A DNA stretch of 64,000 nucleotides, from contig CALBDO010000027.1 in assembly GCA_937927515.1 (NCBI GenBank), forward strand, positions 1-64,000, in the 5' to 3' direction. The stretch's first letter is position 1. Every line of letters starts with the position of its first letter. Origin of the DNA: Candidatus Kapaibacterium sp. Its GTDB lineage: Bacteria > Bacteroidota > Ignavibacteria > Kapaibacteriales > UBA2268. The position numbers were made by a program, and so were the translations under genes. Positions 1 to 64,000 of the stretch are shown here, piece after piece. The notes below the pieces were generated by a model, which saw only the letters and a program-made list of their open reading frames with translations, had not been told where the DNA came from and made no database searches.

Positions 1-1
1 A

Positions 2-175
2 GCGAAGTTAATTGATATGGCTGGTCGAGAGTTGAAGAGCCTATACACTGGAGTTGGCAACGGCAATGTTGTGAAGGTGCGAGCAAGCGTTACTGAATTG
101 CCAAGCGGAGTATACACGCTGGTAGTCAAGATAGGCAACGAGACCATCACACGAAGCGTTAACATAGTGAAATAA
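2..175 (+). CDS. T9SS type A C-terminal sorting domain (3' end of a secreted protein, partial)
   Basis: The reading frame enters from the left edge and stops with TAA at 173-175. About 57 residues are visible. They have the pattern of a type IX secretion C-terminal domain: a hydrophobic strand followed by GREL, then LPSGVYTLVV, then a terminal strand ending SVNIVK. In this family the domain directs passage through the T9SS translocon and is normally cleaved and replaced by a surface anchor. Nothing can be said about the body of the protein, which lies outside the window. A clear intrinsic terminator follows at 199-230, so this gene ends its transcription unit. Confidence 0.85.
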   Translation, partial: AKLIDMAGRELKSLYTGVGNGNVVKVRASVTELPSGVYTLVVKIGNETITRSVNIVK

Positions 176-198
176 TCGAGCAATAGCACATAAATCGA

Positions 199-230
199 GC
201 CGCTGGGAAACCACCCCAGCGGCTTTTTTT
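199..230 (+). terminator. Rho-independent terminator after the T9SS gene
   Basis: A perfect 9-bp GC-rich stem (199-207 with 215-223) closes a 7-nt loop and is followed directly by seven T residues (224-230). It lies 24 nt past the stop codon of the upstream gene. Confidence 0.93.
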
Positions 231-359
231 ATGGTGAATTGAAAATAAAATATATTTTTTTTAATTTCGTTAAATTGTTCGAACAAGAATCGGGTTGGTT
301 TTGGAGATTTAACGTTTAGGAGTTGCAGAGTAGCATGAGGAATTTAGGATAGATTTAGA

Positions 360-380
360 ATGGGCATTTGCCCATTTTTT
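360..380 (+). terminator. Terminator-like hairpin in the nusA leader
   Basis: ATGGGC (360-365) pairs with GCCCAT (370-375) around a 4-nt loop, and a T run continues to 380. It sits 28 nt upstream of the nusA start. It could end a short upstream transcript or act as an attenuator sensitive to NusA. The sequence cannot decide between these. Confidence 0.5.
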
Positions 381-407
381 ATTAAATAAATTAAATTGGA
401 GTAAAAA

Positions 408-1748
408 ATGGGAAAGAAGCAAGCCAAACAGGTAATTGATAAGAAAGCAATAATTGATGCTTTCCAGGAAATAGTTAGGGCAAAGGGAATCGACCGTGAA
501 AGTTTGCAGAAAATCCTCGAAGATGTTTTCTCATTGATGGTAAGGAAAAAATATGGTCCAGAGACAAAGTATGAAATTGTTCTGAATTTCGATAAGGGAG
601 ACTTGGAAATTTATATAATCAAAGATGTAGTGGACATAGTTGAGAATCCAGTTAGTCAAATTTCGATTGATGAAGCCAAGCTTTACGACGATACACTTGA
701 GTTGGGAGATGAATATGTCGAGGTCATTAATTATGATAATTTAAATGAAATCTTTGGAAGAAGGATTGTAGCAGTTGCAATGCAAACATTGTTTCAGAAA
801 CTACGAGAGTTTGAGAAGGACCAAATTTATACAGAATATAAACCGAGGGAGGGCGAGATTATTGTTGGGGAAGTTTATCAGGTGCGACGGAACGATATAT
901 TAGTATTGCATAATAAAATTGAGATGCGACTTCCAAGAGAAGAGCAGATACCCAACGAGCCTTATCGTTTCAAAAAGAATCAAACAATAAGAGCGATTAT
1001 AAAAGAAGTTAGGAAGACAAGTGGCGGTATTCCAGATATAATACTCTCTCGTGCTAGCGACGAATTTTTAGCTCGGCTTTTCGAACTCGAGATACCTGAG
1101 GTATACGATGGTATAATTCAGATAAAATCAATAGCTCGGGACCCTGGACAGCGGAGCAAAGTTGCTGTTTATTCTCTCGACCCAAGGGTCGACCCAGTGG
1201 GGGCTTGTGTTGGTATGAAGGGTGTTAGAATCAACTCAATAGTAAAGGAGTTGAACGATGAGAACATAGATTTAATTGAATATTCCGACGACCCCAAAGT
1301 CTTTATTGCTCGTGCACTGTCGCCAGCAATTGTAAAAGATGTACAAATCGACCCAATAGTACGGCATGCAACTGTTATTGTTGCCGACGACCAAGTTCCC
1401 TACGCAATTGGACGGAATGGGCAAAATGTCCGACTTGCAATGAAATTGACCGGGTATCAAATCACCCTTGTCAAAGAAAGCGGCGAGGACATTGAGCTTG
1501 GTGAGTTCAAGGAAGAGCTTGGGCTTTCGGTTTACAATCAACTTTTGCAAATGGGAATTCAAACAGCGAGAGAATTTTTAGCTTCCGACCCAGATAAAAT
1601 TCTTCGCATTCATGGTATGAGCCGAGATACTTTGCTCGAACTGAGGGAAATAATGTTGAAAGAATTTGATGAAGAAGAGGACCCAAAAGTCGTCGAGAAA
1701 ATTGATGAGGTTTGGAGACAAATACAAGAGGAAACAAGCCGATTGTAA
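408..1748 (+). CDS. nusA: Transcription termination/antitermination factor NusA
   Basis: 446 residues with the standard NusA order. An N-terminal RNA-polymerase-binding domain covers about residues 1-130. An S1 RNA-binding domain starts near 'GEIIVGEVYQV'. Two KH domains follow, containing 'DPVGACVGMKGVRI' and 'YAIGRNGQNVRLA' (the GxxG loops). A short C-terminal helical region ends the protein, and the long acidic C-terminal repeats of E. coli NusA are absent. NusA binds RNA polymerase and nascent RNA in pausing, termination and antitermination. The ATG at 408 follows TTGGAGT. The gene is first in the nusA-infB-rbfA-yraN series. rimP, which usually precedes nusA in other bacteria, is not here. 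Confidence 0.97.
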   Translation: MGKKQAKQVIDKKAIIDAFQEIVRAKGIDRESLQKILEDVFSLMVRKKYGPETKYEIVLNFDKGDLEIYIIKDVVDIVENPVSQISIDEAKLYDDTLELGDEYVEVINYDNLNEIFGRRIVAVAMQTLFQKLREFEKDQIYTEYKPREGEIIVGEVYQVRRNDILVLHNKIEMRLPREEQIPNEPYRFKKNQTIRAIIKEVRKTSGGIPDIILSRASDEFLARLFELEIPEVYDGIIQIKSIARDPGQRSKVAVYSLDPRVDPVGACVGMKGVRINSIVKELNDENIDLIEYSDDPKVFIARALSPAIVKDVQIDPIVRHATVIVADDQVPYAIGRNGQNVRLAMKLTGYQITLVKESGEDIELGEFKEELGLSVYNQLLQMGIQTAREFLASDPDKILRIHGMSRDTLLELREIMLKEFDEEEDPKVVEKIDEVWRQIQEETSRL

Positions 1749-1824
1749 ATTTTAAAGATATTATCCAGACACAAATAATAACATTGTATAAATAATTTTA
1801 AACTATAATTTCGTGAATAAATTA

Positions 1825-1832
1825 TAATTTTG
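1825..1832 (+). promoter_or_regulatory. Bacteroidota-type -7 element TAATTTTG upstream of infB
   Basis: TAATTTTG fits the consensus TAnnTTTG and lies 31 nt before the infB start, in the 115-nt gap after nusA. It suggests infB has its own promoter in addition to read-through. No convincing -33 TTTG was found. Confidence 0.5.
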
Positions 1833-1863
1833 TATTGTATAAATATTTAGAGCTTTGTGATTA

Positions 1864-4791
1864 ATGGTAGAGCAAAAGAAAATTAGATTACACCAGGTTG
1901 CAACTGAATTAAATGTAAGTAAAGATACCATAGTGGATTATCTAGCAAAAAATGGTTTTGACATTTCAAATAAACCTACATCGCTAATTACTAGTGCAAT
2001 GATTGAATCCCTTTTAAAGGGTTTTATTAGGGAGAAAAGAGTTGCTGAGAGTTTCAAGAAGAAGTTTCTTTTGGATGTAGCTCAGCCAGAGAAAGTGATA
2101 ACCGCTGTTGAAACAAAGCCTCAAGTTGGATTCAAAGAGGATTTTGAATTTATTGAAGAAACGCTACCCAAAATTGCTGAAGTAGAAAGGAAGTTGGACT
2201 TTGTGGAGGACTTTATAACAGACACTTTGAAAGCAAAAGAAGTTCCAGAAGTGAGTTCCGAGCCCAAGGTAGGTGATATTATCGATTTGGATAAGTTTAC
2301 AGCAAAGCCTGTAAAGGACAAGCAGAAAAAGAAAATTCAGGCAGAGGCAAAAGAAATTGCAAAAGCTCTACCAAAGTCTAAAGAAGTTCAGAAAGAAAAA
2401 GTATCGAAAGAAAAGGTAGTTCCAGCAAAAGAAAAACCATTAGCGGAAACAAAGCCAGTCGAGGTTAAGCCCGAAGAAACAAAGGTAGAAATTCCACAGA
2501 AAATTGAAGAACAAATAAAGAAGGAATCTATACCAACAAAAGTAGAAGAAGTAAAGAAGGAAGAGCCTAAAGCAGAACCGATTAGAAAGAAAGGAGAAAA
2601 GAAACTTCAAAAGTTAGAAGGTATAGAAATTAAATTGGCAGAGCCAGAGGAGGATAAGCTTGCAAGAGCCGAAGAGGTAGAGCAAGAGGTTGTGGAGGAA
2701 CCAGAACCAAAGGAAATGTTCAAACACATTGAAATACACGACGAGGAAGAGGAAATTTTCCCATTGGTCCAAGAGAGATGGTTACGCAAGCGTGGTGGTA
2801 AAACCAAGTTTGAGAAGTTTAAAGCACCTCAAGACAAGAAATTAACAAAGAAAAAAGGCTTCAAGGAGTTTATAAAAGCAAGCGAGCAAGAGATAAATAA
2901 AAATATACGCGAGACATTACAAAGTAGTTATGAAATCTCTGATGTAAAGAAGCGAGCCAAAATACGGCATAGACGAAAAGAGGAGAAGCTCGAAAAAGCT
3001 CAGCAAGTATTGGAAGAAATCGAAAAGCAAAAGAAACATATTCAAACTACGGAGTTTATTACGACAGCTGAATTGGCAAAACTTGTTGGAGTCGACCCAT
3101 CGGAAATCATTGCAAAATGCTTTGAATTGGGGTTGATTGTATCGATGAATCAAAGATTGGACAAGGATACAATTTCTGTAATAGCTTTGGATTATGGCTA
3201 CGAGGTAGAATTTATTGAGGAGAAAGAATTACAATTAAAAGATTTAGATTACGAGGACCCGCCCGAGACATTGATGCCGAGGCCGCCGATAGTAACAATA
3301 ATGGGGCATGTAGACCACGGGAAGACTTCGCTTCTTGATTACATTCGAAAATCTAATATTGTGGCCGGGGAAGCTGGAGGAATTACGCAGCATATTGGTG
3401 CCTATCAAGTAGAGGTACCAGATAAAGGCTTTATTACGTTTATTGATACACCCGGGCACGAGGCATTCACTGCAATGAGAGCTAGGGGAGCAATGGTGAC
3501 AGACATTGTTGTTCTTGTTGTTGCTGCTGATGATGCAGTGATGCCGCAAACAATCGAAGCGATAAACCATGCCAAGGCAGCAAATGTCCCTATCATTGTT
3601 GCAATAAATAAAATAGATAAACCCGATGCTAATCCCGATAGAATTAAACAACAGTTAGCCGATTTGGGTATTTTGGTAGAGGATTGGCAGGGACCATACC
3701 AATGTGTAGAAATATCGGCAAAATTTGGCACGAATGTGGATATTCTTTTGGAGAAAATATTACTCGAAGCAGAATTGCTCGATTTGAAAGCAAATCCGAA
3801 TAGACCAGCAAAAGCAACTATCGTTGAATCGCATTTGGACCGCGGTCGTGGTCCTGTTGCAACTGCTATCATTCAGAAAGGCACTTTAAAAATTGGGGAT
3901 ATATTCGTCGTAGGGTTAACTTATGGAAAAGTCCGTTCGATGTTTGATGAGAGAGAACGTAAAATAGAATTAGCTGGACCATCAACCCCCGTTAGAATCA
4001 TTGGATTTGATGAGTTGCCCGAAGCGGGCGACCTGCTTTATGTTGTTGAAAATGAACAAATTGCAAAAGAGATTGCTTCCAAGCGTCAACAGGTGCGTAG
4101 AGAGCAAACCTTAAGACGAGAAAATATAATTACCTTGGATGATTTATCCAAGCAAATCCAACTCGGCAAGATAAAGGAATTGAATTTAATTTTGAAAACT
4201 GATGTTATGGGCTCGCTCGAAGCTCTTTCTGATGCTCTTGTAAAGTTGTCTAATGATGAAGTAAAAATTAATCTTCTGCACCAAGGGGTTGGTAATGTCA
4301 ACGAGTCTGATGTTTCGCTTGCGGCAGCCTCCAATGCTGTTATTATTGCATTTCAAGTATCGACAACTGGAGGTGCCCGTAAACTTGCCGAGAAGCTTTC
4401 CGTTGAAATTCGTCGTTATGAGATAATTTACGATTGCTTGAACGATGTAAAGCTTGCAGTCGAGGGCTTGCTCGCTCCGGATATACAAGAAGTAACCACT
4501 GCCACACTCGAAGTAAGGAAAGTATTCAAGATTAGTAAAGTTGGTACAGTTGCAGGTTGTTACGTTCGAAGCGGTAAGATAAGTCGGAATGACCATTTGA
4601 AGGTACTGCGCGATGGCTTGGTCATTCACACTGGTTCTGTTGCTTCGTTGAAGCGCGGTAGAGACGATGTGAAAGAAGTAGACCAAGGCTACGAGTGTGG
4701 ATTGATGATAGATAAATTTAATGACATTCTGGAAGGAGATGTAATCGAATCATATAAGATTGTCGAAATAAAGAGAACTCTAAACAATTAA
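1864..4791 (+). CDS. infB: Translation initiation factor IF-2
   Basis: 975 residues. The N-terminal IF2-N helical domain (residues 1-60, 'HQVATELNVSKDTIVDYL') is followed by a long Lys/Glu-rich linker to about residue 380 and a second IF2-N-like subdomain ('TTAELAKLVGVDPSEII'). The GTPase domain has G1 GHVDHGKT at 481-488, G3 DTPGH and G4 NKID. Domains II, III and C2 follow ('VGTVAGCYVRSGKISRND'). IF-2 places fMet-tRNA in the ribosomal P site and hydrolyses GTP at subunit joining. Length and order are normal for the family. The gene lies between nusA and rbfA, the conserved bacterial arrangement. Confidence 0.98.
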   Translation: MVEQKKIRLHQVATELNVSKDTIVDYLAKNGFDISNKPTSLITSAMIESLLKGFIREKRVAESFKKKFLLDVAQPEKVITAVETKPQVGFKEDFEFIEETLPKIAEVERKLDFVEDFITDTLKAKEVPEVSSEPKVGDIIDLDKFTAKPVKDKQKKKIQAEAKEIAKALPKSKEVQKEKVSKEKVVPAKEKPLAETKPVEVKPEETKVEIPQKIEEQIKKESIPTKVEEVKKEEPKAEPIRKKGEKKLQKLEGIEIKLAEPEEDKLARAEEVEQEVVEEPEPKEMFKHIEIHDEEEEIFPLVQERWLRKRGGKTKFEKFKAPQDKKLTKKKGFKEFIKASEQEINKNIRETLQSSYEISDVKKRAKIRHRRKEEKLEKAQQVLEEIEKQKKHIQTTEFITTAELAKLVGVDPSEIIAKCFELGLIVSMNQRLDKDTISVIALDYGYEVEFIEEKELQLKDLDYEDPPETLMPRPPIVTIMGHVDHGKTSLLDYIRKSNIVAGEAGGITQHIGAYQVEVPDKGFITFIDTPGHEAFTAMRARGAMVTDIVVLVVAADDAVMPQTIEAINHAKAANVPIIVAINKIDKPDANPDRIKQQLADLGILVEDWQGPYQCVEISAKFGTNVDILLEKILLEAELLDLKANPNRPAKATIVESHLDRGRGPVATAIIQKGTLKIGDIFVVGLTYGKVRSMFDERERKIELAGPSTPVRIIGFDELPEAGDLLYVVENEQIAKEIASKRQQVRREQTLRRENIITLDDLSKQIQLGKIKELNLILKTDVMGSLEALSDALVKLSNDEVKINLLHQGVGNVNESDVSLAAASNAVIIAFQVSTTGGARKLAEKLSVEIRRYEIIYDCLNDVKLAVEGLLAPDIQEVTTATLEVRKVFKISKVGTVAGCYVRSGKISRNDHLKVLRDGLVIHTGSVASLKRGRDDVKEVDQGYECGLMIDKFNDILEGDVIESYKIVEIKRTLNN

Positions 4792-4812
4792 ATGGTTTAG
4801 GAGGATAGATAA

Positions 4813-5166
4813 TTGAGTGTGCGAGCCGAGAGGGTAGCCAGTGAAGTACAAAAAGTACTCTCCGAGCCAGTATCTGAATTTGCTCGAGAAAATAATGCTG
4901 GACTTGCCACTATTACCTCTGTTCGAATGTCTCCAGATTTACAAATCGCAAATGTGTATGTAAGTGTCTATGGAGGGAAGACTTCCCCTCAAACTTTTTT
5001 AAATTTACTTGAAGAAGAGAAATCGACTTTCAGACAAATCGTTGGGTCAAAGGTTAGACTTAGATTGACCCCGGAGTTGCGCTTCTTCTTGGATGATACC
5101 TATGAGCGTATCGAAAGAATAGAACAGCTCCTTTCAAGCGAAAAAAAGAAAAGCAAAAGTGAATAA
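4813..5166 (+). CDS. rbfA: 30S ribosome-binding factor RbfA
   Basis: 117 residues with the RbfA KH-like fold: 'RAERVASEVQKVLSE' at the start, 'ITSVRMSPDLQIANVYVSV' in the centre and 'LRFFLDDTYERIERIEQLL' at the end. It assists late maturation of 16S rRNA and the 30S subunit, mainly during cold growth. The start is TTG at 4813, supported by a strong AGGAGG at 4799-4804 with good spacing and by alignment of the N-terminus with the family. It is 21 nt after infB and its last 8 nt overlap the next gene, so translation is probably coupled. Confidence 0.93.
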   Translation: MSVRAERVASEVQKVLSEPVSEFARENNAGLATITSVRMSPDLQIANVYVSVYGGKTSPQTFLNLLEEEKSTFRQIVGSKVRLRLTPELRFFLDDTYERIERIEQLLSSEKKKSKSE

Positions 5167-5515
5167 ATCTAATGAAATTGGTAAATTAGGGGAACAAACC
5201 GCAGAGAATTATCTTATCGAAAAAGGATACAAAATCCTTAAAAAGAACTTCCACTTTGGTAAGTTGGGCGAAATAGATATTATCGCCGAAAAGGATGGTA
5301 AATTGATTTTTTTCGAAGTAAAAGTTCAAAAAAGCAATCATTTCGGGGACTCGCATTTTTGGATAACACAAGCAAAGCAAAATAAATTGCGAAAAGTGGC
5401 AGAGGGATATCTTTATATCAACGGGATAAAAGGAATAGCTTGCCAGTTCGATGCAATTTTTATCGATTTACGATACAATCCCCCCCTACTTGACCATCTT
5501 GAAAATGCATTTTGA
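5159..5515 (+). CDS. YraN/UPF0102 family endonuclease-like protein
   Basis: 118 residues. The family signature is clear: 'GKLGEQTAENYLIEKGYKIL' at the N-terminus, then 'GEIDIIAEKDGKLIFFEVK', the restriction-endonuclease-like core with acidic residues (E and D of GEID, E of FFEVK). The molecular role of YraN proteins is not established, although the fold suggests nuclease action on structured DNA. The GTG start at 5159 overlaps the rbfA stop by 8 nt. This start is chosen because the conserved N-terminal helix begins at once. Length is typical. Confidence 0.9.
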   Translation: MNKSNEIGKLGEQTAENYLIEKGYKILKKNFHFGKLGEIDIIAEKDGKLIFFEVKVQKSNHFGDSHFWITQAKQNKLRKVAEGYLYINGIKGIACQFDAIFIDLRYNPPLLDHLENAF

Positions 5516-5539
5516 TTCATCGACCATAAATCTTTTTGT

Positions 5540-5547
5540 TAATTTTG
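5540..5547 (+). promoter_or_regulatory. -7 element TAATTTTG upstream of the UPRTase-like gene
   Basis: An exact TAATTTTG in the short gap after yraN, 22 nt before the ATG at 5570. It would start a new transcription unit. No -33 TTTG lies at the usual distance. Confidence 0.5.
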
Positions 5548-5569
5548 TATGTTGTTGATTTAATTAATT

Positions 5570-6172
5570 ATGATTTATATTTTAGAGCATTCGTTATTAG
5601 AGCATTTTCTAACAATTATCAAAAATCAGCCATCCCACACGCATTTTAAATACGCATGGAGCAAAATATCTTCCTTGGTCGCGATGCTTGTAACCAAGGA
5701 TTTACAACTTTCGGAAACTTTCGACGATAGTGGCGAGTTTGTTGGTTACAAATTTACGGACCAATTTTCCATTGTTTCGATTTTCCCAACAGGTGTGCGT
5801 ATGGCTCAGGCGCTTGGGGATTTACTTCCTAATTCAATCATTGGTTACGTTGGGCATTCAGCGACTACAGACTTATTCAAAGGGGGCGACGAGGGATTGT
5901 ATATTTTGCCGGAAAATCTTTCCTCGAGAAAAGCTATCATCTGTGATGCAATGATTAAGACTGGTCAATCGATGAGGAATGCTATCTCTCGACTTCAAAT
6001 TGAAAATGTAATAGATATAAAATTGGTGACTGTGTTTGCAACAACAAATGGAATTGAAAATCTTCGTGCTGAATTTCCAGAATTTCCAATTTATGTTTGC
6101 TCCTTGGAAAGTACAGAAGAACTCGAGAAGATTTCATTTTTGGAAGAACTACTTCGACATTATAATTTATAA
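5570..6172 (+). CDS. Degenerate uracil phosphoribosyltransferase-like protein
   Basis: 200 residues that follow the plan of uracil phosphoribosyltransferase (Upp) throughout. An N-terminal helix resembles the Upp region that precedes 'LTYEAT'. A 'FPTGVRMAQALGDLLP' segment stands where Upp has 'LRAGLGMxDG'. 'ICDAMIKTGQS' stands where Upp has the PRPP loop 'VDPMLATGGS', and 'ATTNGIENLRAEFPEFPIYV' follows. The PRPP loop keeps D, TG and S but loses other residues. The C-terminal uracil-binding loop (YI-PGLGDAGDR in Upp) is replaced by an unrelated acidic helix. A normal uracil salvage reaction is therefore doubtful. It may use another base, or it may be a non-catalytic or regulatory paralogue. 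It is followed 17 nt later by the Rrf2 regulator, possibly in one transcript. Confidence 0.7.
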   Translation: MIYILEHSLLEHFLTIIKNQPSHTHFKYAWSKISSLVAMLVTKDLQLSETFDDSGEFVGYKFTDQFSIVSIFPTGVRMAQALGDLLPNSIIGYVGHSATTDLFKGGDEGLYILPENLSSRKAIICDAMIKTGQSMRNAISRLQIENVIDIKLVTVFATTNGIENLRAEFPEFPIYVCSLESTEELEKISFLEELLRHYNL

Positions 6173-6189
6173 TATTTTGGGAGTTAGTG

Positions 6190-6624
6190 ATGAGAATTTT
6201 GTTCTCAAAACAAGCCGAGTTGGGTATCAAAGCCGTTTTATATCTTGCTGTTCAACCAAGAGGATACCTACGCAATGCTACAGAAATTTCAAAAGAATTG
6301 AGGGCCCCAAAAGAATTTGTTGCTAAAATATTGCAAAAACTAACTCATTATGGTATTGTAACTTCGAAAAAAGGGAAGACTGGAGGCTTTGCTTTAAACA
6401 TAAGTCCACAGGAAATAAAACTCATTGATATAATAAAAAGCATCGATGGAACAAGAGCGTTCGAAGAATGCGTGCTCGGTTTTAGCGAATGCAATGAGGA
6501 AAATCCTTGTCCGATACATAAGTCGTGGGTAGAACTTCGACAGAGAATCCTGGAAGTACTTTCGGAGAAGACAATTGCAGACTTTCGTGAGCAAACAATC
6601 CGAAAATTGAAAGCTTTGAAATGA
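6190..6624 (+). CDS. Rrf2 family transcriptional regulator with Fe-S-type cysteines
   Basis: 144 residues from the ATG at 6190. A GTG three bases upstream is possible, but GGAG at 6180-6183 favours the ATG. The winged helix is clear: 'FSKQAELGIKAVLYLAVQP', then 'ATEISKELRAPKEFVAKILQKL' (recognition region) and 'GKTGGFALN' (wing). Cys94, Cys101, Cys107 and His110 form CX6CX5CX2H, close to the cluster-binding pattern of IscR/NsrR regulators, so it probably senses iron-sulphur status, nitric oxide or redox. The stop codon overlaps the start of the next gene by 4 nt (ATGA), which links it to the AI-2E-family permease. The exact ligand and target are unknown. Confidence 0.88.
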   Translation: MRILFSKQAELGIKAVLYLAVQPRGYLRNATEISKELRAPKEFVAKILQKLTHYGIVTSKKGKTGGFALNISPQEIKLIDIIKSIDGTRAFEECVLGFSECNEENPCPIHKSWVELRQRILEVLSEKTIADFREQTIRKLKALK

Positions 6625-7838
6625 AAGAAATCGACCCCAAAATTAAAACAATTTCAATTAACTCCGCTATTGTCGTTGGAGTGCTTTCCTTTGTTGCATT
6701 TTTATATTACACACAACAATTGACAAGCCCACTTATAATCTTCATCATTGGTCTTCTTATTATTAGTCCATTTCGCAAGGATTCTTATTTCATCCGCCGT
6801 TTGATAATGCTTTTTGTAGCTTTTTTTGTACTGTGGATATTCTCTATTATTGGCTCCTCAATTACTCCCTTTATAATTTCATTTGTAATTGCATACCTAC
6901 TCTCCCCAATTGTATCTCTATTGGAAAAGAGAAAAGTACCCCGTTGGCTTTCATCTTTGTTTATTATTTTAATTTTAATTGGCTCCGTCACTTTTGTTTT
7001 TGTGTTGTTATCGCCACAGATTTTGAATCAGTTCGATGAAATTTCGCGAAAAATCACAACTGTTGTCACTGCCGTAACAAGTTATTTTGAAAATCAAAAA
7101 GCCTCGAAAATTCTTGACTCAATCGGAATAAAGAACGAGTACATCAAAAGCCTTGTCGAGCAAGAACTATTCCCAGAGCTGAAATACCTTTTTAGTAGAA
7201 TCATTGCCTCTCTTGGTAACTTATTAACTGGAATTTCAACTCTTGCTCGGCAAGCGATAAATGCAATATTGATTCCAATTTTTTCCTTCTATTTCCTTAA
7301 AGACTTCGAAAAATTCAAACAATTCATCCGCTCTATTCTTGAAAGGAAAAACCAAAAATTACTCGATGACTTGATGAGAATTAATCAAATTTTCCATATC
7401 TATGTTTCTTGGCAAGTAATTGCTGCAATTATGGTCGCAACTTTGTGCTCTATTTCTTTTGCTATCTTTAAAATTGAATTCTCTTATATTCTTGGCATCC
7501 TCTGTGGATTCCTGAATCCAATTCCATACCTCGGCTTAATCTCGAGCATGATTATTTCTACTTTGATTGTAGTACTTGTCGGACCAGAGAATGTTTGGTT
7601 CCAAATAATAATAATTCTTGCTACAATAAGCATTGTCCATTTCATCAATGCGTACTTTATTGAACCAAATATTTTAGGCAAAAGAGTGGGGTTGCATCCT
7701 CTGTTGTTGTTTCTATCGCTTTACATTTTTGGCGGTTTATTTGGCTTAATTGGTTTGCTATTCGCTGTACCAACTACTGCTGCACTGATGCTTTTCTTAA
7801 ACGACTGGGCTGAGAAATCCGGTGTTTCGATGCAATAG
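6621..7838 (+). CDS. AI-2E family transporter (UPF0118/PerM-like membrane protein)
   Basis: 405 residues with about eight hydrophobic segments. Two lie at the N-terminus with a third near residue 70-95. A soluble part follows (about 135-205, rich in 'ISRKITTVV'), then 'INAILIPIFSFYFLKDFEKF', 'GILCGFLNPIPYLGLI' and the final pair containing 'GKRVGLHPLLLFLSLYIFGGLFGLIGLLFAVP', which is the hallmark of the family. Members have been linked to autoinducer-2 export, Na+/H+ antiport and other functions, so the substrate here is open. The start overlaps the Rrf2 stop by 4 nt, suggesting coupled translation and control by that regulator. Confidence 0.88.
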   Translation: MKEIDPKIKTISINSAIVVGVLSFVAFLYYTQQLTSPLIIFIIGLLIISPFRKDSYFIRRLIMLFVAFFVLWIFSIIGSSITPFIISFVIAYLLSPIVSLLEKRKVPRWLSSLFIILILIGSVTFVFVLLSPQILNQFDEISRKITTVVTAVTSYFENQKASKILDSIGIKNEYIKSLVEQELFPELKYLFSRIIASLGNLLTGISTLARQAINAILIPIFSFYFLKDFEKFKQFIRSILERKNQKLLDDLMRINQIFHIYVSWQVIAAIMVATLCSISFAIFKIEFSYILGILCGFLNPIPYLGLISSMIISTLIVVLVGPENVWFQIIIILATISIVHFINAYFIEPNILGKRVGLHPLLLFLSLYIFGGLFGLIGLLFAVPTTAALMLFLNDWAEKSGVSMQ

Positions 7839-7925
7839 TGCAAATTTTAATAACTTGTCCTACAATAGAAAGTCACTTTGTTAAGAAGTTCGATTAATCG
7901 AGTGCATACTTTTTTGTTATTAAAC

Positions 7926-7933
7926 TAAATTTG
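7926..7933 (+). promoter_or_regulatory. -7 element TAAATTTG upstream of the ion channel gene
   Basis: TAAATTTG matches TAnnTTTG and lies 26 nt before the ATG at 7960, in the 121-nt gap after the permease gene. Confidence 0.45.
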
Positions 7934-7959
7934 ATTTTATTAACTCTCAAAGATAGAAC

Positions 7960-8772
7960 ATGTTCAGTAACATTTTACTCAACGATAATGTCATTTTAGG
8001 GATTATTGTTGTTAATTCTTTACTTATCTTTTTAAGTGGCTTCGATTTTGGGCCAAATGCCAATCACGTAATATTTTTACTAGACAATTTGATTACATTA
8101 ATTTTTGTCGTCGAATTAGTTGTAAAATTACAAGCATATGGGAAAAAATATTTCGAATCGAAATGGAATAAATTCGATTTTGTCTTGATTGTCGTCTCAA
8201 TTCCCAGTTTGATTACTCTATTTGGTACTTATTATGCAAGTAATTTAAGTTTCCTGCTCGTTCTCAGAATGCTAAGAGTGTTTAAATCTTTTCGCTTCTT
8301 GAAATTTATACCTGGTATCGAACACTTATTAGAAGGAGTGCGAAGGGCTTTGAAAAACTCTATTCTTGCAATAATTGGTTTTATTATTTATCTTTTCATA
8401 GTAGGTATGATTTCTTTTTTCCTTTTCAAAGATATTTCCATCGAGTATTATGGGAATCCTCTCAACTCTATCTACTCCACTTTTAAAATTTTTACGGTAG
8501 AAGGATGGTATGATATTCCAGAGCAGATTTCAAAAAATATTGGTCCATATGCAAAATTTTTTGTTTATATCTATTTTGTTTTTATTGTAGTTTCCGGTGG
8601 AATTTTAGGGCTATCCTTGGTTAATTCCATATTTGTCGATGCTATGATAACTGAAAGCAATGATGAAGTGGAGAGAAAGATTGAGATATTAGAAACCAAA
8701 ATAGATTTGTTGTTGCAAAACCAAAAGACGATAAATCAAGTAGATTTGGATAAAAATAAGTTTGATACTTAA
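7960..8772 (+). CDS. Voltage-gated ion channel, BacNav/NaChBac type
   Basis: 270 residues with the six-segment plan of single-domain bacterial voltage-gated channels. S1 is at about 8-28. S2 is at 36-58, with acidic E52. S3 is at 71-90, with D73. S4 at 98-116 carries positive residues every third position (R103, R106, K109, R112, K115). An S4-S5 linker, S5 (133-156), the pore loop and S6 (198-226) follow. The selectivity filter is TVEGWYD (179-185), where NaChBac/NavAb have TLESW. The C-terminus (235-258, 'DEVERKIEILETKIDLLLQ') is a coiled coil like that which assembles BacNav tetramers. It is a monocistronic gene. Gly182 and Asp185 make calcium or mixed selectivity possible, which is inference. 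Confidence 0.9.
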   Translation: MFSNILLNDNVILGIIVVNSLLIFLSGFDFGPNANHVIFLLDNLITLIFVVELVVKLQAYGKKYFESKWNKFDFVLIVVSIPSLITLFGTYYASNLSFLLVLRMLRVFKSFRFLKFIPGIEHLLEGVRRALKNSILAIIGFIIYLFIVGMISFFLFKDISIEYYGNPLNSIYSTFKIFTVEGWYDIPEQISKNIGPYAKFFVYIYFVFIVVSGGILGLSLVNSIFVDAMITESNDEVERKIEILETKIDLLLQNQKTINQVDLDKNKFDT

Positions 8773-8997
8773 TTCTGTAAAGAAATACCTGGCACATTCA
8801 ATTGCAAGCACCAAACAAATCAAGTTTGCGAGCCTGTCGGACACGCTATTTTATGATAATAAATGGTTTGTAAAATTTTCTCTTAATTTGTCTTTGAACT
8901 AATGCAAAATTCTTTAAATCGTTTCGGTAGGGAATACCAATAACCCTTGAGTTTTATTTTAATTGAAAATTCAGTTTAAATCCAATAGATTATTTAC

Positions 8998-11900
8998 TTA
9001 TTGTAGTTTTATAACCTTAGTAGTTATTGTGCCGTTGATTGTAATAATTTCCAAATGATAAATCCCAGTTGGTATGGAACGTAGGTCTATCCTGTTTTTA
9101 CTTGTGTTTGTTTCTTGTAAAATAGGCTCTCCTAATGCATTATACAAGGTGATACGCAGAGGATTGATAGCTGAATTTAAGTAGGTGAAATCATACACTG
9201 GATTTGGATAAACCACAACATCGAATTGTTTAAGTTCTTCGTCGACATCGCGAGTTGGGTCTGGTGGTGTTGGGCATACATACCAAGAGAGAATTTCATG
9301 CGATTCTTGGGCGCAACCGGTGGCAGCAGTAAAACCAAGGTATGCGCGGTAACCTCTATCGAGTTTAATTATAGAGGAAAGGTCGAAGTCTCTAATTACC
9401 AGACTTGGCTTACTAAAATCTTTTAATGTATCCAGGTAAATCAGCAAACTTTTTTCTCTTTCTTTGTACTCGATTTTAGAGTAGTAGATTGTACCATCGG
9501 GGATAAGTGGTACGATATTTGTGGCAACTCCCAAGGTGAATTGCTTTTGGTGCTTCGAGGAGACTTCTTTTTGTCCAGCAGTTTGAACAGCGATATGGTT
9601 TCCATTTGGGTCGAAGAAGTTTTCAATTTGATTGGAGTCGTTGGAGTAGGTATCGAATTCAATAGCAACGGCATTTGGAATACCATCGTAGCCAATTCCA
9701 CCACCGTGTGTGCCAATAGCATAGGGGATAAAGTTTTGAATTACGAAAGCCAAGCCATCTGCACCTGGAATTGAACCATCTTCGCAATTGTTGTTCGAGC
9801 CATTGCGCATTCGGAATGAAAATTCACTGTGGAATCCAGAAACAACAGGTATTGGCTCGGAGTACCAAATTGCTCCGGATTTATTAACACTCGATGGGTT
9901 CAGTTGAATGTAGTTTGAAACTTTTGTGGCGTTTCCAACGAATATGATTTTGGTAGGGTTCTCGAAAGTTGGAAAATCGAATTCAGTGAAATCGCAATCC
10001 GAGCGATAGAAAACAATTGCAACATATTCAGATTCGATGCATTCATTAGCCAGTTTTATAAAAACTGTATCAAATTTAGAGGGGATTTCGTTCAAAACAA
10101 AGGAGAGCGTGTCGGTTCGGTTAAACTCAATCGAGCGAGGAAGGGTGCCACTGTAGCGAAAATCCACATTTCCAAATATTTTAACCTCGGAAATCTTAAC
10201 AGTGCCACGACCGAAGTTGTTTACTGGTATGTTTAGTTGGAAGGGGATGCCAGAAGAATAATTCACAACTAGTAAGTAGTAGTTGTTGGGTTTTCCAGCG
10301 GGGTGTTTTAAAGTAAATCCATTGATTTCCTGGACTATAGTGGTTCTGTTGCCAGAGCTATCAGCAACAGTAAGTTCGAAATTTCCATCGTTGTATGGGT
10401 CTAAAAGTTCAATTTCAAGATTTACCTCTTTGTTCCCTTTTTTGAAATTTGGGTCGATAGACATTTTCACATTAAAGGAATTTCTCCCAAGGTGGATAGT
10501 ATCTATCCAAGTATCTAAGTCGCGAGATTCTTCGAACTTCAAGAACTTTTTGAAGCAATAGGTGGAATCTTTGGTAAGCATCGGTGGCATCCAATCTCTT
10601 TCTCGTAAATACATACCGCCAATATAGCCATAAGAGTTTGCTGGTCCATAACCGTAGGCATAAACACCGATGGGTTTAGATGAGTTTATTGTGTGGGTGC
10701 CCTCTTGTACCTTTATGTGTGCAAAATAGTAATTTGTATTTGGAATTTCTTGGAATAATCCAGCAGAAACAAGGTTGTTGTCTAAATACGTGCTTGTAAG
10801 GGCATCTTGTGGCACAACTAATGTAATGTAATGTTCTTGATAAACTTTGGAAAATTGAAAATTGTCTTGTATTTCAAATGCTTGAATATTCACAAGTTTA
10901 CAGTTTTCGATGAATTGCTCTTTTGGGGGAATTATCATCATAAATGGGTCGCTGATATATGTAGCCCCGCCATCGTTAGATGTTTTTTTGTACTGAGCGA
11001 CAAGAATGGGACCATTTGCTGTGATAGTACCAGCAGTTTGTATTCCACTTTCGTAGTACTCGCCACGATTTAGCCGTGCAACAAGGGAGTTGTTGAAATA
11101 AACCTCGGTGTTATCATTTGCAGCGAGAACGCGGAAGATATCTTTACCAATGCTTGTTATTGGCTTGGGTTGGGGGAAAGGAACAATAAAAGCACTTTTG
11201 CCCCAAGCTTGTATGGGTGGTAATTGCTCGCAAAGGAAATCCCTCGAGGAGGAAGATGCGCCCAGAAAATCCTCCACTGGTAATGTTGCGCGTTGGTGCC
11301 CCGCAAATACTGCGATTGGTTTGTTTGCATTTATGATAGTGCCAGTTAAATCTGCGAGTAGGTTTTCAGATGTAATTTTAGCTTGCAATAAATATACTTC
11401 TCCTCTGTTTAGTGTTACATTCTGTCTAAGGTCGCCGTTAACATAGGTTGGAACAGAGGGAATTATGTCGATATTAGTATTATCTTCGGTTGCAACAATT
11501 GCAAATTGTGATGGTGTACGGCCGTTAGTTGATGAGAAATATCCGTCGCTTTTGTAGGCAAGAACGATGTATTCCTTCCCGAGCGATGGAGTAGGAATAA
11601 CCAAAAATGCATCGCTTGATTTATTCCCTTGGCTATGGGCATAGACGTTCACATACTTGTCCGTGGTTATATGAAACGACAACTTAACGGGGATTTCGCT
11701 CATATTTTGCTTCCAAGGTTGTCCCATATCGTTAAATCCAAGAAGTTCAAAGTCATTGAAAGGTAATTTGAAAACATAAAGTTCCCTTGGGTCCGTGATT
11801 GAAAAATTCGTTGAGTATGGATTGCCATTGATATCATAATATTCAATAGTTCCAGTAGTTGGTTCTGATGCGGAGATAAAGATGTAGATAGAGTCGCTGT

Positions 11901-12054
11901 ATCGAAATAGCTGATTTGAATGGTACTTATAATTATGATAATTGGGCATGAAGGTTAACCAAAAGTCCTTGCCCTTTGTGTCCAAAGTTTGGCTTATAAC
12001 ATTTAATGAGGTTAGGACTAAAGATAATAAAAAAGTTAAAAAAATTCTTTTCAT
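8998..12054 (-). CDS. Secreted T9SS protein with IgGFc-binding-like N-terminal domain and L-type lectin domain
   Basis: 1018 residues. A signal peptide (1-22) is followed by 'GKDFWLTFMPNY', the start signature of the IgGFc-binding N-terminal domain family, and this region runs to about residue 490. The middle part (500-690) looks like beta-sandwich repeats. Residues about 700-915 form an L-type (legume-like) lectin domain: 'GADGLAFVIQN', 'GIGYDGIPNAVAIEFDTY', 'GNHIAVQT' and 'GYRAYLGFTAATG' are the carbohydrate/metal loop pattern. The last 80 residues ('VVYPNPVYDFTYL', 'IPTGIYHLEI') are a T9SS sorting domain. It is probably a cell-surface or released adhesin. ATG 12054 has an excellent GGAGGTGAT. 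It lies downstream of the M1 peptidase gene on the same strand (91 nt gap). Binding to immunoglobulin should not be assumed. Confidence 0.87.
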   Translation of the reverse strand: MKRIFLTFLLSLVLTSLNVISQTLDTKGKDFWLTFMPNYHNYKYHSNQLFRYSDSIYIFISASEPTTGTIEYYDINGNPYSTNFSITDPRELYVFKLPFNDFELLGFNDMGQPWKQNMSEIPVKLSFHITTDKYVNVYAHSQGNKSSDAFLVIPTPSLGKEYIVLAYKSDGYFSSTNGRTPSQFAIVATEDNTNIDIIPSVPTYVNGDLRQNVTLNRGEVYLLQAKITSENLLADLTGTIINANKPIAVFAGHQRATLPVEDFLGASSSSRDFLCEQLPPIQAWGKSAFIVPFPQPKPITSIGKDIFRVLAANDNTEVYFNNSLVARLNRGEYYESGIQTAGTITANGPILVAQYKKTSNDGGATYISDPFMMIIPPKEQFIENCKLVNIQAFEIQDNFQFSKVYQEHYITLVVPQDALTSTYLDNNLVSAGLFQEIPNTNYYFAHIKVQEGTHTINSSKPIGVYAYGYGPANSYGYIGGMYLRERDWMPPMLTKDSTYCFKKFLKFEESRDLDTWIDTIHLGRNSFNVKMSIDPNFKKGNKEVNLEIELLDPYNDGNFELTVADSSGNRTTIVQEINGFTLKHPAGKPNNYYLLVVNYSSGIPFQLNIPVNNFGRGTVKISEVKIFGNVDFRYSGTLPRSIEFNRTDTLSFVLNEIPSKFDTVFIKLANECIESEYVAIVFYRSDCDFTEFDFPTFENPTKIIFVGNATKVSNYIQLNPSSVNKSGAIWYSEPIPVVSGFHSEFSFRMRNGSNNNCEDGSIPGADGLAFVIQNFIPYAIGTHGGGIGYDGIPNAVAIEFDTYSNDSNQIENFFDPNGNHIAVQTAGQKEVSSKHQKQFTLGVATNIVPLIPDGTIYYSKIEYKEREKSLLIYLDTLKDFSKPSLVIRDFDLSSIIKLDRGYRAYLGFTAATGCAQESHEILSWYVCPTPPDPTRDVDEELKQFDVVVYPNPVYDFTYLNSAINPLRITLYNALGEPILQETNTSKNRIDLRSIPTGIYHLEIITINGTITTKVIKLQ

Positions 12055-12145
12055 TATATCACCTCCATAAATTGTTTACAATTTAATAAATTCTTTTAAA
12101 ACAAACTTAATTTGCACAATATTTCCTACTAAAAGTGTTTTGGTT

Positions 12146-14110
12146 TTAATTTTTAATAATTTTAAAACTTCTTAGATTACCATATTGTTTTAATACAAGT
12201 ACATAGAGTCCATTTGCTAGATTTGAAATATCTACATAGCAGAGCAAGCCATCGCAACCACCATTTCCAGATTTGACTTCTCTGCCAAATACGTCGTAAA
12301 TGTTAAATTGAAAGGACTGGCATTCGAGCATTCTAAAGAAAATCTTGTCTCCCTCAATGAAGTATTCTATTGGTTTTCCACTATTCTCGCTATCAATAGT
12401 GGTGTAAACGCTCGAGGCAAAAAGCGAGACTACTTTTCTGCCCAGGTTTGTATTGAAAGATACAAAAGGCGGAAGAGAATCAAACCAAAAGATTTGTTCC
12501 TTGGAAGCAAGTATCACCACGGTATCCAGCGATTTTCCGTTTTTCAAGGTAAAATTCAATTCAACTGGTATGTTCGTATAGCTACCGTAGTTCGTAAGTT
12601 GAATCTGCTGTATGCTTACAAGGACATTTGATTTTGTCGGAGAGGCAAGGTATTGTGTTGTCTTTATTTCAAGGATTGGATAGCCTTGTTGGAATATCCA
12701 CTGTTCGAAGAACCAATTGAGGTTTTGCAAAGTATGACCAATTGTATAGTTTAAAAAATCATTTGTCGAAGCGGAAGTGTATGCAAAATTATCTAAATAA
12801 CTACGAAGCAAATCAAAAAATGTCGTATCCCCAAGAAGATATCTTAGCATACCCACAACAACAGCACCTTTGTAATAAATTGTCGCGGGATAGTTCGAAG
12901 AAGGTGGTTTTCGGTGGTAACCAAATAGTGGGAGCAATCCTTCCTTGCTTGCGATATAGTTTATGTAGTAGTTTTTCTTTTGCAATAAATCTTTCAAGTA
13001 TGCATCGAAACCGAAGTTCAACTCCAAGAAAGCAGACTCGCTGTATGTTGCAAATGCTTCGTTGAACCAAGCATCACGAAAATCTAATGGCGATACGGAA
13101 TTGCCAAACCATTGATGAGAAAGCTCGTGCAATCCCATAAGATTATTTGTATCTTTCCTTTGGTAAAGATAATAGACATAGTTGTTGGGGAATGTAATCA
13201 TTGTTTGATGTTCCATTGCTCCATTATCGAATGGGACGACAACATAACCAATTTTCTCGAACGGATATCTTCCGAACCTATTCTGCAGGGAGTAGAAGTA
13301 CTTGGCAAAGTTGTTGAAAGCAAATTGGACAGCTTTTTCATCTTTTGGTAAATAAAAAACAAGCTTTTCCAAGTTCGAAGGCAAGTTCCAAGGGTCGAGC
13401 TCCATCATTTTGAACCTTCCCAAAGCAAAGGTCATAAGATATGTTGCAATTGGGTATCTCGAGCTTGCAATCAAAATTTCTGTTGTATCATCAAGATTTT
13501 TAATTATTTCAGTTTTTCCGTTTGTAGCAAGTGTAAAACCTTTTGGATACAGGAAAGTGAATCGAAAAGTTGCTTTATCGGATGGATGGTCGTAGCAAGG
13601 AAGCCAATGCTGGGTCGCAGAAACGTATTCGTTGTGGAATCCAACACCGTTTGCAAATAAAACTGAATCTTTTAAGAAAACTCCGCCAAAAGGGTTGCTT
13701 CCCTTTTCGTTGGTGACTTCTCCAGAATAGTAAATTGTTACAACTACTGTATCGTTTTCTTTCCCATCGAGATTTTTTAAAAAGTAATATGAATAGTCGA
13801 TGGAGTCTTCTCCTTTGAAGTAGAAATCAATTTTTTGATGCTGATAAAATACCGAGTCGACATTCAGGTCGCGAAGGTGGAAAAAGAAGAAATTATTCTT
13901 TGGGTGTTGTGTCCATCGAAAATATATGTTGCAAATTCCAGATATTTTCTTCTTCATACCATTGCGCAAATCTATAGTTGCATCGTAGTGCAGAACATCG
14001 AACGGCTGTTGTCTAAACTCCGTTGGTAGCGAGATTCTATTTTGTGAAAAAAGAATGTTCGCAAGACAGAAGAAGAAACAAAAACTTAGAAATATAATTA
14101 ACTGCTTCAT
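12146..14110 (-). CDS. Secreted M1 family metallopeptidase with T9SS sorting domain
   Basis: 654 residues. A signal peptide (1-22) is followed by the M1 N-terminal beta domain. The catalytic domain has GAMEH at 297-301 (GAMEN in most M1 enzymes, which recognises the substrate N-terminus) and the zinc site HELSH at 328-332, with the third ligand E351 in NEAFATYSE. A 'YYKGAVVVGMLRYLLGD' segment follows. The C-terminal 75 residues ('CQSFQFNIYDVFGREV', 'LANGLYVLVLKQYG') are a T9SS sorting domain in place of the large ERAP-like C-terminal domain. It is predicted to release N-terminal amino acids from peptides outside the cell. The N-to-H change in GAMEN is unusual but known in part of the family. 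The next gene on this strand is another T9SS cargo protein. Confidence 0.93.
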   Translation of the reverse strand: MKQLIIFLSFCFFFCLANILFSQNRISLPTEFRQQPFDVLHYDATIDLRNGMKKKISGICNIYFRWTQHPKNNFFFFHLRDLNVDSVFYQHQKIDFYFKGEDSIDYSYYFLKNLDGKENDTVVVTIYYSGEVTNEKGSNPFGGVFLKDSVLFANGVGFHNEYVSATQHWLPCYDHPSDKATFRFTFLYPKGFTLATNGKTEIIKNLDDTTEILIASSRYPIATYLMTFALGRFKMMELDPWNLPSNLEKLVFYLPKDEKAVQFAFNNFAKYFYSLQNRFGRYPFEKIGYVVVPFDNGAMEHQTMITFPNNYVYYLYQRKDTNNLMGLHELSHQWFGNSVSPLDFRDAWFNEAFATYSESAFLELNFGFDAYLKDLLQKKNYYINYIASKEGLLPLFGYHRKPPSSNYPATIYYKGAVVVGMLRYLLGDTTFFDLLRSYLDNFAYTSASTNDFLNYTIGHTLQNLNWFFEQWIFQQGYPILEIKTTQYLASPTKSNVLVSIQQIQLTNYGSYTNIPVELNFTLKNGKSLDTVVILASKEQIFWFDSLPPFVSFNTNLGRKVVSLFASSVYTTIDSENSGKPIEYFIEGDKIFFRMLECQSFQFNIYDVFGREVKSGNGGCDGLLCYVDISNLANGLYVLVLKQYGNLRSFKIIKN

Positions 14111-14153
14111 AGATGAACCAAGAAATCAAAATACTAAATTATCTAAAATATTA

Positions 14154-14161
14154 TAATTTTG
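14154..14161 (+). promoter_or_regulatory. -7 element TAATTTTG upstream of the MBL hydrolase gene
   Basis: An exact TAATTTTG, 33 nt before the ATG at 14195, in the divergent gap shared with the M1 peptidase gene. Confidence 0.5.
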
Positions 14162-14194
14162 CATTCGTAGTAGAAGTGGTTAATATCAATAAAT

Positions 14195-14830
14195 ATGAAA
14201 ATTATACCAATTGTAGCTGGTATATTAGATACAAATTGTTTTTTGGTGGTTAATACACAAAAGGGTACTGCTGTATTGATTGATGCACCGCCGGAGAGCA
14301 AGGAAATAATTTTAGGTTACTTGGAGCAAGAAAATTGCAAACTCGAAGCAATATTGTTGACCCATAGCCATTGGGACCACAGTGCAGATGCAAATCCTTT
14401 GAAAACCCTCACCGATGCAAAAGTATTTGTTCACGCTCTTGATAATTACCGACTCGAAGAGCCTATGAAACACACAATTTTCGACATCGGTTTTGAAATC
14501 GAACCCTGCCGTGCGGATACTTTGCTCGAGGGCGAAGAAATTCTTGAATTCGAAACTATTACATTTCGCGTCGTTCACACTCCAGGACACACAGAGGGTA
14601 GCGTTGTGTATGTGTGCGACCAATTGGAATGTGCTTTTGCGGGCGACACAATCTTCTATCTCTCCGTCGGAAGGTCCGACCTACCTGGTGGAAACCCAGA
14701 GCAATTGCAAGAAAGTATCAATAGGTTGCTGAGCGAACTACCCGAAAATTACACACTCTATGTTGGTCATTATCAAGAAACCTCGGTTGGTTTTGAAAAA
14801 ATTCATAATCCATATTTGATGCTAATTTAA
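14195..14830 (+). CDS. MBL-fold metallo-hydrolase (glyoxalase II-like)
   Basis: 211 residues of a metallo-beta-lactamase fold. The zinc motif THSHWDH (residues 56-62, HxHxDH) is present. 'VVHTPGHTEGSVVYV' supplies the third histidine and 'FAGDTIFYLSVGRSDLPGG' the bridging aspartate. The C-terminal 'YVGHYQETSVGFEK' gives a GH-type histidine. This short form resembles GloB-like thioester hydrolases of Bacteroidota, which cleave S-lactoyl or related thioesters. The short C-terminus argues against a classical glutathione-specific glyoxalase II. The substrate is not certain. It is followed after 11 nt by the lptE-like gene, so they may be co-transcribed. Confidence 0.85.
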   Translation: MKIIPIVAGILDTNCFLVVNTQKGTAVLIDAPPESKEIILGYLEQENCKLEAILLTHSHWDHSADANPLKTLTDAKVFVHALDNYRLEEPMKHTIFDIGFEIEPCRADTLLEGEEILEFETITFRVVHTPGHTEGSVVYVCDQLECAFAGDTIFYLSVGRSDLPGGNPEQLQESINRLLSELPENYTLYVGHYQETSVGFEKIHNPYLMLI

Positions 14831-14841
14831 ACATAAGAATT

Positions 14842-15363
14842 ATGAATTTTTTTTCATCTTTGTTTAATCATTTTGTTAGAAAAAACTTTATAAGTTTGCT
14901 TTTCATATTTTTGACAATCGGATGCTACTCGTTCAAGGGCGGGAGTTTGCCAGAACATATTAAATCGATTACTTTTGCACCGATAGTAGACAATAGTAAT
15001 TATGGTAACCCTATGTACAGAGATATGCTTGCAAACGAATTAATAAGAAAGTTTCAACGAGATAATAGTTTGAAAGTTTTAGAAGGTGCTGGCGATAGCA
15101 GGCTGGCTGTAACTATAAATTCAATCCGAGACGAAACTGCTTTTGCCAAACCTGGCGAGTTGGAAAAGGAGAAAAAAATAACGATGGAGGTTGCAGTGGA
15201 ATTCTTCGATTCTGTAAAAGGGAAAAGTATTTACAAGAGAAATTTTTCCAACTACGCTATCTACAGCGTGGCTGGTATCCCTGCATCTCGCGACAGAGCT
15301 ATTGAAGATGTAATTTCAAAACTTGCAGACGATATTTTATTATCCACAGTCTCGGGTTGGTAA
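14842..15363 (+). CDS. lptE: LptE-family LPS-assembly lipoprotein
   Basis: 173 residues. The N-terminus has a hydrophobic signal ending in FLTIGC, a lipobox, so the mature protein starts at a lipidated cysteine near residue 29. The following 'YSFKGGSLPEHIKSITFAPIVDNS' is the start typical of LptE/LpsE proteins in Bacteroidota and Chlorobiota. Next come 'LANELIRKFQRDNSLKVL' and a beta sheet with 'AVTINSIRDETAF'. LptE plugs the LptD barrel and helps place LPS in the outer membrane. KdsB and a heptosyltransferase-like gene elsewhere in the window fit an LPS-bearing cell. It probably shares a transcript with the MBL gene 11 nt upstream. Confidence 0.85.
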   Translation: MNFFSSLFNHFVRKNFISLLFIFLTIGCYSFKGGSLPEHIKSITFAPIVDNSNYGNPMYRDMLANELIRKFQRDNSLKVLEGAGDSRLAVTINSIRDETAFAKPGELEKEKKITMEVAVEFFDSVKGKSIYKRNFSNYAIYSVAGIPASRDRAIEDVISKLADDILLSTVSGW

Positions 15364-15470
15364 TATGCAATACTTTTCTTTCCTTTCGTCATTTCTCTTC
15401 TTAATTATATTAATTTGATTTAAAAATGACTACCCTGGTATGTCCATAAATATGGAGTTTAAATCAATCT

Positions 15471-16928
15471 ATGGAATTTGTTATACTCATTTTTTATTTT
15501 ATTGCTCTCTCAGTCTTGTTCTTGTTTGGTATTCACGGCTTAATTCTTTTGTATTATTTTCATAAGACGCAAAAGATATTGCTTCCAAAATACGAGCTCC
15601 CCAAAGAGCTTCCATTGGTTACTATTCAGTTGCCAATTTTCAATGAACTTTACGTTGTCGATAGATTGATACGTAACGTTTGTAATATTCGCTATCCAAA
15701 GGACAGGATGGAAATCCAAGTGCTCGACGACTCGACCGACGAAACACAAGAAGTTGCTCGCAAGTTAGTCGAAGAGTTTCGAGCAAAGGGTTTTGATATT
15801 CACTATTTGCATCGTCCCAATCGAGAAGGTTTCAAAGCTGGCGCATTAAGATATGGTTTGGAGCGTGCAAAAGGCGAGTTTATTGCAATTTTCGATGCCG
15901 ATTTTATTCCAGCCGAAGATTTCCTTGAAAAGACTATACCCTATTTCCAAAATCCACGAGTAGGCATGGTCCAAACTCGTTGGGGTCATATTAATGAGGA
16001 TTATTCCTTTTTGACAAGGGCATTGGCTCTGTCGCTCGATGGTCACTTTGTTATCGAACAGCAAGCTCGCAATAGGGCTGGCTTTTTCATTAATTTTAAC
16101 GGAACTGCTGGCATTTGGCGAAAAGATACTATCCTCGATGCCGGTAATTGGCAGCCAGATACTCTAACCGAAGACCTCGACCTAAGTTATCGAGCGCAAT
16201 TAAAGGGTTGGAAATTTGTATTTTTAAGTGATGTAGTTTCCCCTGCCGAATTGCCTGCCGATATAAATGCTTTGAAAACTCAACAATTCCGATGGACAAA
16301 AGGAGCGGTTGAAACTGCTAAAAAGATACTTCCAATGTTGTTGAAAGCTAAACTCGATTGGAAAATCAAACTCGAGGGCATTATCCATCTTACAAGCAAC
16401 ATCGTCTTCCCTTTCATTCTTGTGGTTGCTCTCTTGAATGTCCCTCTTGTAATTATTAAAAATACATTCTCCACTTTTGATGTTTACTATAATGCAATGA
16501 GCGTTTTTGTGCTCGCTTCGATTTCTTCTTTTCTGTTTTATCTATATTCACAGAAAGCAATACATTTCGACTGGCGCAATAGGATTTTACTCTTTCCAGT
16601 ATTCCTTGCTGGTAGTATGGGATTGGCAATAAACAACACCCGCGCTGTCATTGAAGCTCTAATAGGGAAAAAATCTGGTTTTACTCGAACACCTAAATAC
16701 CGTATCGTCTCCCACAAAGATGATTGGCGGTTTAAAAAATATGTACAAAGGCGTCTAAATCCATCTGTCATCTTTGAACTTCTCCTAGCCTTCTACTACA
16801 TCATTGGAATTGGAATCTCTATTTACTACCTTGAGATTGCTGCTATTCCTTTTCAATTAATGTTCTTACTTGGTTTTGGCACTGTCGGTTACATGTCAAT
16901 TAAGCACGCTTTTGTTAATGTTAAGTAA
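15471..16928 (+). CDS. Family 2 glycosyltransferase, cellulose-synthase-like processive type
   Basis: 485 residues. An N-terminal membrane segment (4-30) precedes a cytosolic GT2 domain with the D, DxD, (T)ED, QxxRW series: DDS at 86-88, DAD at 142-144, TED at 233-235, and QQFRW at 271-275 followed by TKGA. At least three more membrane segments follow (about 305-330, 340-360 and 440-475). QxxRW marks processive or polyprenyl/lipid-using enzymes such as CslA glucomannan synthase and cellulose synthase. The acceptor and polymer cannot be deduced. No BcsB/PilZ partner is adjacent. It runs convergent with hydE. Confidence 0.88.
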   Translation: MEFVILIFYFIALSVLFLFGIHGLILLYYFHKTQKILLPKYELPKELPLVTIQLPIFNELYVVDRLIRNVCNIRYPKDRMEIQVLDDSTDETQEVARKLVEEFRAKGFDIHYLHRPNREGFKAGALRYGLERAKGEFIAIFDADFIPAEDFLEKTIPYFQNPRVGMVQTRWGHINEDYSFLTRALALSLDGHFVIEQQARNRAGFFINFNGTAGIWRKDTILDAGNWQPDTLTEDLDLSYRAQLKGWKFVFLSDVVSPAELPADINALKTQQFRWTKGAVETAKKILPMLLKAKLDWKIKLEGIIHLTSNIVFPFILVVALLNVPLVIIKNTFSTFDVYYNAMSVFVLASISSFLFYLYSQKAIHFDWRNRILLFPVFLAGSMGLAINNTRAVIEALIGKKSGFTRTPKYRIVSHKDDWRFKKYVQRRLNPSVIFELLLAFYYIIGIGISIYYLEIAAIPFQLMFLLGFGTVGYMSIKHAFVNVK

Positions 16929-17065
16929 ATTTTGCTAAACTATTTATTCTAAATATTCTTATAGATAAACGTCAAAGTATTTGAGGCTCGTAGAAAATTA
17001 ATTTTGGAAATCTTTAGAAATTTTAAACTTAATTTGCAATTTCTGAGGGTTGCATTTTATTCTAT

Positions 17066-17091
17066 AATGGAGAGTTGATTTGCTCTCCATT
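17066..17091. terminator. Hairpin between convergent GT2 and hydE genes
   Basis: AATGGAGAG (17066-17074) pairs perfectly with CTCTCCATT (17083-17091) around an 8-nt loop. It sits between two convergent genes. Neither side has a strong T run, so terminator function is only probable. Confidence 0.4.
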
Positions 17092-17097
17092 TAACGA

Positions 17098-18234
17098 TTA
17101 TTCAAGAATATTTGTCTGACTGGCAACTTGGGTGTTTACCGCACTTCTTTTTTGATAGTGCTTGGAGGTTCCTATTTGATTGAAGCCAATTTTTCTGCCT
17201 GTGTTGGTTACTCGTGCAATTAGATTTTGTGTTAGTATGTTTGTATCTACTTCTACATAAGGCTTACCCTCGTAAAGCAAATAGTCTTTTCTGAATTTTA
17301 CTGGTGTTAACATCGGCATAATCACATTTGCTCCAAATCGTAGTCCTTCTTCTCTACCATTAGGATAAATTGCGTCTAATGCTGTAGTGGAAGCAATATT
17401 GACATCTTTCAAAAACAACCTCGTTGCCGCAATCATTTTTAATGCTAATTTGAAAATCTTTTCCTTTTTGCGTTGGAATTCGTCGAAATACAATGCAAAT
17501 GGAGTTTCTTTGTGAACGATATATGGTCCCATGCCTATCATATCTGCATCAATTCCTTCGAAGAAGAGGATGTCGTATGCCAAATCTTCGATTGTCTGAC
17601 CTGGAAGACCAATCATAACTCCTGTACCTACTTGAAAACCAATGTCTTTCAAGAAGTGTAAGCACTCTTTGCGATTTTCGAAGGAAACACTCTTCGGGTG
17701 GATTTTTGCGAAAAGCTCTGGATTGCTTGTCTCGATGCGCAACAAATATCGCTCTGCACCAGCGTCGAAAAATCTCTTGTAGTCTTGATAACTTTGCTCA
17801 CCTACACATAGGGTGATTGCCACTCCATCGGGAAGTGCGTCGTTTCGAGTTGTTGATTTGATTTTTTCAACAAGACGACACACATAATCAACGAATTTTC
17901 TATCTCGCCTCTCACCGGATTGCAACACAACGGAGGCGTAGCCGTTTTGTACTGCAAAATCGACACACTCCAGCACTTGATTTTCGTCTAAAAGGTAACG
18001 GTTTATATTGTTATTGCTTTTGCGTATGCCACAGTAGTAACAATCATTTATGCAGATGTTAGAGAATTCTATCAATCCTCTTATATATATTGTTTCGCCA
18101 ATAGCTTCTTCCATGGTTTTGTATGCTCGACTTCTAATTAGCTCGATTTCTTGGGGTGCCTCCGCAGAAAGGATTGATACCAAATCTGCGAACCCGAGTT
18201 TATCTTTTTTTAGTATTTTTTCTATATTTTCCAT
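17098..18234 (-). CDS. hydE: [FeFe] hydrogenase H-cluster radical SAM maturase HydE
   Basis: 378 residues. Radical SAM cysteines are C61, C65 and C68 (CX3CX2C in 'NICINDCYYCG'), followed by 'RYLLDENQVLECVDFAVQNG' and 'VVLQSGERRD', and further along 'GTGVMIGLPGQT' and 'MGPYIVHKETPF', all features of HydE/BioB-like enzymes. HydE works with HydG and HydF to assemble the diiron subcluster of [FeFe] hydrogenase. Its presence with hydF (27225-28484) implies an [FeFe] hydrogenase in the genome, but no hydG or hydrogenase gene is visible here. It diverges from trmH across a 44-nt gap. Confidence 0.93.
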   Translation of the reverse strand: MENIEKILKKDKLGFADLVSILSAEAPQEIELIRSRAYKTMEEAIGETIYIRGLIEFSNICINDCYYCGIRKSNNNINRYLLDENQVLECVDFAVQNGYASVVLQSGERRDRKFVDYVCRLVEKIKSTTRNDALPDGVAITLCVGEQSYQDYKRFFDAGAERYLLRIETSNPELFAKIHPKSVSFENRKECLHFLKDIGFQVGTGVMIGLPGQTIEDLAYDILFFEGIDADMIGMGPYIVHKETPFALYFDEFQRKKEKIFKLALKMIAATRLFLKDVNIASTTALDAIYPNGREEGLRFGANVIMPMLTPVKFRKDYLLYEGKPYVEVDTNILTQNLIARVTNTGRKIGFNQIGTSKHYQKRSAVNTQVASQTNILE

Positions 18235-18257
18235 ATCTAATTTGACGATTTAAAATT

Positions 18258-18265
18258 TAATTTTG
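18258..18265 (+). promoter_or_regulatory. -7 element TAATTTTG upstream of trmH
   Basis: An exact TAATTTTG ending 13 nt before the trmH ATG at 18279. If used in the normal way, the mRNA leader would be only about 5-8 nt, close to leaderless, and no Shine-Dalgarno is seen. Confidence 0.45.
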
Positions 18266-18278
18266 TGGTTTAAGCTAT

Positions 18279-18866
18279 ATGGATAGAACCGAAGCAAGAA
18301 CGGCAAAAATTCGAAGAGTACTTGAAAGAAGGCAGTTAGACTTGACTGTCGTATTAGAGAATGTACACGACCCACACAACGTCTCTGCTGTACTTAGAAG
18401 TTGCGACTCGGTAGGAGTTTACGAAGTGTTTTTAATTTATCATAGCGGGCAAAAATTTCCAGACTTGAGCAAGCGAAGTTCTGCAAGCGCAGTTAAGTGG
18501 GTCAAATTAAATTTCTTCGACAGTGTAGAAGATTGCTTTTCACTGCTACATAAACGAGGGTTTAGTATTTTCACCACTGCTTTGACTAAAGATTCAATTT
18601 CATTGTATTCGATTGACTTTTGCCAGAAAATTGCGTTAGTTTTTGGGAATGAACACACCGGCGTTTCCGAAGAAGCAGTATCTCGTGCAGATGGTAATTT
18701 CAGGATACCACAAGTTGGTATGGTCGAAAGCTTGAACATATCGGTAGCTTGCGCAGTTAGTTTGTACGAAGCATTTAGACAACGAAACGAGCATGGATTT
18801 TACAATAGGCCTCAAATTGTAGGCAATTTGTTCCAGGATTTGTTTCAAAAATGGCTCGCAAAGTAA
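18279..18866 (+). CDS. trmH: SpoU/TrmH family tRNA/rRNA 2'-O-methyltransferase
   Basis: 195 residues of the SPOUT fold with its three motifs: 'VLENVHDPHNVSAVLRSCDSVGV' (motif 1, catalytic Arg), 'KIALVFGNEHTGVSEEAV' (motif 2) and 'IPQVGMVESLNISVACAVSLYEA' (motif 3, AdoMet-binding knot). The N-terminal 'RTAKIRRVLERRQLDLTVVLENVHDPHN' matches TrmH, which methylates G18 in the tRNA D-loop. Its end overlaps the cytochrome gene by 16 nt, an unusual pairing that implies one transcript and possibly coupled translation. Confidence 0.88.
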   Translation: MDRTEARTAKIRRVLERRQLDLTVVLENVHDPHNVSAVLRSCDSVGVYEVFLIYHSGQKFPDLSKRSSASAVKWVKLNFFDSVEDCFSLLHKRGFSIFTTALTKDSISLYSIDFCQKIALVFGNEHTGVSEEAVSRADGNFRIPQVGMVESLNISVACAVSLYEAFRQRNEHGFYNRPQIVGNLFQDLFQKWLAK

Positions 18867-20761
18867 TTCCTAAAGTCATATATACGGTTCTTGTCTTACT
18901 CATATTTTTTGTAGCAACGGCAGTGTTTATCTATCAGTTTAAATATTTTGCAAAAATTCTGCCACAAAATTTAATGCCTGCATTTGTCAAAATTTCGGAT
19001 TTGGTCCGAGCCACTTTTGCCTCGAAGGTAAAAGTAATCAAAGAATATTGTATGGAATGTCACGTAATCGAGTCCAGATTTAGCCAATTTCATAATCCAA
19101 ACGTTATTGGATGTACTGGTTGTCATCTTGGGAATCCAAATACACTTGAGAAGGCGATTGCACACGAAGGAATTATAAGATTTCCTGGCAACCTTGCAGG
19201 TATCGAATTTACGTGCGGTAGAACAGAGTGTCATTCAGAAATATCCAAGCGTGTTTTGAAGAGCATTATGACAACTATGTCGGGGGTTGTTTCGGTTGAT
19301 AAGTATGCTTTTGGCGAGATTAAATCTCCCTCGGGTAAATTCAAAATAAACGAAATCGGCTCCTCGCCAGCAGATGTTCATTTAAGAAATTTATGTGCTT
19401 CTTGCCATTTAGGAAAAGAGAAGAATGAATTTGCTCAATTGAGCCAGGTAAGTAGGGGCGGGGGTTGCCTTGCTTGCCATTTGTTATACGATTCCATTTC
19501 CTTTGCTGAACTTAAAGTATATAGGGCAAGACGGGACTTTGCTCCCAAATACCATCCAGAAATATCAATGAACGTCCGGGATATTGCTTGTTTTGGCTGT
19601 CATAGTCGCTCGGGGAGAATTTCGACTAATTATCAAGGCTTGATGGAGACAACACTTTCAGAACCCCCTTTTGGCTTGGATACAAATTTTGTGCAGTTGC
19701 AAGACGGCCGAGTGTTTATTAAAACCACACCTGATGTGCATTTCACAAAAGGTATCTCGTGCATAGACTGCCACACTTCACGCGAGTTAATGGGCAATGG
19801 GATAGAATACGAGCACAAGGAAGAACAGGTAGAAATCGGTTGTGCAGACTGCCATCCATCGAATGAGCCTAATGTTCTTCCTTTTGTTTTGTTGGACGAC
19901 GAGACGAAGAAAATTTTACGAATGCGCAGCGTAGGGGACTATCAAAATGCAATGTTTGTTGTTATTGGAAAGACCAAAAAGGGATTCGTTAATGTTTACT
20001 TTCAGAATAATCAAATCATTGTGCAGAGCAAAACTAATGGCAGAAAGTGGAGTTCACCGCGGCGGAGTGAAAAATGCATCGAGCACGGGAAATTGCATCC
20101 GAATTTAGATTGTGTTGCATGCCATACGAAGTGGGTTCCTCGATGTGTCTCTTGTCATACCCATTACGACCCCGAAGAGGTTGGTTGGGATAATTTGCTC
20201 GAGGTGGAAACTCGTGGTTGCTGGGTGGAAAATGTTGGTATTTTTACAGCAAGTGAGCCAACATTGGGAAATGTTTTTATCAATGGGAAGAACATTGTTA
20301 AAGCATTCATTCCTGGTATGATTTTAAAAATCGATGGTAGCAAGTTCCCAAATGATAAATTTCAAAGAGAAGCCAGACTATATGCACCAACGTTTTCGCA
20401 TACGATTTCGAAGAATGTCCCTAAATGCAAGGAGTGCCATCTTAATCCAATAGTTATTGGGTTTGGTGATGGGCAGTTAAAATTGAAATTGGCTGGTTCA
20501 TCATCTCGATTTGAATTTATACCAACTTATCCAGCAGACGATGGTAAAATAGCAAAAGATGGATGGATACAATTTAAATCCAAAGTGAGAGGACTGTCGA
20601 CAAGAGCCAACACATACTCTTTGATGCAAGAACAGATTCAAAGAATTTTACGGGTTGGGAGTTGTTTTGCATGCCACGATTGGAATACGGAAAAGGCAAT
20701 GCGAATATTTTCGAAAAACTATGTAAAACAAGTTAAAAAGAGTTGTATCCTGCCGAGTTAG
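18851..20761 (+). CDS. Membrane-anchored multihaem (12-haem) c-type cytochrome
   Basis: 636 residues. A single N-terminal membrane segment (about 8-30) has no lipobox and is followed by a periplasmic part. Eleven CXXCH motifs are present (first CMECH at 67-71, then CTGCH, CASCH, CLACH, CFGCH, CIDCH, CADCH, CVACH, CVSCH, CKECH and last CFACH at 605-609), plus one CX4CH (CGRTECH) as the third site. That makes twelve predicted covalent haems. Domain edges and partners are not recognised. Likely role: periplasmic electron transfer to or from a quinol oxidase, a reductase or the outer surface. The ATG lies inside trmH (16-nt overlap). It ends 1 nt from the convergent STAS gene. Confidence 0.88.
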   Translation: MARKVIPKVIYTVLVLLIFFVATAVFIYQFKYFAKILPQNLMPAFVKISDLVRATFASKVKVIKEYCMECHVIESRFSQFHNPNVIGCTGCHLGNPNTLEKAIAHEGIIRFPGNLAGIEFTCGRTECHSEISKRVLKSIMTTMSGVVSVDKYAFGEIKSPSGKFKINEIGSSPADVHLRNLCASCHLGKEKNEFAQLSQVSRGGGCLACHLLYDSISFAELKVYRARRDFAPKYHPEISMNVRDIACFGCHSRSGRISTNYQGLMETTLSEPPFGLDTNFVQLQDGRVFIKTTPDVHFTKGISCIDCHTSRELMGNGIEYEHKEEQVEIGCADCHPSNEPNVLPFVLLDDETKKILRMRSVGDYQNAMFVVIGKTKKGFVNVYFQNNQIIVQSKTNGRKWSSPRRSEKCIEHGKLHPNLDCVACHTKWVPRCVSCHTHYDPEEVGWDNLLEVETRGCWVENVGIFTASEPTLGNVFINGKNIVKAFIPGMILKIDGSKFPNDKFQREARLYAPTFSHTISKNVPKCKECHLNPIVIGFGDGQLKLKLAGSSSRFEFIPTYPADDGKIAKDGWIQFKSKVRGLSTRANTYSLMQEQIQRILRVGSCFACHDWNTEKAMRIFSKNYVKQVKKSCILPS

Positions 20762-20762
20762 A

Positions 20763-21131
20763 TTAGTTCTTTTGCGATTTGGCTCGGTAATCCTCCAGCT
20801 TTTTCTCGGCATCTTTAATTGTGGGCAGTATGTCCAGTATCAAATCCAGCTTTGTGATTTTGAAAAGGTTTAGAATGTAGTCGTTTGGAGAACAAAGCAC
20901 TATTTTACCATTTTGTCGTTCAAAGAGAGCATTTGCCGATAGAAGTACACCAAGAGCCGCAGAGCTCAAAAAGTTGGTTTTTACTAAATTTACAATAGCA
21001 AAGTTGTTGTCTTTCTCTGCGAGCGACCGAAGAGAAGAGCGTAGATTGTTAATATCATCATTCGTTACAAAATCCCCCTCTAAATGAACGAAGTTGATTT
21101 TACCCTTTTCTTCGATTTTGATAATTCCCAT
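20763..21131 (-). CDS. STAS-domain protein (anti-sigma factor antagonist type)
   Basis: 122 residues from the ATG at 21131, which has AAAGGA upstream. Longer in-frame extensions to 21185 lack support. The STAS fold is seen in 'IKIEEKGKINFVHLEGDFVTNDDINNLRSSL' and in 'FAIVNLVKTNFLSSAALGVLLSANALF', where the Ser pair of 'FLSSAALG' is the place phosphorylated in SpoIIAA-like proteins. It would be controlled by a serine kinase (RsbW/SpoIIAB-like) and phosphatase, neither of which is nearby. The last 25 residues are a charged helix. It converges with the cytochrome gene with a 1-nt gap. Confidence 0.85.
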   Translation of the reverse strand: MGIIKIEEKGKINFVHLEGDFVTNDDINNLRSSLRSLAEKDNNFAIVNLVKTNFLSSAALGVLLSANALFERQNGKIVLCSPNDYILNLFKITKLDLILDILPTIKDAEKKLEDYRAKSQKN

Positions 21132-21305
21132 AAATTTTCCTTTGTGTTGGAGTACAAATTTATTAAATATTAAAAAAGTTAACAAGAAAAATTCCGTTTC
21201 CTTGGAAAGATACCAAAACTTTTTACTGACGATAGTAAAAGTCCAGCGTCATCTTCATAATGTTTTGTCTAAAATAATTTTTATTTTCTACGTTGGTAAA
21301 CTTGT

Positions 21306-21803
21306 ATGATTAGATTTTTTAAAAAAGTTATAGGGGTTTTACTTTCAATTACAATTCTGGCTTCGTCTGCAGGAATAACCATACTAAATCATTTCTGCAA
21401 AGAGGAGCAAAGAGTATTTGTCGGAGTTGAAGGCGTATATCATAATATATGTCTACATCACAACGAGGTACCGAGTTGTTGCGAAGTTCAATCTTCAAAT
21501 CATAAAGCCGAGCAAGCAACTAAATGGAATAGAATTGAATTAAAACCTTATGATGACTGTTGCCAAGAGCAAAGAATTATCCAAAAGGTCATAATCTTTG
21601 GAAGTGAAAGAAATTGGCAGAAAATATTTGAGTCCTTCAAAAGCTATTTAACAATCGAATACATTAAAGAAACAGTATCAGAAAACCTTGGGAATAAGTT
21701 AGAGTTACTCGAAACTAAGGTAATTAACCCTATCAAAAAAATTATAAGATTTATTAGAATTCTTACCAGAAGCATCAGCAACAACGATAAATCTGCCCTC
21801 TGA
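21306..21803 (+). CDS. HYC_CC_PP-like Cys-rich membrane/periplasmic protein next to a metal TonB receptor
   Basis: 165 residues. An N-terminal hydrophobic segment (5-25) is followed by 'ILNHFCKEE', 'CLHHNEVPSCCEV' and 'PYDDCCQE', then a helical tail with basic residues. The order H-x-C, CC, CC after one signal/membrane segment matches the small HYC_CC_PP family of Bacteroidota, which is typically found directly before TonB receptors for copper or other heavy metals. The proline pair of the family is not evident here. The next gene, 82 nt downstream, is such a receptor. Metal binding is inferred from the cysteines and histidines and has not been shown for this protein. Confidence 0.65.
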   Translation: MIRFFKKVIGVLLSITILASSAGITILNHFCKEEQRVFVGVEGVYHNICLHHNEVPSCCEVQSSNHKAEQATKWNRIELKPYDDCCQEQRIIQKVIIFGSERNWQKIFESFKSYLTIEYIKETVSENLGNKLELLETKVINPIKKIIRFIRILTRSISNNDKSAL

Positions 21804-21885
21804 TTTCTATCCATTATCCCCTAAGAGGTACAACCTCACTCAGAGTATTTTTCTAAAATATTTTTTTGAAAATTTGGAGGGCAGT

Positions 21886-24123
21886 ATGAAAGCAATAAAG
21901 TTTTCATTTATAAACATTATTCTACTCTTCATTACTATAAGTTTAAACAATTATTTATTGAATGCCAAAATTGTCAAAGGTAAAGTTTATGGAGTTGTAG
22001 AAACAGGAGAGAAAATTCCATTACCTTCTGCTACAATAGTAGTTAAAGAGTCCAAAAAAGCCACTATGACCAATGCTCAGGGGTATTTTGAGATTGAAGT
22101 TTTGGTCCCCCAAAGCATTATAGTTAGTTACATTGGTTACAGAAAAGACACGATTTTGCTCGACGAGATGAAACAATTTGTCGAGGTAACACTTTATCCA
22201 GAACTAACTTCCGAAGAATTGGTTGTGGAGGCAAATAAGCCAAGCTTGGTGATTGAGAAAAGTAGCATAACAAAAAGCGAAATTATTACATCAAGTGGAT
22301 TAAAAAAAGCTGCGTGCTGCAATCTATCCGAAAGTTTCGTCACAAATCCAACAGTTGATGTAACATATACAGATGCTGTAACGGGAGTGAAGCAAATTCA
22401 ATTACTTGGTTTGGCGCAAAACTATACCCAAATTCTACTCGAAGCTGTACCGAATTTTCAAGGTTTGGCTGCTAATTATGGATTACTTTTCATCCCTGGA
22501 GCATGGATGGAATCTATATCAATTTCAACTGGAACTGCTTCCGTGACGCGTGGTTATGAATCCATAACTGGTCAGATTAATGTACAATTAAAAGGGGTTG
22601 AAAATCCCGAAAATATTCTTTTCAATGCCTATTTTAACGAATTGTCCCGTGCCGAATTTAACCTGGTTACGAAGCATGAATTTGGGAAAAATTTTTTTGT
22701 AAACAATTTTCTACACGGGAATTTCTTTAATAGAAAAATAGACCATAACAGTGATGGTTTTTTAGACGTTCCAACAAACATACAGTTCAATATTCTCGAA
22801 AAAATTGGTTTTAAAACCGATGCTTATGAAAATGAGTCGTTTTTGCAGTTTGTATATAATAATTCCAAGAGCGGACAATTGGGATATTTTGATACTTCGT
22901 TACCAAATTCATTTTGGGGTGCAGAAGTGAACACGAGAAGAATAAACTTTGCAACGAAAAACGGATTTATTTTCGAAGGCGATAAGTCGTTAGGTACAAT
23001 TTTCAGTTTTATTCATCATAAACAAAACTCTTTCTTTGGGAATAGAGATTTCGATGCCGAGCAAAATTCAGTATTTACTTCGATACTTTGGTCTTCGAAT
23101 GAAAATCCTTTTCCCGCTGCAACAAACCAAAATCACTCGACAAAGTTCAATTTCACCGTAGGGTTAAGTTACTCATACAATAATTATCATCAGTACGTCG
23201 AGCAGAAAAATCTATCGAAGGAAGAATCTGTTCCGGGAGTATTAACAGAACTGTCTATAGCTCCAGTTGACCAAATACTATTAGTTGTTGGAAGTAGATT
23301 GGATTTTCATAATCTTGCTGGCAAACTTTTTACTCCACGACTGCACATCAAATACGACTTAGATGAAAATACAATTGTAAGGCTCTCTTTTGGCAAAGGG
23401 TTTCATTTCCCATTGCCTTTGATTGAAAATCAAAGCATATTAACATCCTCGAGAGAGATTCTTTTTGCTGAAGATTTAAAGATTGAAGAAGCTTGGAATT
23501 TCGGACTTAGTGTTTCAAACAATTTTTTGATTTTTGGCGACTTGTTTACTCTGAACTTGTCGTATTATCATACAAATTTTATCAATCAAATAATTATTGA
23601 TAGAGATATCTCTGCCGAGAAGATTTACATTTACAACAAAACTGGTAAGTCGTACTCTAATAGCTTTCAAATTGATATATCTGCGGATGTATTTCCAAAT
23701 CTAACATTACTTGCAGCATATAGACTAAACGACGTTTGGATGACTACAAACAATATCTTACAACGAAAACCATTAATTAGTCCCCACAAAGCCTTTTTGA
23801 ACATTGCTTTTACGAAAAATCCTCTTTTCCTTGATTTTACAATAGAGTTTAATGGTGGAGGTAGATTGCCAAGTACTAAGGGCTATCCTGCAGAATATAG
23901 ACTTTCCGACAGATACAGGTCATTTGTTGTACTTTATGGGCAATTTACTTATAAATTCGGCGCTCTTGAGTTATACCTTGGAGCAGAAAATGTTGGTAAT
24001 TTTAAACAAATAAACCCAATTATTGCTGCCGATAAACCATTTTCGAATTACTTTGACGGTTCTATGATTTGGGGACCAATCGATGGCAGAAAAGTGTATG
24101 TTGGTATGAGATATACAAAATAG
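21886..24123 (+). CDS. TonB-dependent receptor, probable heavy-metal (copper-type) transporter with CC plug motif
   Basis: About 745 residues from the ATG at 21886, preceded by GGAGG at 21876-21880 (an upstream TTG at 21874 overlaps that site and is unlikely). A signal sequence is followed by a carboxypeptidase-regulatory-like domain ('KIVKGKVYGVVETGEKIPLPSA', to about residue 105). The plug domain contains 'AACCNLSESFVTNPTVDVTY' and 'VTRGYESITGQINVQLKG', and a 22-strand-type barrel ends with '...VGMRYTK'. The CC at the start of the plug is characteristic of a receptor group that accompanies HYC_CC_PP proteins, as here. It would import a metal or metal chelate with TonB-ExbBD energy. Confidence 0.85.
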   Translation: MKAIKFSFINIILLFITISLNNYLLNAKIVKGKVYGVVETGEKIPLPSATIVVKESKKATMTNAQGYFEIEVLVPQSIIVSYIGYRKDTILLDEMKQFVEVTLYPELTSEELVVEANKPSLVIEKSSITKSEIITSSGLKKAACCNLSESFVTNPTVDVTYTDAVTGVKQIQLLGLAQNYTQILLEAVPNFQGLAANYGLLFIPGAWMESISISTGTASVTRGYESITGQINVQLKGVENPENILFNAYFNELSRAEFNLVTKHEFGKNFFVNNFLHGNFFNRKIDHNSDGFLDVPTNIQFNILEKIGFKTDAYENESFLQFVYNNSKSGQLGYFDTSLPNSFWGAEVNTRRINFATKNGFIFEGDKSLGTIFSFIHHKQNSFFGNRDFDAEQNSVFTSILWSSNENPFPAATNQNHSTKFNFTVGLSYSYNNYHQYVEQKNLSKEESVPGVLTELSIAPVDQILLVVGSRLDFHNLAGKLFTPRLHIKYDLDENTIVRLSFGKGFHFPLPLIENQSILTSSREILFAEDLKIEEAWNFGLSVSNNFLIFGDLFTLNLSYYHTNFINQIIIDRDISAEKIYIYNKTGKSYSNSFQIDISADVFPNLTLLAAYRLNDVWMTTNNILQRKPLISPHKAFLNIAFTKNPLFLDFTIEFNGGGRLPSTKGYPAEYRLSDRYRSFVVLYGQFTYKFGALELYLGAENVGNFKQINPIIAADKPFSNYFDGSMIWGPIDGRKVYVGMRYTK

Positions 24124-24163
24124 GATAAATGGCACTTAGATATGCGGTTCAATTTTAACCTTG

Positions 24164-24238
24164 TGGTGGCTACTGGATTCGAACCAGTGACCTTTCGCGT
24201 GTGAGGCGAACGCTCTCGACCAACTGAGCTAAGCCACC
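24164..24238 (-). tRNA. tRNA-Val (anticodon CAC)
   Basis: The minus strand folds into a full cloverleaf. The acceptor stem GGTGGCT pairs with AGCCACC. There is a D arm with AGCTCAGTTGGT and an anticodon stem TTCGC/GCGAA with loop CTCACAC giving anticodon CAC. The T arm contains GGTTCGAATCC. The discriminator is A, and the 3' CCA is not encoded. A TAAATTTG element on the minus strand lies just upstream. Confidence 0.95.
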
Positions 24239-24244
24239 AAAATA

Positions 24245-24252
24245 CAAATTTA
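24245..24252 (-). promoter_or_regulatory. -7 element TAAATTTG for tRNA-Val
   Basis: On the minus strand TAAATTTG lies 6 nt upstream of the first tRNA base, placing the transcript start at or next to the mature 5' end. Confidence 0.5.
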
Positions 24253-24339
24253 CTAAAAGTTGGTAAAAAACATTTGCTTTTTTGTCGTAATTTTATTAAG
24301 TTTGTCAACAGGTTTTATTAAAATTCGAGGTAATTTACT

Positions 24340-24567
24340 ATGGTAGGGGCAATCAATAATCAACAGCAAAATCAGAATGAAAATCTTCAGTTAAATACCC
24401 AGTTTGAAATCCAGAAAGAAGTCTTACGCCAATCAATTGGAGCATCCCCAAATTCGTTGCAATCCCAATTGCTCCAACTTATTTCATCTGGAATGCAACA
24501 TACTCAGCAAGCACAAGCAACTGCCCAAGCTCAAATCGCTAAAGGTTTTTTGGATATTAAAATCTAA
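24340..24567 (+). CDS. Small Gln-rich protein of unknown function
   Basis: 75 residues, ATG with CGAGG upstream at good spacing. The composition is striking: about one residue in four is Gln, with no Cys or Trp, and the central part (25-60, 'QKEVLRQSIGASPNSLQSQ') is predicted helical. The pattern of a helix with 'LLQLISSGM' loosely recalls the short YjfB-like putative motility proteins, but similarity is too weak to assign. The gene stands alone between tRNA-Val and the peroxiredoxin gene, and a TAATTTTA lies upstream at about 24288. The good ribosome site and position make it likely to be real. Confidence 0.6.
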   Translation: MVGAINNQQQNQNENLQLNTQFEIQKEVLRQSIGASPNSLQSQLLQLISSGMQHTQQAQATAQAQIAKGFLDIKI

Positions 24568-24654
24568 AGCAATTCTAATTATTGCATTTATTACAATAAA
24601 ATTTAAAGTTAATCTTCTTTAAAATTTCAATTTTTAATAATTTTCGAGGTTAAA

Positions 24655-25305
24655 ATGGAAGCTAGAATGCCTTTAATCGGCGACAAATTTCCAGAGATTC
24701 AAGTTCAAACAACGCATGGACCAATGAAACTGCCAAACGACTTGGCTGGCAAGTGGTTTATCCTGTTTAGCCATCCCGCAGACTTCACACCAGTTTGCAC
24801 CACAGAATTTGTTGCTTTTCAGAATCGCTATGAAGAATTTAAAAAACTTAATTGCGAGCTTGTGGGCTTGAGTATCGACCAAGTATTTTCCCATATCAAG
24901 TGGGTCGAGTGGATTAAAAATAACTTGAATGTTAATATTCAATTCCCAATTATAGCCGACTCGGGCGAAGTTGCAAATACTCTTGGACTAATCCACCCAT
25001 CCAAAGGGAAAAATACTGTTCGTGCTGTCTTTTTTGTCGACCCCAATGGTATAATTCGAGCAATTGTGTACTATCCTCAGGAATTAGGTAGGAATTTCGA
25101 TGAATTCCTTCGTATGCTAAAGGGGCTGCAATTGTCCGACGAGCAGAAAGTTGCTATCCCAGCCAACTGGCCCAATAACGAGTTAATTGGAGACAAAGTA
25201 ATTATTCCTCCTCCGACCGATATCAAAGCAGCTGAATATAAGAAAGCAAAGTATCAAAATTACGACTGGTGGTTCCTTTATCGAGATATCAACGCAAAGG
25301 ACTAA
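24655..25305 (+). CDS. 1-Cys peroxiredoxin (Prx6/AhpC-TSA type)
   Basis: 216 residues. The peroxidatic site is PADFTPVC (41-48, Cys48) with the PxxxTxxC signature. '[24 protein letters not shown]' and '[15 protein letters not shown]' follow, and then the long Prx6-type C-terminal region with '[19 protein letters not shown]' and a 'WWFLYRD' end. There is no cysteine after about residue 62 and so no typical resolving Cys, placing it in the 1-Cys group or the archaeal-like hexadecameric group. It reduces hydrogen peroxide and organic peroxides with thiol donors. ATG 24655 has a GAGG site upstream. trxB is present in the window but 13 kb away. A strong terminator follows. Confidence 0.93.
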
Positions 25306-25336
25306 TTGTTTTTTATTAACTTTTGTTGCAAAAAAC

Positions 25337-25362
25337 AAGGCTGCCCTTTTTGGCAGCCTTTT
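25337..25362. terminator. Bidirectional terminator between peroxiredoxin and pepD
   Basis: AAGGCTGCC (25337-25345) pairs perfectly with GGCAGCCTT (25352-25360) around a 6-nt loop. T residues follow on the plus strand, and on the minus strand the 3' side reads GTTTTTTG. It lies between convergent genes and can serve both. Confidence 0.88.
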
Positions 25363-25387
25363 GGTTTCTTTATCCCGTTGGATGTTC

Positions 25388-26851
25388 TTAATCTTTTGCT
25401 GGTATATTCTTTAAAACTTCGAGCAGGAAATTCCATATATTCTTTACAGAAGAAATTTGCACTCGCTCGGCAGGAGAGTGGACATCTTTTAAATTTGGCC
25501 CAAAGGATATCATATCCATACCAGGATACTTCTCCCCAATTAGACCACATTCCAAGCCGGCGTGGATAATTTCAATCTTTGGTTCATAGCCGAACAAATT
25601 GCTGAAGGTATTTTTAGCAACCTCAAGGATTGGCGAGTTGATATTCGGTTGCCAACTTGGATATCCAGCAGTTTGCTTTGGAAATGCGCCTGCAAGCTCG
25701 AAAGCAATTTTCACTTGGTTTGCTATGTCGAACTTTTCTGTTTCGAGCGAGCTTCTCTGGCTTGTCTGGATAAAGATTTCATCTTTACTTGTTTTAATAA
25801 CAGCAAGATTTGTAGAAGTTTGAACCAAACCTTTTACATCGGGGCTATAACGAATTACTCCATGAGGGAGCACGTAAATCAAGCCAAGCAACTTCTTCTG
25901 GATTTCTTTATTCAAAGCATAATCAGGTAGTTCAACCTTTTCATAAGCTAATTCGATATTAGGTTCTTTTGTCTTCCATTCATTAAGTAATATTTGGCGG
26001 AAGTTGTCGGCAAAAGTGTGAAACTTAACTTCTTCGACTTGGTGGAAGGTTATTGTGGCAAAAGCTTCTCGTGGAATTGCATTGTGTGCATTTCCACCAT
26101 CAAAACTTGCCAAATTGAAATCAATATTTTTGGATAGATTCCAGAGGAAGCGGTTAAGCAATTTTATCGCATTGCCTCTACCATCGTTTATCTCTAATCC
26201 AGAGTGCCCGCCTTTAAGACCTTTGAGAGCAACTTTGTAAGCAAGGTAGTTTGGTTGTACTGGTTCGCTAGCATAGTAGAAACTACCGGAGGTATTTATG
26301 CCCCCAGCACAACCGATGATAAAGGTCCCTTCTTCTTCGGAGTCAAGATTAATGAGTATTTTGTTCTCCAATAAGTCGGTGCCAAGTTGTTGTGCCCCAG
26401 TTAACCCAGTTTCTTCGTCTAAAGTGAGTAAAACTTCGACATCGGGATGTGCAACATCTTGCGAAGCCAATACAGCTAAGCTCATTGCAACACCAATACC
26501 ATTGTCTGCGCCGAGAGTTGTCCCTTGTGCTTGGACCCAATCGCCGTTAACATAAGGTTTTATTGGGTCGTTTAGGAAATCGTGTTCGACATCGGAATTT
26601 TTCTCGCATACCATATCGAGATGTCCTTGGAGAACAACGCCCTTGCGATTCTCCATTCCAGAAGTTGCCTTTTTCTTGATGACAAGGTTCCCAAGCTTAT
26701 CCTGCTTGTACTCCAAGCCGTGTTTCTGGGCAAAATTTATTGCCCAAGCAATGATTTTCTCCTCTCGTTTTGATGGGCGTGGAACTTGTGTGATTTCCTC
26801 AAATATGTCCCAAACTATTTTGGGCTCGAGATTTCCAAGAATATTTCCCAT
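25388..26851 (-). CDS. pepD: Aminoacyl-histidine dipeptidase / cytosol non-specific dipeptidase (M20)
   Basis: 487 residues from the ATG at 26851, chosen because AAAGGAG lies upstream and 'NLEPKIVWDIFEEITQVPRPS' is the family N-terminus. Metal ligands are visible as 'LQGHLDMV' (His, Asp), 'LGADNGIG' (bridging Asp), 'TLDEETGLTG' (Glu pair) and 'HAGLECG' (His). The insert between them is the dimerisation domain. PepD splits Xaa-His and other dipeptides using zinc in the cytosol. The start is 1 nt after the stop of the PqqD-like gene, which itself follows hydF, so the three form one tight operon. Length and motifs are normal. Confidence 0.93.
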   Translation of the reverse strand: MGNILGNLEPKIVWDIFEEITQVPRPSKREEKIIAWAINFAQKHGLEYKQDKLGNLVIKKKATSGMENRKGVVLQGHLDMVCEKNSDVEHDFLNDPIKPYVNGDWVQAQGTTLGADNGIGVAMSLAVLASQDVAHPDVEVLLTLDEETGLTGAQQLGTDLLENKILINLDSEEEGTFIIGCAGGINTSGSFYYASEPVQPNYLAYKVALKGLKGGHSGLEINDGRGNAIKLLNRFLWNLSKNIDFNLASFDGGNAHNAIPREAFATITFHQVEEVKFHTFADNFRQILLNEWKTKEPNIELAYEKVELPDYALNKEIQKKLLGLIYVLPHGVIRYSPDVKGLVQTSTNLAVIKTSKDEIFIQTSQRSSLETEKFDIANQVKIAFELAGAFPKQTAGYPSWQPNINSPILEVAKNTFSNLFGYEPKIEIIHAGLECGLIGEKYPGMDMISFGPNLKDVHSPAERVQISSVKNIWNFLLEVLKNIPAKD

Positions 26852-26852
26852 A

Positions 26853-27221
26853 TTAACTCCTTTTAGTAAGTTCATAAAAACCAATAAATCCAGCGCGATA
26901 AAGTTGTGTCAGAAATAAAAGCACCCGTTCAGTTGCGGGCTCGACGCGGTCGCTAAACCTTTCGACCATCTTGTCTATTAGAATTGAAACGCTCGTTTCG
27001 CCATCAATGTTTAGCCAAAGGTAACTGCCCAGTTCGTCCAAGTTTGCACGTATGTAAGGATTTTTCATACGAGGCAAAATGTATTTCGCTGCAAACTTGC
27101 TTGTAAATCTTGGAACAAGTACATCGACTAATTCATTTCCACGAAATTCAAACTCGTAACGCCTAAATGGATGCATTTCGAGATAATTTAAATTCCTTTT
27201 ATTCTTTTTAAACAATCCCAT
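26853..27221 (-). CDS. PqqD-family (RRE-like) protein
   Basis: 122 residues. The second half ('LDELGSYLWLNIDGETSVSILIDKMVERF' through 'RVLLFLTQLYRAGFI') is the PqqD winged-helix pattern, the fold known as the RiPP recognition element. The first half ('PFRRYEFEFRGNELVDVLVPRF' to 'KYILPRMKNPYIRANLDE') gives a beta region found in a PqqD-like subgroup that I believe is widespread in FCB bacteria. PqqD proper carries a peptide substrate to a radical SAM enzyme, but no precursor peptide or radical SAM gene adjoins this one. It lies 3 nt after hydF and 1 nt before pepD. Function unknown. Confidence 0.75.
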   Translation of the reverse strand: MGLFKKNKRNLNYLEMHPFRRYEFEFRGNELVDVLVPRFTSKFAAKYILPRMKNPYIRANLDELGSYLWLNIDGETSVSILIDKMVERFSDRVEPATERVLLFLTQLYRAGFIGFYELTKRS

Positions 27222-27224
27222 AAA

Positions 27225-28484
27225 CTACAAAGTTAATACCTTTCGTTTAAATAATAATAAATTTTTGTATGCCAAAAGAACATCCGGAAAAGGCGAAAGC
27301 ACTCGCTCGAGAACACCTTGGCATTTTGATATGATTATCCCATAATTAGTTATCGGCACACCTTGCGACTTGGCTATCTGGATTCGCGAGAGCTTTTCTC
27401 TTTTGGTAAGCATGCAAGAGCCACAGTGAATTATGAGCTTATACTTCCTTAAATCCTCGGGGAAGTCGCGTCCGACGCAGACCTCGAAATTTAAATTCTT
27501 TCCTAAGAACTGCTGTAACATGCGTGGTATTTTTATCCTTCCAATGTCGTCTTGTAATGGATGATGACTGCAAGCTTCTGCAATCAAGACATAATCGCCA
27601 TCAAGAAGTTGCTCCGAATAAGCAGAGCCGAGGACCTCCGTCATCAAATCACCTTTGTAACGACAGAATAGAATAGAAAAAGTAGTGCATTTGATATCCT
27701 CTGGAGTTTCGGCTATCATCTTGTGAACTACTTGAGAATCGCATACAACCAAATCTGGCTTTCTGCCAAGGGACCCGAGGTATTGCTTGTACTCGGTATC
27801 TTTTACGACCAATACTGCACTATTGTTGTCCAGGACATCACGAATAGCTTGCACCTGGGGAAGTATCAATCTCCCCTTTGGTGCTTGGCTATCAATTGGT
27901 ACAATAAAGATGGCAAAGCCATTCGGTGGAAGTAAATCGCCAAGAAGCGGTTGCTGGCTTTCCAAAAATCCAACTTTAGACAAAAGGCTTTTAAATTCCT
28001 CCAAGGTTTGATTGTATGCAGATTTGTCTACACTCGAAGCAAATAGTACTAAATCTGTGTGGTTTTTAATTTGAACAAGGAACTCACTGCTCGGTTTTGA
28101 GATGTCCGTTTTATTTACAACAATTATCAAAGGTAACGAATTTCTTTTGGTAATTTCTACGATGTTTTGCTCAAAGTCTGTCCAGATATTAGGTTCAACA
28201 ACAAGAAGAATAACATCTGCACGTTCGAAAATTCTGTTTGTCCGTTTTATTCTCTCTTGTGCAAGAATAGAGCTGTCGTCGATACCACCGGTATCAAGAA
28301 AATTAACTGGACCGATAGGTAGCAATTCAATAGGTTTTTCGACAATGTCTGTGGTTGTACCTGGTACTGGCGAAACAATTGATACATCTTGATTAGCGAT
28401 GAAATTCAGAAAGGAGGATTTACCGACATTGGTTCTTCCAACTATAGCAATTTGTATTCTTAACGATTTTGGTGTTTTCTCCAT
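27225..28484 (-). CDS. hydF: [FeFe] hydrogenase H-cluster maturation GTPase HydF
   Basis: 419 residues. The N-terminal GTPase has G1 GRTNVGKSS (16-24), G3 DTGG and G4 NKTD. A dimerisation region follows, then a C-terminal cluster-binding domain with the HydF motif CXHX45HCXXC ('ACSHH' and 'HCGSC'), whose cysteines bind the 4Fe-4S cluster that carries the diiron precursor. HydF is the scaffold that hands the 2Fe subcluster to apo-hydrogenase, with HydE and HydG. hydE lies about 9 kb away in the same orientation. It is first in a tight operon with a PqqD-like gene and pepD, an unusual set of companions. Confidence 0.95.
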   Translation of the reverse strand: MEKTPKSLRIQIAIVGRTNVGKSSFLNFIANQDVSIVSPVPGTTTDIVEKPIELLPIGPVNFLDTGGIDDSSILAQERIKRTNRIFERADVILLVVEPNIWTDFEQNIVEITKRNSLPLIIVVNKTDISKPSSEFLVQIKNHTDLVLFASSVDKSAYNQTLEEFKSLLSKVGFLESQQPLLGDLLPPNGFAIFIVPIDSQAPKGRLILPQVQAIRDVLDNNSAVLVVKDTEYKQYLGSLGRKPDLVVCDSQVVHKMIAETPEDIKCTTFSILFCRYKGDLMTEVLGSAYSEQLLDGDYVLIAEACSHHPLQDDIGRIKIPRMLQQFLGKNLNFEVCVGRDFPEDLRKYKLIIHCGSCMLTKREKLSRIQIAKSQGVPITNYGIIISKCQGVLERVLSPFPDVLLAYKNLLLFKRKVLTL

Positions 28485-28563
28485 AAGAAGTTATATAAAA
28501 ATTAATAAACGCTGTAAGTGGGTTTTAAGTTTTTGATTTTAAATTCGTGAGAAATAGTCGATA

Positions 28564-29127
28564 CTATTTTATCGGCTTTAAAATGTATTTTACTTTACCA
28601 ATTAATTGTAAGTCCTTTGAATTTTTAATTTCAACACTTTGGTACCTTGGATTTGCCGAGACCAGACGATAACCACTCTCCGTTTTTTCTACTTTTTTTA
28701 CGAAGTACATACCTTCGTAGCGAACGACATAAATCGAACCATCTTCGAAGTCGTCTTTAGCGGCCAAGACAATGTCTCCATTGCAAATACCAGCTCCGAC
28801 CATCGAGTCTCCCGAAACTGTAAAGGATTTCATACCATCAGTCGAGATTACATCAGGTTTTGTGTTGGAGATAATATCAGTGACCTCGAGCTTGGTTATG
28901 TCGATGTTCCTCAATTGCAGTGGTGATGCTTGACCGGTCGAGTAGAGCGTAGTTAATAAGTCGAACTTATAGAATGCATTGTCGAGTACTTCGTCGGGGT
29001 CGATACCCATAGCCTCGAGCATCAAGAGGGTTTTATTGAAATTTGGAGGGAGACTGCCACGAAGATGAGCTTTGAGAAGTTCTCTTTCAAACTGTTTTAT
29101 GATTTTCTTCCGTTCGCTTTCAGTCAT
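28564..29127 (-). CDS. S24/LexA-type peptidase protein lacking a DNA-binding domain
   Basis: 187 residues. The C-terminal half is a LexA/S24 catalytic domain: 'SFTVSGDSMVGAGICNGDIVLAA' gives Ser108 and 'YFVKKVEK' gives the lysine at 144/145, with 'LVSANPRY' before the last strands. The N-terminal 90 residues are helical and charged and have no helix-turn-helix. No Ala-Gly or Cys-Gly dipeptide is found upstream of Ser108, where LexA/CI proteins are cut. Its first 8 nt overlap the 3' end of the XRE gene, so the two products are made together and probably act as the two halves of a phage-type repressor. It may sense a signal or cleave a partner. Unusual. Confidence 0.85.
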   Translation of the reverse strand: MTESERKKIIKQFERELLKAHLRGSLPPNFNKTLLMLEAMGIDPDEVLDNAFYKFDLLTTLYSTGQASPLQLRNIDITKLEVTDIISNTKPDVISTDGMKSFTVSGDSMVGAGICNGDIVLAAKDDFEDGSIYVVRYEGMYFVKKVEKTESGYRLVSANPRYQSVEIKNSKDLQLIGKVKYILKPIK

Positions 29128-29596
29128 TTATGTTCCTTTTTTTAATGATTTCAATGATATCGCCAGCAACAGCTGTGTATTTTCGTGCAAGTTCGATTAG
29201 TTCATCAAAGTTACGCTCGGAATATTCAATCCGAGTCGACTCCAAATTGCTGGATAAAATTTTATCCTCGATTTCATTCGAGTCGAAAGTATTGTTCTGC
29301 AAATTCTTTGCTTCGATGTATTTTTCGAGTTTATCTTTTAGTTCGCGTCCAGCTTGGTTTGGTGCAAAGAAACTACCTTCTCCAGTTAAAATAAAAATTG
29401 GATTAATTCCGCGTCGATACAAAGTAACAAGTAACGATGGCGGTAGTTGTGCTCGACCCAACTCGTAGTTCAAGATTTTGTGCATTGTTTCTCCTAAGAG
29501 ACGAGCAAATTGAGTAGCCGAGAGCTTTCCGCCTTCGTTAAATATCGACCTTATAAATCTTAGACGCTCGCCAATTTCTTTGTTCAAATTTTGCAT
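29120..29596 (-). CDS. XRE-family helix-turn-helix regulator (DNA-binding half of a split repressor)
   Basis: 158 residues. Residues about 8-70 are an XRE/CI-like domain: 'IGERLRFIRSIFNEGGKLSATQFARLLG' then 'MHKILNYELGRAQLPPSLL' and 'NPIFILTGEGSFF', the usual end of such domains in phage repressors. The C-terminal 85 residues form charged helices suited to dimerisation. In typical CI-like repressors an S24 peptidase domain follows in the same chain. Here it is a separate gene overlapping by 8 nt. A perfect 12-bp inverted repeat 36 nt upstream of its start (29632-29660) is the probable operator. Regulation is likely autogenous. Confidence 0.87.
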   Translation of the reverse strand: MQNLNKEIGERLRFIRSIFNEGGKLSATQFARLLGETMHKILNYELGRAQLPPSLLVTLYRRGINPIFILTGEGSFFAPNQAGRELKDKLEKYIEAKNLQNNTFDSNEIEDKILSSNLESTRIEYSERNFDELIELARKYTAVAGDIIEIIKKRNIND

Positions 29597-29619
29597 TTTG
29601 TTTTTTTGTAAAATTTACT

Positions 29620-29627
29620 TAATTTTG
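29620..29627 (+). promoter_or_regulatory. Promoter of the Mor-like gene (TAATTTTG with TTTG 19 nt upstream)
   Basis: TAATTTTG at 29620-29627 has a TTTG at 29597-29600, 19 nt upstream, the best full match to the Bacteroidota -33/-7 pattern in the window. The palindromic operator begins 5 nt downstream and so covers the transcript start. Confidence 0.65.
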
Positions 29628-29631
29628 ATGT

Positions 29632-29660
29632 AAGAAATACATAAAAGATATGTATTTCTT
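29632..29660. promoter_or_regulatory. Palindromic operator between XRE and Mor-like genes
   Basis: AAGAAATACATA (29632-29643) is repeated exactly, inverted, at 29649-29660 with a 5-nt spacer. It lies between the divergent genes. On the plus strand it covers the start point of the Mor-like promoter. On the minus strand it includes a TAnnTTTT box that could serve the XRE gene. A dimeric helix-turn-helix protein is the natural ligand, and the XRE protein encoded next to it is the obvious candidate. Confidence 0.75.
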
Positions 29661-29706
29661 GCAAAAACAAAAATAAAAAAAATTAAACAAAAAAGCAAAT
29701 GAAAAT

Positions 29707-29985
29707 ATGGAAAAAGAGATGGATGTTTTCACAAAGGTAGAAATAAACGACCTTACAGACGACTTGAAGCTAATTGCCAATGCTTGTGGAATCGATACAG
29801 TACGGATGCTGCTTCGTTATTGTGCTGGGATGTCCATCTACATTCCAAAGATAGCACGCTTGGAGAGATTTATACTTCGCTACATCAAGGAAAATTCAGA
29901 GAAATCGTTTAAACAAATTGCAAGAGAGCTTGGTGTAACCGAGCAATTTGTAAAAAAATTATTTCGCCAAATGAAAAAACAATAA
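29707..29985 (+). CDS. Mor/C-like transcription activator
   Basis: 92 residues. 'DDLKLIANACGIDTVRMLLRYCAGMSIYIPKIARL' matches the Mor dimerisation region (family pattern: helix, G-x-x-x-hydrophobic, then 'YIPK'). 'KSFKQIARELGVTEQFVKKLFRQ' is the C-terminal helix-turn-helix. In phage Mu, Mor activates the middle promoter. Here no phage genes are near. The gene is divergent from the XRE/S24 pair across a shared palindromic operator, so it looks like the output gene of a phage-derived switch. Targets are unknown. No Shine-Dalgarno is visible, which is common in this phylum. Confidence 0.8.
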   Translation: MEKEMDVFTKVEINDLTDDLKLIANACGIDTVRMLLRYCAGMSIYIPKIARLERFILRYIKENSEKSFKQIARELGVTEQFVKKLFRQMKKQ

Positions 29986-30121
29986 ACAAGGCTTTTCGAT
30001 ACAATGCCCGCAACAATACAAGAATTTTCATACTAACCAGTAATTTCAATATTAAAGAGTTTTTTTACATTTACTAATTCATTCTCTATTTCGTTTAAGT
30101 AATTTTTTGAGAAAAAGTTTA

Positions 30122-32296
30122 ATGAGCAAATTCGTTTTTACTTTTGGATATTCAGTTTGGATTATTGTTGCCTTGGTGCTTGTTTCGTTAATAATGACTT
30201 ACCTTTATTATCGTAAAACAAATCCTGAATTAGATACCTCGAGCAAGCTTCTTCTGGGCTCGCTTCGTTTCCTTGCTCTTTTGTTTTTATTTTTTTTCTT
30301 TGTCGAACCTGTTGCAAACTACATTACAAATAAGTTCAAAGAGCCCAAAGTTGCTGTAATTATCGACAATTCCTCCTCGATGAAACTAAAATGGCAAAAT
30401 ACAAACAAATATAGAGAGACTATCGATTTTTTGAACAATTCAGGATTGTTGAATTTCAAAAAATATTCAACTTTGTTTTTCAAATTTAGCTCTGCAACTC
30501 AATTAATAGATAAATTTCACCCCGACTCATTGCGTTTCGAAGGGGATGCAACTAATCTAAACTCGCCTTTTAAAAGACTTTCGGAAATTAAATCTGCCGA
30601 GAACATTCAGGCTGTGGTTTTGATTAGCGATGGCATTCAAAATGCTGGCGAAAATCCAATTCCTACAATCGAAAGACTTGCTCTTCCAGTTTTTACTGTT
30701 GGTATTGGCGATACAAATGCCCCAAAAGATTTGATTGTTTCCTCTATTACAACAAACGATGTTGCCTTTGTCGACAAGGCGACACCTGTTAAGGTGTCCA
30801 TTAAGTCTTTTGGCTATGAAAATAAGCAAGTGAATGTAGAATTGTTCGATGGACAGAACCTCGTTGCACAACAACCAATCTTGCTTTCGAAAGAAAACGA
30901 AGACTATAGCGTTGTTTTTCAATTTACACCAAAGAACGAGGGATTTGCCAAATTAATTGCGAAAGTGCAACCAATTCAAGATGAATTTTCGACCGAGAAC
31001 AACCAACAAAGTGTCTTGGTCAAAGTAATTAAAAGCAAAAAGAAATATATCATCCTATCGGGTTATCCAAATCCAGATATTGCATACTTAAAGTCTTTAA
31101 TTCTTCAAGAAAGTGGTTCCGAAATCTCTGTATTTATTCAAAAGCAAGGTGCTGAATTCTACGAGCCTGCGCCAAAACGAGAAGATTTCGAAAATGCACA
31201 AATAATTATTCTGCTTGGCTTTCCAATTTCAACGAGTAATAACCAATTGCTCTTCTGGACTCGCCAAGAATTCGAAAAAGGTAAATCTGTTTTATTCATC
31301 CCGCAATTGAACGTTGATTACCGCAAGTTAAAACCTTTCGAGGACATTTTACCTTTCACTATAGTTGGGAACACGGCTCGAGAGTATACATTCGTTGCCA
31401 ACTTCGATGCAAGGCAATCGGGCAATCCCTTGCTAAACATCATTCCCGGGGTAGACAATCTTCGGCTTTTAAATCAACTACCCCCAATTTTTAGGACAGA
31501 GCTTTTCGTACGTCCCAAACCCGAAAGCGAGGTACTGGCTACTATAAAAATTAATGATGCCGAGATGAAAGAACCTTTTGCTATCGTTAGCAATTTTCAA
31601 AACAGAAAGACATCTGCATTGCTTGGTTATGGCCTCTATCGGTGGAGATTGCTTGGCAACTCGCTTCGAGAATTGCTCGGCACAAAAGGAGAGGACATTG
31701 GTTCTGAATTCTTAATGAAGCTCTTCCAATGGCTTTCAATAACAGACGAACAAGCAAAAGTTAGAATTAAGCCTGCGAAGACAAAATTTTACACAAACGA
31801 AAAAGTCTCGTTTTTGGGTCAAATTTATGACGAATCATTGAACCCAGTCGACAATGCAAAAGTTGTGGTGAAAATCAACAAAGGAAAAGAAATTTACGAA
31901 ACAGTTCTATCTCAAATTGCAAGTGGTTTATATTCGAGAGAAATAGGTTATTTTGCCGAGGGCGACTATACTTACACTGGCGAAGCATATATTTCCAATC
32001 GTCTGCTTGGAAAGGTAATTGGTAGATTTACAGTAGAAAAAAGCAATTTGGAATTAACCGACTTCCGCTCCCGCTTCGATTTTTTGCGTTACATTTCTAA
32101 GACTACTGCTGGAAATTTCTATTTTAGCCACGAGACCCAAAAGTTTATTAATGACTTAAATTCTCTAAAATTGGAAGATAGGATTGTCACAAGTAAAAAA
32201 GAAATTGCAGTTTGGAATCTATTCCCTCTATTGGTTATTTCGGTCATTATTTTTTCGATAGAGTGGTACTTGCGTCGTAAGAAAGGTTTACTCTGA
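30122..32296 (+). CDS. Membrane protein with VWA domain (BatA/aerotolerance-like, glutamine-amidotransferase-like domain)
   Basis: 724 residues from ATG 30122 (a TTG five codons upstream is possible). Two N-terminal membrane segments (about 8-30 and 42-65) are followed by a von Willebrand A-type domain with 'AVIIDNSSSMKLKW' (MIDAS DxSxS) and 'VVLISDGIQNAG'. A beta region and an alpha/beta domain like those called glutamine-amidotransferase-like in related proteins ('IILSGYPNPDIAYLKSLI') come next. 'SALLGYGLYRWRL' follows, then a beta domain and a final membrane segment (about 698-718). Proteins of this layout occur in FCB bacteria near MoxR ATPases, but none is here. Function unknown. Its last 9 nt overlap the convergent MetS-like gene. 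Confidence 0.75.
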   Translation: MSKFVFTFGYSVWIIVALVLVSLIMTYLYYRKTNPELDTSSKLLLGSLRFLALLFLFFFFVEPVANYITNKFKEPKVAVIIDNSSSMKLKWQNTNKYRETIDFLNNSGLLNFKKYSTLFFKFSSATQLIDKFHPDSLRFEGDATNLNSPFKRLSEIKSAENIQAVVLISDGIQNAGENPIPTIERLALPVFTVGIGDTNAPKDLIVSSITTNDVAFVDKATPVKVSIKSFGYENKQVNVELFDGQNLVAQQPILLSKENEDYSVVFQFTPKNEGFAKLIAKVQPIQDEFSTENNQQSVLVKVIKSKKKYIILSGYPNPDIAYLKSLILQESGSEISVFIQKQGAEFYEPAPKREDFENAQIIILLGFPISTSNNQLLFWTRQEFEKGKSVLFIPQLNVDYRKLKPFEDILPFTIVGNTAREYTFVANFDARQSGNPLLNIIPGVDNLRLLNQLPPIFRTELFVRPKPESEVLATIKINDAEMKEPFAIVSNFQNRKTSALLGYGLYRWRLLGNSLRELLGTKGEDIGSEFLMKLFQWLSITDEQAKVRIKPAKTKFYTNEKVSFLGQIYDESLNPVDNAKVVVKINKGKEIYETVLSQIASGLYSREIGYFAEGDYTYTGEAYISNRLLGKVIGRFTVEKSNLELTDFRSRFDFLRYISKTTAGNFYFSHETQKFINDLNSLKLEDRIVTSKKEIAVWNLFPLLVISVIIFSIEWYLRRKKGLL

Positions 32297-32410
32297 TAGT
32301 TCCCTATTTTTCTTGAAAACCTTGTAAAAGCAAAAGATTACTAAGGAAATAATAATTGAGTAAGCAAAAATCATAAAAGCAATACCCTCGGGGCGTAATC
32401 CTTCCATCAT
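32288..32410 (-). CDS. MetS-like small subunit of an NSS transporter
   Basis: 40 residues: a short N-terminal part MMEGLRPEGIAF, one membrane helix (about 10-30) and a basic tail KVFKKNRELSE. It begins with ATGATG whose first A overlaps the NSS transporter stop codon (ATGA), so it is translationally coupled. A single-span protein of this size, encoded directly after an NSS-family transporter, corresponds to MetS of the corynebacterial methionine/alanine importer MetPS, where it is needed for transport. Sequence similarity to MetS is judged by pattern only. Its 3' end overlaps the convergent VWA gene by 9 nt. Confidence 0.75.
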   Translation of the reverse strand: MMEGLRPEGIAFMIFAYSIIISLVIFCFYKVFKKNRELSE

Positions 32411-33960
32411 TCATACCTTGGTTTATTTAACTTCCAAGCTTTATGTACGAGAAAGCAAAGCAAAGCGAAGAAGAGTAGCATAAATAGTCTTGTCGCCCAA
32501 CGATATGGAATTTGTTCTGCAGGAATATTGTGCATCAACAAAGTTGGTACAGCGTCTGTAAAGCCCCAGTAAACAAGAATGACCGAGATGTACAAAGGAG
32601 TTATGTATTTTATAACGAAGTAGAAAAATTTTGGTATTTTAATATCGGCACCTTTTTGTATTTCGTTCCAGCCTTTATCCATCCCCCAAATCCACGCAAA
32701 TATCACAACTTCGATGAAACCAATTAATACGAGCAAGAAAGTCCCAGCCCAATAATCCATCTCGTCGAGAACACCAAATTGAAAGAAAAACACAACCAGA
32801 TGCGCAGAAATAAATGTTCCAATGAAAACATATAGGGTTGCTTTTTTGTGTGAAATTTTAAACTGCTCTTCCAAAAATGCAATTAGAGGTTGAACCATAG
32901 CGACGGAGGAAGTTATTCCCGCTATGAAGAGCAAGAAAAACCAGATGAAGCCAAAGAATTCGCCAAAAGGTAATTTTTGGAAAATCAGTGGCATAGAAAC
33001 AAATCCAAGATTGAAAGCTCCGCCCTTTGCTATTTCCAAAGTGGCTACTTCCCCGAAGAAAGCAAAAGCTACCGGAATAGCAATCGAGCCACCAAGTATG
33101 ACCTCGACAAACTCGTTAGTTGATGCAGTAGACAAGCCGTTGAGCGCTATGTCATCTTTTTCGCGCAAATAGCTAGCATAGGCTTCGAGTGTTCCCATTC
33201 CCACACTCAATGTAAAGAAAATTTGCCCCGCTGCTGCAAGCCAAATCTTTGCATCAGTTAGCATCGAAAAATTTGGATTCCATATAAATGCAAAACCATT
33301 CTCCACGTTCCGTTCGGGAAAGTTCACGGGGTCGGGTGTGCCCAAAGTTATAACTCTAATTGCCAATATGATTGCAAGCAAAATCAGTAATGGCATTCCA
33401 ATTTTTGCAAGAAGTTCTATGCCTTTCGAAACACCACGAAGAAGTACGTAAAAATTAATTAAAAGTGTAATAATAAGGAAGAAGTAAGCTGTCCAAATCG
33501 ATGTGAAAAAGCCTTTTTCAACACCTTGATAACTTTTCAAAAAGCCGGTCATCGAGTTGAAATCGGTCATTCCGAAATAAGTTTTGGAAAGAGAGAAGAG
33601 ACTAAATCCTAAGTTCCAAGATTCAATGTAGCAATAATATATCATAATGATGGAGGAGACGAAAAGGCCAAGTACACCGATGTATTTTGCTATTGGATTA
33701 CGCCATACGACATCGAACATACCTGGCAAGTGACCGTGACCATATTTACCGCCATAGCGACCAATAGCCCATTCCACCCACATTAAAGGTATTCCAAGGA
33801 GGAGGAAAGCGATGAAATATGGTATCATAAAGGCACCGCCACCATTTTGCGCAGCTTGCACTGGAAAGCGTAGAAAGTTGCCGAGCCCAACAGCATTACC
33901 TGCTGCTGCTAAAATTAGCCCAATTCTGGTTGCCCATCTTTCTCTTTGGCTCATAACCAA
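32407..33960 (-). CDS. Sodium-dependent transporter, neurotransmitter:sodium symporter (NSS/SNF) family
   Basis: 517 residues with about 12 membrane segments. The N-terminus 'RWATRIGLILAAAGNAVGLGNFLRFP' is the sodium/substrate site of TM1 in LeuT-type carriers. 'GGGAFMIPYFIAFLLLGIPLMWVEWAIGRYGG' and 'FFTLSVGMGTLEAYASY' (TM6) and 'ITSSVAMVQPLIAFLEE' (TM8) follow. It should import an amino acid with Na+. The start is either TTG 33960 (10 nt after GAGG) or ATG 33954. It is followed by a coupled MetS-like small subunit, which points to a methionine/alanine-type two-component carrier. Substrate not fixed by sequence. Confidence 0.93.
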   Translation of the reverse strand: MVMSQRERWATRIGLILAAAGNAVGLGNFLRFPVQAAQNGGGAFMIPYFIAFLLLGIPLMWVEWAIGRYGGKYGHGHLPGMFDVVWRNPIAKYIGVLGLFVSSIIMIYYCYIESWNLGFSLFSLSKTYFGMTDFNSMTGFLKSYQGVEKGFFTSIWTAYFFLIITLLINFYVLLRGVSKGIELLAKIGMPLLILLAIILAIRVITLGTPDPVNFPERNVENGFAFIWNPNFSMLTDAKIWLAAAGQIFFTLSVGMGTLEAYASYLREKDDIALNGLSTASTNEFVEVILGGSIAIPVAFAFFGEVATLEIAKGGAFNLGFVSMPLIFQKLPFGEFFGFIWFFLLFIAGITSSVAMVQPLIAFLEEQFKISHKKATLYVFIGTFISAHLVVFFFQFGVLDEMDYWAGTFLLVLIGFIEVVIFAWIWGMDKGWNEIQKGADIKIPKFFYFVIKYITPLYISVILVYWGFTDAVPTLLMHNIPAEQIPYRWATRLFMLLFFALLCFLVHKAWKLNKPRYE

Positions 33961-33975
33961 CCGTAAATTACCTCT

Positions 33976-35109
33976 TTAATTCAATTTCTTTTGATAAAGT
34001 CTATAGGTCTTATAAACTTTAGCTTGCATAGTCGAGGTCAGTCCTTTGTTCATCATTTCATTGTCCTCGAGCACCCACGATGCCTCGCCATATCGGTATC
34101 CGATATCGATACCTCTTGTGCCAAGTTCATAATAGAGAACCGAGTCGATACCAGTCCTTTGAAACTCTGGTTTGATGCCCAAGGCAATAATGCGCACGAA
34201 TTGAATCTTCTTCTTTTTAGTCAAAATATGATATAGAGCTCCTAATGTAGAGCCATTTCGGTTGTAAATCAAGCACTCGTTAATGTTTGGAAGTGCCAAG
34301 CCAAATCCAGCGACTTTACCTTTCGACTCGGCTATGAGGGCAAGCCTTGGGTCTGCTATAAGTTTCAGGTCCTTTGCTATGTAATTGAACTCTTCGTCTG
34401 TCCATTTTACAAAGCCCCAGTTTGGTACCCAAGCAGAGTTGTATATTTCTTTCAAGATTTCAACATCACGCCAGAAATTCTTTTTATTTGAGAAATCCAC
34501 CTGACGAATACTGACCTCGTATCTTCGGCGGATTACTTCTTGCAATCGAAGCATTTTTTCGGATGTAAATGTGTGTGGTTCCAATAAATATGCGTATAAA
34601 TCTTTAGCCTTTCTATATCCAGCCGATTCGACAAGGTCTATGTAGTATCTTGGATTATAGGTCATCATAATTACTGGTGGTGTGTCGAAACCATCAATAA
34701 GCAAGCCAACTTCATCGTTCATCGATGGATTTTCTGGTCCGATTACAGTATCGAAGCCTCGTTCGAATAACCAATTTTCAACTTTCTCGAAAAGTTTTTT
34801 CGCAACATCTGGATTGTCAATTGACTCGAAAAAGCCAAAAAAACCAACTTTATCATTGTGCGTCTTATTGTGATTATAGTTAATAATCCCGGCGATTCTA
34901 CCAAGGACTTCTCCCCTGTGGTCTAAAGCCATAAAAAGCTTAAGTTCAGAGTGCTTGTAAAACGGATTTTTTTCTGTATCCAGCAATTTATATCGGTCGC
35001 TTATAACTGGTGGGACAAAGTTGGGGTCGTTCCTATAGAATTTCCATTGGGATTTAATGAATTGTAACTTTTCTCGCCTTGTCGAGACCTCTTTGATTGC
35101 AATCTCCAT
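33976..35109 (-). CDS. GNAT-fold N-acetyltransferase-like protein
   Basis: 377 residues. The first half ('FVPPVISDRYKLLDTEKNPFYKHSE' and 'GRIAGIINYNHNK', 'DKVGFFGFFESIDNPDVAKKLFEKVENWL') is typical of a GNAT-like family of Bacteroidota. 'GPENPSMNDEVGLLIDGFDTPPVIMM' is its hallmark. The C-terminal half contains a second GNAT-like unit ('IALGIKPEFQRTGIDSVLYYEL'), where the P-x-x-x-R/Q-x-x-G/A pattern may bind acetyl-CoA. No substrate is known. It sits between the NSS transporter (15 nt apart) and the S9 peptidase (11 nt apart) and may share their transcript. Confidence 0.75.
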   Translation of the reverse strand: MEIAIKEVSTRREKLQFIKSQWKFYRNDPNFVPPVISDRYKLLDTEKNPFYKHSELKLFMALDHRGEVLGRIAGIINYNHNKTHNDKVGFFGFFESIDNPDVAKKLFEKVENWLFERGFDTVIGPENPSMNDEVGLLIDGFDTPPVIMMTYNPRYYIDLVESAGYRKAKDLYAYLLEPHTFTSEKMLRLQEVIRRRYEVSIRQVDFSNKKNFWRDVEILKEIYNSAWVPNWGFVKWTDEEFNYIAKDLKLIADPRLALIAESKGKVAGFGLALPNINECLIYNRNGSTLGALYHILTKKKKIQFVRIIALGIKPEFQRTGIDSVLYYELGTRGIDIGYRYGEASWVLEDNEMMNKGLTSTMQAKVYKTYRLYQKKLN

Positions 35110-35120
35110 TTATAACCCTT

Positions 35121-37862
35121 TTATTCTTTGATGATTAAATTTTCTCCTTTTTGAATCCATTCCGTTGGAGTCTTTTTCTTTAGATATGTGTCGAAGAATT
35201 CTTTGATTTTTATTGCATAGTCCAATTTATTTGGAAATTTTTCGGGCCAATGCTTTTCATTATGGTATTGCAAAAAGAATGCTGGCTTGTTTAATCTTCG
35301 TAGAGCTAAATAAAGTTCAATTCCTTGCTGCCAAGGAACTGCTTGGTCTTGGTCTCCAAACATTAATAGAAGAGGTGTGGAAGCAGTTTTTGCTTTGAAA
35401 ACAGGAGAGTTCTCGATGTAGTTTGTTAAAGAATCCCAAAGATTGCCTCCGATTCTACTTTGATAACGTTCGTATTGAAATTGACGAGCAAGGCCCGATT
35501 CGAGCCTAATACCGCTGTAAGCGCTGGTCATATTTCCAACTGGAGCTCCAGCGACAGCAGCTGCGAAAAGAGGCGTTTGCGTTATTATATATGCAGTTTG
35601 ATAACCACTCCAAGAATGGCCCATAATGCCAATTGCGGTTGTGTCGATGTAACCCTTGTTAATTAGATGTTTAACGCCACTGACAATGCAATCAAGGGCA
35701 GAGTTGCCGGGACTACCAATTTGATACTTGATGTCGGGCAGAAAGAAAATATAGTCCTCGCTTGTATATATTTGAAAGCAAGGTCGGTGCCCAATGTAAG
35801 GGAATTGAAAGTTGTACATAAGCTGAGAGAAGCGCTCGTAAAAATACACCACGAGAGGATACTTTTTCTTCGTGTCGAAGTTTGCTGGTTTAATAATAAA
35901 TCCATCCAGAGTATCGCCTTTGTTATTGGTCCATCGCACTAATTCAGTCGTACCCCATTTATATTTCGAGAGCAACTCTTTGTTATGGTCGGTAAGTCGC
36001 TTCAGGTTATTGAGAGCAAAATTACCAACCCATAGGTCGGGGAATTCATCGTAGCTCTCTCTTGAAAAAAGGACCTTGTCTGCATTCTTTGCTTTTTTAA
36101 TAACTCTAAAATTTTTTTGTTCTTCCAGTAAAGACAGTGGACCGAGTATTTTGAACTCAAGAAGATAAATGGCAGTGTATTTTTTGTCGTAACTATAAGC
36201 AGAGATTAAAACTGTATCGTTGTTTCTATAGAACTTTTTGTCGCGGTCTAAATTTATTATTCTATACGATTGGTTCAAGTCTCGTCCAAAGACCACTGTC
36301 TGGCAAACGTAGCCGTAATTTTCCGAGTAAAACTTCCATATATCGTACTTGTCGTAAAGGAGGAAAGCATTGTCATTCTCGAACCAGCCAGCAAATCCAT
36401 AGCTTGGAGGAGGCGAAGGCATATCGTAATCCTCGTCGTAGAATGCATACTTCATTTTACCGGTAAGGTTTACAAGCGTATCAAGCTTCGGGTCGTATAG
36501 ATGCCAGTTCTTATCTTTATAAAATACGAGGTATTTCCCCTGTGGCGAGAGATTAGCGGATTCGTTGATTCTTTTAGCAACTAATTTTCTTTCTCCTGTG
36601 TTCAAGTTTATTAAGTACAAGTCGAAATAAGTTCCTTCCCATGTGGATTCTTTCAAGTAAGGATTTGAGTCGTAGCCAATAGTGTATAGTGGATTGTCTA
36701 CAAAATCAACCACAGGCATATTAAAATCCGCAAGTTGGATAAAGTTATTGGTATTAAAATTATACATACATTGGAATCTTCGGTCCTTGTTATTTTCCCA
36801 CCAAATTCTTTCATTCGATTTGATTTTCGGGTCGTTCCAGTGCCAAAGTGTATAGTCGGCTTTTTTCAAAATTGTACTAATATCGAAAAAATTTGTATCA
36901 TTAAACTTGATTTTGCTTTTATCGATGCTTGTATCCATCATCGGCTTAATTCCAAAAAACAATCTTTCGCCGTCCTGGCTCCATTTCAGTTCATTCTTAG
37001 AAGGTAAAAACCAGCCCACGGGAAGTTGTTTAAAATCAACAAGGATTTGAGGGGTTGAAACGGGAGTAGGTAAATAACAAAGCATTGCAGAGTCGATTTT
37101 TGTCCCTTTCCTTTCAAAGGATTTGATATAACTTAAACCTTGCCGAGCTTTGTTCCATGATAAAGATGAAATGTAAACACCAGAGTCTACATCAGCTTTG
37201 ATTGGAAGGCCAAATTCACCCTTCAAGTTCAAAATATATAATCCATTTTTTTTAGCCGTCGGTTCGCATATAACGTAGGCGAGGTACTGAGATAGAGTGT
37301 CGAAGGAAAATTCCGAGACATAGTTTAAATCAAGCTGGTTGAGCATAGCGAGGTCGAACAAAGTTAAAGTTGAGCCAATCTTTTTAACTGTAGTGTCTTT
37401 GGTGGCTCCTTCGCTGTCCTTGAAATGAATAGCAAGCCAACGAGAATCGTTGGAGAATGAAAAACTTTTTGTCTTTTCGAATGTATACTTCGATTGTGAT
37501 TTTATGTTGAACAATAAGTAACCTTCGGGGGGTGGTTCCTTTTCAGCATTTTCCTTTTCGATAGCTTTGGGAAGAAGTTTAAATATTACCCACTGAGAGT
37601 TTGGTGAAAATATAGGAGTAGTTGTTCTTTCAAATCTAAATTTCATTGTATCTTCGGTCGAGATTATGAAGGAAATTGCATCACCGCGCTCTGGTATCAA
37701 AGAGTACCCTACCCAAAGACCATCGTCTGAAATTGTTTGATGCATTATTCTCGGAAATTTCATCGCATCGATGAAGGTAAAATTTTGAAGTTCAGCAAAA
37801 TTAACATTTGACGCTAAGAAATATAAAATGATTATACGAGAAATAACCCTTTTCATTTTCAC
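35121..37862 (-). CDS. Secreted S9 family peptidase (prolyl oligopeptidase type)
   Basis: 913 residues. A signal peptide (1-23) is followed by a long beta-propeller-like region (about 60-640) with WD/TolB-like repeats and a C-terminal alpha/beta-hydrolase domain. The catalytic triad is visible: Ser750 in GHSWSG (most members have GxSxGG, so Gly is replaced by Ser at 752), Asp839 in GDQDQAVPW and His871 in NEKHW. It is probably periplasmic or outer-membrane-facing and cuts peptides after proline or a similar residue. It lacks a T9SS tail. It is adjacent to the trxB gene (1-nt gap) and the GNAT gene (11 nt), so the minus-strand run from trxB to metS is likely one operon. Confidence 0.9.
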   Translation of the reverse strand: MKMKRVISRIIILYFLASNVNFAELQNFTFIDAMKFPRIMHQTISDDGLWVGYSLIPERGDAISFIISTEDTMKFRFERTTTPIFSPNSQWVIFKLLPKAIEKENAEKEPPPEGYLLFNIKSQSKYTFEKTKSFSFSNDSRWLAIHFKDSEGATKDTTVKKIGSTLTLFDLAMLNQLDLNYVSEFSFDTLSQYLAYVICEPTAKKNGLYILNLKGEFGLPIKADVDSGVYISSLSWNKARQGLSYIKSFERKGTKIDSAMLCYLPTPVSTPQILVDFKQLPVGWFLPSKNELKWSQDGERLFFGIKPMMDTSIDKSKIKFNDTNFFDISTILKKADYTLWHWNDPKIKSNERIWWENNKDRRFQCMYNFNTNNFIQLADFNMPVVDFVDNPLYTIGYDSNPYLKESTWEGTYFDLYLINLNTGERKLVAKRINESANLSPQGKYLVFYKDKNWHLYDPKLDTLVNLTGKMKYAFYDEDYDMPSPPPSYGFAGWFENDNAFLLYDKYDIWKFYSENYGYVCQTVVFGRDLNQSYRIINLDRDKKFYRNNDTVLISAYSYDKKYTAIYLLEFKILGPLSLLEEQKNFRVIKKAKNADKVLFSRESYDEFPDLWVGNFALNNLKRLTDHNKELLSKYKWGTTELVRWTNNKGDTLDGFIIKPANFDTKKKYPLVVYFYERFSQLMYNFQFPYIGHRPCFQIYTSEDYIFFLPDIKYQIGSPGNSALDCIVSGVKHLINKGYIDTTAIGIMGHSWSGYQTAYIITQTPLFAAAVAGAPVGNMTSAYSGIRLESGLARQFQYERYQSRIGGNLWDSLTNYIENSPVFKAKTASTPLLLMFGDQDQAVPWQQGIELYLALRRLNKPAFFLQYHNEKHWPEKFPNKLDYAIKIKEFFDTYLKKKTPTEWIQKGENLIIKE

Positions 37863-37863
37863 T

Positions 37864-38817
37864 CTACTTTAGTTTTGAATAATGTTCAGATAGCCATCTT
37901 TCTGCATCAATGGCTGCGATGCAACCACTTCCAGCAGCGGTGATGGCTTGTCGATAAGTCGGGTCTTGACAGTCACCACAAGCAAAAACACCGGGAATAT
38001 TTGTGTATGAGCTTTTGCCCTTCGTCAAAATGTAACCATTTGCATCTGTTTCTATAAATGGTTTAAATATTTCAGTATTTGGTGTATGACCAATAGCGTA
38101 GAAGACCCCATCGGCTGGGAGGATACCTTCTTCGTTGGTAATTAGATTGCGGACTCGTATATGCGTCAGTTTTTTAATTCCACGCTTTTCTTCGCCAAGG
38201 AATTCTTCTACAACAGTATTCAAAAGGAAATCGATTTTTGGATTTTCTTTGGCTCTTTGAACCATAATCTTTGAAGCACGAAATTCATCTCTACGATGGA
38301 TGATTGTAACGGTGGAAGCAAAATGGGTCAGATATAATGCTTCTTCCATAGCGGAATCTCCGCCACCGATGACATATACCTTTTGGTTCTTGTAAAAGAA
38401 GCCATCGCAAGTAGCACAAGCAGAAATACCAAATCCCCAGTAGATATCCTCGCCTTTTGCGTGTAATCGTCGGGCAGAGGCACCAGTAGCGATTATAACA
38501 GCATCGGCAGAGTATTCTTCGTTTGCATCGGTGACGAGTTTGAATGGGTGTTGACTAAAATCCACAGCTTTTACAGTTTCGAAGAGTGTAACAGTACCAA
38601 ATTTTTGGGCTTGCTGTCTAAAAAGCTCCATTAATTCAGGTCCTTTAATGCCATTAGGGAAGCCAGGGTAATTTTCGACCTCGGTGGTTATTGTCAATTG
38701 GCCTCCAGGTTGCATGCCCTCGAAAATAACCGTTGTCAGTAAAGCACGACTGGCGTAAATTGCTGCTGTTAATCCTGCAGGACCTGTTCCAATTATTGCC
38801 ACTTGATAATGTTTCAT
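37864..38817 (-). CDS. trxB: Thioredoxin-disulfide reductase
   Basis: 317 residues from ATG 38817 ('MKHYQVAIIGTGPAGLTAAIY'). A TTG-initiated form would add 3 residues. The FAD motif GTGPAG, NADPH motif GGGDSAMEEAL, redox pair CATCDG and C-terminal 'GVFACGDCQD' are all present. It transfers electrons from NADPH via FAD to thioredoxin. Length is normal. It starts the minus-strand series followed by the S9 peptidase after 1 nt. Thioredoxin itself is not in the window. The reductase could also supply the 1-Cys peroxiredoxin encoded at 24.7 kb. Confidence 0.95.
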   Translation of the reverse strand: MKHYQVAIIGTGPAGLTAAIYASRALLTTVIFEGMQPGGQLTITTEVENYPGFPNGIKGPELMELFRQQAQKFGTVTLFETVKAVDFSQHPFKLVTDANEEYSADAVIIATGASARRLHAKGEDIYWGFGISACATCDGFFYKNQKVYVIGGGDSAMEEALYLTHFASTVTIIHRRDEFRASKIMVQRAKENPKIDFLLNTVVEEFLGEEKRGIKKLTHIRVRNLITNEEGILPADGVFYAIGHTPNTEIFKPFIETDANGYILTKGKSSYTNIPGVFACGDCQDPTYRQAITAAGSGCIAAIDAERWLSEHYSKLK

Positions 38818-39062
38818 ATTCCACAACTTTTAAATTTTGGTTAAATACAAAAATGTAATATTACCAAAAATGAACTAAATTTAAAAAAGTTGATATTTTA
38901 ACATTACTTTGGAGATGATGAAAATTATTTCCACTCGAAACAAGAGGAGAATGCCTGCGATTTCGACATTAATTTTCGCTTATGAGATAGAATTTGTTAT
39001 TTGGTTCAAATTTTAAAACAAGGCATTTACATTATTAATAGATGACGAGATTGTGTGAGAGT

Positions 39063-41357
39063 TTAAAATTCAAAATAAACACCAATGCTAGGCAAAATTC
39101 CAAAAGACTCGAAGTATTCAATTTTTTGATTTCGATAATCCCAACGGACCCCAGTCTTGTTTTTAGTAGAGAAGAGATTTTGTATGTCTAAGTATGTTAC
39201 GATGTTAAAGTTTTTCAAATACCACCTTTTGTCCACTCTAAAGTCTGTTTGGCGAAAGATTGGTAGCCTATCGCCTTGATTATATTGCGAATAGTCCTTT
39301 TGACCATTAGAAAGGTAAGGAGTTGTTGGAATTCCTATTGCGGCACGATATTTATAACTTATTTCCCATTGAGGATTGATACGGTAACCAAGAGCAATAT
39401 TGAAAATTAGCGGATTGTCGTATGTGCTTGTACGTAGCACACCGTCTAATCCAGCGAATTTTGTTTGACTTAATGTTATACTCAATAGTCCGTACAGAGG
39501 TAGTTTTGGATTAAATCGCTTTTGAATTAGAAGTTCAATACCTCTGGACCAACCAGTTCCCTCGGAGACCAAAGGTTCGATACCAAAGGGAATATCCGTG
39601 CTCAAATCGTCGAAACCGCTTGGAGAGAGAACCGCCTGCGGGCGGAAAACTCTTGCCGGGTAATTTGCATATTTTTTATAATAAACCTCAAATTGCACTT
39701 TTAAGTCCTCGAATGGTGTGTGTTCGTAGCCAAGCACTACTTGGTCGGCTCGTATCGGGTTAAGATTTTGATTCGGTGCACCAACAAGCCATATGTATGA
39801 TGGTGATTGATAGAAGCGACCCAAACTAAAAACTATGGTGGAAACTGGATTAATCATGTAAGAAACAGAAATCCTGGGCGAGACGAAGTACTTTGTTTGA
39901 GTAAAGTTAAAGTAGTCCCCGCGTAAACCAGCTGAAACTCTATGTTTTCCAATCGACGTTGCAAGGGTAACATAGGTTCCGTTTTTGATTGTGCGAAAAG
40001 TTGTATCAACTTTATATTCACTGGGGTTTCCTTGGTTGTCGAGGCGATAACGGCCATCAACAAAAATGTCGTATTTCAATTTTGTTCCAAATTTTGTTTG
40101 ATTACCAAAAGATAAGTTGAAGATATTTGATAATTTAATTTCATAATCAATTTTTAAAGAAGTTTCACCCTCGACGGAATTGTTTTTAAGGATGGACACA
40201 AGATTGGAGTCGTTTTGAAATGTGTTGAATTTTGTGTAGGTCCTACCAAGCGTTAGATTAAGAACTGCGTTATCGAAGATGTGTTTCCAAGTTAATCCGG
40301 AGAAATACTGCTTTTGCTCTGGGACAGCCACACGACTATTTGAATATGTATTATCACTGTTATCATTGTTTAATCGTACAAAATCGAGAGCACTAATAAC
40401 AAGGAACGAAATTGAGTTTCTGTCATCGAATTTAAAATTAAGTTTACCCTGAAAATCCCAATATTCGGGGATAAATGCAAAGTTTGCTGCTTTGAAGATT
40501 AGGTCGAGATAGCTTCTTCTGGCAGAGAAGAAGAAGCTTCCTTGGCTATTTACAGGACCTTCGAGATTTAAACCAAAACCAGTTGCAGAGAGAACAGCTT
40601 TTCCGCCGAATTTCTCCTCGTTGCCATTATATAATGAAATCTGGGTGAGCGATGATGTCCTATCCCCATATTTTGCTCCAAAGCCACCAGCACTAAATTG
40701 TACATTTTTAATAAAGTCGATGTTAATTATTGCAAGTGGACCTCCGTTTGTTCCTTGGGTACCAAAATGGTTTATGTTTGGGACTTCTATGTTATCTACA
40801 ATGAAAAGATTTTCAAATGGTGCACCGCCACGAACAATTAAATCATTACGACCAACCGATGTTACAGCCACACCGGGTAACAAAGCAGTCGCTCGAACTA
40901 TGTCTTCTTGAACACCCGGGGTCCTGCGTATTTCCTCTGAACTAAAGGTGCTTGTACTTGTTGTTGTCTCAATGAAGCGTTCGAAATATTTACCCCGTAC
41001 CTCCACTCCTTCGATGTTTATTACTTTCTCGACCAACTCTATTTCCAAGAAAACTGGCTTGACGTTAGTTACAAAAATGTTTGATTTAACGAACGTTTCA
41101 AATCCAATTGAGGAAAAACGTAGTGAATAGACCCCAGGTTCCAGCCCTTTGATTTGAAACTTTCCTTCGTTATTTGTGTATGCACCCTTGTTTGTACCTT
41201 CGACTAAAACTGTGACGCCTTGAATTGGCTTCCCATCGTTGCTGTTGATGACTTTTCCCGCTATTGAAATTACTGCATCTTGGGCTTTTAATGCAAAAAA
41301 TGTAAAAATTATATTAAAAAACAACACAATATATTTGCATTTCATAATTTTTACCAT
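39063..41357 (-). CDS. TonB-dependent receptor with carboxypeptidase-regulatory-like domain
   Basis: 764 residues. A signal sequence is followed by a carboxypeptidase D regulatory-like domain (about 28-110, 'GKVINSNDGKPIQGVTVLVEG'), then a plug ('EIRRTPGVQEDIVRATALLPGV', 'IVRGGAPFENLFIVDNIEVPN') and an outer-membrane barrel ending in 'IGVYFEF' with the terminal aromatic residue needed for assembly. The barrel has typical strands ('VSAGLRGDYFNF'). The substrate is unknown, as no SusD partner or transport gene is adjacent. An upstream ATG at 41357 is used by default, and the next methionine is four codons on. There is no good Shine-Dalgarno. Confidence 0.9.
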   Translation of the reverse strand: MVKIMKCKYIVLFFNIIFTFFALKAQDAVISIAGKVINSNDGKPIQGVTVLVEGTNKGAYTNNEGKFQIKGLEPGVYSLRFSSIGFETFVKSNIFVTNVKPVFLEIELVEKVINIEGVEVRGKYFERFIETTTSTSTFSSEEIRRTPGVQEDIVRATALLPGVAVTSVGRNDLIVRGGAPFENLFIVDNIEVPNINHFGTQGTNGGPLAIINIDFIKNVQFSAGGFGAKYGDRTSSLTQISLYNGNEEKFGGKAVLSATGFGLNLEGPVNSQGSFFFSARRSYLDLIFKAANFAFIPEYWDFQGKLNFKFDDRNSISFLVISALDFVRLNNDNSDNTYSNSRVAVPEQKQYFSGLTWKHIFDNAVLNLTLGRTYTKFNTFQNDSNLVSILKNNSVEGETSLKIDYEIKLSNIFNLSFGNQTKFGTKLKYDIFVDGRYRLDNQGNPSEYKVDTTFRTIKNGTYVTLATSIGKHRVSAGLRGDYFNFTQTKYFVSPRISVSYMINPVSTIVFSLGRFYQSPSYIWLVGAPNQNLNPIRADQVVLGYEHTPFEDLKVQFEVYYKKYANYPARVFRPQAVLSPSGFDDLSTDIPFGIEPLVSEGTGWSRGIELLIQKRFNPKLPLYGLLSITLSQTKFAGLDGVLRTSTYDNPLIFNIALGYRINPQWEISYKYRAAIGIPTTPYLSNGQKDYSQYNQGDRLPIFRQTDFRVDKRWYLKNFNIVTYLDIQNLFSTKNKTGVRWDYRNQKIEYFESFGILPSIGVYFEF

Positions 41358-41687
41358 TTAAAAAGCAAGCAACGATAAGTGCTAAGGTTTATTGTCTAAA
41401 ACTAATTTTAGATTTAGGTTTGACTAACAAATATTTGCTAAATTTGTGAATCTCCAAGTGGCAAACTATTAAATGTGGCGACTGGTTTTTCGAAACAATT
41501 GTTTTTGTAGCTCAAGAAATTCAGCTGTGTATAAGTAGAAATCAAATTCGAATCTGTCAAATGGTAAATTTAATTTTCTTATTTGTAGATGATTAAGAAT
41601 TTGTATTTATCTAAAAATTTAGTTAATTTTACCAAGTTTTTTACAGAGATTTTGAAAATTGATTGAGTGTAATTTCAGAGGATATGT
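41358..41687. other. 330-nt intergenic region between TonB receptor and dapA
   Basis: AT-rich divergent gap. It holds a TAAATTTG element at 41439-41446 with TTTG at 41419-41422 (16 nt apart) and a TAATTTTA near 41624, either of which could serve dapA. No ORF, RNA gene, repeat or terminator was recognised. Confidence 0.5.
41439..41446 (+). promoter_or_regulatory. -7 element TAAATTTG upstream of dapA
   Basis: TAAATTTG with TTTG at 41419-41422. It lies 240 nt before dapA, so a long leader would result. The nearer TAATTTTA at about 41624 is the alternative. Confidence 0.35.
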
Positions 41688-42581
41688 ATGAATAATTTTA
41701 CTCCAAAGGGAACGTTCACTGCACTAATTACACCATTAACAAACAAAGGCGAGGTGGATTTCAAAAGACTAAGGAATCTAATTGATTTCCAAATCGAAAA
41801 TGGCGTCGATGGCATTGTTGTCTGCGCCACAACTGGCGAAAGTGCTACTCTGACAATCAAGGAAAAACAAGCGATTATTATCAAAGCAGTTGAACTAGCA
41901 AGAGGGCGGGTACCGGTTATTGCTGGCACCGGAACAAACGAAACTGAATTGTCTTTGAACATGACGATTTTTGCCAAAGAACATGGTGCCTCCGCTTGTC
42001 TTTTGGTTGCTCCATACTATAATAAACCCAATCAGAAAGGGCTTTATGAGCATTTTCGGCTAATTGCTCAGCATGTCGATATACCAATAATTCTTTATAA
42101 TGTACCAGGAAGAACTGGTGTCAATATTTCCGCTGAAACTCAGATTCGACTTGCGAATGATTGTCCCAATATAGTCGCCACCAAAGAGGCGTCCGGCAAC
42201 TTGTCTCAAATTATGCAAATAATCGCCAGTGCACCCAAGCATTTTGCCGTCCTTTCGGGCGACGATGCCTTGACGCTACCGATTATCGCTCTCGGTGGTA
42301 AAGGTGTAGTCTCTGTTATTTCCAACTATGCTCCAAAGGAATTTTCCGACCTGGTCCGACTTGCTCTTCAAAACAAATTCGAAAAAGCCCGCCAAATTCA
42401 TTACCAGTTGCTCGAGCTGATGGAATTGAATTTCATCGAGCCAAATCCAATCCCGGTGAAGTACATTATGTCTTTGCTTGGCTTCACAAAAGAGGTTTAT
42501 CGTTTGCCTTTGTTGCCTTTGACAAACGATAAAAAGAAAATCTTAAAGCAAGCATTCGAAAAAATACGACAAAACACTTAA
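41688..42581 (+). CDS. dapA: 4-hydroxy-tetrahydrodipicolinate synthase
   Basis: 297 residues. The TIM-barrel shows 'GTFTALITPLTNKGEVDF', 'VVCATTGESATLT' (the TTGE loop), Tyr137 in 'ILYNVPGRTG' and the Schiff-base Lys166 in 'VATKEASGN'. 'VLSGDDALTLP' and 'VKYIMSLLGF' follow. It condenses pyruvate and aspartate semialdehyde in lysine/diaminopimelate synthesis, and so supports peptidoglycan. Length and residues are standard. ATG 41688 is preceded by GAGGAT. It is convergent with the SRPBCC gene and no other lys/dap gene is near. Confidence 0.96.
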   Translation: MNNFTPKGTFTALITPLTNKGEVDFKRLRNLIDFQIENGVDGIVVCATTGESATLTIKEKQAIIIKAVELARGRVPVIAGTGTNETELSLNMTIFAKEHGASACLLVAPYYNKPNQKGLYEHFRLIAQHVDIPIILYNVPGRTGVNISAETQIRLANDCPNIVATKEASGNLSQIMQIIASAPKHFAVLSGDDALTLPIIALGGKGVVSVISNYAPKEFSDLVRLALQNKFEKARQIHYQLLELMELNFIEPNPIPVKYIMSLLGFTKEVYRLPLLPLTNDKKKILKQAFEKIRQNT

Positions 42582-42753
42582 TACAGTTAGTCAAAAACAT
42601 ATCTTCCTTGGATAATTGAGGTAAAATACCTTTTGGCGTACCTTGCTTCAATAATTACAAAGCATTTTAATTGTCATAGATAATACTGTCTTTCGGCAGT
42701 GAAAGATGCTAATTTTGTTTTAAGTTTTGGATGGTAAAATTCATCCACATTTT

Positions 42754-43755
42754 TTAAAGTGGTATATAAATTATAGCCAAATTTTCATTGACTTTTTCCG
42801 ATAGCAAGCCAGTGTAGTAGATTAGAAGTGGAGTGCCCTTTGGCTCTATTTTATTTTGAGAAGTGATATAATTCAAAACATCAATGATTTTAGCTTGTTC
42901 GTTCAAAGCACCAAAGTAAACAGAACGTAAGGCATGTTGCTTTGGAATTGTTCCAATCTTGATTCTTTCGCTTGGTTGTAGATTTTCGATGTTTGCCACT
43001 GGGAGGCATACCTCGAAATAAAATTTTTTGTTGTCAATAGATTTCAACGAGAGAATGCCGACAGCGGAATTACTCGACTTCTTGCTCTGATTAGCAAATT
43101 GGCGTAGCTCCAAAAGACAAGCGTTAATTTTTTGTGAAAGATTGGCTGAGTTGTTATTTATTGAATCCGAAATAAAAATTATTTTAGTTTCGGGTATTGT
43201 ATCATTAAAAAAAGCAAATTTGTTCTTGGCGATAGTTTCGGAGATTTCTTTTATATTTTTTAAATTTATTTCCAAGTCCTTTCCAATGACATCGTCGAGG
43301 AAAAAGCGAAACCATTTACCGAGAAACTGCAAATCGCCGTGCATACTCCAAGTTAGAAGAAGTTTATCACCTAAATGCATAAATTTCAGGTGGTTGGTCG
43401 ATTGAAATTCATATCCAAAACCAAGACTAAGTTTGATGGATTCGAATGGTTTAGCTTCGACACATTGAACAAATCCCTGTCCGATGTCTTTGTTCTTGCT
43501 GAACCAGGTGAATTTTGAGTTCAAATCTAAGATTTGTCCAAAATATGTTCGTGTTTGATTAGTGTCCAAGTGCCACCAAGTGTCCCAATATTTCCAATTT
43601 CGAAATTCGTTGATTAAATAAAATGGAATCGGTGGAGGAGCCTGAATTTCAATTTTTCGCTCTATGTGATATTCAGAAGGTAAAAAAACGGTAACTACCA
43701 AAAATAGTATGAAAAGACTAATAATTGCAATTATTAAGCCTTTGAAAACTTTCAT
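42754..43755 (-). CDS. Membrane-anchored SRPBCC (START-like) family protein with GyrI-like C-terminal part
   Basis: 333 residues from ATG 43755 (two GTG codons lie upstream). An N-terminal membrane segment (about 5-25) is followed by 'YHIERKIEIQAPPPIPFYLINEFRNW', the typical opening of SRPBCC/polyketide-cyclase-like proteins in Bacteroidota, then 'WSMHGDLQFLGKWFRFFLDDVIGKDLE'. The C-terminal third ('IPKQHALRSVYFGALNEQAKIIDVLNYI', 'IYIPL') resembles a GyrI-like small-molecule-binding domain, a common fusion. The ligand is unknown. It lies just downstream (18 nt) of a lipoprotein gene on the same strand. Confidence 0.75.
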   Translation of the reverse strand: MKVFKGLIIAIISLFILFLVVTVFLPSEYHIERKIEIQAPPPIPFYLINEFRNWKYWDTWWHLDTNQTRTYFGQILDLNSKFTWFSKNKDIGQGFVQCVEAKPFESIKLSLGFGYEFQSTNHLKFMHLGDKLLLTWSMHGDLQFLGKWFRFFLDDVIGKDLEINLKNIKEISETIAKNKFAFFNDTIPETKIIFISDSINNNSANLSQKINACLLELRQFANQSKKSSNSAVGILSLKSIDNKKFYFEVCLPVANIENLQPSERIKIGTIPKQHALRSVYFGALNEQAKIIDVLNYITSQNKIEPKGTPLLIYYTGLLSEKVNENLAIIYIPL

Positions 43756-43773
43756 CACCACATCGGTATATGC

Positions 43774-44274
43774 TTAAAATGAAATAGTTCCATTTGTAAC
43801 TTCGATTATCTCACCTGTGGTCTTTTCTTTTGCTCGGAAGTAAAAGGTGCCACGCACCGTGGTACCTTCGAGCATAGTGATGTCGACGGAACCAGAGTCG
43901 GAAAGGAATTGCTTTTTGTTGTTTCCTTCGACGATGTCAAATGTTCCTACTGCAAAATCTCCAGGTATAATTCCACTGGCGCTTGTGAATCGAAATTTGC
44001 CTACTTTCTCCACTCTATCTTCGAAGAAAATAAAAACACCTAACAAGTAAGATTTATTATTGATTTTCGTTGAAGTACCGAGGTTTAATACGAGTGCATT
44101 GCCAATTGTCGAAGTAGTGACTATTCCAGAGCCAGAGTATTCTAAATCGATTGCACCTTTGATTACTGCTGTGATGTTTGCCAAAGTGGGAATGTCTGTT
44201 GTATTTTTTTCTTCGCAAGAGTTGAAAATTAAAAACAGAAAAGTTATACTTAAAAAAAGGCAAAATTTTCTCAT
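43774..44274 (-). CDS. Hypothetical lipoprotein
   Basis: 166 residues. The signal peptide ends in IFNSC, a lipobox, followed by 'EEKNTTDIPTLANI', an acidic linker. The rest is beta-rich with many small residues ('IVTTSTIGNALVLNLGTSTK', 'GKFRFTSASGIIPGDFAVGTF') and ends 'GEIIEVTNGTISF', the outline of a DUF6252-like or similar beta-sandwich domain. I do not recognise a known family. It is likely tethered at the outer membrane. It is followed by the SRPBCC gene 18 nt downstream. Confidence 0.65.
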   Translation of the reverse strand: MRKFCLFLSITFLFLIFNSCEEKNTTDIPTLANITAVIKGAIDLEYSGSGIVTTSTIGNALVLNLGTSTKINNKSYLLGVFIFFEDRVEKVGKFRFTSASGIIPGDFAVGTFDIVEGNNKKQFLSDSGSVDITMLEGTTVRGTFYFRAKEKTTGEIIEVTNGTISF

Positions 44275-44447
44275 ACTCCCACCATAATAAAAATAAAATT
44301 AAGCAAATTTAATAATTTTCAAATTAATCCCACTAATTTAAGAATTAAAGGTAGTGGTCTGGATTTAAAATAAATCTTGTAATCTTTGTTAATTTAAAGT
44401 TTTAGTTTTCAGCTTATCAACCGCGAAAGATTAATTTAATTTAAAGT

Positions 44448-44455
44448 TAATTTTG
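44448..44455 (+). promoter_or_regulatory. -7 element TAATTTTG upstream of rlmN
   Basis: An exact TAATTTTG, 36 nt before the rlmN ATG at 44492, in the 217-nt divergent gap shared with the lipoprotein gene. Confidence 0.5.
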
Positions 44456-44491
44456 TTTTGGGCCCAAAGAGAAATGATAAATTATTGAACT

Positions 44492-45556
44492 ATGCAATGT
44501 ATTAAAGATTTGACTTTGGAGGAGATTACAAATTACGTAGTAGAGCTTGGCTATGAGAAATTTCGAGCCAGACAAATCTGGTATGCAATATATTCTCAGA
44601 GAATTAACGATTTTGAAAAGATTTCAACCTTGCCAAAGGAACTACGGTTACGTTTAAAAAAGGATTTTTATATCAACGCAATAGTTGATTGTAAAAAAGA
44701 ACAATCAATTGATGGCACTGTAAAGTTTCTCTTTCTACTTCGTAATGGTTCTGCCGTCGAGAGCGTTTATATTCCATGGGACAGAGGATTGAAAGAGCGT
44801 AAGACATTGTGCGTATCTTCGCAAGTTGGTTGCGCCCTAGGCTGTAGTTTTTGTGCTACTGGAAAATTGGGATTAAAGCGTAATCTCTCGGCTGGGGAGA
44901 TTATCGACCAGATATTTGAATGCGAGAAGCTTCTTGGTATTAAATTGACCAACATAGTCTTTATGGGAATGGGCGAGCCGTTGCAAAATTATAAGAATGT
45001 GGTTAATGCTTTGAAAATTCTTACCGACGAGGAAATTAAGTTATTCAGTCGTAAAAATATTACTGTTTCTACCTCTGGTATTGTACCCAAAATTTATGAA
45101 TTGGCAAATTTAGAAAGACCTGTGAAACTAGCAGTTTCATTGCACTCTACTTTCGATGTATTAAGGGAGAAATTAATGCCGATAGCTAAAAGATGGAGCT
45201 TGAAAGAGCTCCGCGATGCAGTTGTTTTTTACTATCGAAAGACGAAAATCCCGATAACATATGAATATATTCTCTTCGAAGGTTTAAACGATAATCAAGA
45301 TGAACTTCGCCGTCTGGTAAAATTCGCACGAACAGTTCCTTCAAAAGTTAATTTGATACCTTTCCATAGAATAGATTTTGTTAAATTAAACGATTTCGAG
45401 AGACAATTAAATCCAGCAAATAAGGAAAAAATCGAGGAGTTTAGGAATATGTTAAGGTCCGAAGGTATACGCTGTTTTGTTCGTTCTTCGAGCGGTTATG
45501 AGATTAATGGTGCTTGTGGTCAGCTTGCTTTTGCAAATATTAAACTAAACATTTGA
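44492..45556 (+). CDS. rlmN: 23S rRNA/tRNA adenine C2-methyltransferase RlmN
   Basis: 354 residues. The radical SAM motif is CALGCSFC with C114, C118 and C121 (CX3CX2C). 'NIVFMGMGEPLQNY' and 'KLAVSLHSTFDVLREKLMP' are conserved. The C-terminal 'SSGYEINGACGQLA' supplies the resolving/methyl-carrying cysteine (Cys342). It methylates A2503 of 23S rRNA and A37 of some tRNAs. N-terminal and total length are normal. The stop codon TGA is followed by the next gene at once (GTG 45557 or ATG 45560). Confidence 0.96.
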   Translation: MQCIKDLTLEEITNYVVELGYEKFRARQIWYAIYSQRINDFEKISTLPKELRLRLKKDFYINAIVDCKKEQSIDGTVKFLFLLRNGSAVESVYIPWDRGLKERKTLCVSSQVGCALGCSFCATGKLGLKRNLSAGEIIDQIFECEKLLGIKLTNIVFMGMGEPLQNYKNVVNALKILTDEEIKLFSRKNITVSTSGIVPKIYELANLERPVKLAVSLHSTFDVLREKLMPIAKRWSLKELRDAVVFYYRKTKIPITYEYILFEGLNDNQDELRRLVKFARTVPSKVNLIPFHRIDFVKLNDFERQLNPANKEKIEEFRNMLRSEGIRCFVRSSSGYEINGACGQLAFANIKLNI

Positions 45557-45559
45557 GTG

Positions 45560-46456
45560 ATGGTAAATCGAATTTTAATTTTTTTATGTGGTTTTCTGCT
45601 CTCGAATTTAGTACTTGCTAAAGAGCATCATAATTTCAAAGTAGGTGAGTGTTATGTTATTCGGCTTGTCAATGGGGACCTTTTGGAAGGCGAGGTGGTT
45701 TCTTACGTTGCTGACCTCGAGGGTGATGGTATTAAGTTTGAAACTGAAATAGGTACTGGAATGATTTATTATACTCAGATAATTGACGCGAGGGAATGCA
45801 ACAGATATTATCGAGGTAGTCATAAATATTTTCTTCTGCCAACGGCGATAGGTATTGGAAACAATCATTTTTTTGGCATACTTGAAATGTTTTTCTTGTA
45901 TGCTGGCTTTGGTGTCGATGATTATTTCTCTTTAATGGCTGGTCGGTCTTTTATTCCTTTTGCCTACTCAAATCAACAGATTTCTTTACTCAATTTCAAA
46001 GGTAGTCTTCCGAAGATAAAGTTTGAGGATATTTTAAAGGAATTGCAATTTGCACTTGGTGGCAATCTTGGCTTTGCAAATAATAGTAATAAATTCATAC
46101 ATATTTACGGTGTTGCGACTTCTATATTCTACAAATCGACCATTTCGTTTGCGCTTTTCTACAAATTTGGTAGTATCGATTACTACACTTTTCGCTACGG
46201 AATTAATGCCATCGACTTCTCTTATCCGAATGGTTCATTTGGGTTATCGTTTGGACTGGACACTCGCTTGCCACAGTACAAGGATGTGCACGTAATTGGT
46301 GAAATTTGGAACGTAGATATTGCCAGACCAACAAATTCTGCTTTCTTCTTGGGTATACGACTTTGTAATAGCAGTTTCATCGCCGATTTTGGGCTGTCTT
46401 TCTTTACCCAACCTTTTGTTGTACCTATTGTTAATTTTCAATGGATGCCTTTTTAG
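45560..46456 (+). CDS. Hypothetical exported beta-barrel-like protein
   Basis: 298 residues from ATG 45560, 3 nt after the rlmN stop (a GTG at 45557 is also possible). A signal peptide (1-20) is followed by a small beta domain ('VGECYVIRLVNGDLLEGEVVSY', about 25-80) and then many alternating strands ('GLSFGLDTRLPQYKDVHVIGEIW', 'FIADFGLSFFTQPFVVPIVNFQW'), with a Phe at the C-terminus, as expected for an outer-membrane barrel. No family was recognised. Its last 16 nt overlap kdsB, so it may lie in an rlmN-kdsB transcript. Confidence 0.65.
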   Translation: MVNRILIFLCGFLLSNLVLAKEHHNFKVGECYVIRLVNGDLLEGEVVSYVADLEGDGIKFETEIGTGMIYYTQIIDARECNRYYRGSHKYFLLPTAIGIGNNHFFGILEMFFLYAGFGVDDYFSLMAGRSFIPFAYSNQQISLLNFKGSLPKIKFEDILKELQFALGGNLGFANNSNKFIHIYGVATSIFYKSTISFALFYKFGSIDYYTFRYGINAIDFSYPNGSFGLSFGLDTRLPQYKDVHVIGEIWNVDIARPTNSAFFLGIRLCNSSFIADFGLSFFTQPFVVPIVNFQWMPF

Positions 46457-47223
46457 CCAAAGACGTGAGAAATTCAGTGGGTATAATTCCAGCAAGATTG
46501 GAATCAACTCGCCTTCCGAGAAAACTTTTGCTCGATTTGGAAGGTAAACCCGTTCTGCAATGGACCCTCGAAGGAGTCTCTACTTCAAAATATTTGAGGG
46601 AGATAATTGTTGCAACGGACTCGGATGAAGTTGCTAATCTTTGCATTTCATTAGGCTTTGATTACATCCTAACTCCGAAAAATTTTGAATCTGGCACCGC
46701 GAGAGTGCTTTGGGCGTATCAAACTCTTGGGAATAATTTTGACTATATTGTTAACATTCAAGGTGACGAACCATTTATCAAAGGCGAGATTGTGGACAAT
46801 TTGCTAATTAAAACTTTTCAAAGCAATGCCTTGATTTCTACTCTTGTGTGCGAGATAAAAAATAATCAAGAAATATTTGAGCCTTCGACTGTAAAGGTAG
46901 TAACAAATCAGGATGGATTTGCGTTATATTTCAGCCGAGCTCCAATACCATTCGTTCGAGATTATGTCCAAGACGCCTGGCACGAGATTGCGACCTTCTA
47001 CAAGCATATTGGAATTTATTGTTTTGCTAGTGAAATTGTTCAAAAATTGGCAAAGATGCGCCCCGGCAAATTGGAAAAAGCAGAGAAATTAGAGCAACTT
47101 CGTTGGATGGAAAACGCTGTTTCTATTCTTTGTGTTGAAACAAACGAGACCCTATTGAGTATTGATACGTCTAATGATATGGAAAAGGCAAGGGAGGTTA
47201 TTCGTTCTCTTTTCTCGAAATAA
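46441..47223 (+). CDS. kdsB: 3-deoxy-manno-octulosonate cytidylyltransferase
   Basis: 260 residues. 'VGIIPARLESTRLPRKLL' is the nucleotide-binding signature. 'IVATDSDEVANLC', 'GTARVLWAYQTL', 'NIQGDEPFI' and 'KHIGIYCFASEIV' are the other conserved blocks. It activates Kdo with CTP for addition to lipid A, so the cell makes Kdo-containing LPS. The start overlaps the preceding gene by 16 nt. The 3' end overlaps the convergent GT9 gene by 26 bp. Confidence 0.95.
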   Translation: MDAFLAKDVRNSVGIIPARLESTRLPRKLLLDLEGKPVLQWTLEGVSTSKYLREIIVATDSDEVANLCISLGFDYILTPKNFESGTARVLWAYQTLGNNFDYIVNIQGDEPFIKGEIVDNLLIKTFQSNALISTLVCEIKNNQEIFEPSTVKVVTNQDGFALYFSRAPIPFVRDYVQDAWHEIATFYKHIGIYCFASEIVQKLAKMRPGKLEKAEKLEQLRWMENAVSILCVETNETLLSIDTSNDMEKAREVIRSLFSK

Positions 47224-48223
47224 CACTCAAAAGCTCTTTAAAAACTTCTTGGGGCTGGATTAGGTCCATATTGTCTATATCTTCTGGTTTGATACCTTTT
47301 GGGGAAATTGTAGTTGAGTACGGGCCTATAGGTCCCCAACGTTTTGCAGATAAATGTGGTGTATTGGGAAAAAGGCCAACAGTAGGTATCTCGAGGACCG
47401 ACCCAATGTGCAGTATTCCGGTAGAATTTGCAACTAACCCTTTTGACAAAGAAATTAGTGCGATGATTTCGTATAGATTTAGTCTTCCAGTTAAATTTTT
47501 TATGCTGGAAGAGTAATCTTGTACTATTTGATTTAAGCTTGCTTCTTGGGGGGTTCCAGTCAAAACGACGTCATAACCAGCACGGACTAAAATCTCTGCA
47601 AGTTCCCCAAATTTGTATGCTTGCCAAGTTATGCTCGAGCCTTTACTCCCCGGGTGCAATATGATGAACCCTCGTTTCTGGATATTTAATGTTTCTAAAA
47701 GACTTTCTATTTTCATAAGTGCTTCGGGCTCGACATTGATTTTCACATATTTCAATTCCAAAGTCTTTTGAAAAAAGATTTCAACCATCCTCAGGTTGTA
47801 TTTAGCCTCGTTAAACAACGAGACCTTCCTATGGTCTTTTATCCTGTGGGTAAATAAAAATGAATACCAACGATAGGCAGAACCAATTCGTATAGGGATA
47901 TTGGTTTTGAATGCGTAATACACTTCTTCGAACCTGGGTCTTGGAAAAAAGACAACCTGGGGTCGAAAGTTCTTGTAGATTTTTTTAAAATCTTTGTTGT
48001 AATCATCTACGAAAATCACTTCGTCGATATATTCACATTTATATAAGAGGGGTTCGACATATCGCCTTGCAACCAAAGATAATTTACACTTAGGTAGGAC
48101 TTCTTTTATTCCACGACACATTGGAAGAGTGAGTATCATATCCCCAAGTCTATCTGTTCTAACAATACTTACGGAATGAATTTCCTCGTAATCAGTCTTG
48201 TTTTTCATAATTTGCATTTTCAT
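47198..48223 (-). CDS. Glycosyltransferase family 9 (heptosyltransferase-like)
   Basis: 341 residues. 'SIVRTDRLGDMILTLPMCRGIKEVLP' at the N-terminus, 'FIILHPGSKGSSITWQAYKFGELAEILV' in the centre and 'ISLSKGLVANSTGILHIGSVLEIPTVGLF' toward the end are the GT9 pattern of LPS core heptosyltransferases (WaaF/WaaC). The acceptor cannot be fixed. It fits the same LPS pathway as kdsB, which it meets tail to tail with 26 bp of shared coding sequence. Divergent from the L,D-transpeptidase gene with only 22 nt between starts. Confidence 0.88.
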   Translation of the reverse strand: MKMQIMKNKTDYEEIHSVSIVRTDRLGDMILTLPMCRGIKEVLPKCKLSLVARRYVEPLLYKCEYIDEVIFVDDYNKDFKKIYKNFRPQVVFFPRPRFEEVYYAFKTNIPIRIGSAYRWYSFLFTHRIKDHRKVSLFNEAKYNLRMVEIFFQKTLELKYVKINVEPEALMKIESLLETLNIQKRGFIILHPGSKGSSITWQAYKFGELAEILVRAGYDVVLTGTPQEASLNQIVQDYSSSIKNLTGRLNLYEIIALISLSKGLVANSTGILHIGSVLEIPTVGLFPNTPHLSAKRWGPIGPYSTTISPKGIKPEDIDNMDLIQPQEVFKELLSVISRKENE

Positions 48224-48245
48224 AAAAAAAGAATTTGCAAATTAA

Positions 48246-49148
48246 GTGTTTGTACAGGGATATAAAAACAATAAATTTTGGTTGCTTTTTCCAGCATTGG
48301 TCTGTCTTTTTTTTGCAAGTAGAATTTTTCCCGACCAGCATAGCAAAATTTTTCGTACTTATTCACTTAAATTTTACACTTGTCTATATGGCGATGTTGA
48401 ATTTTACTTTATTCCGTTAAAAGATACAATTTATTACACTGGTGAGGACTTCATTGAGATTGACTTAAAAAATCAATTGGCTTTTCACGTAACTCGGAGC
48501 GGAGTTGTGGATACGATAAAAATCTCATCGGGAAACAAATACCTGAGTCGAGCAATAGAAACACCAAGAGGTCTGTTTGCTGTTCAGAATAAAGCACCGA
48601 TACAAATATCACGCCAATTTGAAAATACTGAAATGTTGAATTGGATTGGATTTAATGGAAACATAGGATTCCACGGTCTGAAGAAAACTGGGTACTACAG
48701 TAGTTTGGGTCGCCGTCCAACTTCTCACGGCTGTGTTCGAATGTCGAACGAGGACGGTGTACGCTGGTATAATAAAATTCGAATCGGCACACCAGTTTTG
48801 GTTTATAAAACAACGCCATTGCGTATAATCAAGTTCGACAATTTATCAAGATTCAACCCAAATACGGATATCCTCATCCGAAATGGGAATAAGTTTTATT
48901 ATTCGCTGTTGAACCAAAGGTTGAGTAATTTACTCAATGGTGAACATTATCGAAAAAACTTAGGAAAAGTTTTTCTTGCCCCAAAAGTCAAGTTAATCAA
49001 TCCCGCTATTACTGTTGATACAGATGCTATTATACCTTTTCAAAAAGCGAGTTTGACTCGAAAAATAAGCAATGTAGAAGAATCTATCTCTACTGCTGTT
49101 GTTCAAGATTATCTGAATATTTCGGATACTTGTGTAATAATTAATTAA
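48246..49148 (+). CDS. L,D-transpeptidase (YkuD domain) with N-terminal membrane anchor
   Basis: 300 residues from GTG 48246; the start is uncertain because no Shine-Dalgarno is seen. A hydrophobic segment (about 11-27) anchors it in the inner membrane or acts as a signal. The YkuD catalytic domain begins at 'LKNQLAFHVTRSGVVDTIKISSG' and contains 'NIGFHGLKKTGYYSSLGRRPTSHGCVRMSNEDGV', that is, the His and the SHGCVRM cysteine nucleophile. A 140-residue C-terminal tail has no recognised domain. The enzyme makes 3-3 cross-links in peptidoglycan or attaches proteins to it. Confidence 0.9.
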   Translation: MFVQGYKNNKFWLLFPALVCLFFASRIFPDQHSKIFRTYSLKFYTCLYGDVEFYFIPLKDTIYYTGEDFIEIDLKNQLAFHVTRSGVVDTIKISSGNKYLSRAIETPRGLFAVQNKAPIQISRQFENTEMLNWIGFNGNIGFHGLKKTGYYSSLGRRPTSHGCVRMSNEDGVRWYNKIRIGTPVLVYKTTPLRIIKFDNLSRFNPNTDILIRNGNKFYYSLLNQRLSNLLNGEHYRKNLGKVFLAPKVKLINPAITVDTDAIIPFQKASLTRKISNVEESISTAVVQDYLNISDTCVIIN

Positions 49149-49150
49149 AA

Positions 49151-50749
49151 TTAGTAGACCAGAAAAGGTATGCCAAAATTATACTCATCAATGTAAATGA
49201 AGTAAATACCAGGATTAAAATTACTCGTCGAAACACATATATGCCGTTGATTTGTGAAGGATACGTTTAAAATTTCTTGCCCAAGCAAATTCGAGATTTT
49301 AATCGTGGCTCTTGGTGGCAATTCAGATGATAAGTCAATATAAATTCCATTCGATGTTGTTCTAACTGTGATTTTTCTGCTTTTTTCGCACGTTTCTACA
49401 GAGCTTATGAAATTCAAGTTTCGAGAAGTTAAATTTGGGTTCGAGGTCGTGAATTCTACCTCTGATATAATTAAAATACTGCTTGTGTCGACAGTAATAT
49501 CTGGATTTTTAATATTTGGGTGGATATTGAAGGGCTTGCTGGTAAGGATGAAATCCCTTGTTTGGACTTCTCCTGGTGGAAGGGAAAGAGATTCGTCGGT
49601 AGAAATCAACAAGATATCGGAATTGCCATTACTGAATGAATAAGAATAACCCCCTGCAAGAATAGAGTTTATACGGTAAGGAGTTATAGCATAACCAAGT
49701 TCGTTATCTATACCACCAAATAGTTTCCCATTAATGAATTCTCCATCGTAATTAAAAATAGCAACCAACATATCACTAATCCAGGACGTTTTTGGATGTG
49801 CATTACCAATTGTCAAAATTTTGTTTGGTTCGAGTTTGCACGAGCTGATAAGAGAAGTTTCGAAATTATCTGGATAGTTTAGCCCCCAAAGGAAATTCCC
49901 GTCGTTATCCATTGCGATTACGAAAATATCTTTGCTACTGTCTGGAGAAAAAGAGTCCGAAGTTCCTATTATAAGATAAGTTCCGTTGTTGTTAACAATG
50001 TTAACTGGATTTTCATATCGAGGACCTGCAATGGATTTTTTCCAGATAATATTTCCATTTGTGTCGATTTTAGCGACTAAAATGTCGAATTGTGTTTGCT
50101 CCGAGGAAGTCAAACCAACAAAAATGTAATTACCGTCAGTGGATTTTATAATGTCCCTAATACCTTCGTAGTTTTCTGTACCATAATGTTTTTGCCAGAT
50201 AATATTACCTTTGGAATCTGTTTTGAAAATAAGAGCGTCGTGGCTTTTACCGGCTCCCAAGTATGACCAGCCTCCAACAATAAATCCGCCATCATCAGTA
50301 GGGATTAGTGTGGCAATTGCATTGTCGTCGAAGGTGCCATAAGCCTTTTGCCAAATGATATTACCATTTTGGTCGACTTTTAAGAGAAAGATATCTGTAC
50401 TACCAGCGCCAAAAGAGCGGGTGTGCCCACCAACAATAATATTGTAATCAATACAACGAGCAAGTACTTGTGCATAGTCGAGTTCAGAGCCACCAATAGA
50501 AAACTGCCAGAGAATATCTCCATTTTGGTTTATTCGCATAAGTAAGATGTTTTCGCCAAAGGTTACATCAGCATTAGTCCAACCCCCAAGAATCATATCG
50601 CCGTCTGGCAAAGGTAGCAAGTAGTGGAGTACGTCGCTTCGAGGTTCTTCATACAATTTTGCCCAGTTGTTGTAGTTGGTCTGAGCAAATGTTTGGAAAA
50701 TTGTGGAGAGAAAAATTCCTAGTATCGAAATGATAAGCAGTCTAAGCAT
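49151..50749 (-). CDS. Secreted T9SS protein with repeated propeller-like units
   Basis: 532 residues. A signal peptide (1-22) is followed by at least five repeats of about 50 residues of the form 'D-NG(N/D)IIWQK-YG... TDDGGFIVGG', which build a beta-propeller-like fold. Residues about 395-450 are a linker, and the last 75 ('ISNLLGQEILNVSF', 'FNPGIYFIYIDEY') are a T9SS sorting domain. It is likely a surface or secreted protein with no catalytic motif. ATG 50749 lies downstream of AGGATTT. It is an isolated minus-strand gene upstream of which tRNA-Leu starts on the other strand. Confidence 0.85.
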   Translation of the reverse strand: MLRLLIISILGIFLSTIFQTFAQTNYNNWAKLYEEPRSDVLHYLLPLPDGDMILGGWTNADVTFGENILLMRINQNGDILWQFSIGGSELDYAQVLARCIDYNIIVGGHTRSFGAGSTDIFLLKVDQNGNIIWQKAYGTFDDNAIATLIPTDDGGFIVGGWSYLGAGKSHDALIFKTDSKGNIIWQKHYGTENYEGIRDIIKSTDGNYIFVGLTSSEQTQFDILVAKIDTNGNIIWKKSIAGPRYENPVNIVNNNGTYLIIGTSDSFSPDSSKDIFVIAMDNDGNFLWGLNYPDNFETSLISSCKLEPNKILTIGNAHPKTSWISDMLVAIFNYDGEFINGKLFGGIDNELGYAITPYRINSILAGGYSYSFSNGNSDILLISTDESLSLPPGEVQTRDFILTSKPFNIHPNIKNPDITVDTSSILIISEVEFTTSNPNLTSRNLNFISSVETCEKSRKITVRTTSNGIYIDLSSELPPRATIKISNLLGQEILNVSFTNQRHICVSTSNFNPGIYFIYIDEYNFGIPFLVY

Positions 50750-50837
50750 TGTTAAATCCTCCGAAATTACTTGGCTAAATTATTAAAAAATAATGAGAAA
50801 AAAAATTTAAATATGTAAAACTTTACCATTTTTTTAT

Positions 50838-50845
50838 TAATTTTG
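50838..50845 (+). promoter_or_regulatory. -7 element TAATTTTG of tRNA-Leu
   Basis: An exact TAATTTTG ending 20 nt before the tRNA. As the only element upstream of an RNA gene that must have its own promoter, it is the best support that this box is a promoter. Confidence 0.65.
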
Positions 50846-50865
50846 TAATCCTAAAGTATATAAGA

Positions 50866-50949
50866 GCGGAAGTGGCGGAATTGGCAGACGCACCATCTTG
50901 AGGGGGTGGCGCCCGGTAGGGCGTGCGGGTTCAAGTCCCGCCTTCCGCA
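50866..50949 (+). tRNA. tRNA-Leu (anticodon GAG)
   Basis: 84 nt with acceptor GCGGAAG/CTTCCGC and a D arm with GGCGGAATTGGCAGACGC. The anticodon stem is CCATC/GGTGG with loop TTGAGGG, giving anticodon GAG. A long variable arm is typical of class II tRNAs, and the T arm carries GGTTCAAGTCC. The discriminator is A. The CCA end is not encoded. Confidence 0.96.
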
Positions 50950-51086
50950 CTTTACGTTTGTTACCCTGCTGTTGTTTATAACTTTTTGGGCTGATGCATT
51001 TGTTCATCCGTACTCTTACAAATCATAATTCAGAAATCAAATGAGGGTTTCTCCCTCGACTATATGTAAAACATTTGGAGGTTCCA

Positions 51087-51803
51087 ATGGATGAACAAAT
51101 CCAACAAACTGGCGAAAGCCAAGACATTTCATATCCTTCTTATGATTTGAGCGTCGGTTCAATAATAGCAAATGGATTTTCGCTCGGCTTTAAACATCTA
51201 TTTGTATTAATCCTCAGCGTTATTCTCTGGGCAATAACTTTTTGGATACCCTACATTAATGTTGGGACGACTATAGGTCTCTATGGGATTGTAATTAAGA
51301 TGGCAAGAGGCGAGAACTTTGGTGCTGGAGAAATATTTAATAAAGAATATCGTGCAATTATGCCAGAATTTTTAATTCTCTACGCATTATATAGCGTCGC
51401 TGTTTATTTGGCTTATGTGTTTCTGATTATCCCCGGTATTGTCCTATCAATTGCCTTGGGGTATTCCTTCTACTTTATGATAGACAAAAAATTAGGCATT
51501 TTGGAAGCGCTTTCTGCATCAAACAAAACTACGAACGGTAACAAATGGGAAATTTTTGGTGCAATATTTATTTTATATCTCATTTTACTGGTTCTCATTT
51601 TGATTATTTGGCTTATTTTCCGCTCCGAACCAGAAGGATTATTAGATTACGGTTTATCCCAAGGACTCTTCGGACTTGGTACTCCAAATGCTTTAGGTAT
51701 TTTGTTGATTATCGTAGTTTGTATTATTATGTATTGTGTAATTTATGGGGCTATGGCGTATACCTATCGTGAACTTTCGAAGAAATATGAAGCACTTGCT
51801 TAG
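51087..51803 (+). CDS. Hypothetical integral membrane protein
   Basis: 238 residues from ATG 51087, with GGAGG about 6 nt upstream (the TTG at 51075 overlaps the ribosome site). Five or six hydrophobic segments are seen (about 33-55, 95-125, 145-170 and 195-225). 'FILYALYSVAVYLAYVFLIIPGIVLSIALGYSFYFMIDKK' with 'LGILEALSASNKTTNGNKWEIFG' is the pattern of DUF975-like / 'glycerophosphoryl diester phosphodiesterase membrane domain' proteins of unknown function. A terminator follows at 51871. Confidence 0.7.
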   Translation: MDEQIQQTGESQDISYPSYDLSVGSIIANGFSLGFKHLFVLILSVILWAITFWIPYINVGTTIGLYGIVIKMARGENFGAGEIFNKEYRAIMPEFLILYALYSVAVYLAYVFLIIPGIVLSIALGYSFYFMIDKKLGILEALSASNKTTNGNKWEIFGAIFILYLILLVLILIIWLIFRSEPEGLLDYGLSQGLFGLGTPNALGILLIIVVCIIMYCVIYGAMAYTYRELSKKYEALA

Positions 51804-51870
51804 AATCTAAATTTATTTTCTCTTTTGATTTAAGAACATTTGTAAATTTTAACTTTTATTAGGTAATTTT

Positions 51871-51903
51871 GGATTGGCACACAATTTGTGTCAATCCTTT
51901 TTT
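51871..51903 (+). terminator. Intrinsic terminator upstream of TPR-like gene
   Basis: GGATTGGCACA (51871-51881) pairs with TGTGTCAATCC (51887-51897; one G-T pair) around 5 nt, followed by a T run to 51903. It ends the membrane-protein transcript 14 nt before the next start codon, so the next gene would need read-through or its own internal promoter. Confidence 0.75.
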
Positions 51904-51917
51904 ATTTTGAGGTGTTT

Positions 51918-52244
51918 ATGGATGAATTTTTCAATTGGGATTCGGAAATTAAATCACCAGAGGTGATTGCTCTCGAAAACGCAGTTACAAATGCACTAAA
52001 CTTTTTTGCACAAAGAGATTTCGTTAATTCTCTTCCTTTTATCGCAGAGGCTATAGACATATGTGAAAGAAACGGTATCGGCATCCCAAATTTGTTCCTT
52101 ATGCAAGCCTACGCAGAGATGGAAACTGGCGACCTCGTTAAAGCTTTGACCTCTATCGATAGAGAAATATTACTTTATCCAGATAATTACCGAGCAATTG
52201 AATTAAGAGAACACATTAAAGACAGAATTGAAAAACATTCTTGA
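51918..52244 (+). CDS. Small TPR-like helical protein
   Basis: 108 residues from ATG 51918, which has GAGG 7 nt upstream (earlier in-frame codons lie in the terminator). Two TPR-like helix pairs are seen ('ALNFFAQRDFVNSLPFIAEAIDICERNG', 'LFLMQAYAEMETGDLVKALTSIDREILLYPDNYRAIELREHI'). No catalytic motif. Proteins of this kind act as interaction modules. It probably belongs to a separate unit from the membrane protein upstream, because a terminator stands between them. Confidence 0.6.
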   Translation: MDEFFNWDSEIKSPEVIALENAVTNALNFFAQRDFVNSLPFIAEAIDICERNGIGIPNLFLMQAYAEMETGDLVKALTSIDREILLYPDNYRAIELREHIKDRIEKHS

Positions 52245-52607
52245 ACCTTGAAATTTGTTTCCAATTACCATCTTTGTGCCTTTTCTGCTCGCCTCTTGGA
52301 TGTTGTTTATCGAGACTAATGTGTGAATTCAGTATTTACAATTTTTACTTACTTGCAGTATAAAATTAAATTTTGTTAAGTACGAGCAAATTTGCTCACA
52401 GATGCAAATCGTAACTAAAATGGTAAAGCACGTAATAATTGATTTTTAAAAGGTGAGAGTTAATAGTAAGAGAGTGAAAAAAATAATCAATTGTGAAAAA
52501 AAACGTTTCAACCTCTTTGGGAATTCTTATGTTCTATATTTGAGTGTTGAATCTATTCAAAATGTGAAAAAAATTTTGTAGTTGTTGCAAGAATTTAACA
52601 GTTGAAA
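52245..52607. other. 363-nt intergenic region before tatC
   Basis: AT-rich. A TAAATTTTG-like box lies at about 52368-52376 and could be a tatC promoter with a long leader. No ORF longer than 15 codons with a ribosome site, no RNA gene and no repeat was recognised. Confidence 0.45.
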
Positions 52608-53378
52608 ATGTCCAAAAAGAAAAGGGATAGAGGTGAAGAACAAGGAGAGATGAGTTTTCTGGAGCATCTAGATGAACTGAGGCGTAGGATAATCTACTCC
52701 GTCGTTGCAATTATTATTGGATGCATTCTTGTTGGGTACAAGATTGACTTTATAATAGAAAAGATTTTGCTTGCACCAGCTGTTAAAATTGGTTTGAAAT
52801 TGCAAAATTTACAGCCTTTTGGACAGCCATTCCTATATTTTAAAGTAGTTGTAATTGGGGGTATGATTTTAGCATTACCATTTATTTTATATCAACTTTG
52901 GAAATTTGTTGCACCAGGATTGTATCAAAACGAGAAAAAAGTAGTTCGTTTGGTCACTTTTTTTACAACCCTTTGCTTTGTCGCTGGTGTGATTTTCTCA
53001 TATTTTATTATGATTCCATTTATGCTAAATTTTGGGACTTATTTTGGAACTAAATTAATAGAGAACAAGTTCGACGTAAACTACTACTTTGGTTTTGTTT
53101 CTATGATGGTTCTAGCCTCTGGTATTGTTTTCGAGATGCCCATGGTAAGTTTTGTGCTTTCACGCTTTGGTTTGTTGACCGCTAAGTTCCTTAGAAAATA
53201 TCGTCGACATTCCATTGTTGTGATTTTAATTTTAGCTGCAATACTTACACCAACTCCCGACCCTATAAACCAGTTAATTTTTGCGGCTCCTTTGTTTGTT
53301 TTGTATGAAATAAGCATCTTGGTGACGGCTATTTCAGAGAAAAGGATTAAAAAGTCGAATGAAAGCAACGGAAATTAG
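52608..53378 (+). CDS. tatC: Sec-independent protein translocase subunit TatC
   Basis: 256 residues from ATG 52608 (a TTG two codons upstream is possible). 'MSFLEHLDELRRRIIYSVVAIIIG' is the TatC N-terminus with the conserved Glu in SFLEHLDELR that contacts twin-arginine signals. Six membrane helices follow, with 'ALPFILYQLWKFVAPGLYQNEKK' and 'LAAILTPTPDPINQLIFAAP', the latter the TatC fingerprint. It recognises Tat substrates in the inner membrane. TatA/B genes are not adjacent. Length is standard. Confidence 0.94.
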   Translation: MSKKKRDRGEEQGEMSFLEHLDELRRRIIYSVVAIIIGCILVGYKIDFIIEKILLAPAVKIGLKLQNLQPFGQPFLYFKVVVIGGMILALPFILYQLWKFVAPGLYQNEKKVVRLVTFFTTLCFVAGVIFSYFIMIPFMLNFGTYFGTKLIENKFDVNYYFGFVSMMVLASGIVFEMPMVSFVLSRFGLLTAKFLRKYRRHSIVVILILAAILTPTPDPINQLIFAAPLFVLYEISILVTAISEKRIKKSNESNGN

Positions 53379-53580
53379 ATTAGAGTTCATAAATTTTAAG
53401 AGTACTTTGTTTCAATTTTACTTTAAAAAGATTTTGAAAAATGTTTTTTTTATCTTAATTTGCTCTTTTTTTATTATCAATTTCTGTTGTAATGATTGTG
53501 TTTTTACGATTCGCTCGATGAAATGTGTAAGTTTTTCAACAGTGTTTTTATCTGTAAACATTTTCTTGGCAACAAGGGGT

Positions 53581-53588
53581 TAATTTTG
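53581..53588 (+). promoter_or_regulatory. -7 element TAATTTTG upstream of TPR anchor gene
   Basis: An exact TAATTTTG, 127 nt before the GTG start at 53715, giving a leader that contains the hairpin at 53658-53676. Confidence 0.5.
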
Positions 53589-53657
53589 GCGTATTAATGA
53601 AAGATTTTTGTAAATTTTTCAGAAGAGTGTATTTCTTTCTTTGTAATTTAGTATTTG

Positions 53658-53676
53658 GAGGGTTCTCTTTGAACCC
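53658..53676 (+). other. Leader hairpin before TPR anchor gene
   Basis: AGGGTTC (53658-53664) pairs with GAACCCT (53670-53676) around a 5-nt loop. No T run follows directly (GAAAATTGTTTTT). It could shape the mRNA leader. Function unknown. Confidence 0.4.
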
Positions 53677-53714
53677 TGAAAATTGTTTTTAGGATTAAAA
53701 GGTGGGTTTTTGCA

Positions 53715-54428
53715 GTGAAGGCTGTTAAAGAGATAAAAGACATAGAGAAAGAAGAAATTCAAGAGAAAAGTAAGTTGCAGCTGTTTATAGAACAGAATCA
53801 GAAATGGATAAATATTTCTGCGCTTGCTGTTGTAGGTATAGTTATAGTTGTATTTGTTGTTCGATATTTTGTTTTGAAAACAGAGGCGGAAAACGAGCGA
53901 AAGGCATCGGTAGCAATATCGAGAGTGTTTCCATACATTGAAAATGCTCAATATGAATTAGCTTTGCGAGGAGATAAAACGAAAAAAGTCCGTGGCGAAG
54001 ATGTTATAGGTTTGGTAGACATTGTAAGAGAATTTAAAGGTGTACCTCAAACATATGTTGCAGCACTTTATGCTGGGAATTGCTACCTGCAGTTGGAAAG
54101 ATATCGAGATGCAATAGAATATTTTAAAATTGCAATGGATTCAAAATCGAATATAGTACTCGAAGGGGCATCTTCAGGGCTTGGCGTTTGTTACGAGAGC
54201 CTCGGGAATTATTCCGAAGCTGCGAGGTACTACGAAATTGCATCTACATATGCATTGCCTGTTGGGGTAAAAGATAGGTATTTGTACTTTCAAGCACTTT
54301 GTTTAGAAAAAATTGGGGAAAAAGCAAAGGCAGAAAAATTGTATAGGACAATCATTGGAGATAATCAGTCTGAATTTGTTGGATTAGCGAAGTCTGGTTT
54401 GATTAGACTTGGCACAATTATTGAGTAA
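53715..54428 (+). CDS. Membrane-anchored TPR protein (YfgM/BamD-like layout)
   Basis: 237 residues from GTG 53715 with AGGTGG upstream. A charged N-terminal part (1-30) precedes one membrane helix (about 33-53), then an extracytoplasmic domain with TPR units ('PQTYVAALYAGNCYLQLERYRDAIEYFKIA', 'ASSGLGVCYESLGNYSEAARYYEIAS', 'YLYFQALCLEKIGEKAKAEKLYRTII'). The layout resembles YfgM-type or tetratricopeptide chaperone-like proteins at the inner membrane. It precedes the giant T9SS gene by 99 nt and could help it, but there is no direct evidence. Confidence 0.75.
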   Translation: MKAVKEIKDIEKEEIQEKSKLQLFIEQNQKWINISALAVVGIVIVVFVVRYFVLKTEAENERKASVAISRVFPYIENAQYELALRGDKTKKVRGEDVIGLVDIVREFKGVPQTYVAALYAGNCYLQLERYRDAIEYFKIAMDSKSNIVLEGASSGLGVCYESLGNYSEAARYYEIASTYALPVGVKDRYLYFQALCLEKIGEKAKAEKLYRTIIGDNQSEFVGLAKSGLIRLGTIIE

Positions 54429-54527
54429 TTTTTATGGAATTTTGAAAAAAATGATAAAAGTGTTGAAAATTTTTAACAAAGAAATAGATAATGTTAAATT
54501 AATTAGTAGCAATTATTAGGAGGAGTT

Positions 54528-57500
54528 ATGCAACGATTGCTTCGTCTAAGTCTATTTTTGGTTTTGTTAGGTATTTTTACATTTAATACCTATGCACAAC
54601 CGCAAGCATTCGTTTCGGGGCGAATAGCTCCGGACGAAATTCGTGTGTTCGTTAAGGATACGGTTTACATTATTAACCGCGACTATGTTGTCGGAGGAAC
54701 ATTAATAATCGAGCCTGGAACGACAATCAAATTTTACCCAAATGGGAGATTGATTGACTCCGTTGGAGGTAGGATTATTGCCGATGGCTTTGCTTCTGCA
54801 ACTTATGTACCAAACCCCGGTGGGTTTAATCCCACGGCTATTCCCGGTTCACCTCAAAACCCATCTGGATGGGATGGGTACTCCGATGTTAACTATTTCC
54901 TTTCCACTGGTGTCGTTAACGTAGGCACTCAACGCGATTTAACAATCCATCCAAACAAGTACAGTTATATGTTCGATGTGGTTTTGAATAAGAATACTCG
55001 AACGTTTACAAATTGGCCTGAAATCCCAATCCCATTACCTGGTAATCAAGTTCGTCTTCCATTTGAATATGCAATTATGTTTTATGCAGCTCGTTTGCAA
55101 AACGACCCGACAAACGACCACAACTTATGGCTATATCCTTGGAAACGTTACGGTGGACGTGATGTTAATATTGTCCCAGCAAAAATCCGATTTATTGGTC
55201 AACCAGAGAATAATTTCTCCCGGGAATGGGGTCATATTGTTATTTTGCCAGGTGCAAGAGCAGCATTTTTCCGAAACTGCTCTTTCGAAGGATTTAGAAA
55301 AGACATAACTGTTGGAAACAAACCATTTTATGGTACAGACCTTGGAGATACTTGGACAAGTCTTAACCAAACACTAGCAAATTTGACAAATGGTACTGGT
55401 GGTGCTATAACATCGCTTTCTTCACGTTTATGGCTATTGAACTGCGAGTTCCGAAATAATATGGCTCGACATCGTGGTGGTGCTCTTGCTTTGTTACAAG
55501 CACCAGAGGGTTATCCTGTAGATGATATTGTGAATACGTTACCGAACTACCCACCCGATAAGAACCCTAATTATGTTGAGAAGGATGGACAAATATCGAG
55601 GATATTGAAAGACTTTCCAATTAAAGCATACGACCTTATTGATGAAGCAGTTGATGAACCTTTGACAGGCTTTCAAAGGCAAGCTATCGAAGATGCTCGT
55701 TTGGCATTGCTACTTGGCCGTATACGAAATGTTAAGTTTATAAATAATTATGTCCAGCTATCAAATGTTAGAACTCGGTTAATTGGGAATCCACCGATAC
55801 CAATTGTGACAGATGCAACCGACGAGCCTGCGGCTTATCCCCAGCAATATGGGAATTATGCCTTTGGTGGCGCAATTTATATTGCTGGACGAGATGACCA
55901 ATATGGCCAAGATACAAGAATTGAAGTTGGAATTGGTATAAATAACTCCATTAAAACAACAACTCGTGGAACGGTAGTCTTCCCCAATGGTGATACATTC
56001 GAAGCAAGCGGGAATAATGCAAGTAATTATCAAAACAATGGAAATACATATGGTGCACGCGGTGGTGCGATTTATGTTGGTGCTAATACTTCTTTGATTG
56101 TAGCTGGTAAATTTATTTCTAATGAAACGTTTGTCAAATATTTGCAAGATTCTATTACTGGGACGAATAGTGGTTACTTCTCCCGAGGTGGTGCTATTTA
56201 TTGCGAGAATACTTACGGAAGATTGCAGGTCCGTGGCGGTCCACAGAGGGATGCGCTTGGCAACGAGACGCAATTTGTAAATAATCGCTCTGGTTCTGGA
56301 GGCGCTATTTTTGTCGATGGTTTTACCTACCCGGAAATGTCTCCAGTCATCGGTGGTTCAGATGTCACTCCTATAACAAGAGATTATGGTTTTAATATAA
56401 AATTTATTGGTAATACTGCAACTGCATTTGGTGGAGCCATTTATACAGCAAGAAATATGTCCATTGTTGGAGCTGGTGGCGTCGAAGCCAATGCACTAAT
56501 CGGTTATGGTGGGAATTACCCAGTTATATTCGAGAACAATAAAGCCGGCTTCGGTGGTGGGGCTATCGAAATTCATATACCACAAGGTTCATTGTTGCTA
56601 CCGCCCCAGCAACGAGCTGTTGAGTTGAGAAGAGTACAGTTCATCAATAATGTTGTAGGCGAAGGCGTCGCCGAGATAAACAAACCGTATATTCGAGGTG
56701 GCGGTGCTATGTACACAATTGCTGCGGATTTGAATGTTGTTAAAGGTGTCCAGTTTATCCGTAACCGAGTGTACAACGGCAATGGCGGTGCATTGGCAAT
56801 GGTCAATCCTGAATTCAATACAAAACGTTATTTTGTAACAGATGTAGATAATGTGACCGTCGACCCCGGTACCTTGCTTGCAGTGGACTTTACTTCTACA
56901 AATGATGTCTTCACTTATAAGAGCTTTAGCTACCCGCCCGATACAAGGATGCTAACCCAATTCCTTGATAATGAGGTTATAGTAGAGGACAACATTCTAC
57001 AGACTCAAAGTGGAAGCGGGACAACCCAGATTGAGGCTGGAACTGATAGGACAGTTTCCGACTTGTACGATGTTGCATTTTACGAGCCAAGCTCAGGTTT
57101 TGCAGTAGGGCAGAATGGAACAATTATCAAGATTACCCAAGGCGGGGACAGATGGCAATATACTAATTATTCTCAACCATATAGATTGATGGCAATAACA
57201 TTTAAAGGTACAAATGGATTCATTGTCGGCGATAGGGGTGTTATCTTAAAGACCGAAGACAACGGTTCAAGCTGGAGAGAGGTACGACCTGCAATATATC
57301 CACATGTGCTCAACGATGTATACTTCCCAAGTGCAGCTGTTGGGTACGCTGTTGGTTCACATGGTGTAATTTTGAGGACAACGGACGCAGGAGAAACATG
57401 GACTCAAATTGGTGAAAATGTAACTACCAATACTTTATGGGCTGTTTATTTTGTAAACACGAATAAAGGCTTTGCTGTTGGTGCTCAAGGAACAATTCTT

Positions 57501-60500
57501 GTTACAACCAATGGTGGAACAACTTGGGATGTATTGTTTGCAAATACTTATGCACCATTGAAAGATGTTTACTTCACCGACCTTAACAATGGATATATTG
57601 TTGGATGGTGGGGAACAATTTTGAAGACTAATGATGGCGGAAATACTTGGGTTAAGATTGTTGAAGACCCACAATATAGCTTCAATAAAGTTTACTTTAC
57701 ATCTCAAACTACTGGTTATGTATTCGGTGAATATGGAATAGCGTGGAAAACCGTTGATGGCGGTGCGAACTGGACACCAATGGACATAGGAAGCAACTAT
57801 AGCGTATATGGAGCAATATTCCCATCGGGTCAATGGGGCTTTATTTCTGGTGATTATGGTTTGTTGAAGCGTACATTGGATGCCGGTGCAACTTGGAGCG
57901 ACATTAAGCCAGCAGATGCAAGATATGTTGATATTGTAAGGAGAAATTGGGATACATATCTACCCGAGAACGGTGTAGGCTTGGGTGGAGCTATCTACAT
58001 TCTCGATGTTATTGACGACAACCGTGCTAATAGAGTTGATACCATATTCTTTAATCGCGTTAGGATTCAAAATAACAAAGCCTTTACCGGAGCTGCCGTT
58101 TATTCCGACAATTATAATCTCAGATTAGTTTTCAATAGGTCGCTTATTACCGGCAATGAGGCGTATTCTAAAATTGGTTACGAACAAAATGTAATCTCTG
58201 GCCCAGTCCGTAGAGATAATAATAGAAATATTATAGAGAATCCAGCTTCAAGTGATTTGGCTGGTGCAATTCTTTATGGAGAGATTGTTGGACCATTACC
58301 ATCCACCCTGGCTCCAGAGGCAGCGAACTCCATCTACAATAACAAAGCTCGATTCTTGATTCGATTGCCAGATGCGCCAAATAGCAAGGGTGTCCTTGCT
58401 GGTTCTAAAGCAGGCTTTGGAGGGACAGACACCTTGCGTGGAAACTACTGGGGCCGTACAGAAGCTAATGTTGTAATGTCTGTCGTATATCAAAAGAAAA
58501 TCATTGCAATTAATGGAAATGATACAATTTACGCCGAGCCTGCTTTGATGGAAACATTCTTTGTAGACTCAGACTTTAATCCAAAGAATGAGACATATTT
58601 GAAATTCATGTTCCCTGCAACAGCCGACCCGAGGGAACAAGGACCCTTTGAATCTACACATAAATTTACATACAGACCTATACCTCTTGATAATGGAGCA
58701 AACCAAAATACTCCTGGACAATACAGCATTCCTGAAAAGGTTTTGATGTCCGGCCTTGTATATGATTTGTACGACAAGGGTACTGATATTAAAGTAGCTG
58801 ATTATTCAAATCGAAGAATGGTACCGATTGAGGATTTTGCGGTTGGAATTCCACCAGTATTGAGATTATTTAATGAACCAGGTAAACCATCGTTTAACAA
58901 GTATGTTAAAAGATGGATACGAGACCCGTTTGTAGCTGAAGCTCGCGATGAGAATGGTCAATTGAAATATCCGTTTATTGCTGCGATGCAAGATGAGTTT
59001 AGACCTGACGAGAATGGTAACTACTATCATCCGATTGGTTACCCACTATTCCTTGAGGCTCACGTTAATTATGATGGAATAGTAGAACGCTCAAATCACG
59101 ACCCAAGATTGCTGAATGAGACTGTTTTCTTTGTTATAAACGAAACAACTGGCGATTACATCCGTGTAACTTTAAAACAAGTCGATGAAAATGCACCATA
59201 TCGTGAAATATTCCGTGCAAGAGTTGAATTAGTACCGGATTCAACCAATCGCAATCCAAATACCACTATTCGCCGTACAGAAGAAGGATTGTATAACCTT
59301 GGAACTGGTGCTTATTTGTTGCAACAATTGAGATGGAATCCAGAAAAGGAAGACCGAGGAGCATTACCAGGTCGACGTTATCATGCAACGACAACTTCAT
59401 TTGGTAAAGTTCCAAACTTATTCTCTAATAGACCATCTATGCCACCATCTAACCAAGGGAATCAAACCTTCTATGCTGGCGAAAGATACCGAGCACTCCC
59501 AGTTGATACTGGTGATATTGTCCGAGTTGTTTCTCGTACTGTGCTATGGAGAGAAGGTGTTGTGCCAGCATACGATGGAGGCATTAGCTTCAAGATTGTT
59601 GGTTCAACAGAGCCTCCGGTCTTTACTGGTAACATCGTAAAATTACAAACAGATACTATTGTGAAAATAGTACCTTCTGAATATCCAAGCCGAATTGGAA
59701 AAACAGATACATTAAAATTGGTTGAGTTCTTGCACACGATATTCTTGACCGAGGACAGAGAATATCCACAATATCCAGGAACATATTCGGGATTGTTACC
59801 AGAAGAAGGTCAAGGCCGAGATAGTATTTTAAGCGTAACAGCAATGGATACAAATAAATTCTTCGACCCACGTTCATTCTTGTTCCCGTATGAATACAGT
59901 CGACTAACATATCACTGGTGGGTTGACCCAACATCTGGACTTTCCCGATGGTTGCTCGTAGATACAATACCAGCAGGAGACCAAACAGTGATAAATCCAA
60001 AAGACAATGCACTTGGGTATTTAGTATTCCGTGGCAAGCCAATTAACCCATACGTTGTACCTGGTGGTGAATACGTTAACGTACGCGCCGAGAATTATCC
60101 TCCTGCATTCCGAGTAATTGATTCACTCAAGGCTGCCGGTGTCTCCCAGGATACTATAGACAAGTTCATCTACACATTTGCACCGTACCTAAATGCATAT
60201 GTGTATGATGTCGCAAACGCAAGATTCCTACAGCAAGATACTATCCTTAACGGTGGTCAATACTTTACTGAATATTCATTCAGAATCTTTGTGATAGATA
60301 GTACACCCAGATTTATGGATTGGGTGGCTACTGAACAAGAAGCTGATAATATGGCAGAAACAATCTACAAGCGAATCGATAGAGCTGGTACAAACTTAGT
60401 TCCGTATGTCATCTATAAGCCATCTGTATATACTTGTGGAATGACAGAAGATAACAAATTGAAAGCAAACTTGACAAACAAGCTACGATTCCAAGTTGAC

Positions 60501-62573
60501 TTTAATACTGATGATGAATTAGAAGACCTGGCTGCTGAAACATTGGAACCACGGGGCTGGGACTTTAGATATGGCAAGACTGCATATGGATTTATGAATA
60601 TTGCTATTAGAAACCGTGATTGGTGGAACAATCCAGGAGACACTACAGTTATAGATACAACGACCTACGACCAGAATTTCGATGGTATAAAGAATGAGCA
60701 AGTTATAACTCAAACAAGACCTGTTTGGATGGGTAATCAATATTTGATGAAATATGGAACAGAAGACCAGTCCGACCCATTCGGCGTAGATTTAACTACT
60801 AAAGGCCAAATCAATATCCGAATTGACTCGGCAGTTGCATGGAATTTGTTGAACATAACTCCATCAATTCGATATCATGGAGCATTGAATACCGATACTG
60901 TGTTCACGATAGTAGTCAATGATGGTCACGGTGGAATAAACTTTATGACGATGCCAGTATTTGTGAATGTTGCTCCAATAATTATTACTGAAACCCTTCC
61001 ACCTGCAAAAGAAGACATTGATTACAATCCACAGTTGATTGATTCTTCAAAGGCAATTAAAGTGTACGACCCGAACTTCGGTCAGGCACACGAGTTTGAA
61101 CTGATATATCCAGATTATCCCGAAAATGAAATACCGCGAGACCCATGCTTCCCAGAAGCAGGAGTTTGGGACCTTACCGGATTGAAGACTACTCCACGAT
61201 GGCTGAAAATTAACCCAGTAAGTGGTTTGCTTTATGGTAAACCCGGAGTAACTGATGCTCCGAAGACTGAACAGGTTGTCGTTGCAGTTTGGGATATTGT
61301 AAATGATGAACGACAATTGTCTGCCATTAAAATTCTAACTTTATTCGTGGATTCAACAAATCATAAACCAAGAATTACAAATGCACCCAAGGTTGTTTGC
61401 GTTGAAGCTGGTAAACCATATACAGATACATTGCTCGTTTGGGATTACGATTTGAAGAGAACACCCGTGACAGAGGAGTTGACACTTAGGGTCATACGAC
61501 CTGCTGGTTTCACAATTGAACCCAGTGTGATTCGTGGCACCCTTGCCAAAGACACTGTTAAAGTACTTATCAAGACCAATGCCTTCCCGAATACACCCGA
61601 CCCAGATGGAAAAGTTACGATATTCGTTGAAGTTACAGACGCAAGTGGTGCACGCGACACATTAATTTATCGAGTTGAAATCTCGAAACCAACAGACTTT
61701 ACATGCACACTAAAGATTGAAAATACCTTCCCAGGAAACATACCTGGAGATGGTAAGAGCGCATGGCAAGAGTTAGTATTTGGAACTGCACCGACAGATG
61801 CAACAACTGGCGAGGGTCTTGATGGTGAACCAATCGGTACTCTTGATGCTGCATACTGCGAATACGAATTGCCTTCGATTCCACCCATCGACGTATTTGA
61901 TGCCAGATGGACTATATCACTGACCAACGGGACACTCCGAAATATATTCCCAAGGGCAAAGAATGCCCCAGATATTAGAGTTTACAAGGGTCGATTCCAA
62001 GCTGGTGGAGTCGTTGGAAATACTTCAGTATTCTATCCCGTATCGATTAGATGGGCAAAGAACGAAATTCCCGATAAGAACGATGCTCAAAGAAATCCAA
62101 CCGGTGGGCAATGGTTCATCAGAGATGACAAATCGAATGGCAATGTGTTCAACTACAATATGAAGACTGGCGAGGGTTATCCAATTGACGGCGACATTAA
62201 GATTATTGATGAGGGACAATACTGGCGAATCCAAATCGGTCGCGATAATATCACTGGATTCTTAATTGTCCACGACTGGGTAAGTTCCGTAGAAACACAA
62301 GAGACAGCGTTCTTCGGTATTAGCTCTGTTAGTCCGAATCCAATTATGAACAATGCTAAGGTATCGTTCGGATTGGCCGAGACTGGAAACATACGCCTTG
62401 AATTAGTTGATGCATTAGGAAATGTTGTTGCAACCGTTGCAAGAGGATATTACAGCGCTGGACAATACACGGAAACATTAGAAGTTACAAATGAGTTAGC
62501 TAGCGGTGTATACTTCTTGCGTCTAACTAGCGGAACGAAAGTTTACAATTATCCGGTTAACATTATAAGGTAA
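54528..62573 (+). CDS. Giant secreted T9SS protein: Pmp-like beta-helix with inserted seven-repeat propeller
   Basis: 2681 residues, AGGAGGAGTT before the ATG. A signal peptide (1-24) is followed by a right-handed beta-helix built from repeats with the FxxN and GGA[I/L] signature of chlamydial polymorphic membrane proteins ('FVNNRSGSGGAIFVDG', 'FIGNTATAFGGAIYTA', about 290-800). Residues about 843-1130 hold seven YCF48-like repeats ('DVYF...GYAVG..G.IL.TTDGG.TW'), which should make a seven-bladed propeller. The beta-helix then resumes ('GLGGAIYILDVIDDNR', 'ITGNEAY'). Later regions include a cadherin-like ('VVNDGHGGINF') and a He_PIG-like ('PRWLKINPVSGLLYGKPG') domain, and the end ('SPNPIMNNAKVSFGL' to 'VYNYPVNIIR') is a T9SS sorting domain. 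Likely a surface adhesin or structural protein. Its ligand is unknown. Confidence 0.88.
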   Translation: MQRLLRLSLFLVLLGIFTFNTYAQPQAFVSGRIAPDEIRVFVKDTVYIINRDYVVGGTLIIEPGTTIKFYPNGRLIDSVGGRIIADGFASATYVPNPGGFNPTAIPGSPQNPSGWDGYSDVNYFLSTGVVNVGTQRDLTIHPNKYSYMFDVVLNKNTRTFTNWPEIPIPLPGNQVRLPFEYAIMFYAARLQNDPTNDHNLWLYPWKRYGGRDVNIVPAKIRFIGQPENNFSREWGHIVILPGARAAFFRNCSFEGFRKDITVGNKPFYGTDLGDTWTSLNQTLANLTNGTGGAITSLSSRLWLLNCEFRNNMARHRGGALALLQAPEGYPVDDIVNTLPNYPPDKNPNYVEKDGQISRILKDFPIKAYDLIDEAVDEPLTGFQRQAIEDARLALLLGRIRNVKFINNYVQLSNVRTRLIGNPPIPIVTDATDEPAAYPQQYGNYAFGGAIYIAGRDDQYGQDTRIEVGIGINNSIKTTTRGTVVFPNGDTFEASGNNASNYQNNGNTYGARGGAIYVGANTSLIVAGKFISNETFVKYLQDSITGTNSGYFSRGGAIYCENTYGRLQVRGGPQRDALGNETQFVNNRSGSGGAIFVDGFTYPEMSPVIGGSDVTPITRDYGFNIKFIGNTATAFGGAIYTARNMSIVGAGGVEANALIGYGGNYPVIFENNKAGFGGGAIEIHIPQGSLLLPPQQRAVELRRVQFINNVVGEGVAEINKPYIRGGGAMYTIAADLNVVKGVQFIRNRVYNGNGGALAMVNPEFNTKRYFVTDVDNVTVDPGTLLAVDFTSTNDVFTYKSFSYPPDTRMLTQFLDNEVIVEDNILQTQSGSGTTQIEAGTDRTVSDLYDVAFYEPSSGFAVGQNGTIIKITQGGDRWQYTNYSQPYRLMAITFKGTNGFIVGDRGVILKTEDNGSSWREVRPAIYPHVLNDVYFPSAAVGYAVGSHGVILRTTDAGETWTQIGENVTTNTLWAVYFVNTNKGFAVGAQGTILVTTNGGTTWDVLFANTYAPLKDVYFTDLNNGYIVGWWGTILKTNDGGNTWVKIVEDPQYSFNKVYFTSQTTGYVFGEYGIAWKTVDGGANWTPMDIGSNYSVYGAIFPSGQWGFISGDYGLLKRTLDAGATWSDIKPADARYVDIVRRNWDTYLPENGVGLGGAIYILDVIDDNRANRVDTIFFNRVRIQNNKAFTGAAVYSDNYNLRLVFNRSLITGNEAYSKIGYEQNVISGPVRRDNNRNIIENPASSDLAGAILYGEIVGPLPSTLAPEAANSIYNNKARFLIRLPDAPNSKGVLAGSKAGFGGTDTLRGNYWGRTEANVVMSVVYQKKIIAINGNDTIYAEPALMETFFVDSDFNPKNETYLKFMFPATADPREQGPFESTHKFTYRPIPLDNGANQNTPGQYSIPEKVLMSGLVYDLYDKGTDIKVADYSNRRMVPIEDFAVGIPPVLRLFNEPGKPSFNKYVKRWIRDPFVAEARDENGQLKYPFIAAMQDEFRPDENGNYYHPIGYPLFLEAHVNYDGIVERSNHDPRLLNETVFFVINETTGDYIRVTLKQVDENAPYREIFRARVELVPDSTNRNPNTTIRRTEEGLYNLGTGAYLLQQLRWNPEKEDRGALPGRRYHATTTSFGKVPNLFSNRPSMPPSNQGNQTFYAGERYRALPVDTGDIVRVVSRTVLWREGVVPAYDGGISFKIVGSTEPPVFTGNIVKLQTDTIVKIVPSEYPSRIGKTDTLKLVEFLHTIFLTEDREYPQYPGTYSGLLPEEGQGRDSILSVTAMDTNKFFDPRSFLFPYEYSRLTYHWWVDPTSGLSRWLLVDTIPAGDQTVINPKDNALGYLVFRGKPINPYVVPGGEYVNVRAENYPPAFRVIDSLKAAGVSQDTIDKFIYTFAPYLNAYVYDVANARFLQQDTILNGGQYFTEYSFRIFVIDSTPRFMDWVATEQEADNMAETIYKRIDRAGTNLVPYVIYKPSVYTCGMTEDNKLKANLTNKLRFQVDFNTDDELEDLAAETLEPRGWDFRYGKTAYGFMNIAIRNRDWWNNPGDTTVIDTTTYDQNFDGIKNEQVITQTRPVWMGNQYLMKYGTEDQSDPFGVDLTTKGQINIRIDSAVAWNLLNITPSIRYHGALNTDTVFTIVVNDGHGGINFMTMPVFVNVAPIIITETLPPAKEDIDYNPQLIDSSKAIKVYDPNFGQAHEFELIYPDYPENEIPRDPCFPEAGVWDLTGLKTTPRWLKINPVSGLLYGKPGVTDAPKTEQVVVAVWDIVNDERQLSAIKILTLFVDSTNHKPRITNAPKVVCVEAGKPYTDTLLVWDYDLKRTPVTEELTLRVIRPAGFTIEPSVIRGTLAKDTVKVLIKTNAFPNTPDPDGKVTIFVEVTDASGARDTLIYRVEISKPTDFTCTLKIENTFPGNIPGDGKSAWQELVFGTAPTDATTGEGLDGEPIGTLDAAYCEYELPSIPPIDVFDARWTISLTNGTLRNIFPRAKNAPDIRVYKGRFQAGGVVGNTSVFYPVSIRWAKNEIPDKNDAQRNPTGGQWFIRDDKSNGNVFNYNMKTGEGYPIDGDIKIIDEGQYWRIQIGRDNITGFLIVHDWVSSVETQETAFFGISSVSPNPIMNNAKVSFGLAETGNIRLELVDALGNVVATVARGYYSAGQYTETLEVTNELASGVYFLRLTSGTKVYNYPVNIIR

Positions 62574-62579
62574 AAAATA

Positions 62580-62613
62580 GGGCTTATCCCGAGCAACTGC
62601 TCGGGATAAGCCC
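62580..62613. other. Perfect 16-bp inverted repeat between two secreted-protein genes
   Basis: 62580-62595 pairs exactly with 62598-62613, leaving a 2-nt turn (in RNA, a shorter stem with a larger loop). There is no T run on the plus-strand 3' side, while the minus strand has TATTTTTTA. It may terminate or stabilise the giant-gene mRNA, or terminate minus-strand transcripts. Confidence 0.65.
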
Positions 62614-62663
62614 CGAAAAGGGATATGGAAAGTAAGTATTATTTAATAAATAGGAGTAGTAAA

Positions 62664-64000
62664 ATGAAAAAAATCTTCGGACTTACTGTAGGGATAGCAA
62701 CAGCAATAGTTTTAATGTTGTCCTTGCAGATAACAGCAAAAGCTCAAGTTTACGGGGATTTCGATACTGTAAGACAGATTCGAAATGTCCCGTACGAGCC
62801 ACTTGAAGATGGCATCGAAATTCCACCTTCTGCGTTTGGTTTACCCCCGATGTGGCTACAAGACCTTGATGATGGGTATTCATTCCCAAACGGTATTGAG
62901 ATTGGGTTCCCATTTGAGTTTGCTGGGGAAATTTATACTCGTCTTTGGGTATGTATCAATGGCTTTGTCACTTTCTCGCCACCACCTTTAGTTCCACCAA
63001 AGGACCCAACTGCGTTGTTTTATTCAAGTTCTTCGTATCCCAAGAATGTATTGGCACCATTTTGGGGCGACCATTATTACCATACAGATGTTGAAAGATT
63101 TAATGGGTATAAACCAACTAAAATTTATTACAAATCAGACCCCGACCGCGGAGTGTTTATAGTAGAGTGGAGATATTTAAATATTAATGATGTCAATGTT
63201 AAGTCGAGTATTGCTACATTCCAACTTAGGCTTTACAAATCTCAAGACCCATATTCAGCTCAGGGTGATATTGAATTTGCTTATGGTCAAGTGGGTGGGA
63301 ATCAATATACCCTAGATACCCGCGTGATAACAAGAAACGCATCTGTTGGAATTAAGGGAGATTTCGAACCGGCTGATTTCCTAAATGGTCTAGAGTATGG
63401 CAAAGACGTGGCAATTGCCAAAACAAGTATGAGACTAACGAATGAATGGGCTCCATCCGGGGGTACAGACCATCGTATTCGCTTCCGAGCTTTAGCTAGG
63501 TTTAATGTCGAAGAATTTTGGGGTGACGGAGACGTCGACCTTTCAAAGGGGTATAATCGCAAACATTACAATATGCCCCAAAGCCGTTATGTCACTGTAA
63601 ACGATGCTCGCCTAATACTCAGAAGCGTTGCAACTGGGATTCCATTGGACAGCGTTCGCAGGCGTGCGGCTTATCATGCTGACGTTAACCATAATGGAAG
63701 ATATTACTACGACCAGAATGGTGTCAGAAAAGAAATTCGTTGGAGGAACAAGTATTATGGCGATAGCTTACCAGCCGAAATCGGTTCTATTAAACAAATA
63801 TTCTATCAAGCCAATGAGTATGATGCTGCATTGATATTACATTTTATATCTGCAAGAATTCCTGAATTGCCCTGGATATACGATACCATTCCGCAATATG
63901 GCAAGTTAAGCTCTGTAGAGGTAGCAAACAATTTGATTTTTGGTGAACCCGAAGTGATTAACAACAAAACAAGAATCCCAATCTATCTCAATGGAGAGCA
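62664..64000 (+). CDS. Secreted protein with nidogen-like and dockerin-like regions (5' part, runs off the window)
   Basis: The frame opens at ATG 62664 (AGGAG upstream) and stays open to the window end, at least 445 residues. A signal peptide (1-30) is followed by a region resembling a NIDO-like beta domain of FCB exported proteins ('GFPFEFAGEIYTRLWVCINGFVTFSPP', 'LAPFWGDHYYH', 'IYYKSDPDRGVFIVEWRYL'). Two dockerin/EF-hand-like calcium loops then appear, 'GDGDVDLSKGY' and 'ADVNHNGRYYYDQNG', each with a helix such as 'VTVNDARLILRSVATG' and 'EYDAALILHFIS'. It follows the giant T9SS gene and likely ends in a T9SS domain, but the end is outside. Confidence 0.8.
   Translation, partial: MKKIFGLTVGIATAIVLMLSLQITAKAQVYGDFDTVRQIRNVPYEPLEDGIEIPPSAFGLPPMWLQDLDDGYSFPNGIEIGFPFEFAGEIYTRLWVCINGFVTFSPPPLVPPKDPTALFYSSSSYPKNVLAPFWGDHYYHTDVERFNGYKPTKIYYKSDPDRGVFIVEWRYLNINDVNVKSSIATFQLRLYKSQDPYSAQGDIEFAYGQVGGNQYTLDTRVITRNASVGIKGDFEPADFLNGLEYGKDVAIAKTSMRLTNEWAPSGGTDHRIRFRALARFNVEEFWGDGDVDLSKGYNRKHYNMPQSRYVTVNDARLILRSVATGIPLDSVRRRAAYHADVNHNGRYYYDQNGVRKEIRWRNKYYGDSLPAEIGSIKQIFYQANEYDAALILHFISARIPELPWIYDTIPQYGKLSSVEVANNLIFGEPEVINNKTRIPIYLNGE

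Follow-up and report, generated by a model that had tools for sequence, protein, structure and literature searches.

A putative two-chain CI/LexA-type switch, with a candidate cut site on an XRE repressor and a separate S24 protease, in the family of Candidatus Kapaibacterium

Separate genes for an XRE DNA-binding protein and an S24 protease, lying back to back with a gene for a Mor-like activator, probably form a split CI/LexA-type switch that acts as a chromosomal regulator in the family of Candidatus Kapaibacterium, in which the S24 protein would cut the tail of the XRE in trans and thereby free Mor (we give this reading a probability of about 0.6). Repressors such as lambda CI and LexA combine a helix-turn-helix (HTH) domain with an S24 Ser-Lys protease and an Ala-Gly bond, and act at operators between divergent promoters. 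The HTH, the S24 dyad, the Ala-Gly and the divergent promoters with operators, tripartite as in lambda OR, are all found here, but they are spread over two chains: the HTH protein carries the putative cut site, the protease lacks one, and the two genes are sometimes unlinked. With odds slightly better than even, this would be a two-chain S24 switch with its cut site on the repressor and a self-resistant trans protease, in a family that mostly lacks LexA, and the same division would have arisen in neighbouring UmuD-like pairs.

In the mechanism that we propose, the XRE would bind up to three operators placed 22 bp apart between the divergent promoters, silencing the Mor promoter and probably also the operon that encodes it. 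The S24 protein would supply in trans the role of the C-terminal domain of CI and LexA: it would dock the XRE tail in its active-site groove, might hold adjacent XRE dimers together and, once triggered (perhaps by RecA filaments), would cut at Ala144-Gly145. This would leave AVA or VAA at the new C-terminus of the XRE. LexA has a similar end after cleavage, which acts as a ClpXP degron. The cut XRE would then be destroyed; Mor would be made and would activate an unlinked regulon. The order and separation of the genes, the placement of the motif, the overlap of operators with promoters and the conservation of these features are established by sequence comparison. The original prediction, of a switch in which the S24 protein releases the XRE and turns on Mor, fits this anatomy, and we revise it in that the cut motif lies on the XRE, the operators are three, and the unit is nearly family-wide rather than confined to one genome.

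The window is the whole stretch of DNA that we analysed, the first 64 kb (64,000 nt) of contig G000:C27. Among named relatives, the closest that we found are Candidatus Kapaibacterium sp. Ch6 (CP058732.1) and a MAG of Ignavibacteria (JAOAEE010000045.1). The ORF coordinates (Table 1) bear out the initial description of separate XRE and S24 genes overlapping by 8 nt, with a divergent Mor-like gene. The palindrome reported between them is indeed a perfect 11-bp inverted repeat, with no second copy in the genome even when 3 mismatches are allowed, but it is not a single site, being made of parts of operators 2 and 3. Both predicted promoters follow what we take to be the Bacteroidota consensus. 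The module is flanked by a gene for the hydrogenase-maturation protein HydF on one side and, on the other, by a gene weakly matching CARDB and vWA; neither is a phage gene.

Table 1. Features of the XRE/S24/Mor locus in the window.
Feature	Position	Strand	Remarks
S24 partner ORF	28564-29127	-	187 aa; S24 protease domain preceded by an N-terminal part of unknown fold; PF00717, E 3.4e-18
S24 catalytic Lys144 codon	28696-28698	-	sequence and alignment
S24 catalytic Ser108 codon	28804-28806	-	sequence and alignment
XRE/S24 ORF overlap	29120-29127		8 nt
XRE DNA-binding protein ORF	29120-29596	-	158 aa; gene separate from S24
XRE-tail Ala144-Gly145 codons, putative S24 trans cut site	29162-29167	-	
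Mor-ward promoter, TTG-N19-TAATTTTG	29598-29627	+	Bacteroidota-type; predicted
Operator 1, TGTAAAATTTACT	29607-29619		1 mismatch to TGTA-N5-TACA; within Mor promoter spacer
Operator 2, TGTAAGAAATACA	29629-29641		exact TGTA-N5-TACA
Palindrome	29632-29660		parts of operators 2 and 3
Operator 3, TGTATTTCTTGCA	29651-29663		1 mismatch; lies immediately downstream of the -7 element in the XRE-S24 promoter
XRE-S24-ward promoter, TTG-N20-TATTTTTG	29668-29698	-	Bacteroidota-type; predicted from the window sequence alone
Mor-like activator ORF	29707-29985	+	92 aa; PF08765, PHROG_836 and 1rr7 matches

The XRE/S24/Mor unit, whose recurrence in related genomes had been proposed as a check, was found nearly family-wide and without shared phage flanks. 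A Mor-like match is present in 51 of 54 genomes of the same taxonomic family, and a single-sequence search found the XRE in 31 of 36. We read 48 XRE genes, the window's included, from 24 of the 27 genera (the XRE of G071 lies outside this set, and the L102, L106, L113, L114, L116 and L117 stretches have no XRE). None of the 48 is fused to an S24 domain, including one, L078, that runs off its contig; the in-frame fusion that might have betrayed an error was sought in these relatives and is absent from them. A split caused by a sequencing error or frameshift is ruled out because the genes are separate at every readable locus. The S24 gene is adjacent to that of the XRE in 37 of the 48 cases. It is on another contig in nine: in seven of these the XRE has different neighbours, and in two it stands at a contig end (L078 and L091). 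For the last two XREs (L111 and L112) no partner was found. In 35 of 36 fetched adjacent pairs the ORFs are separated by -59 to +60 nt, and in the remaining pair by 231 nt. The tandem order Mor-XRE-S24 is seen in one genus (L107-L110). The XRE was not found in G006, G030, G016, G032 and G060; G016 and G032 still have a Mor-like match, and in G006 and G030, which belong to one genus, XRE, Mor and partner S24 are all missing together. With a cut-off of E 1e-8, a search of 395 genomes from the phylum gave strong XRE matches (E 1e-44 or better) in 8 family genomes and weak ones in 6 non-family genomes. Among five of these weak non-family loci, one encodes a fused repressor that has an A-G of its own, and a separate S24 within 1.5 kb is seen at none. 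Of the weaker matches read from the single-sequence XRE search, one (L207) is a fused S24 repressor.

Taken alone, the XRE has weak profile matches (HTH_19 at E 0.0032, under the cut-off, and PHROG_8 at E 4.4e-5); in the alignment it is a member of a well-conserved family of its own. An Ala-Gly pair lies close to the end of the linker or beyond it in 45 of the 48 XREs, i.e., in a table of 47 plus L078, which was read separately since its frame exceeds 300 aa. In the alignment, which took in 33 of the 48 sequences, Ala144 never varies and the conservation of Gly145 is 90% or more. Over the 47 XREs each reaches 96%, against at most 55% for the other residues from 85 to 158, with the exception of residue 143 (77%). 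The pair occurs within the last 45 residues of 44 of the 47 XREs, compared with a mean of 11.4 and a maximum of 20 in shuffled tails. LexA is cleaved at VAA/G (the slash marking the cut), and the XRE motif resembles this site: of the 44 XREs, 35 have A at P2, 41 have V or A at P3, and 40 have I, L or M at P3'. The bond that S24 repressors cut in themselves appears to sit here on the other chain, the XRE, which suggests trans proteolysis. A caveat is that cutting in trans would remove merely the 4-26 residues that follow the bond in these 44 XREs. In Streptococcus mutans, a ClpXP C-degron is embedded in IrvR, and after cleavage the N-terminal domain of IrvR remains a repressor when that degron is mutated or removed (PMC7101444); a similar arrangement would explain how the removal of a short XRE tail could matter. 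At L078 (positions 1-921), the A-G of the XRE is followed by basic RGRP-type repeats that run off the contig end, with no S24.

The S24 partner keeps the protease dyad and lacks a cut site of its own. Its PF00717 match begins at profile position 33 of 116, and the family profile matches UmuD' and LexA structures, the former being its best solved relatives. Ser108 and Lys144 are invariant in the 32 partners (of 46) that were aligned, and the dyad is recognised by pattern in 42 of the 46; of the four scored as lacking it, L088 is so scored merely because it is short. An A/C-G pair 30-45 residues before the Ser occurs in 0 of the 42 partners with the dyad. In a mixed control group of 42 further S24 proteins encoded by the family genomes, it is genuine in 16 (18 were scored, of which L201 and L204 are slicing artefacts), and 24 lack it, some of these being the Ser-bearing halves of UmuD-like pairs. 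In the same scoring, 14 controls came out as without Ser-Lys. In LexA, the A-G lies 35 residues before the Ser. In 17 of the 46 partners, the position 35-36 residues ahead of the Ser is occupied by GAA and then K, R, A or N, as if a cis site had been retained but spoiled at P1'. Of the traits of S24 repressors of the LexA/CI kind, the Ser-Lys dyad is present, whereas a single chain joining DNA-binding and S24 domains and a cis cut site are absent. Single-chain structure models, built from 3-row alignments, were poor (mean pLDDT of 49.3 for the S24 and 54.5 for the XRE).

The same genomes also contain UmuD-like pairs of S24 genes, each pair within one short locus (L177, L185, L187, L236-L239, L241, L248 and L260, of which L241 is the same place as L206). 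In 10 of these 10 pairs, chosen because one member lacks the Ser and including four from one genus, one protein has Ser-Lys without A-G and the other has V(S/A/P)AG without the catalytic Ser. Judged by their motifs, they are a second division of substrate and protease in the family.

We surveyed operators in 46 intergenic regions, those of the window and of 45 loci (L115, which has no Mor, and L107, whose Mor was missed by ORF picking, fall outside the survey). Exact TGTA-N5-TACA occurs 40 times, compared with a mean of 0.28 and a maximum of 1 in dinucleotide shuffles; at up to 1 mismatch there are 80 sites (mean 9.6 and maximum 18 when shuffled), with at least one in 43 of the 46 regions. The three operators of the window are spaced by 22 bp, and pairs at this distance (up to 2 mismatches) number 46, versus 1.0 in shuffled sequences, while pairs at 44 bp number 19, versus 0.8. 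A promoter directed toward Mor, TTG-N17-22-TAnnTTTG, is present in 31 of the 46 regions, versus 1.4, and overlaps an operator in 24, versus 0.05, all these counts including several genomes per genus and not being of independent events. By these patterns, the layout is lambda-OR-like and conserved across the family. The 22-bp doublet (up to 2 mismatches) is present at the locus in 5 of 5 congeneric genomes, and elsewhere each of them has 0-4 scattered sites at 2 mismatches (0-1 with the reversed control pattern). Since the doublets are nearly confined to the locus and the recA and umuD-like promoters mostly lack the operator (see below), the array seems to serve essentially its own locus within the genus, as the tripartite operator of lambda OR does.

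The pairing of the two proteins can be followed in genomes where one of them has changed. In seven genomes of two genera the genes are unlinked, and all seven S24 proteins retain the N-terminal part of the partner (HMM E 8e-28 to 4e-19), as expected for trans-acting proteins; those of the L078 and L091 genomes retain it likewise. Neither G031 nor G065 (completeness 92% and 76%) has an S24 matching the partner from its N-terminus: the 4 matches in G031 start at model position 82 or later, and the 5 in G065 at 55 or later, in a model of length 216. Of the three XREs that lack A-G, two belong to these genomes. The correspondence is not complete, as G009 has a full partner and an XRE with AAAK instead of AAAG, three loci of one genus (L101, L103 and L104) retain the A-G beside an adjacent S24 without the catalytic Ser (GDEM, GSEL), and in G007 it is retained beside an S24 reduced to 88 aa and devoid of the N-terminal part. 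These cases imply that the A-G may also serve for docking, besides cutting, or that another protease may act on it. They bear on a doubtful but appreciable alternative, in which the S24 protein does not cut: the XRE tail would dock in its groove, and the S24 would provide dimerisation or cooperativity, or be an anti-repressor that binds the XRE. The 22-bp spacing suits cooperative dimers, and the three genomes with a Ser-less S24 agree with docking. Against a non-cutting partner stand the invariance of Ser and Lys in the 32 aligned proteins of 46 and the fact that the conserved pair, amid a variable tail, is exactly the A-G bond that S24 proteins cut. Other readings are much less probable. The S24 could be a UmuD-like mutagenesis subunit co-transcribed with the XRE by chance, given that UmuD' proteins are its closest solved relatives. 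We find this quite improbable, because the N-terminal part is conserved in the unlinked copies, the next gene in the window is hydF and not umuC, the S24 lacks the UmuD cut site, and loss of the partner accompanies loss of the XRE A-G in two genomes.

It is similarly improbable that the XRE-S24 pair is the family's replacement for LexA and directly represses SOS genes. The LexA winged helix (PF01726) was found in just 5 of the 54 family genomes, with no match in G000, and there are precedents in Bacteroidetes (PMC8565304) and Francisella (PMC13148647), where S24 repressors derived from phages govern DNA-damage genes. Yet the operator (up to 1 mismatch, within 200 nt upstream) occurs in 0 of 30 recA regions across the family and in 1 of 4 within the genus, i.e., in 1 of 34 overall, with one mismatch and at -154. 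In 17 fetched regions, 11 umuD-like genes were recognised, and none of them has it. The doublets are, moreover, nearly locus-specific in the five congeneric genomes. A direct SOS regulon is thus unsupported and direct SOS control already weakened, and DNA damage as the signal is unproven; control may be indirect, via Mor. In G031, a genome without partner S24, LexA DNA-binding and S24 matches share one 253-aa frame (G031:C134:2949-3587). The least credible of these readings is that the locus is a prophage remnant, an immunity region that is all that remains and has no present function. The gene types and the tripartite operator are phage-like. Against this, operators and A-G are conserved over most of the 24 genera, most partner S24 proteins keep the catalytic residues, and among the flanking-gene clusters around 53 loci none is widely shared, the largest, module aside, having 11 members. 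Pattern scans of IMG/VR, which reach mainly close relatives, and tblastn searches of GenBank phages revealed no relatives of XRE or Mor, and the S24 matches 20 phage records across the protease part only. The remnant reading appears already largely refuted by conservation, and a local prophage is unsupported for lack of a shared flank cluster, of XRE or Mor phage relatives, and of S24 phage matches beyond the protease. As for the phage structural genes at related loci that had been named as counter-evidence, no phage cluster is common to the loci as far as tested. The PF04860 portal, the sole phage hallmark searched genome-wide, is absent from G000. It occurs in 3 of the 54 family genomes, and we rejected on this basis the idea that Mor controls an HK97-type gene transfer agent.

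The split CI/LexA-type switch that we favour has partial analogues among characterised systems. ImmR is an XRE-type repressor inactivated by a separately encoded metalloprotease, ImmA. The same holds for DdrO and IrrE (PMC7907104). A separate protease is common to these systems and to ours, but theirs are metalloproteases of the COG2856 type and the partner here is an S24. The non-canonical LexA of Bacteroidetes are CI-like S24 regulators, probably phage-derived, that became fixed in bacterial genomes; each is a single chain with both HTH and S24, and they regulate SOS genes via GGA-N5-TCC or CTAA-N5-TTAG (PMC8565304), in contrast with the two chains, TGTA-N5-TACA and single locus seen here. 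Francisella FddR is a co-opted phage S24 repressor that controls itself and a divergent gene, as proposed here, but it binds DNA itself, and the accessible part of that source mentions no Mor-like target (PMC13148647). IrvR/IrvA of S. mutans is a core-genome LexA-like switch that resembles phage CI/Cro and controls an adjacent regulator gene (PMC7101444); IrvR is one chain and cuts itself, unlike the two chains of our system. In line with the impression at the outset, we found no description of this layout in the open-access literature searched (subscription papers were mostly outside the search).

S24 repressors are textbook self-cleaving proteins. If our reading is correct, the self-cleaving step would be able to work obligatorily in trans, and the pair would offer a ready-made system for the study of substrate docking without self-cleavage. 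It would also be a switch of a new type, present in bacteria most of which are devoid of LexA and seemingly built to release a Mor-like protein whose regulon is directly testable.

The Mor-like ORF scores 23.9 bits with PF08765, for a cut-off of 24.9, and matches PHROG_836 ('late transcriptional activator') at E 2.1e-7; the profile of its family matches the Mu Mor structure 1rr7 at E 7.6e-5. Compared with the Mor/C activators of Mu, it is shorter and is not in a Mu-like phage. A fourth gene lies between XRE and Mor, oriented toward Mor, in 30 of the 47 loci having both. Its products have 67-151 aa, a pI below 6 in 28 of the 30, and a DLxFLxxDYLE-like motif (e.g., L099, L073 and L092). All 30 were recovered by leave-one-out profiles at E 2e-3 or better, with congeners retained in the profiles. 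The gene is absent from the window's genus and 12 other loci. From its position, we would guess that the small protein is an anti-repressor or a modulator of Mor. Finally, two Mor-like paralogues with no XRE on their stretch (L116 and L117) lie upstream of a four-gene cluster that ends in a 1034-aa protein, of efflux-pump size, and the same cluster is found downstream of the L094 locus.
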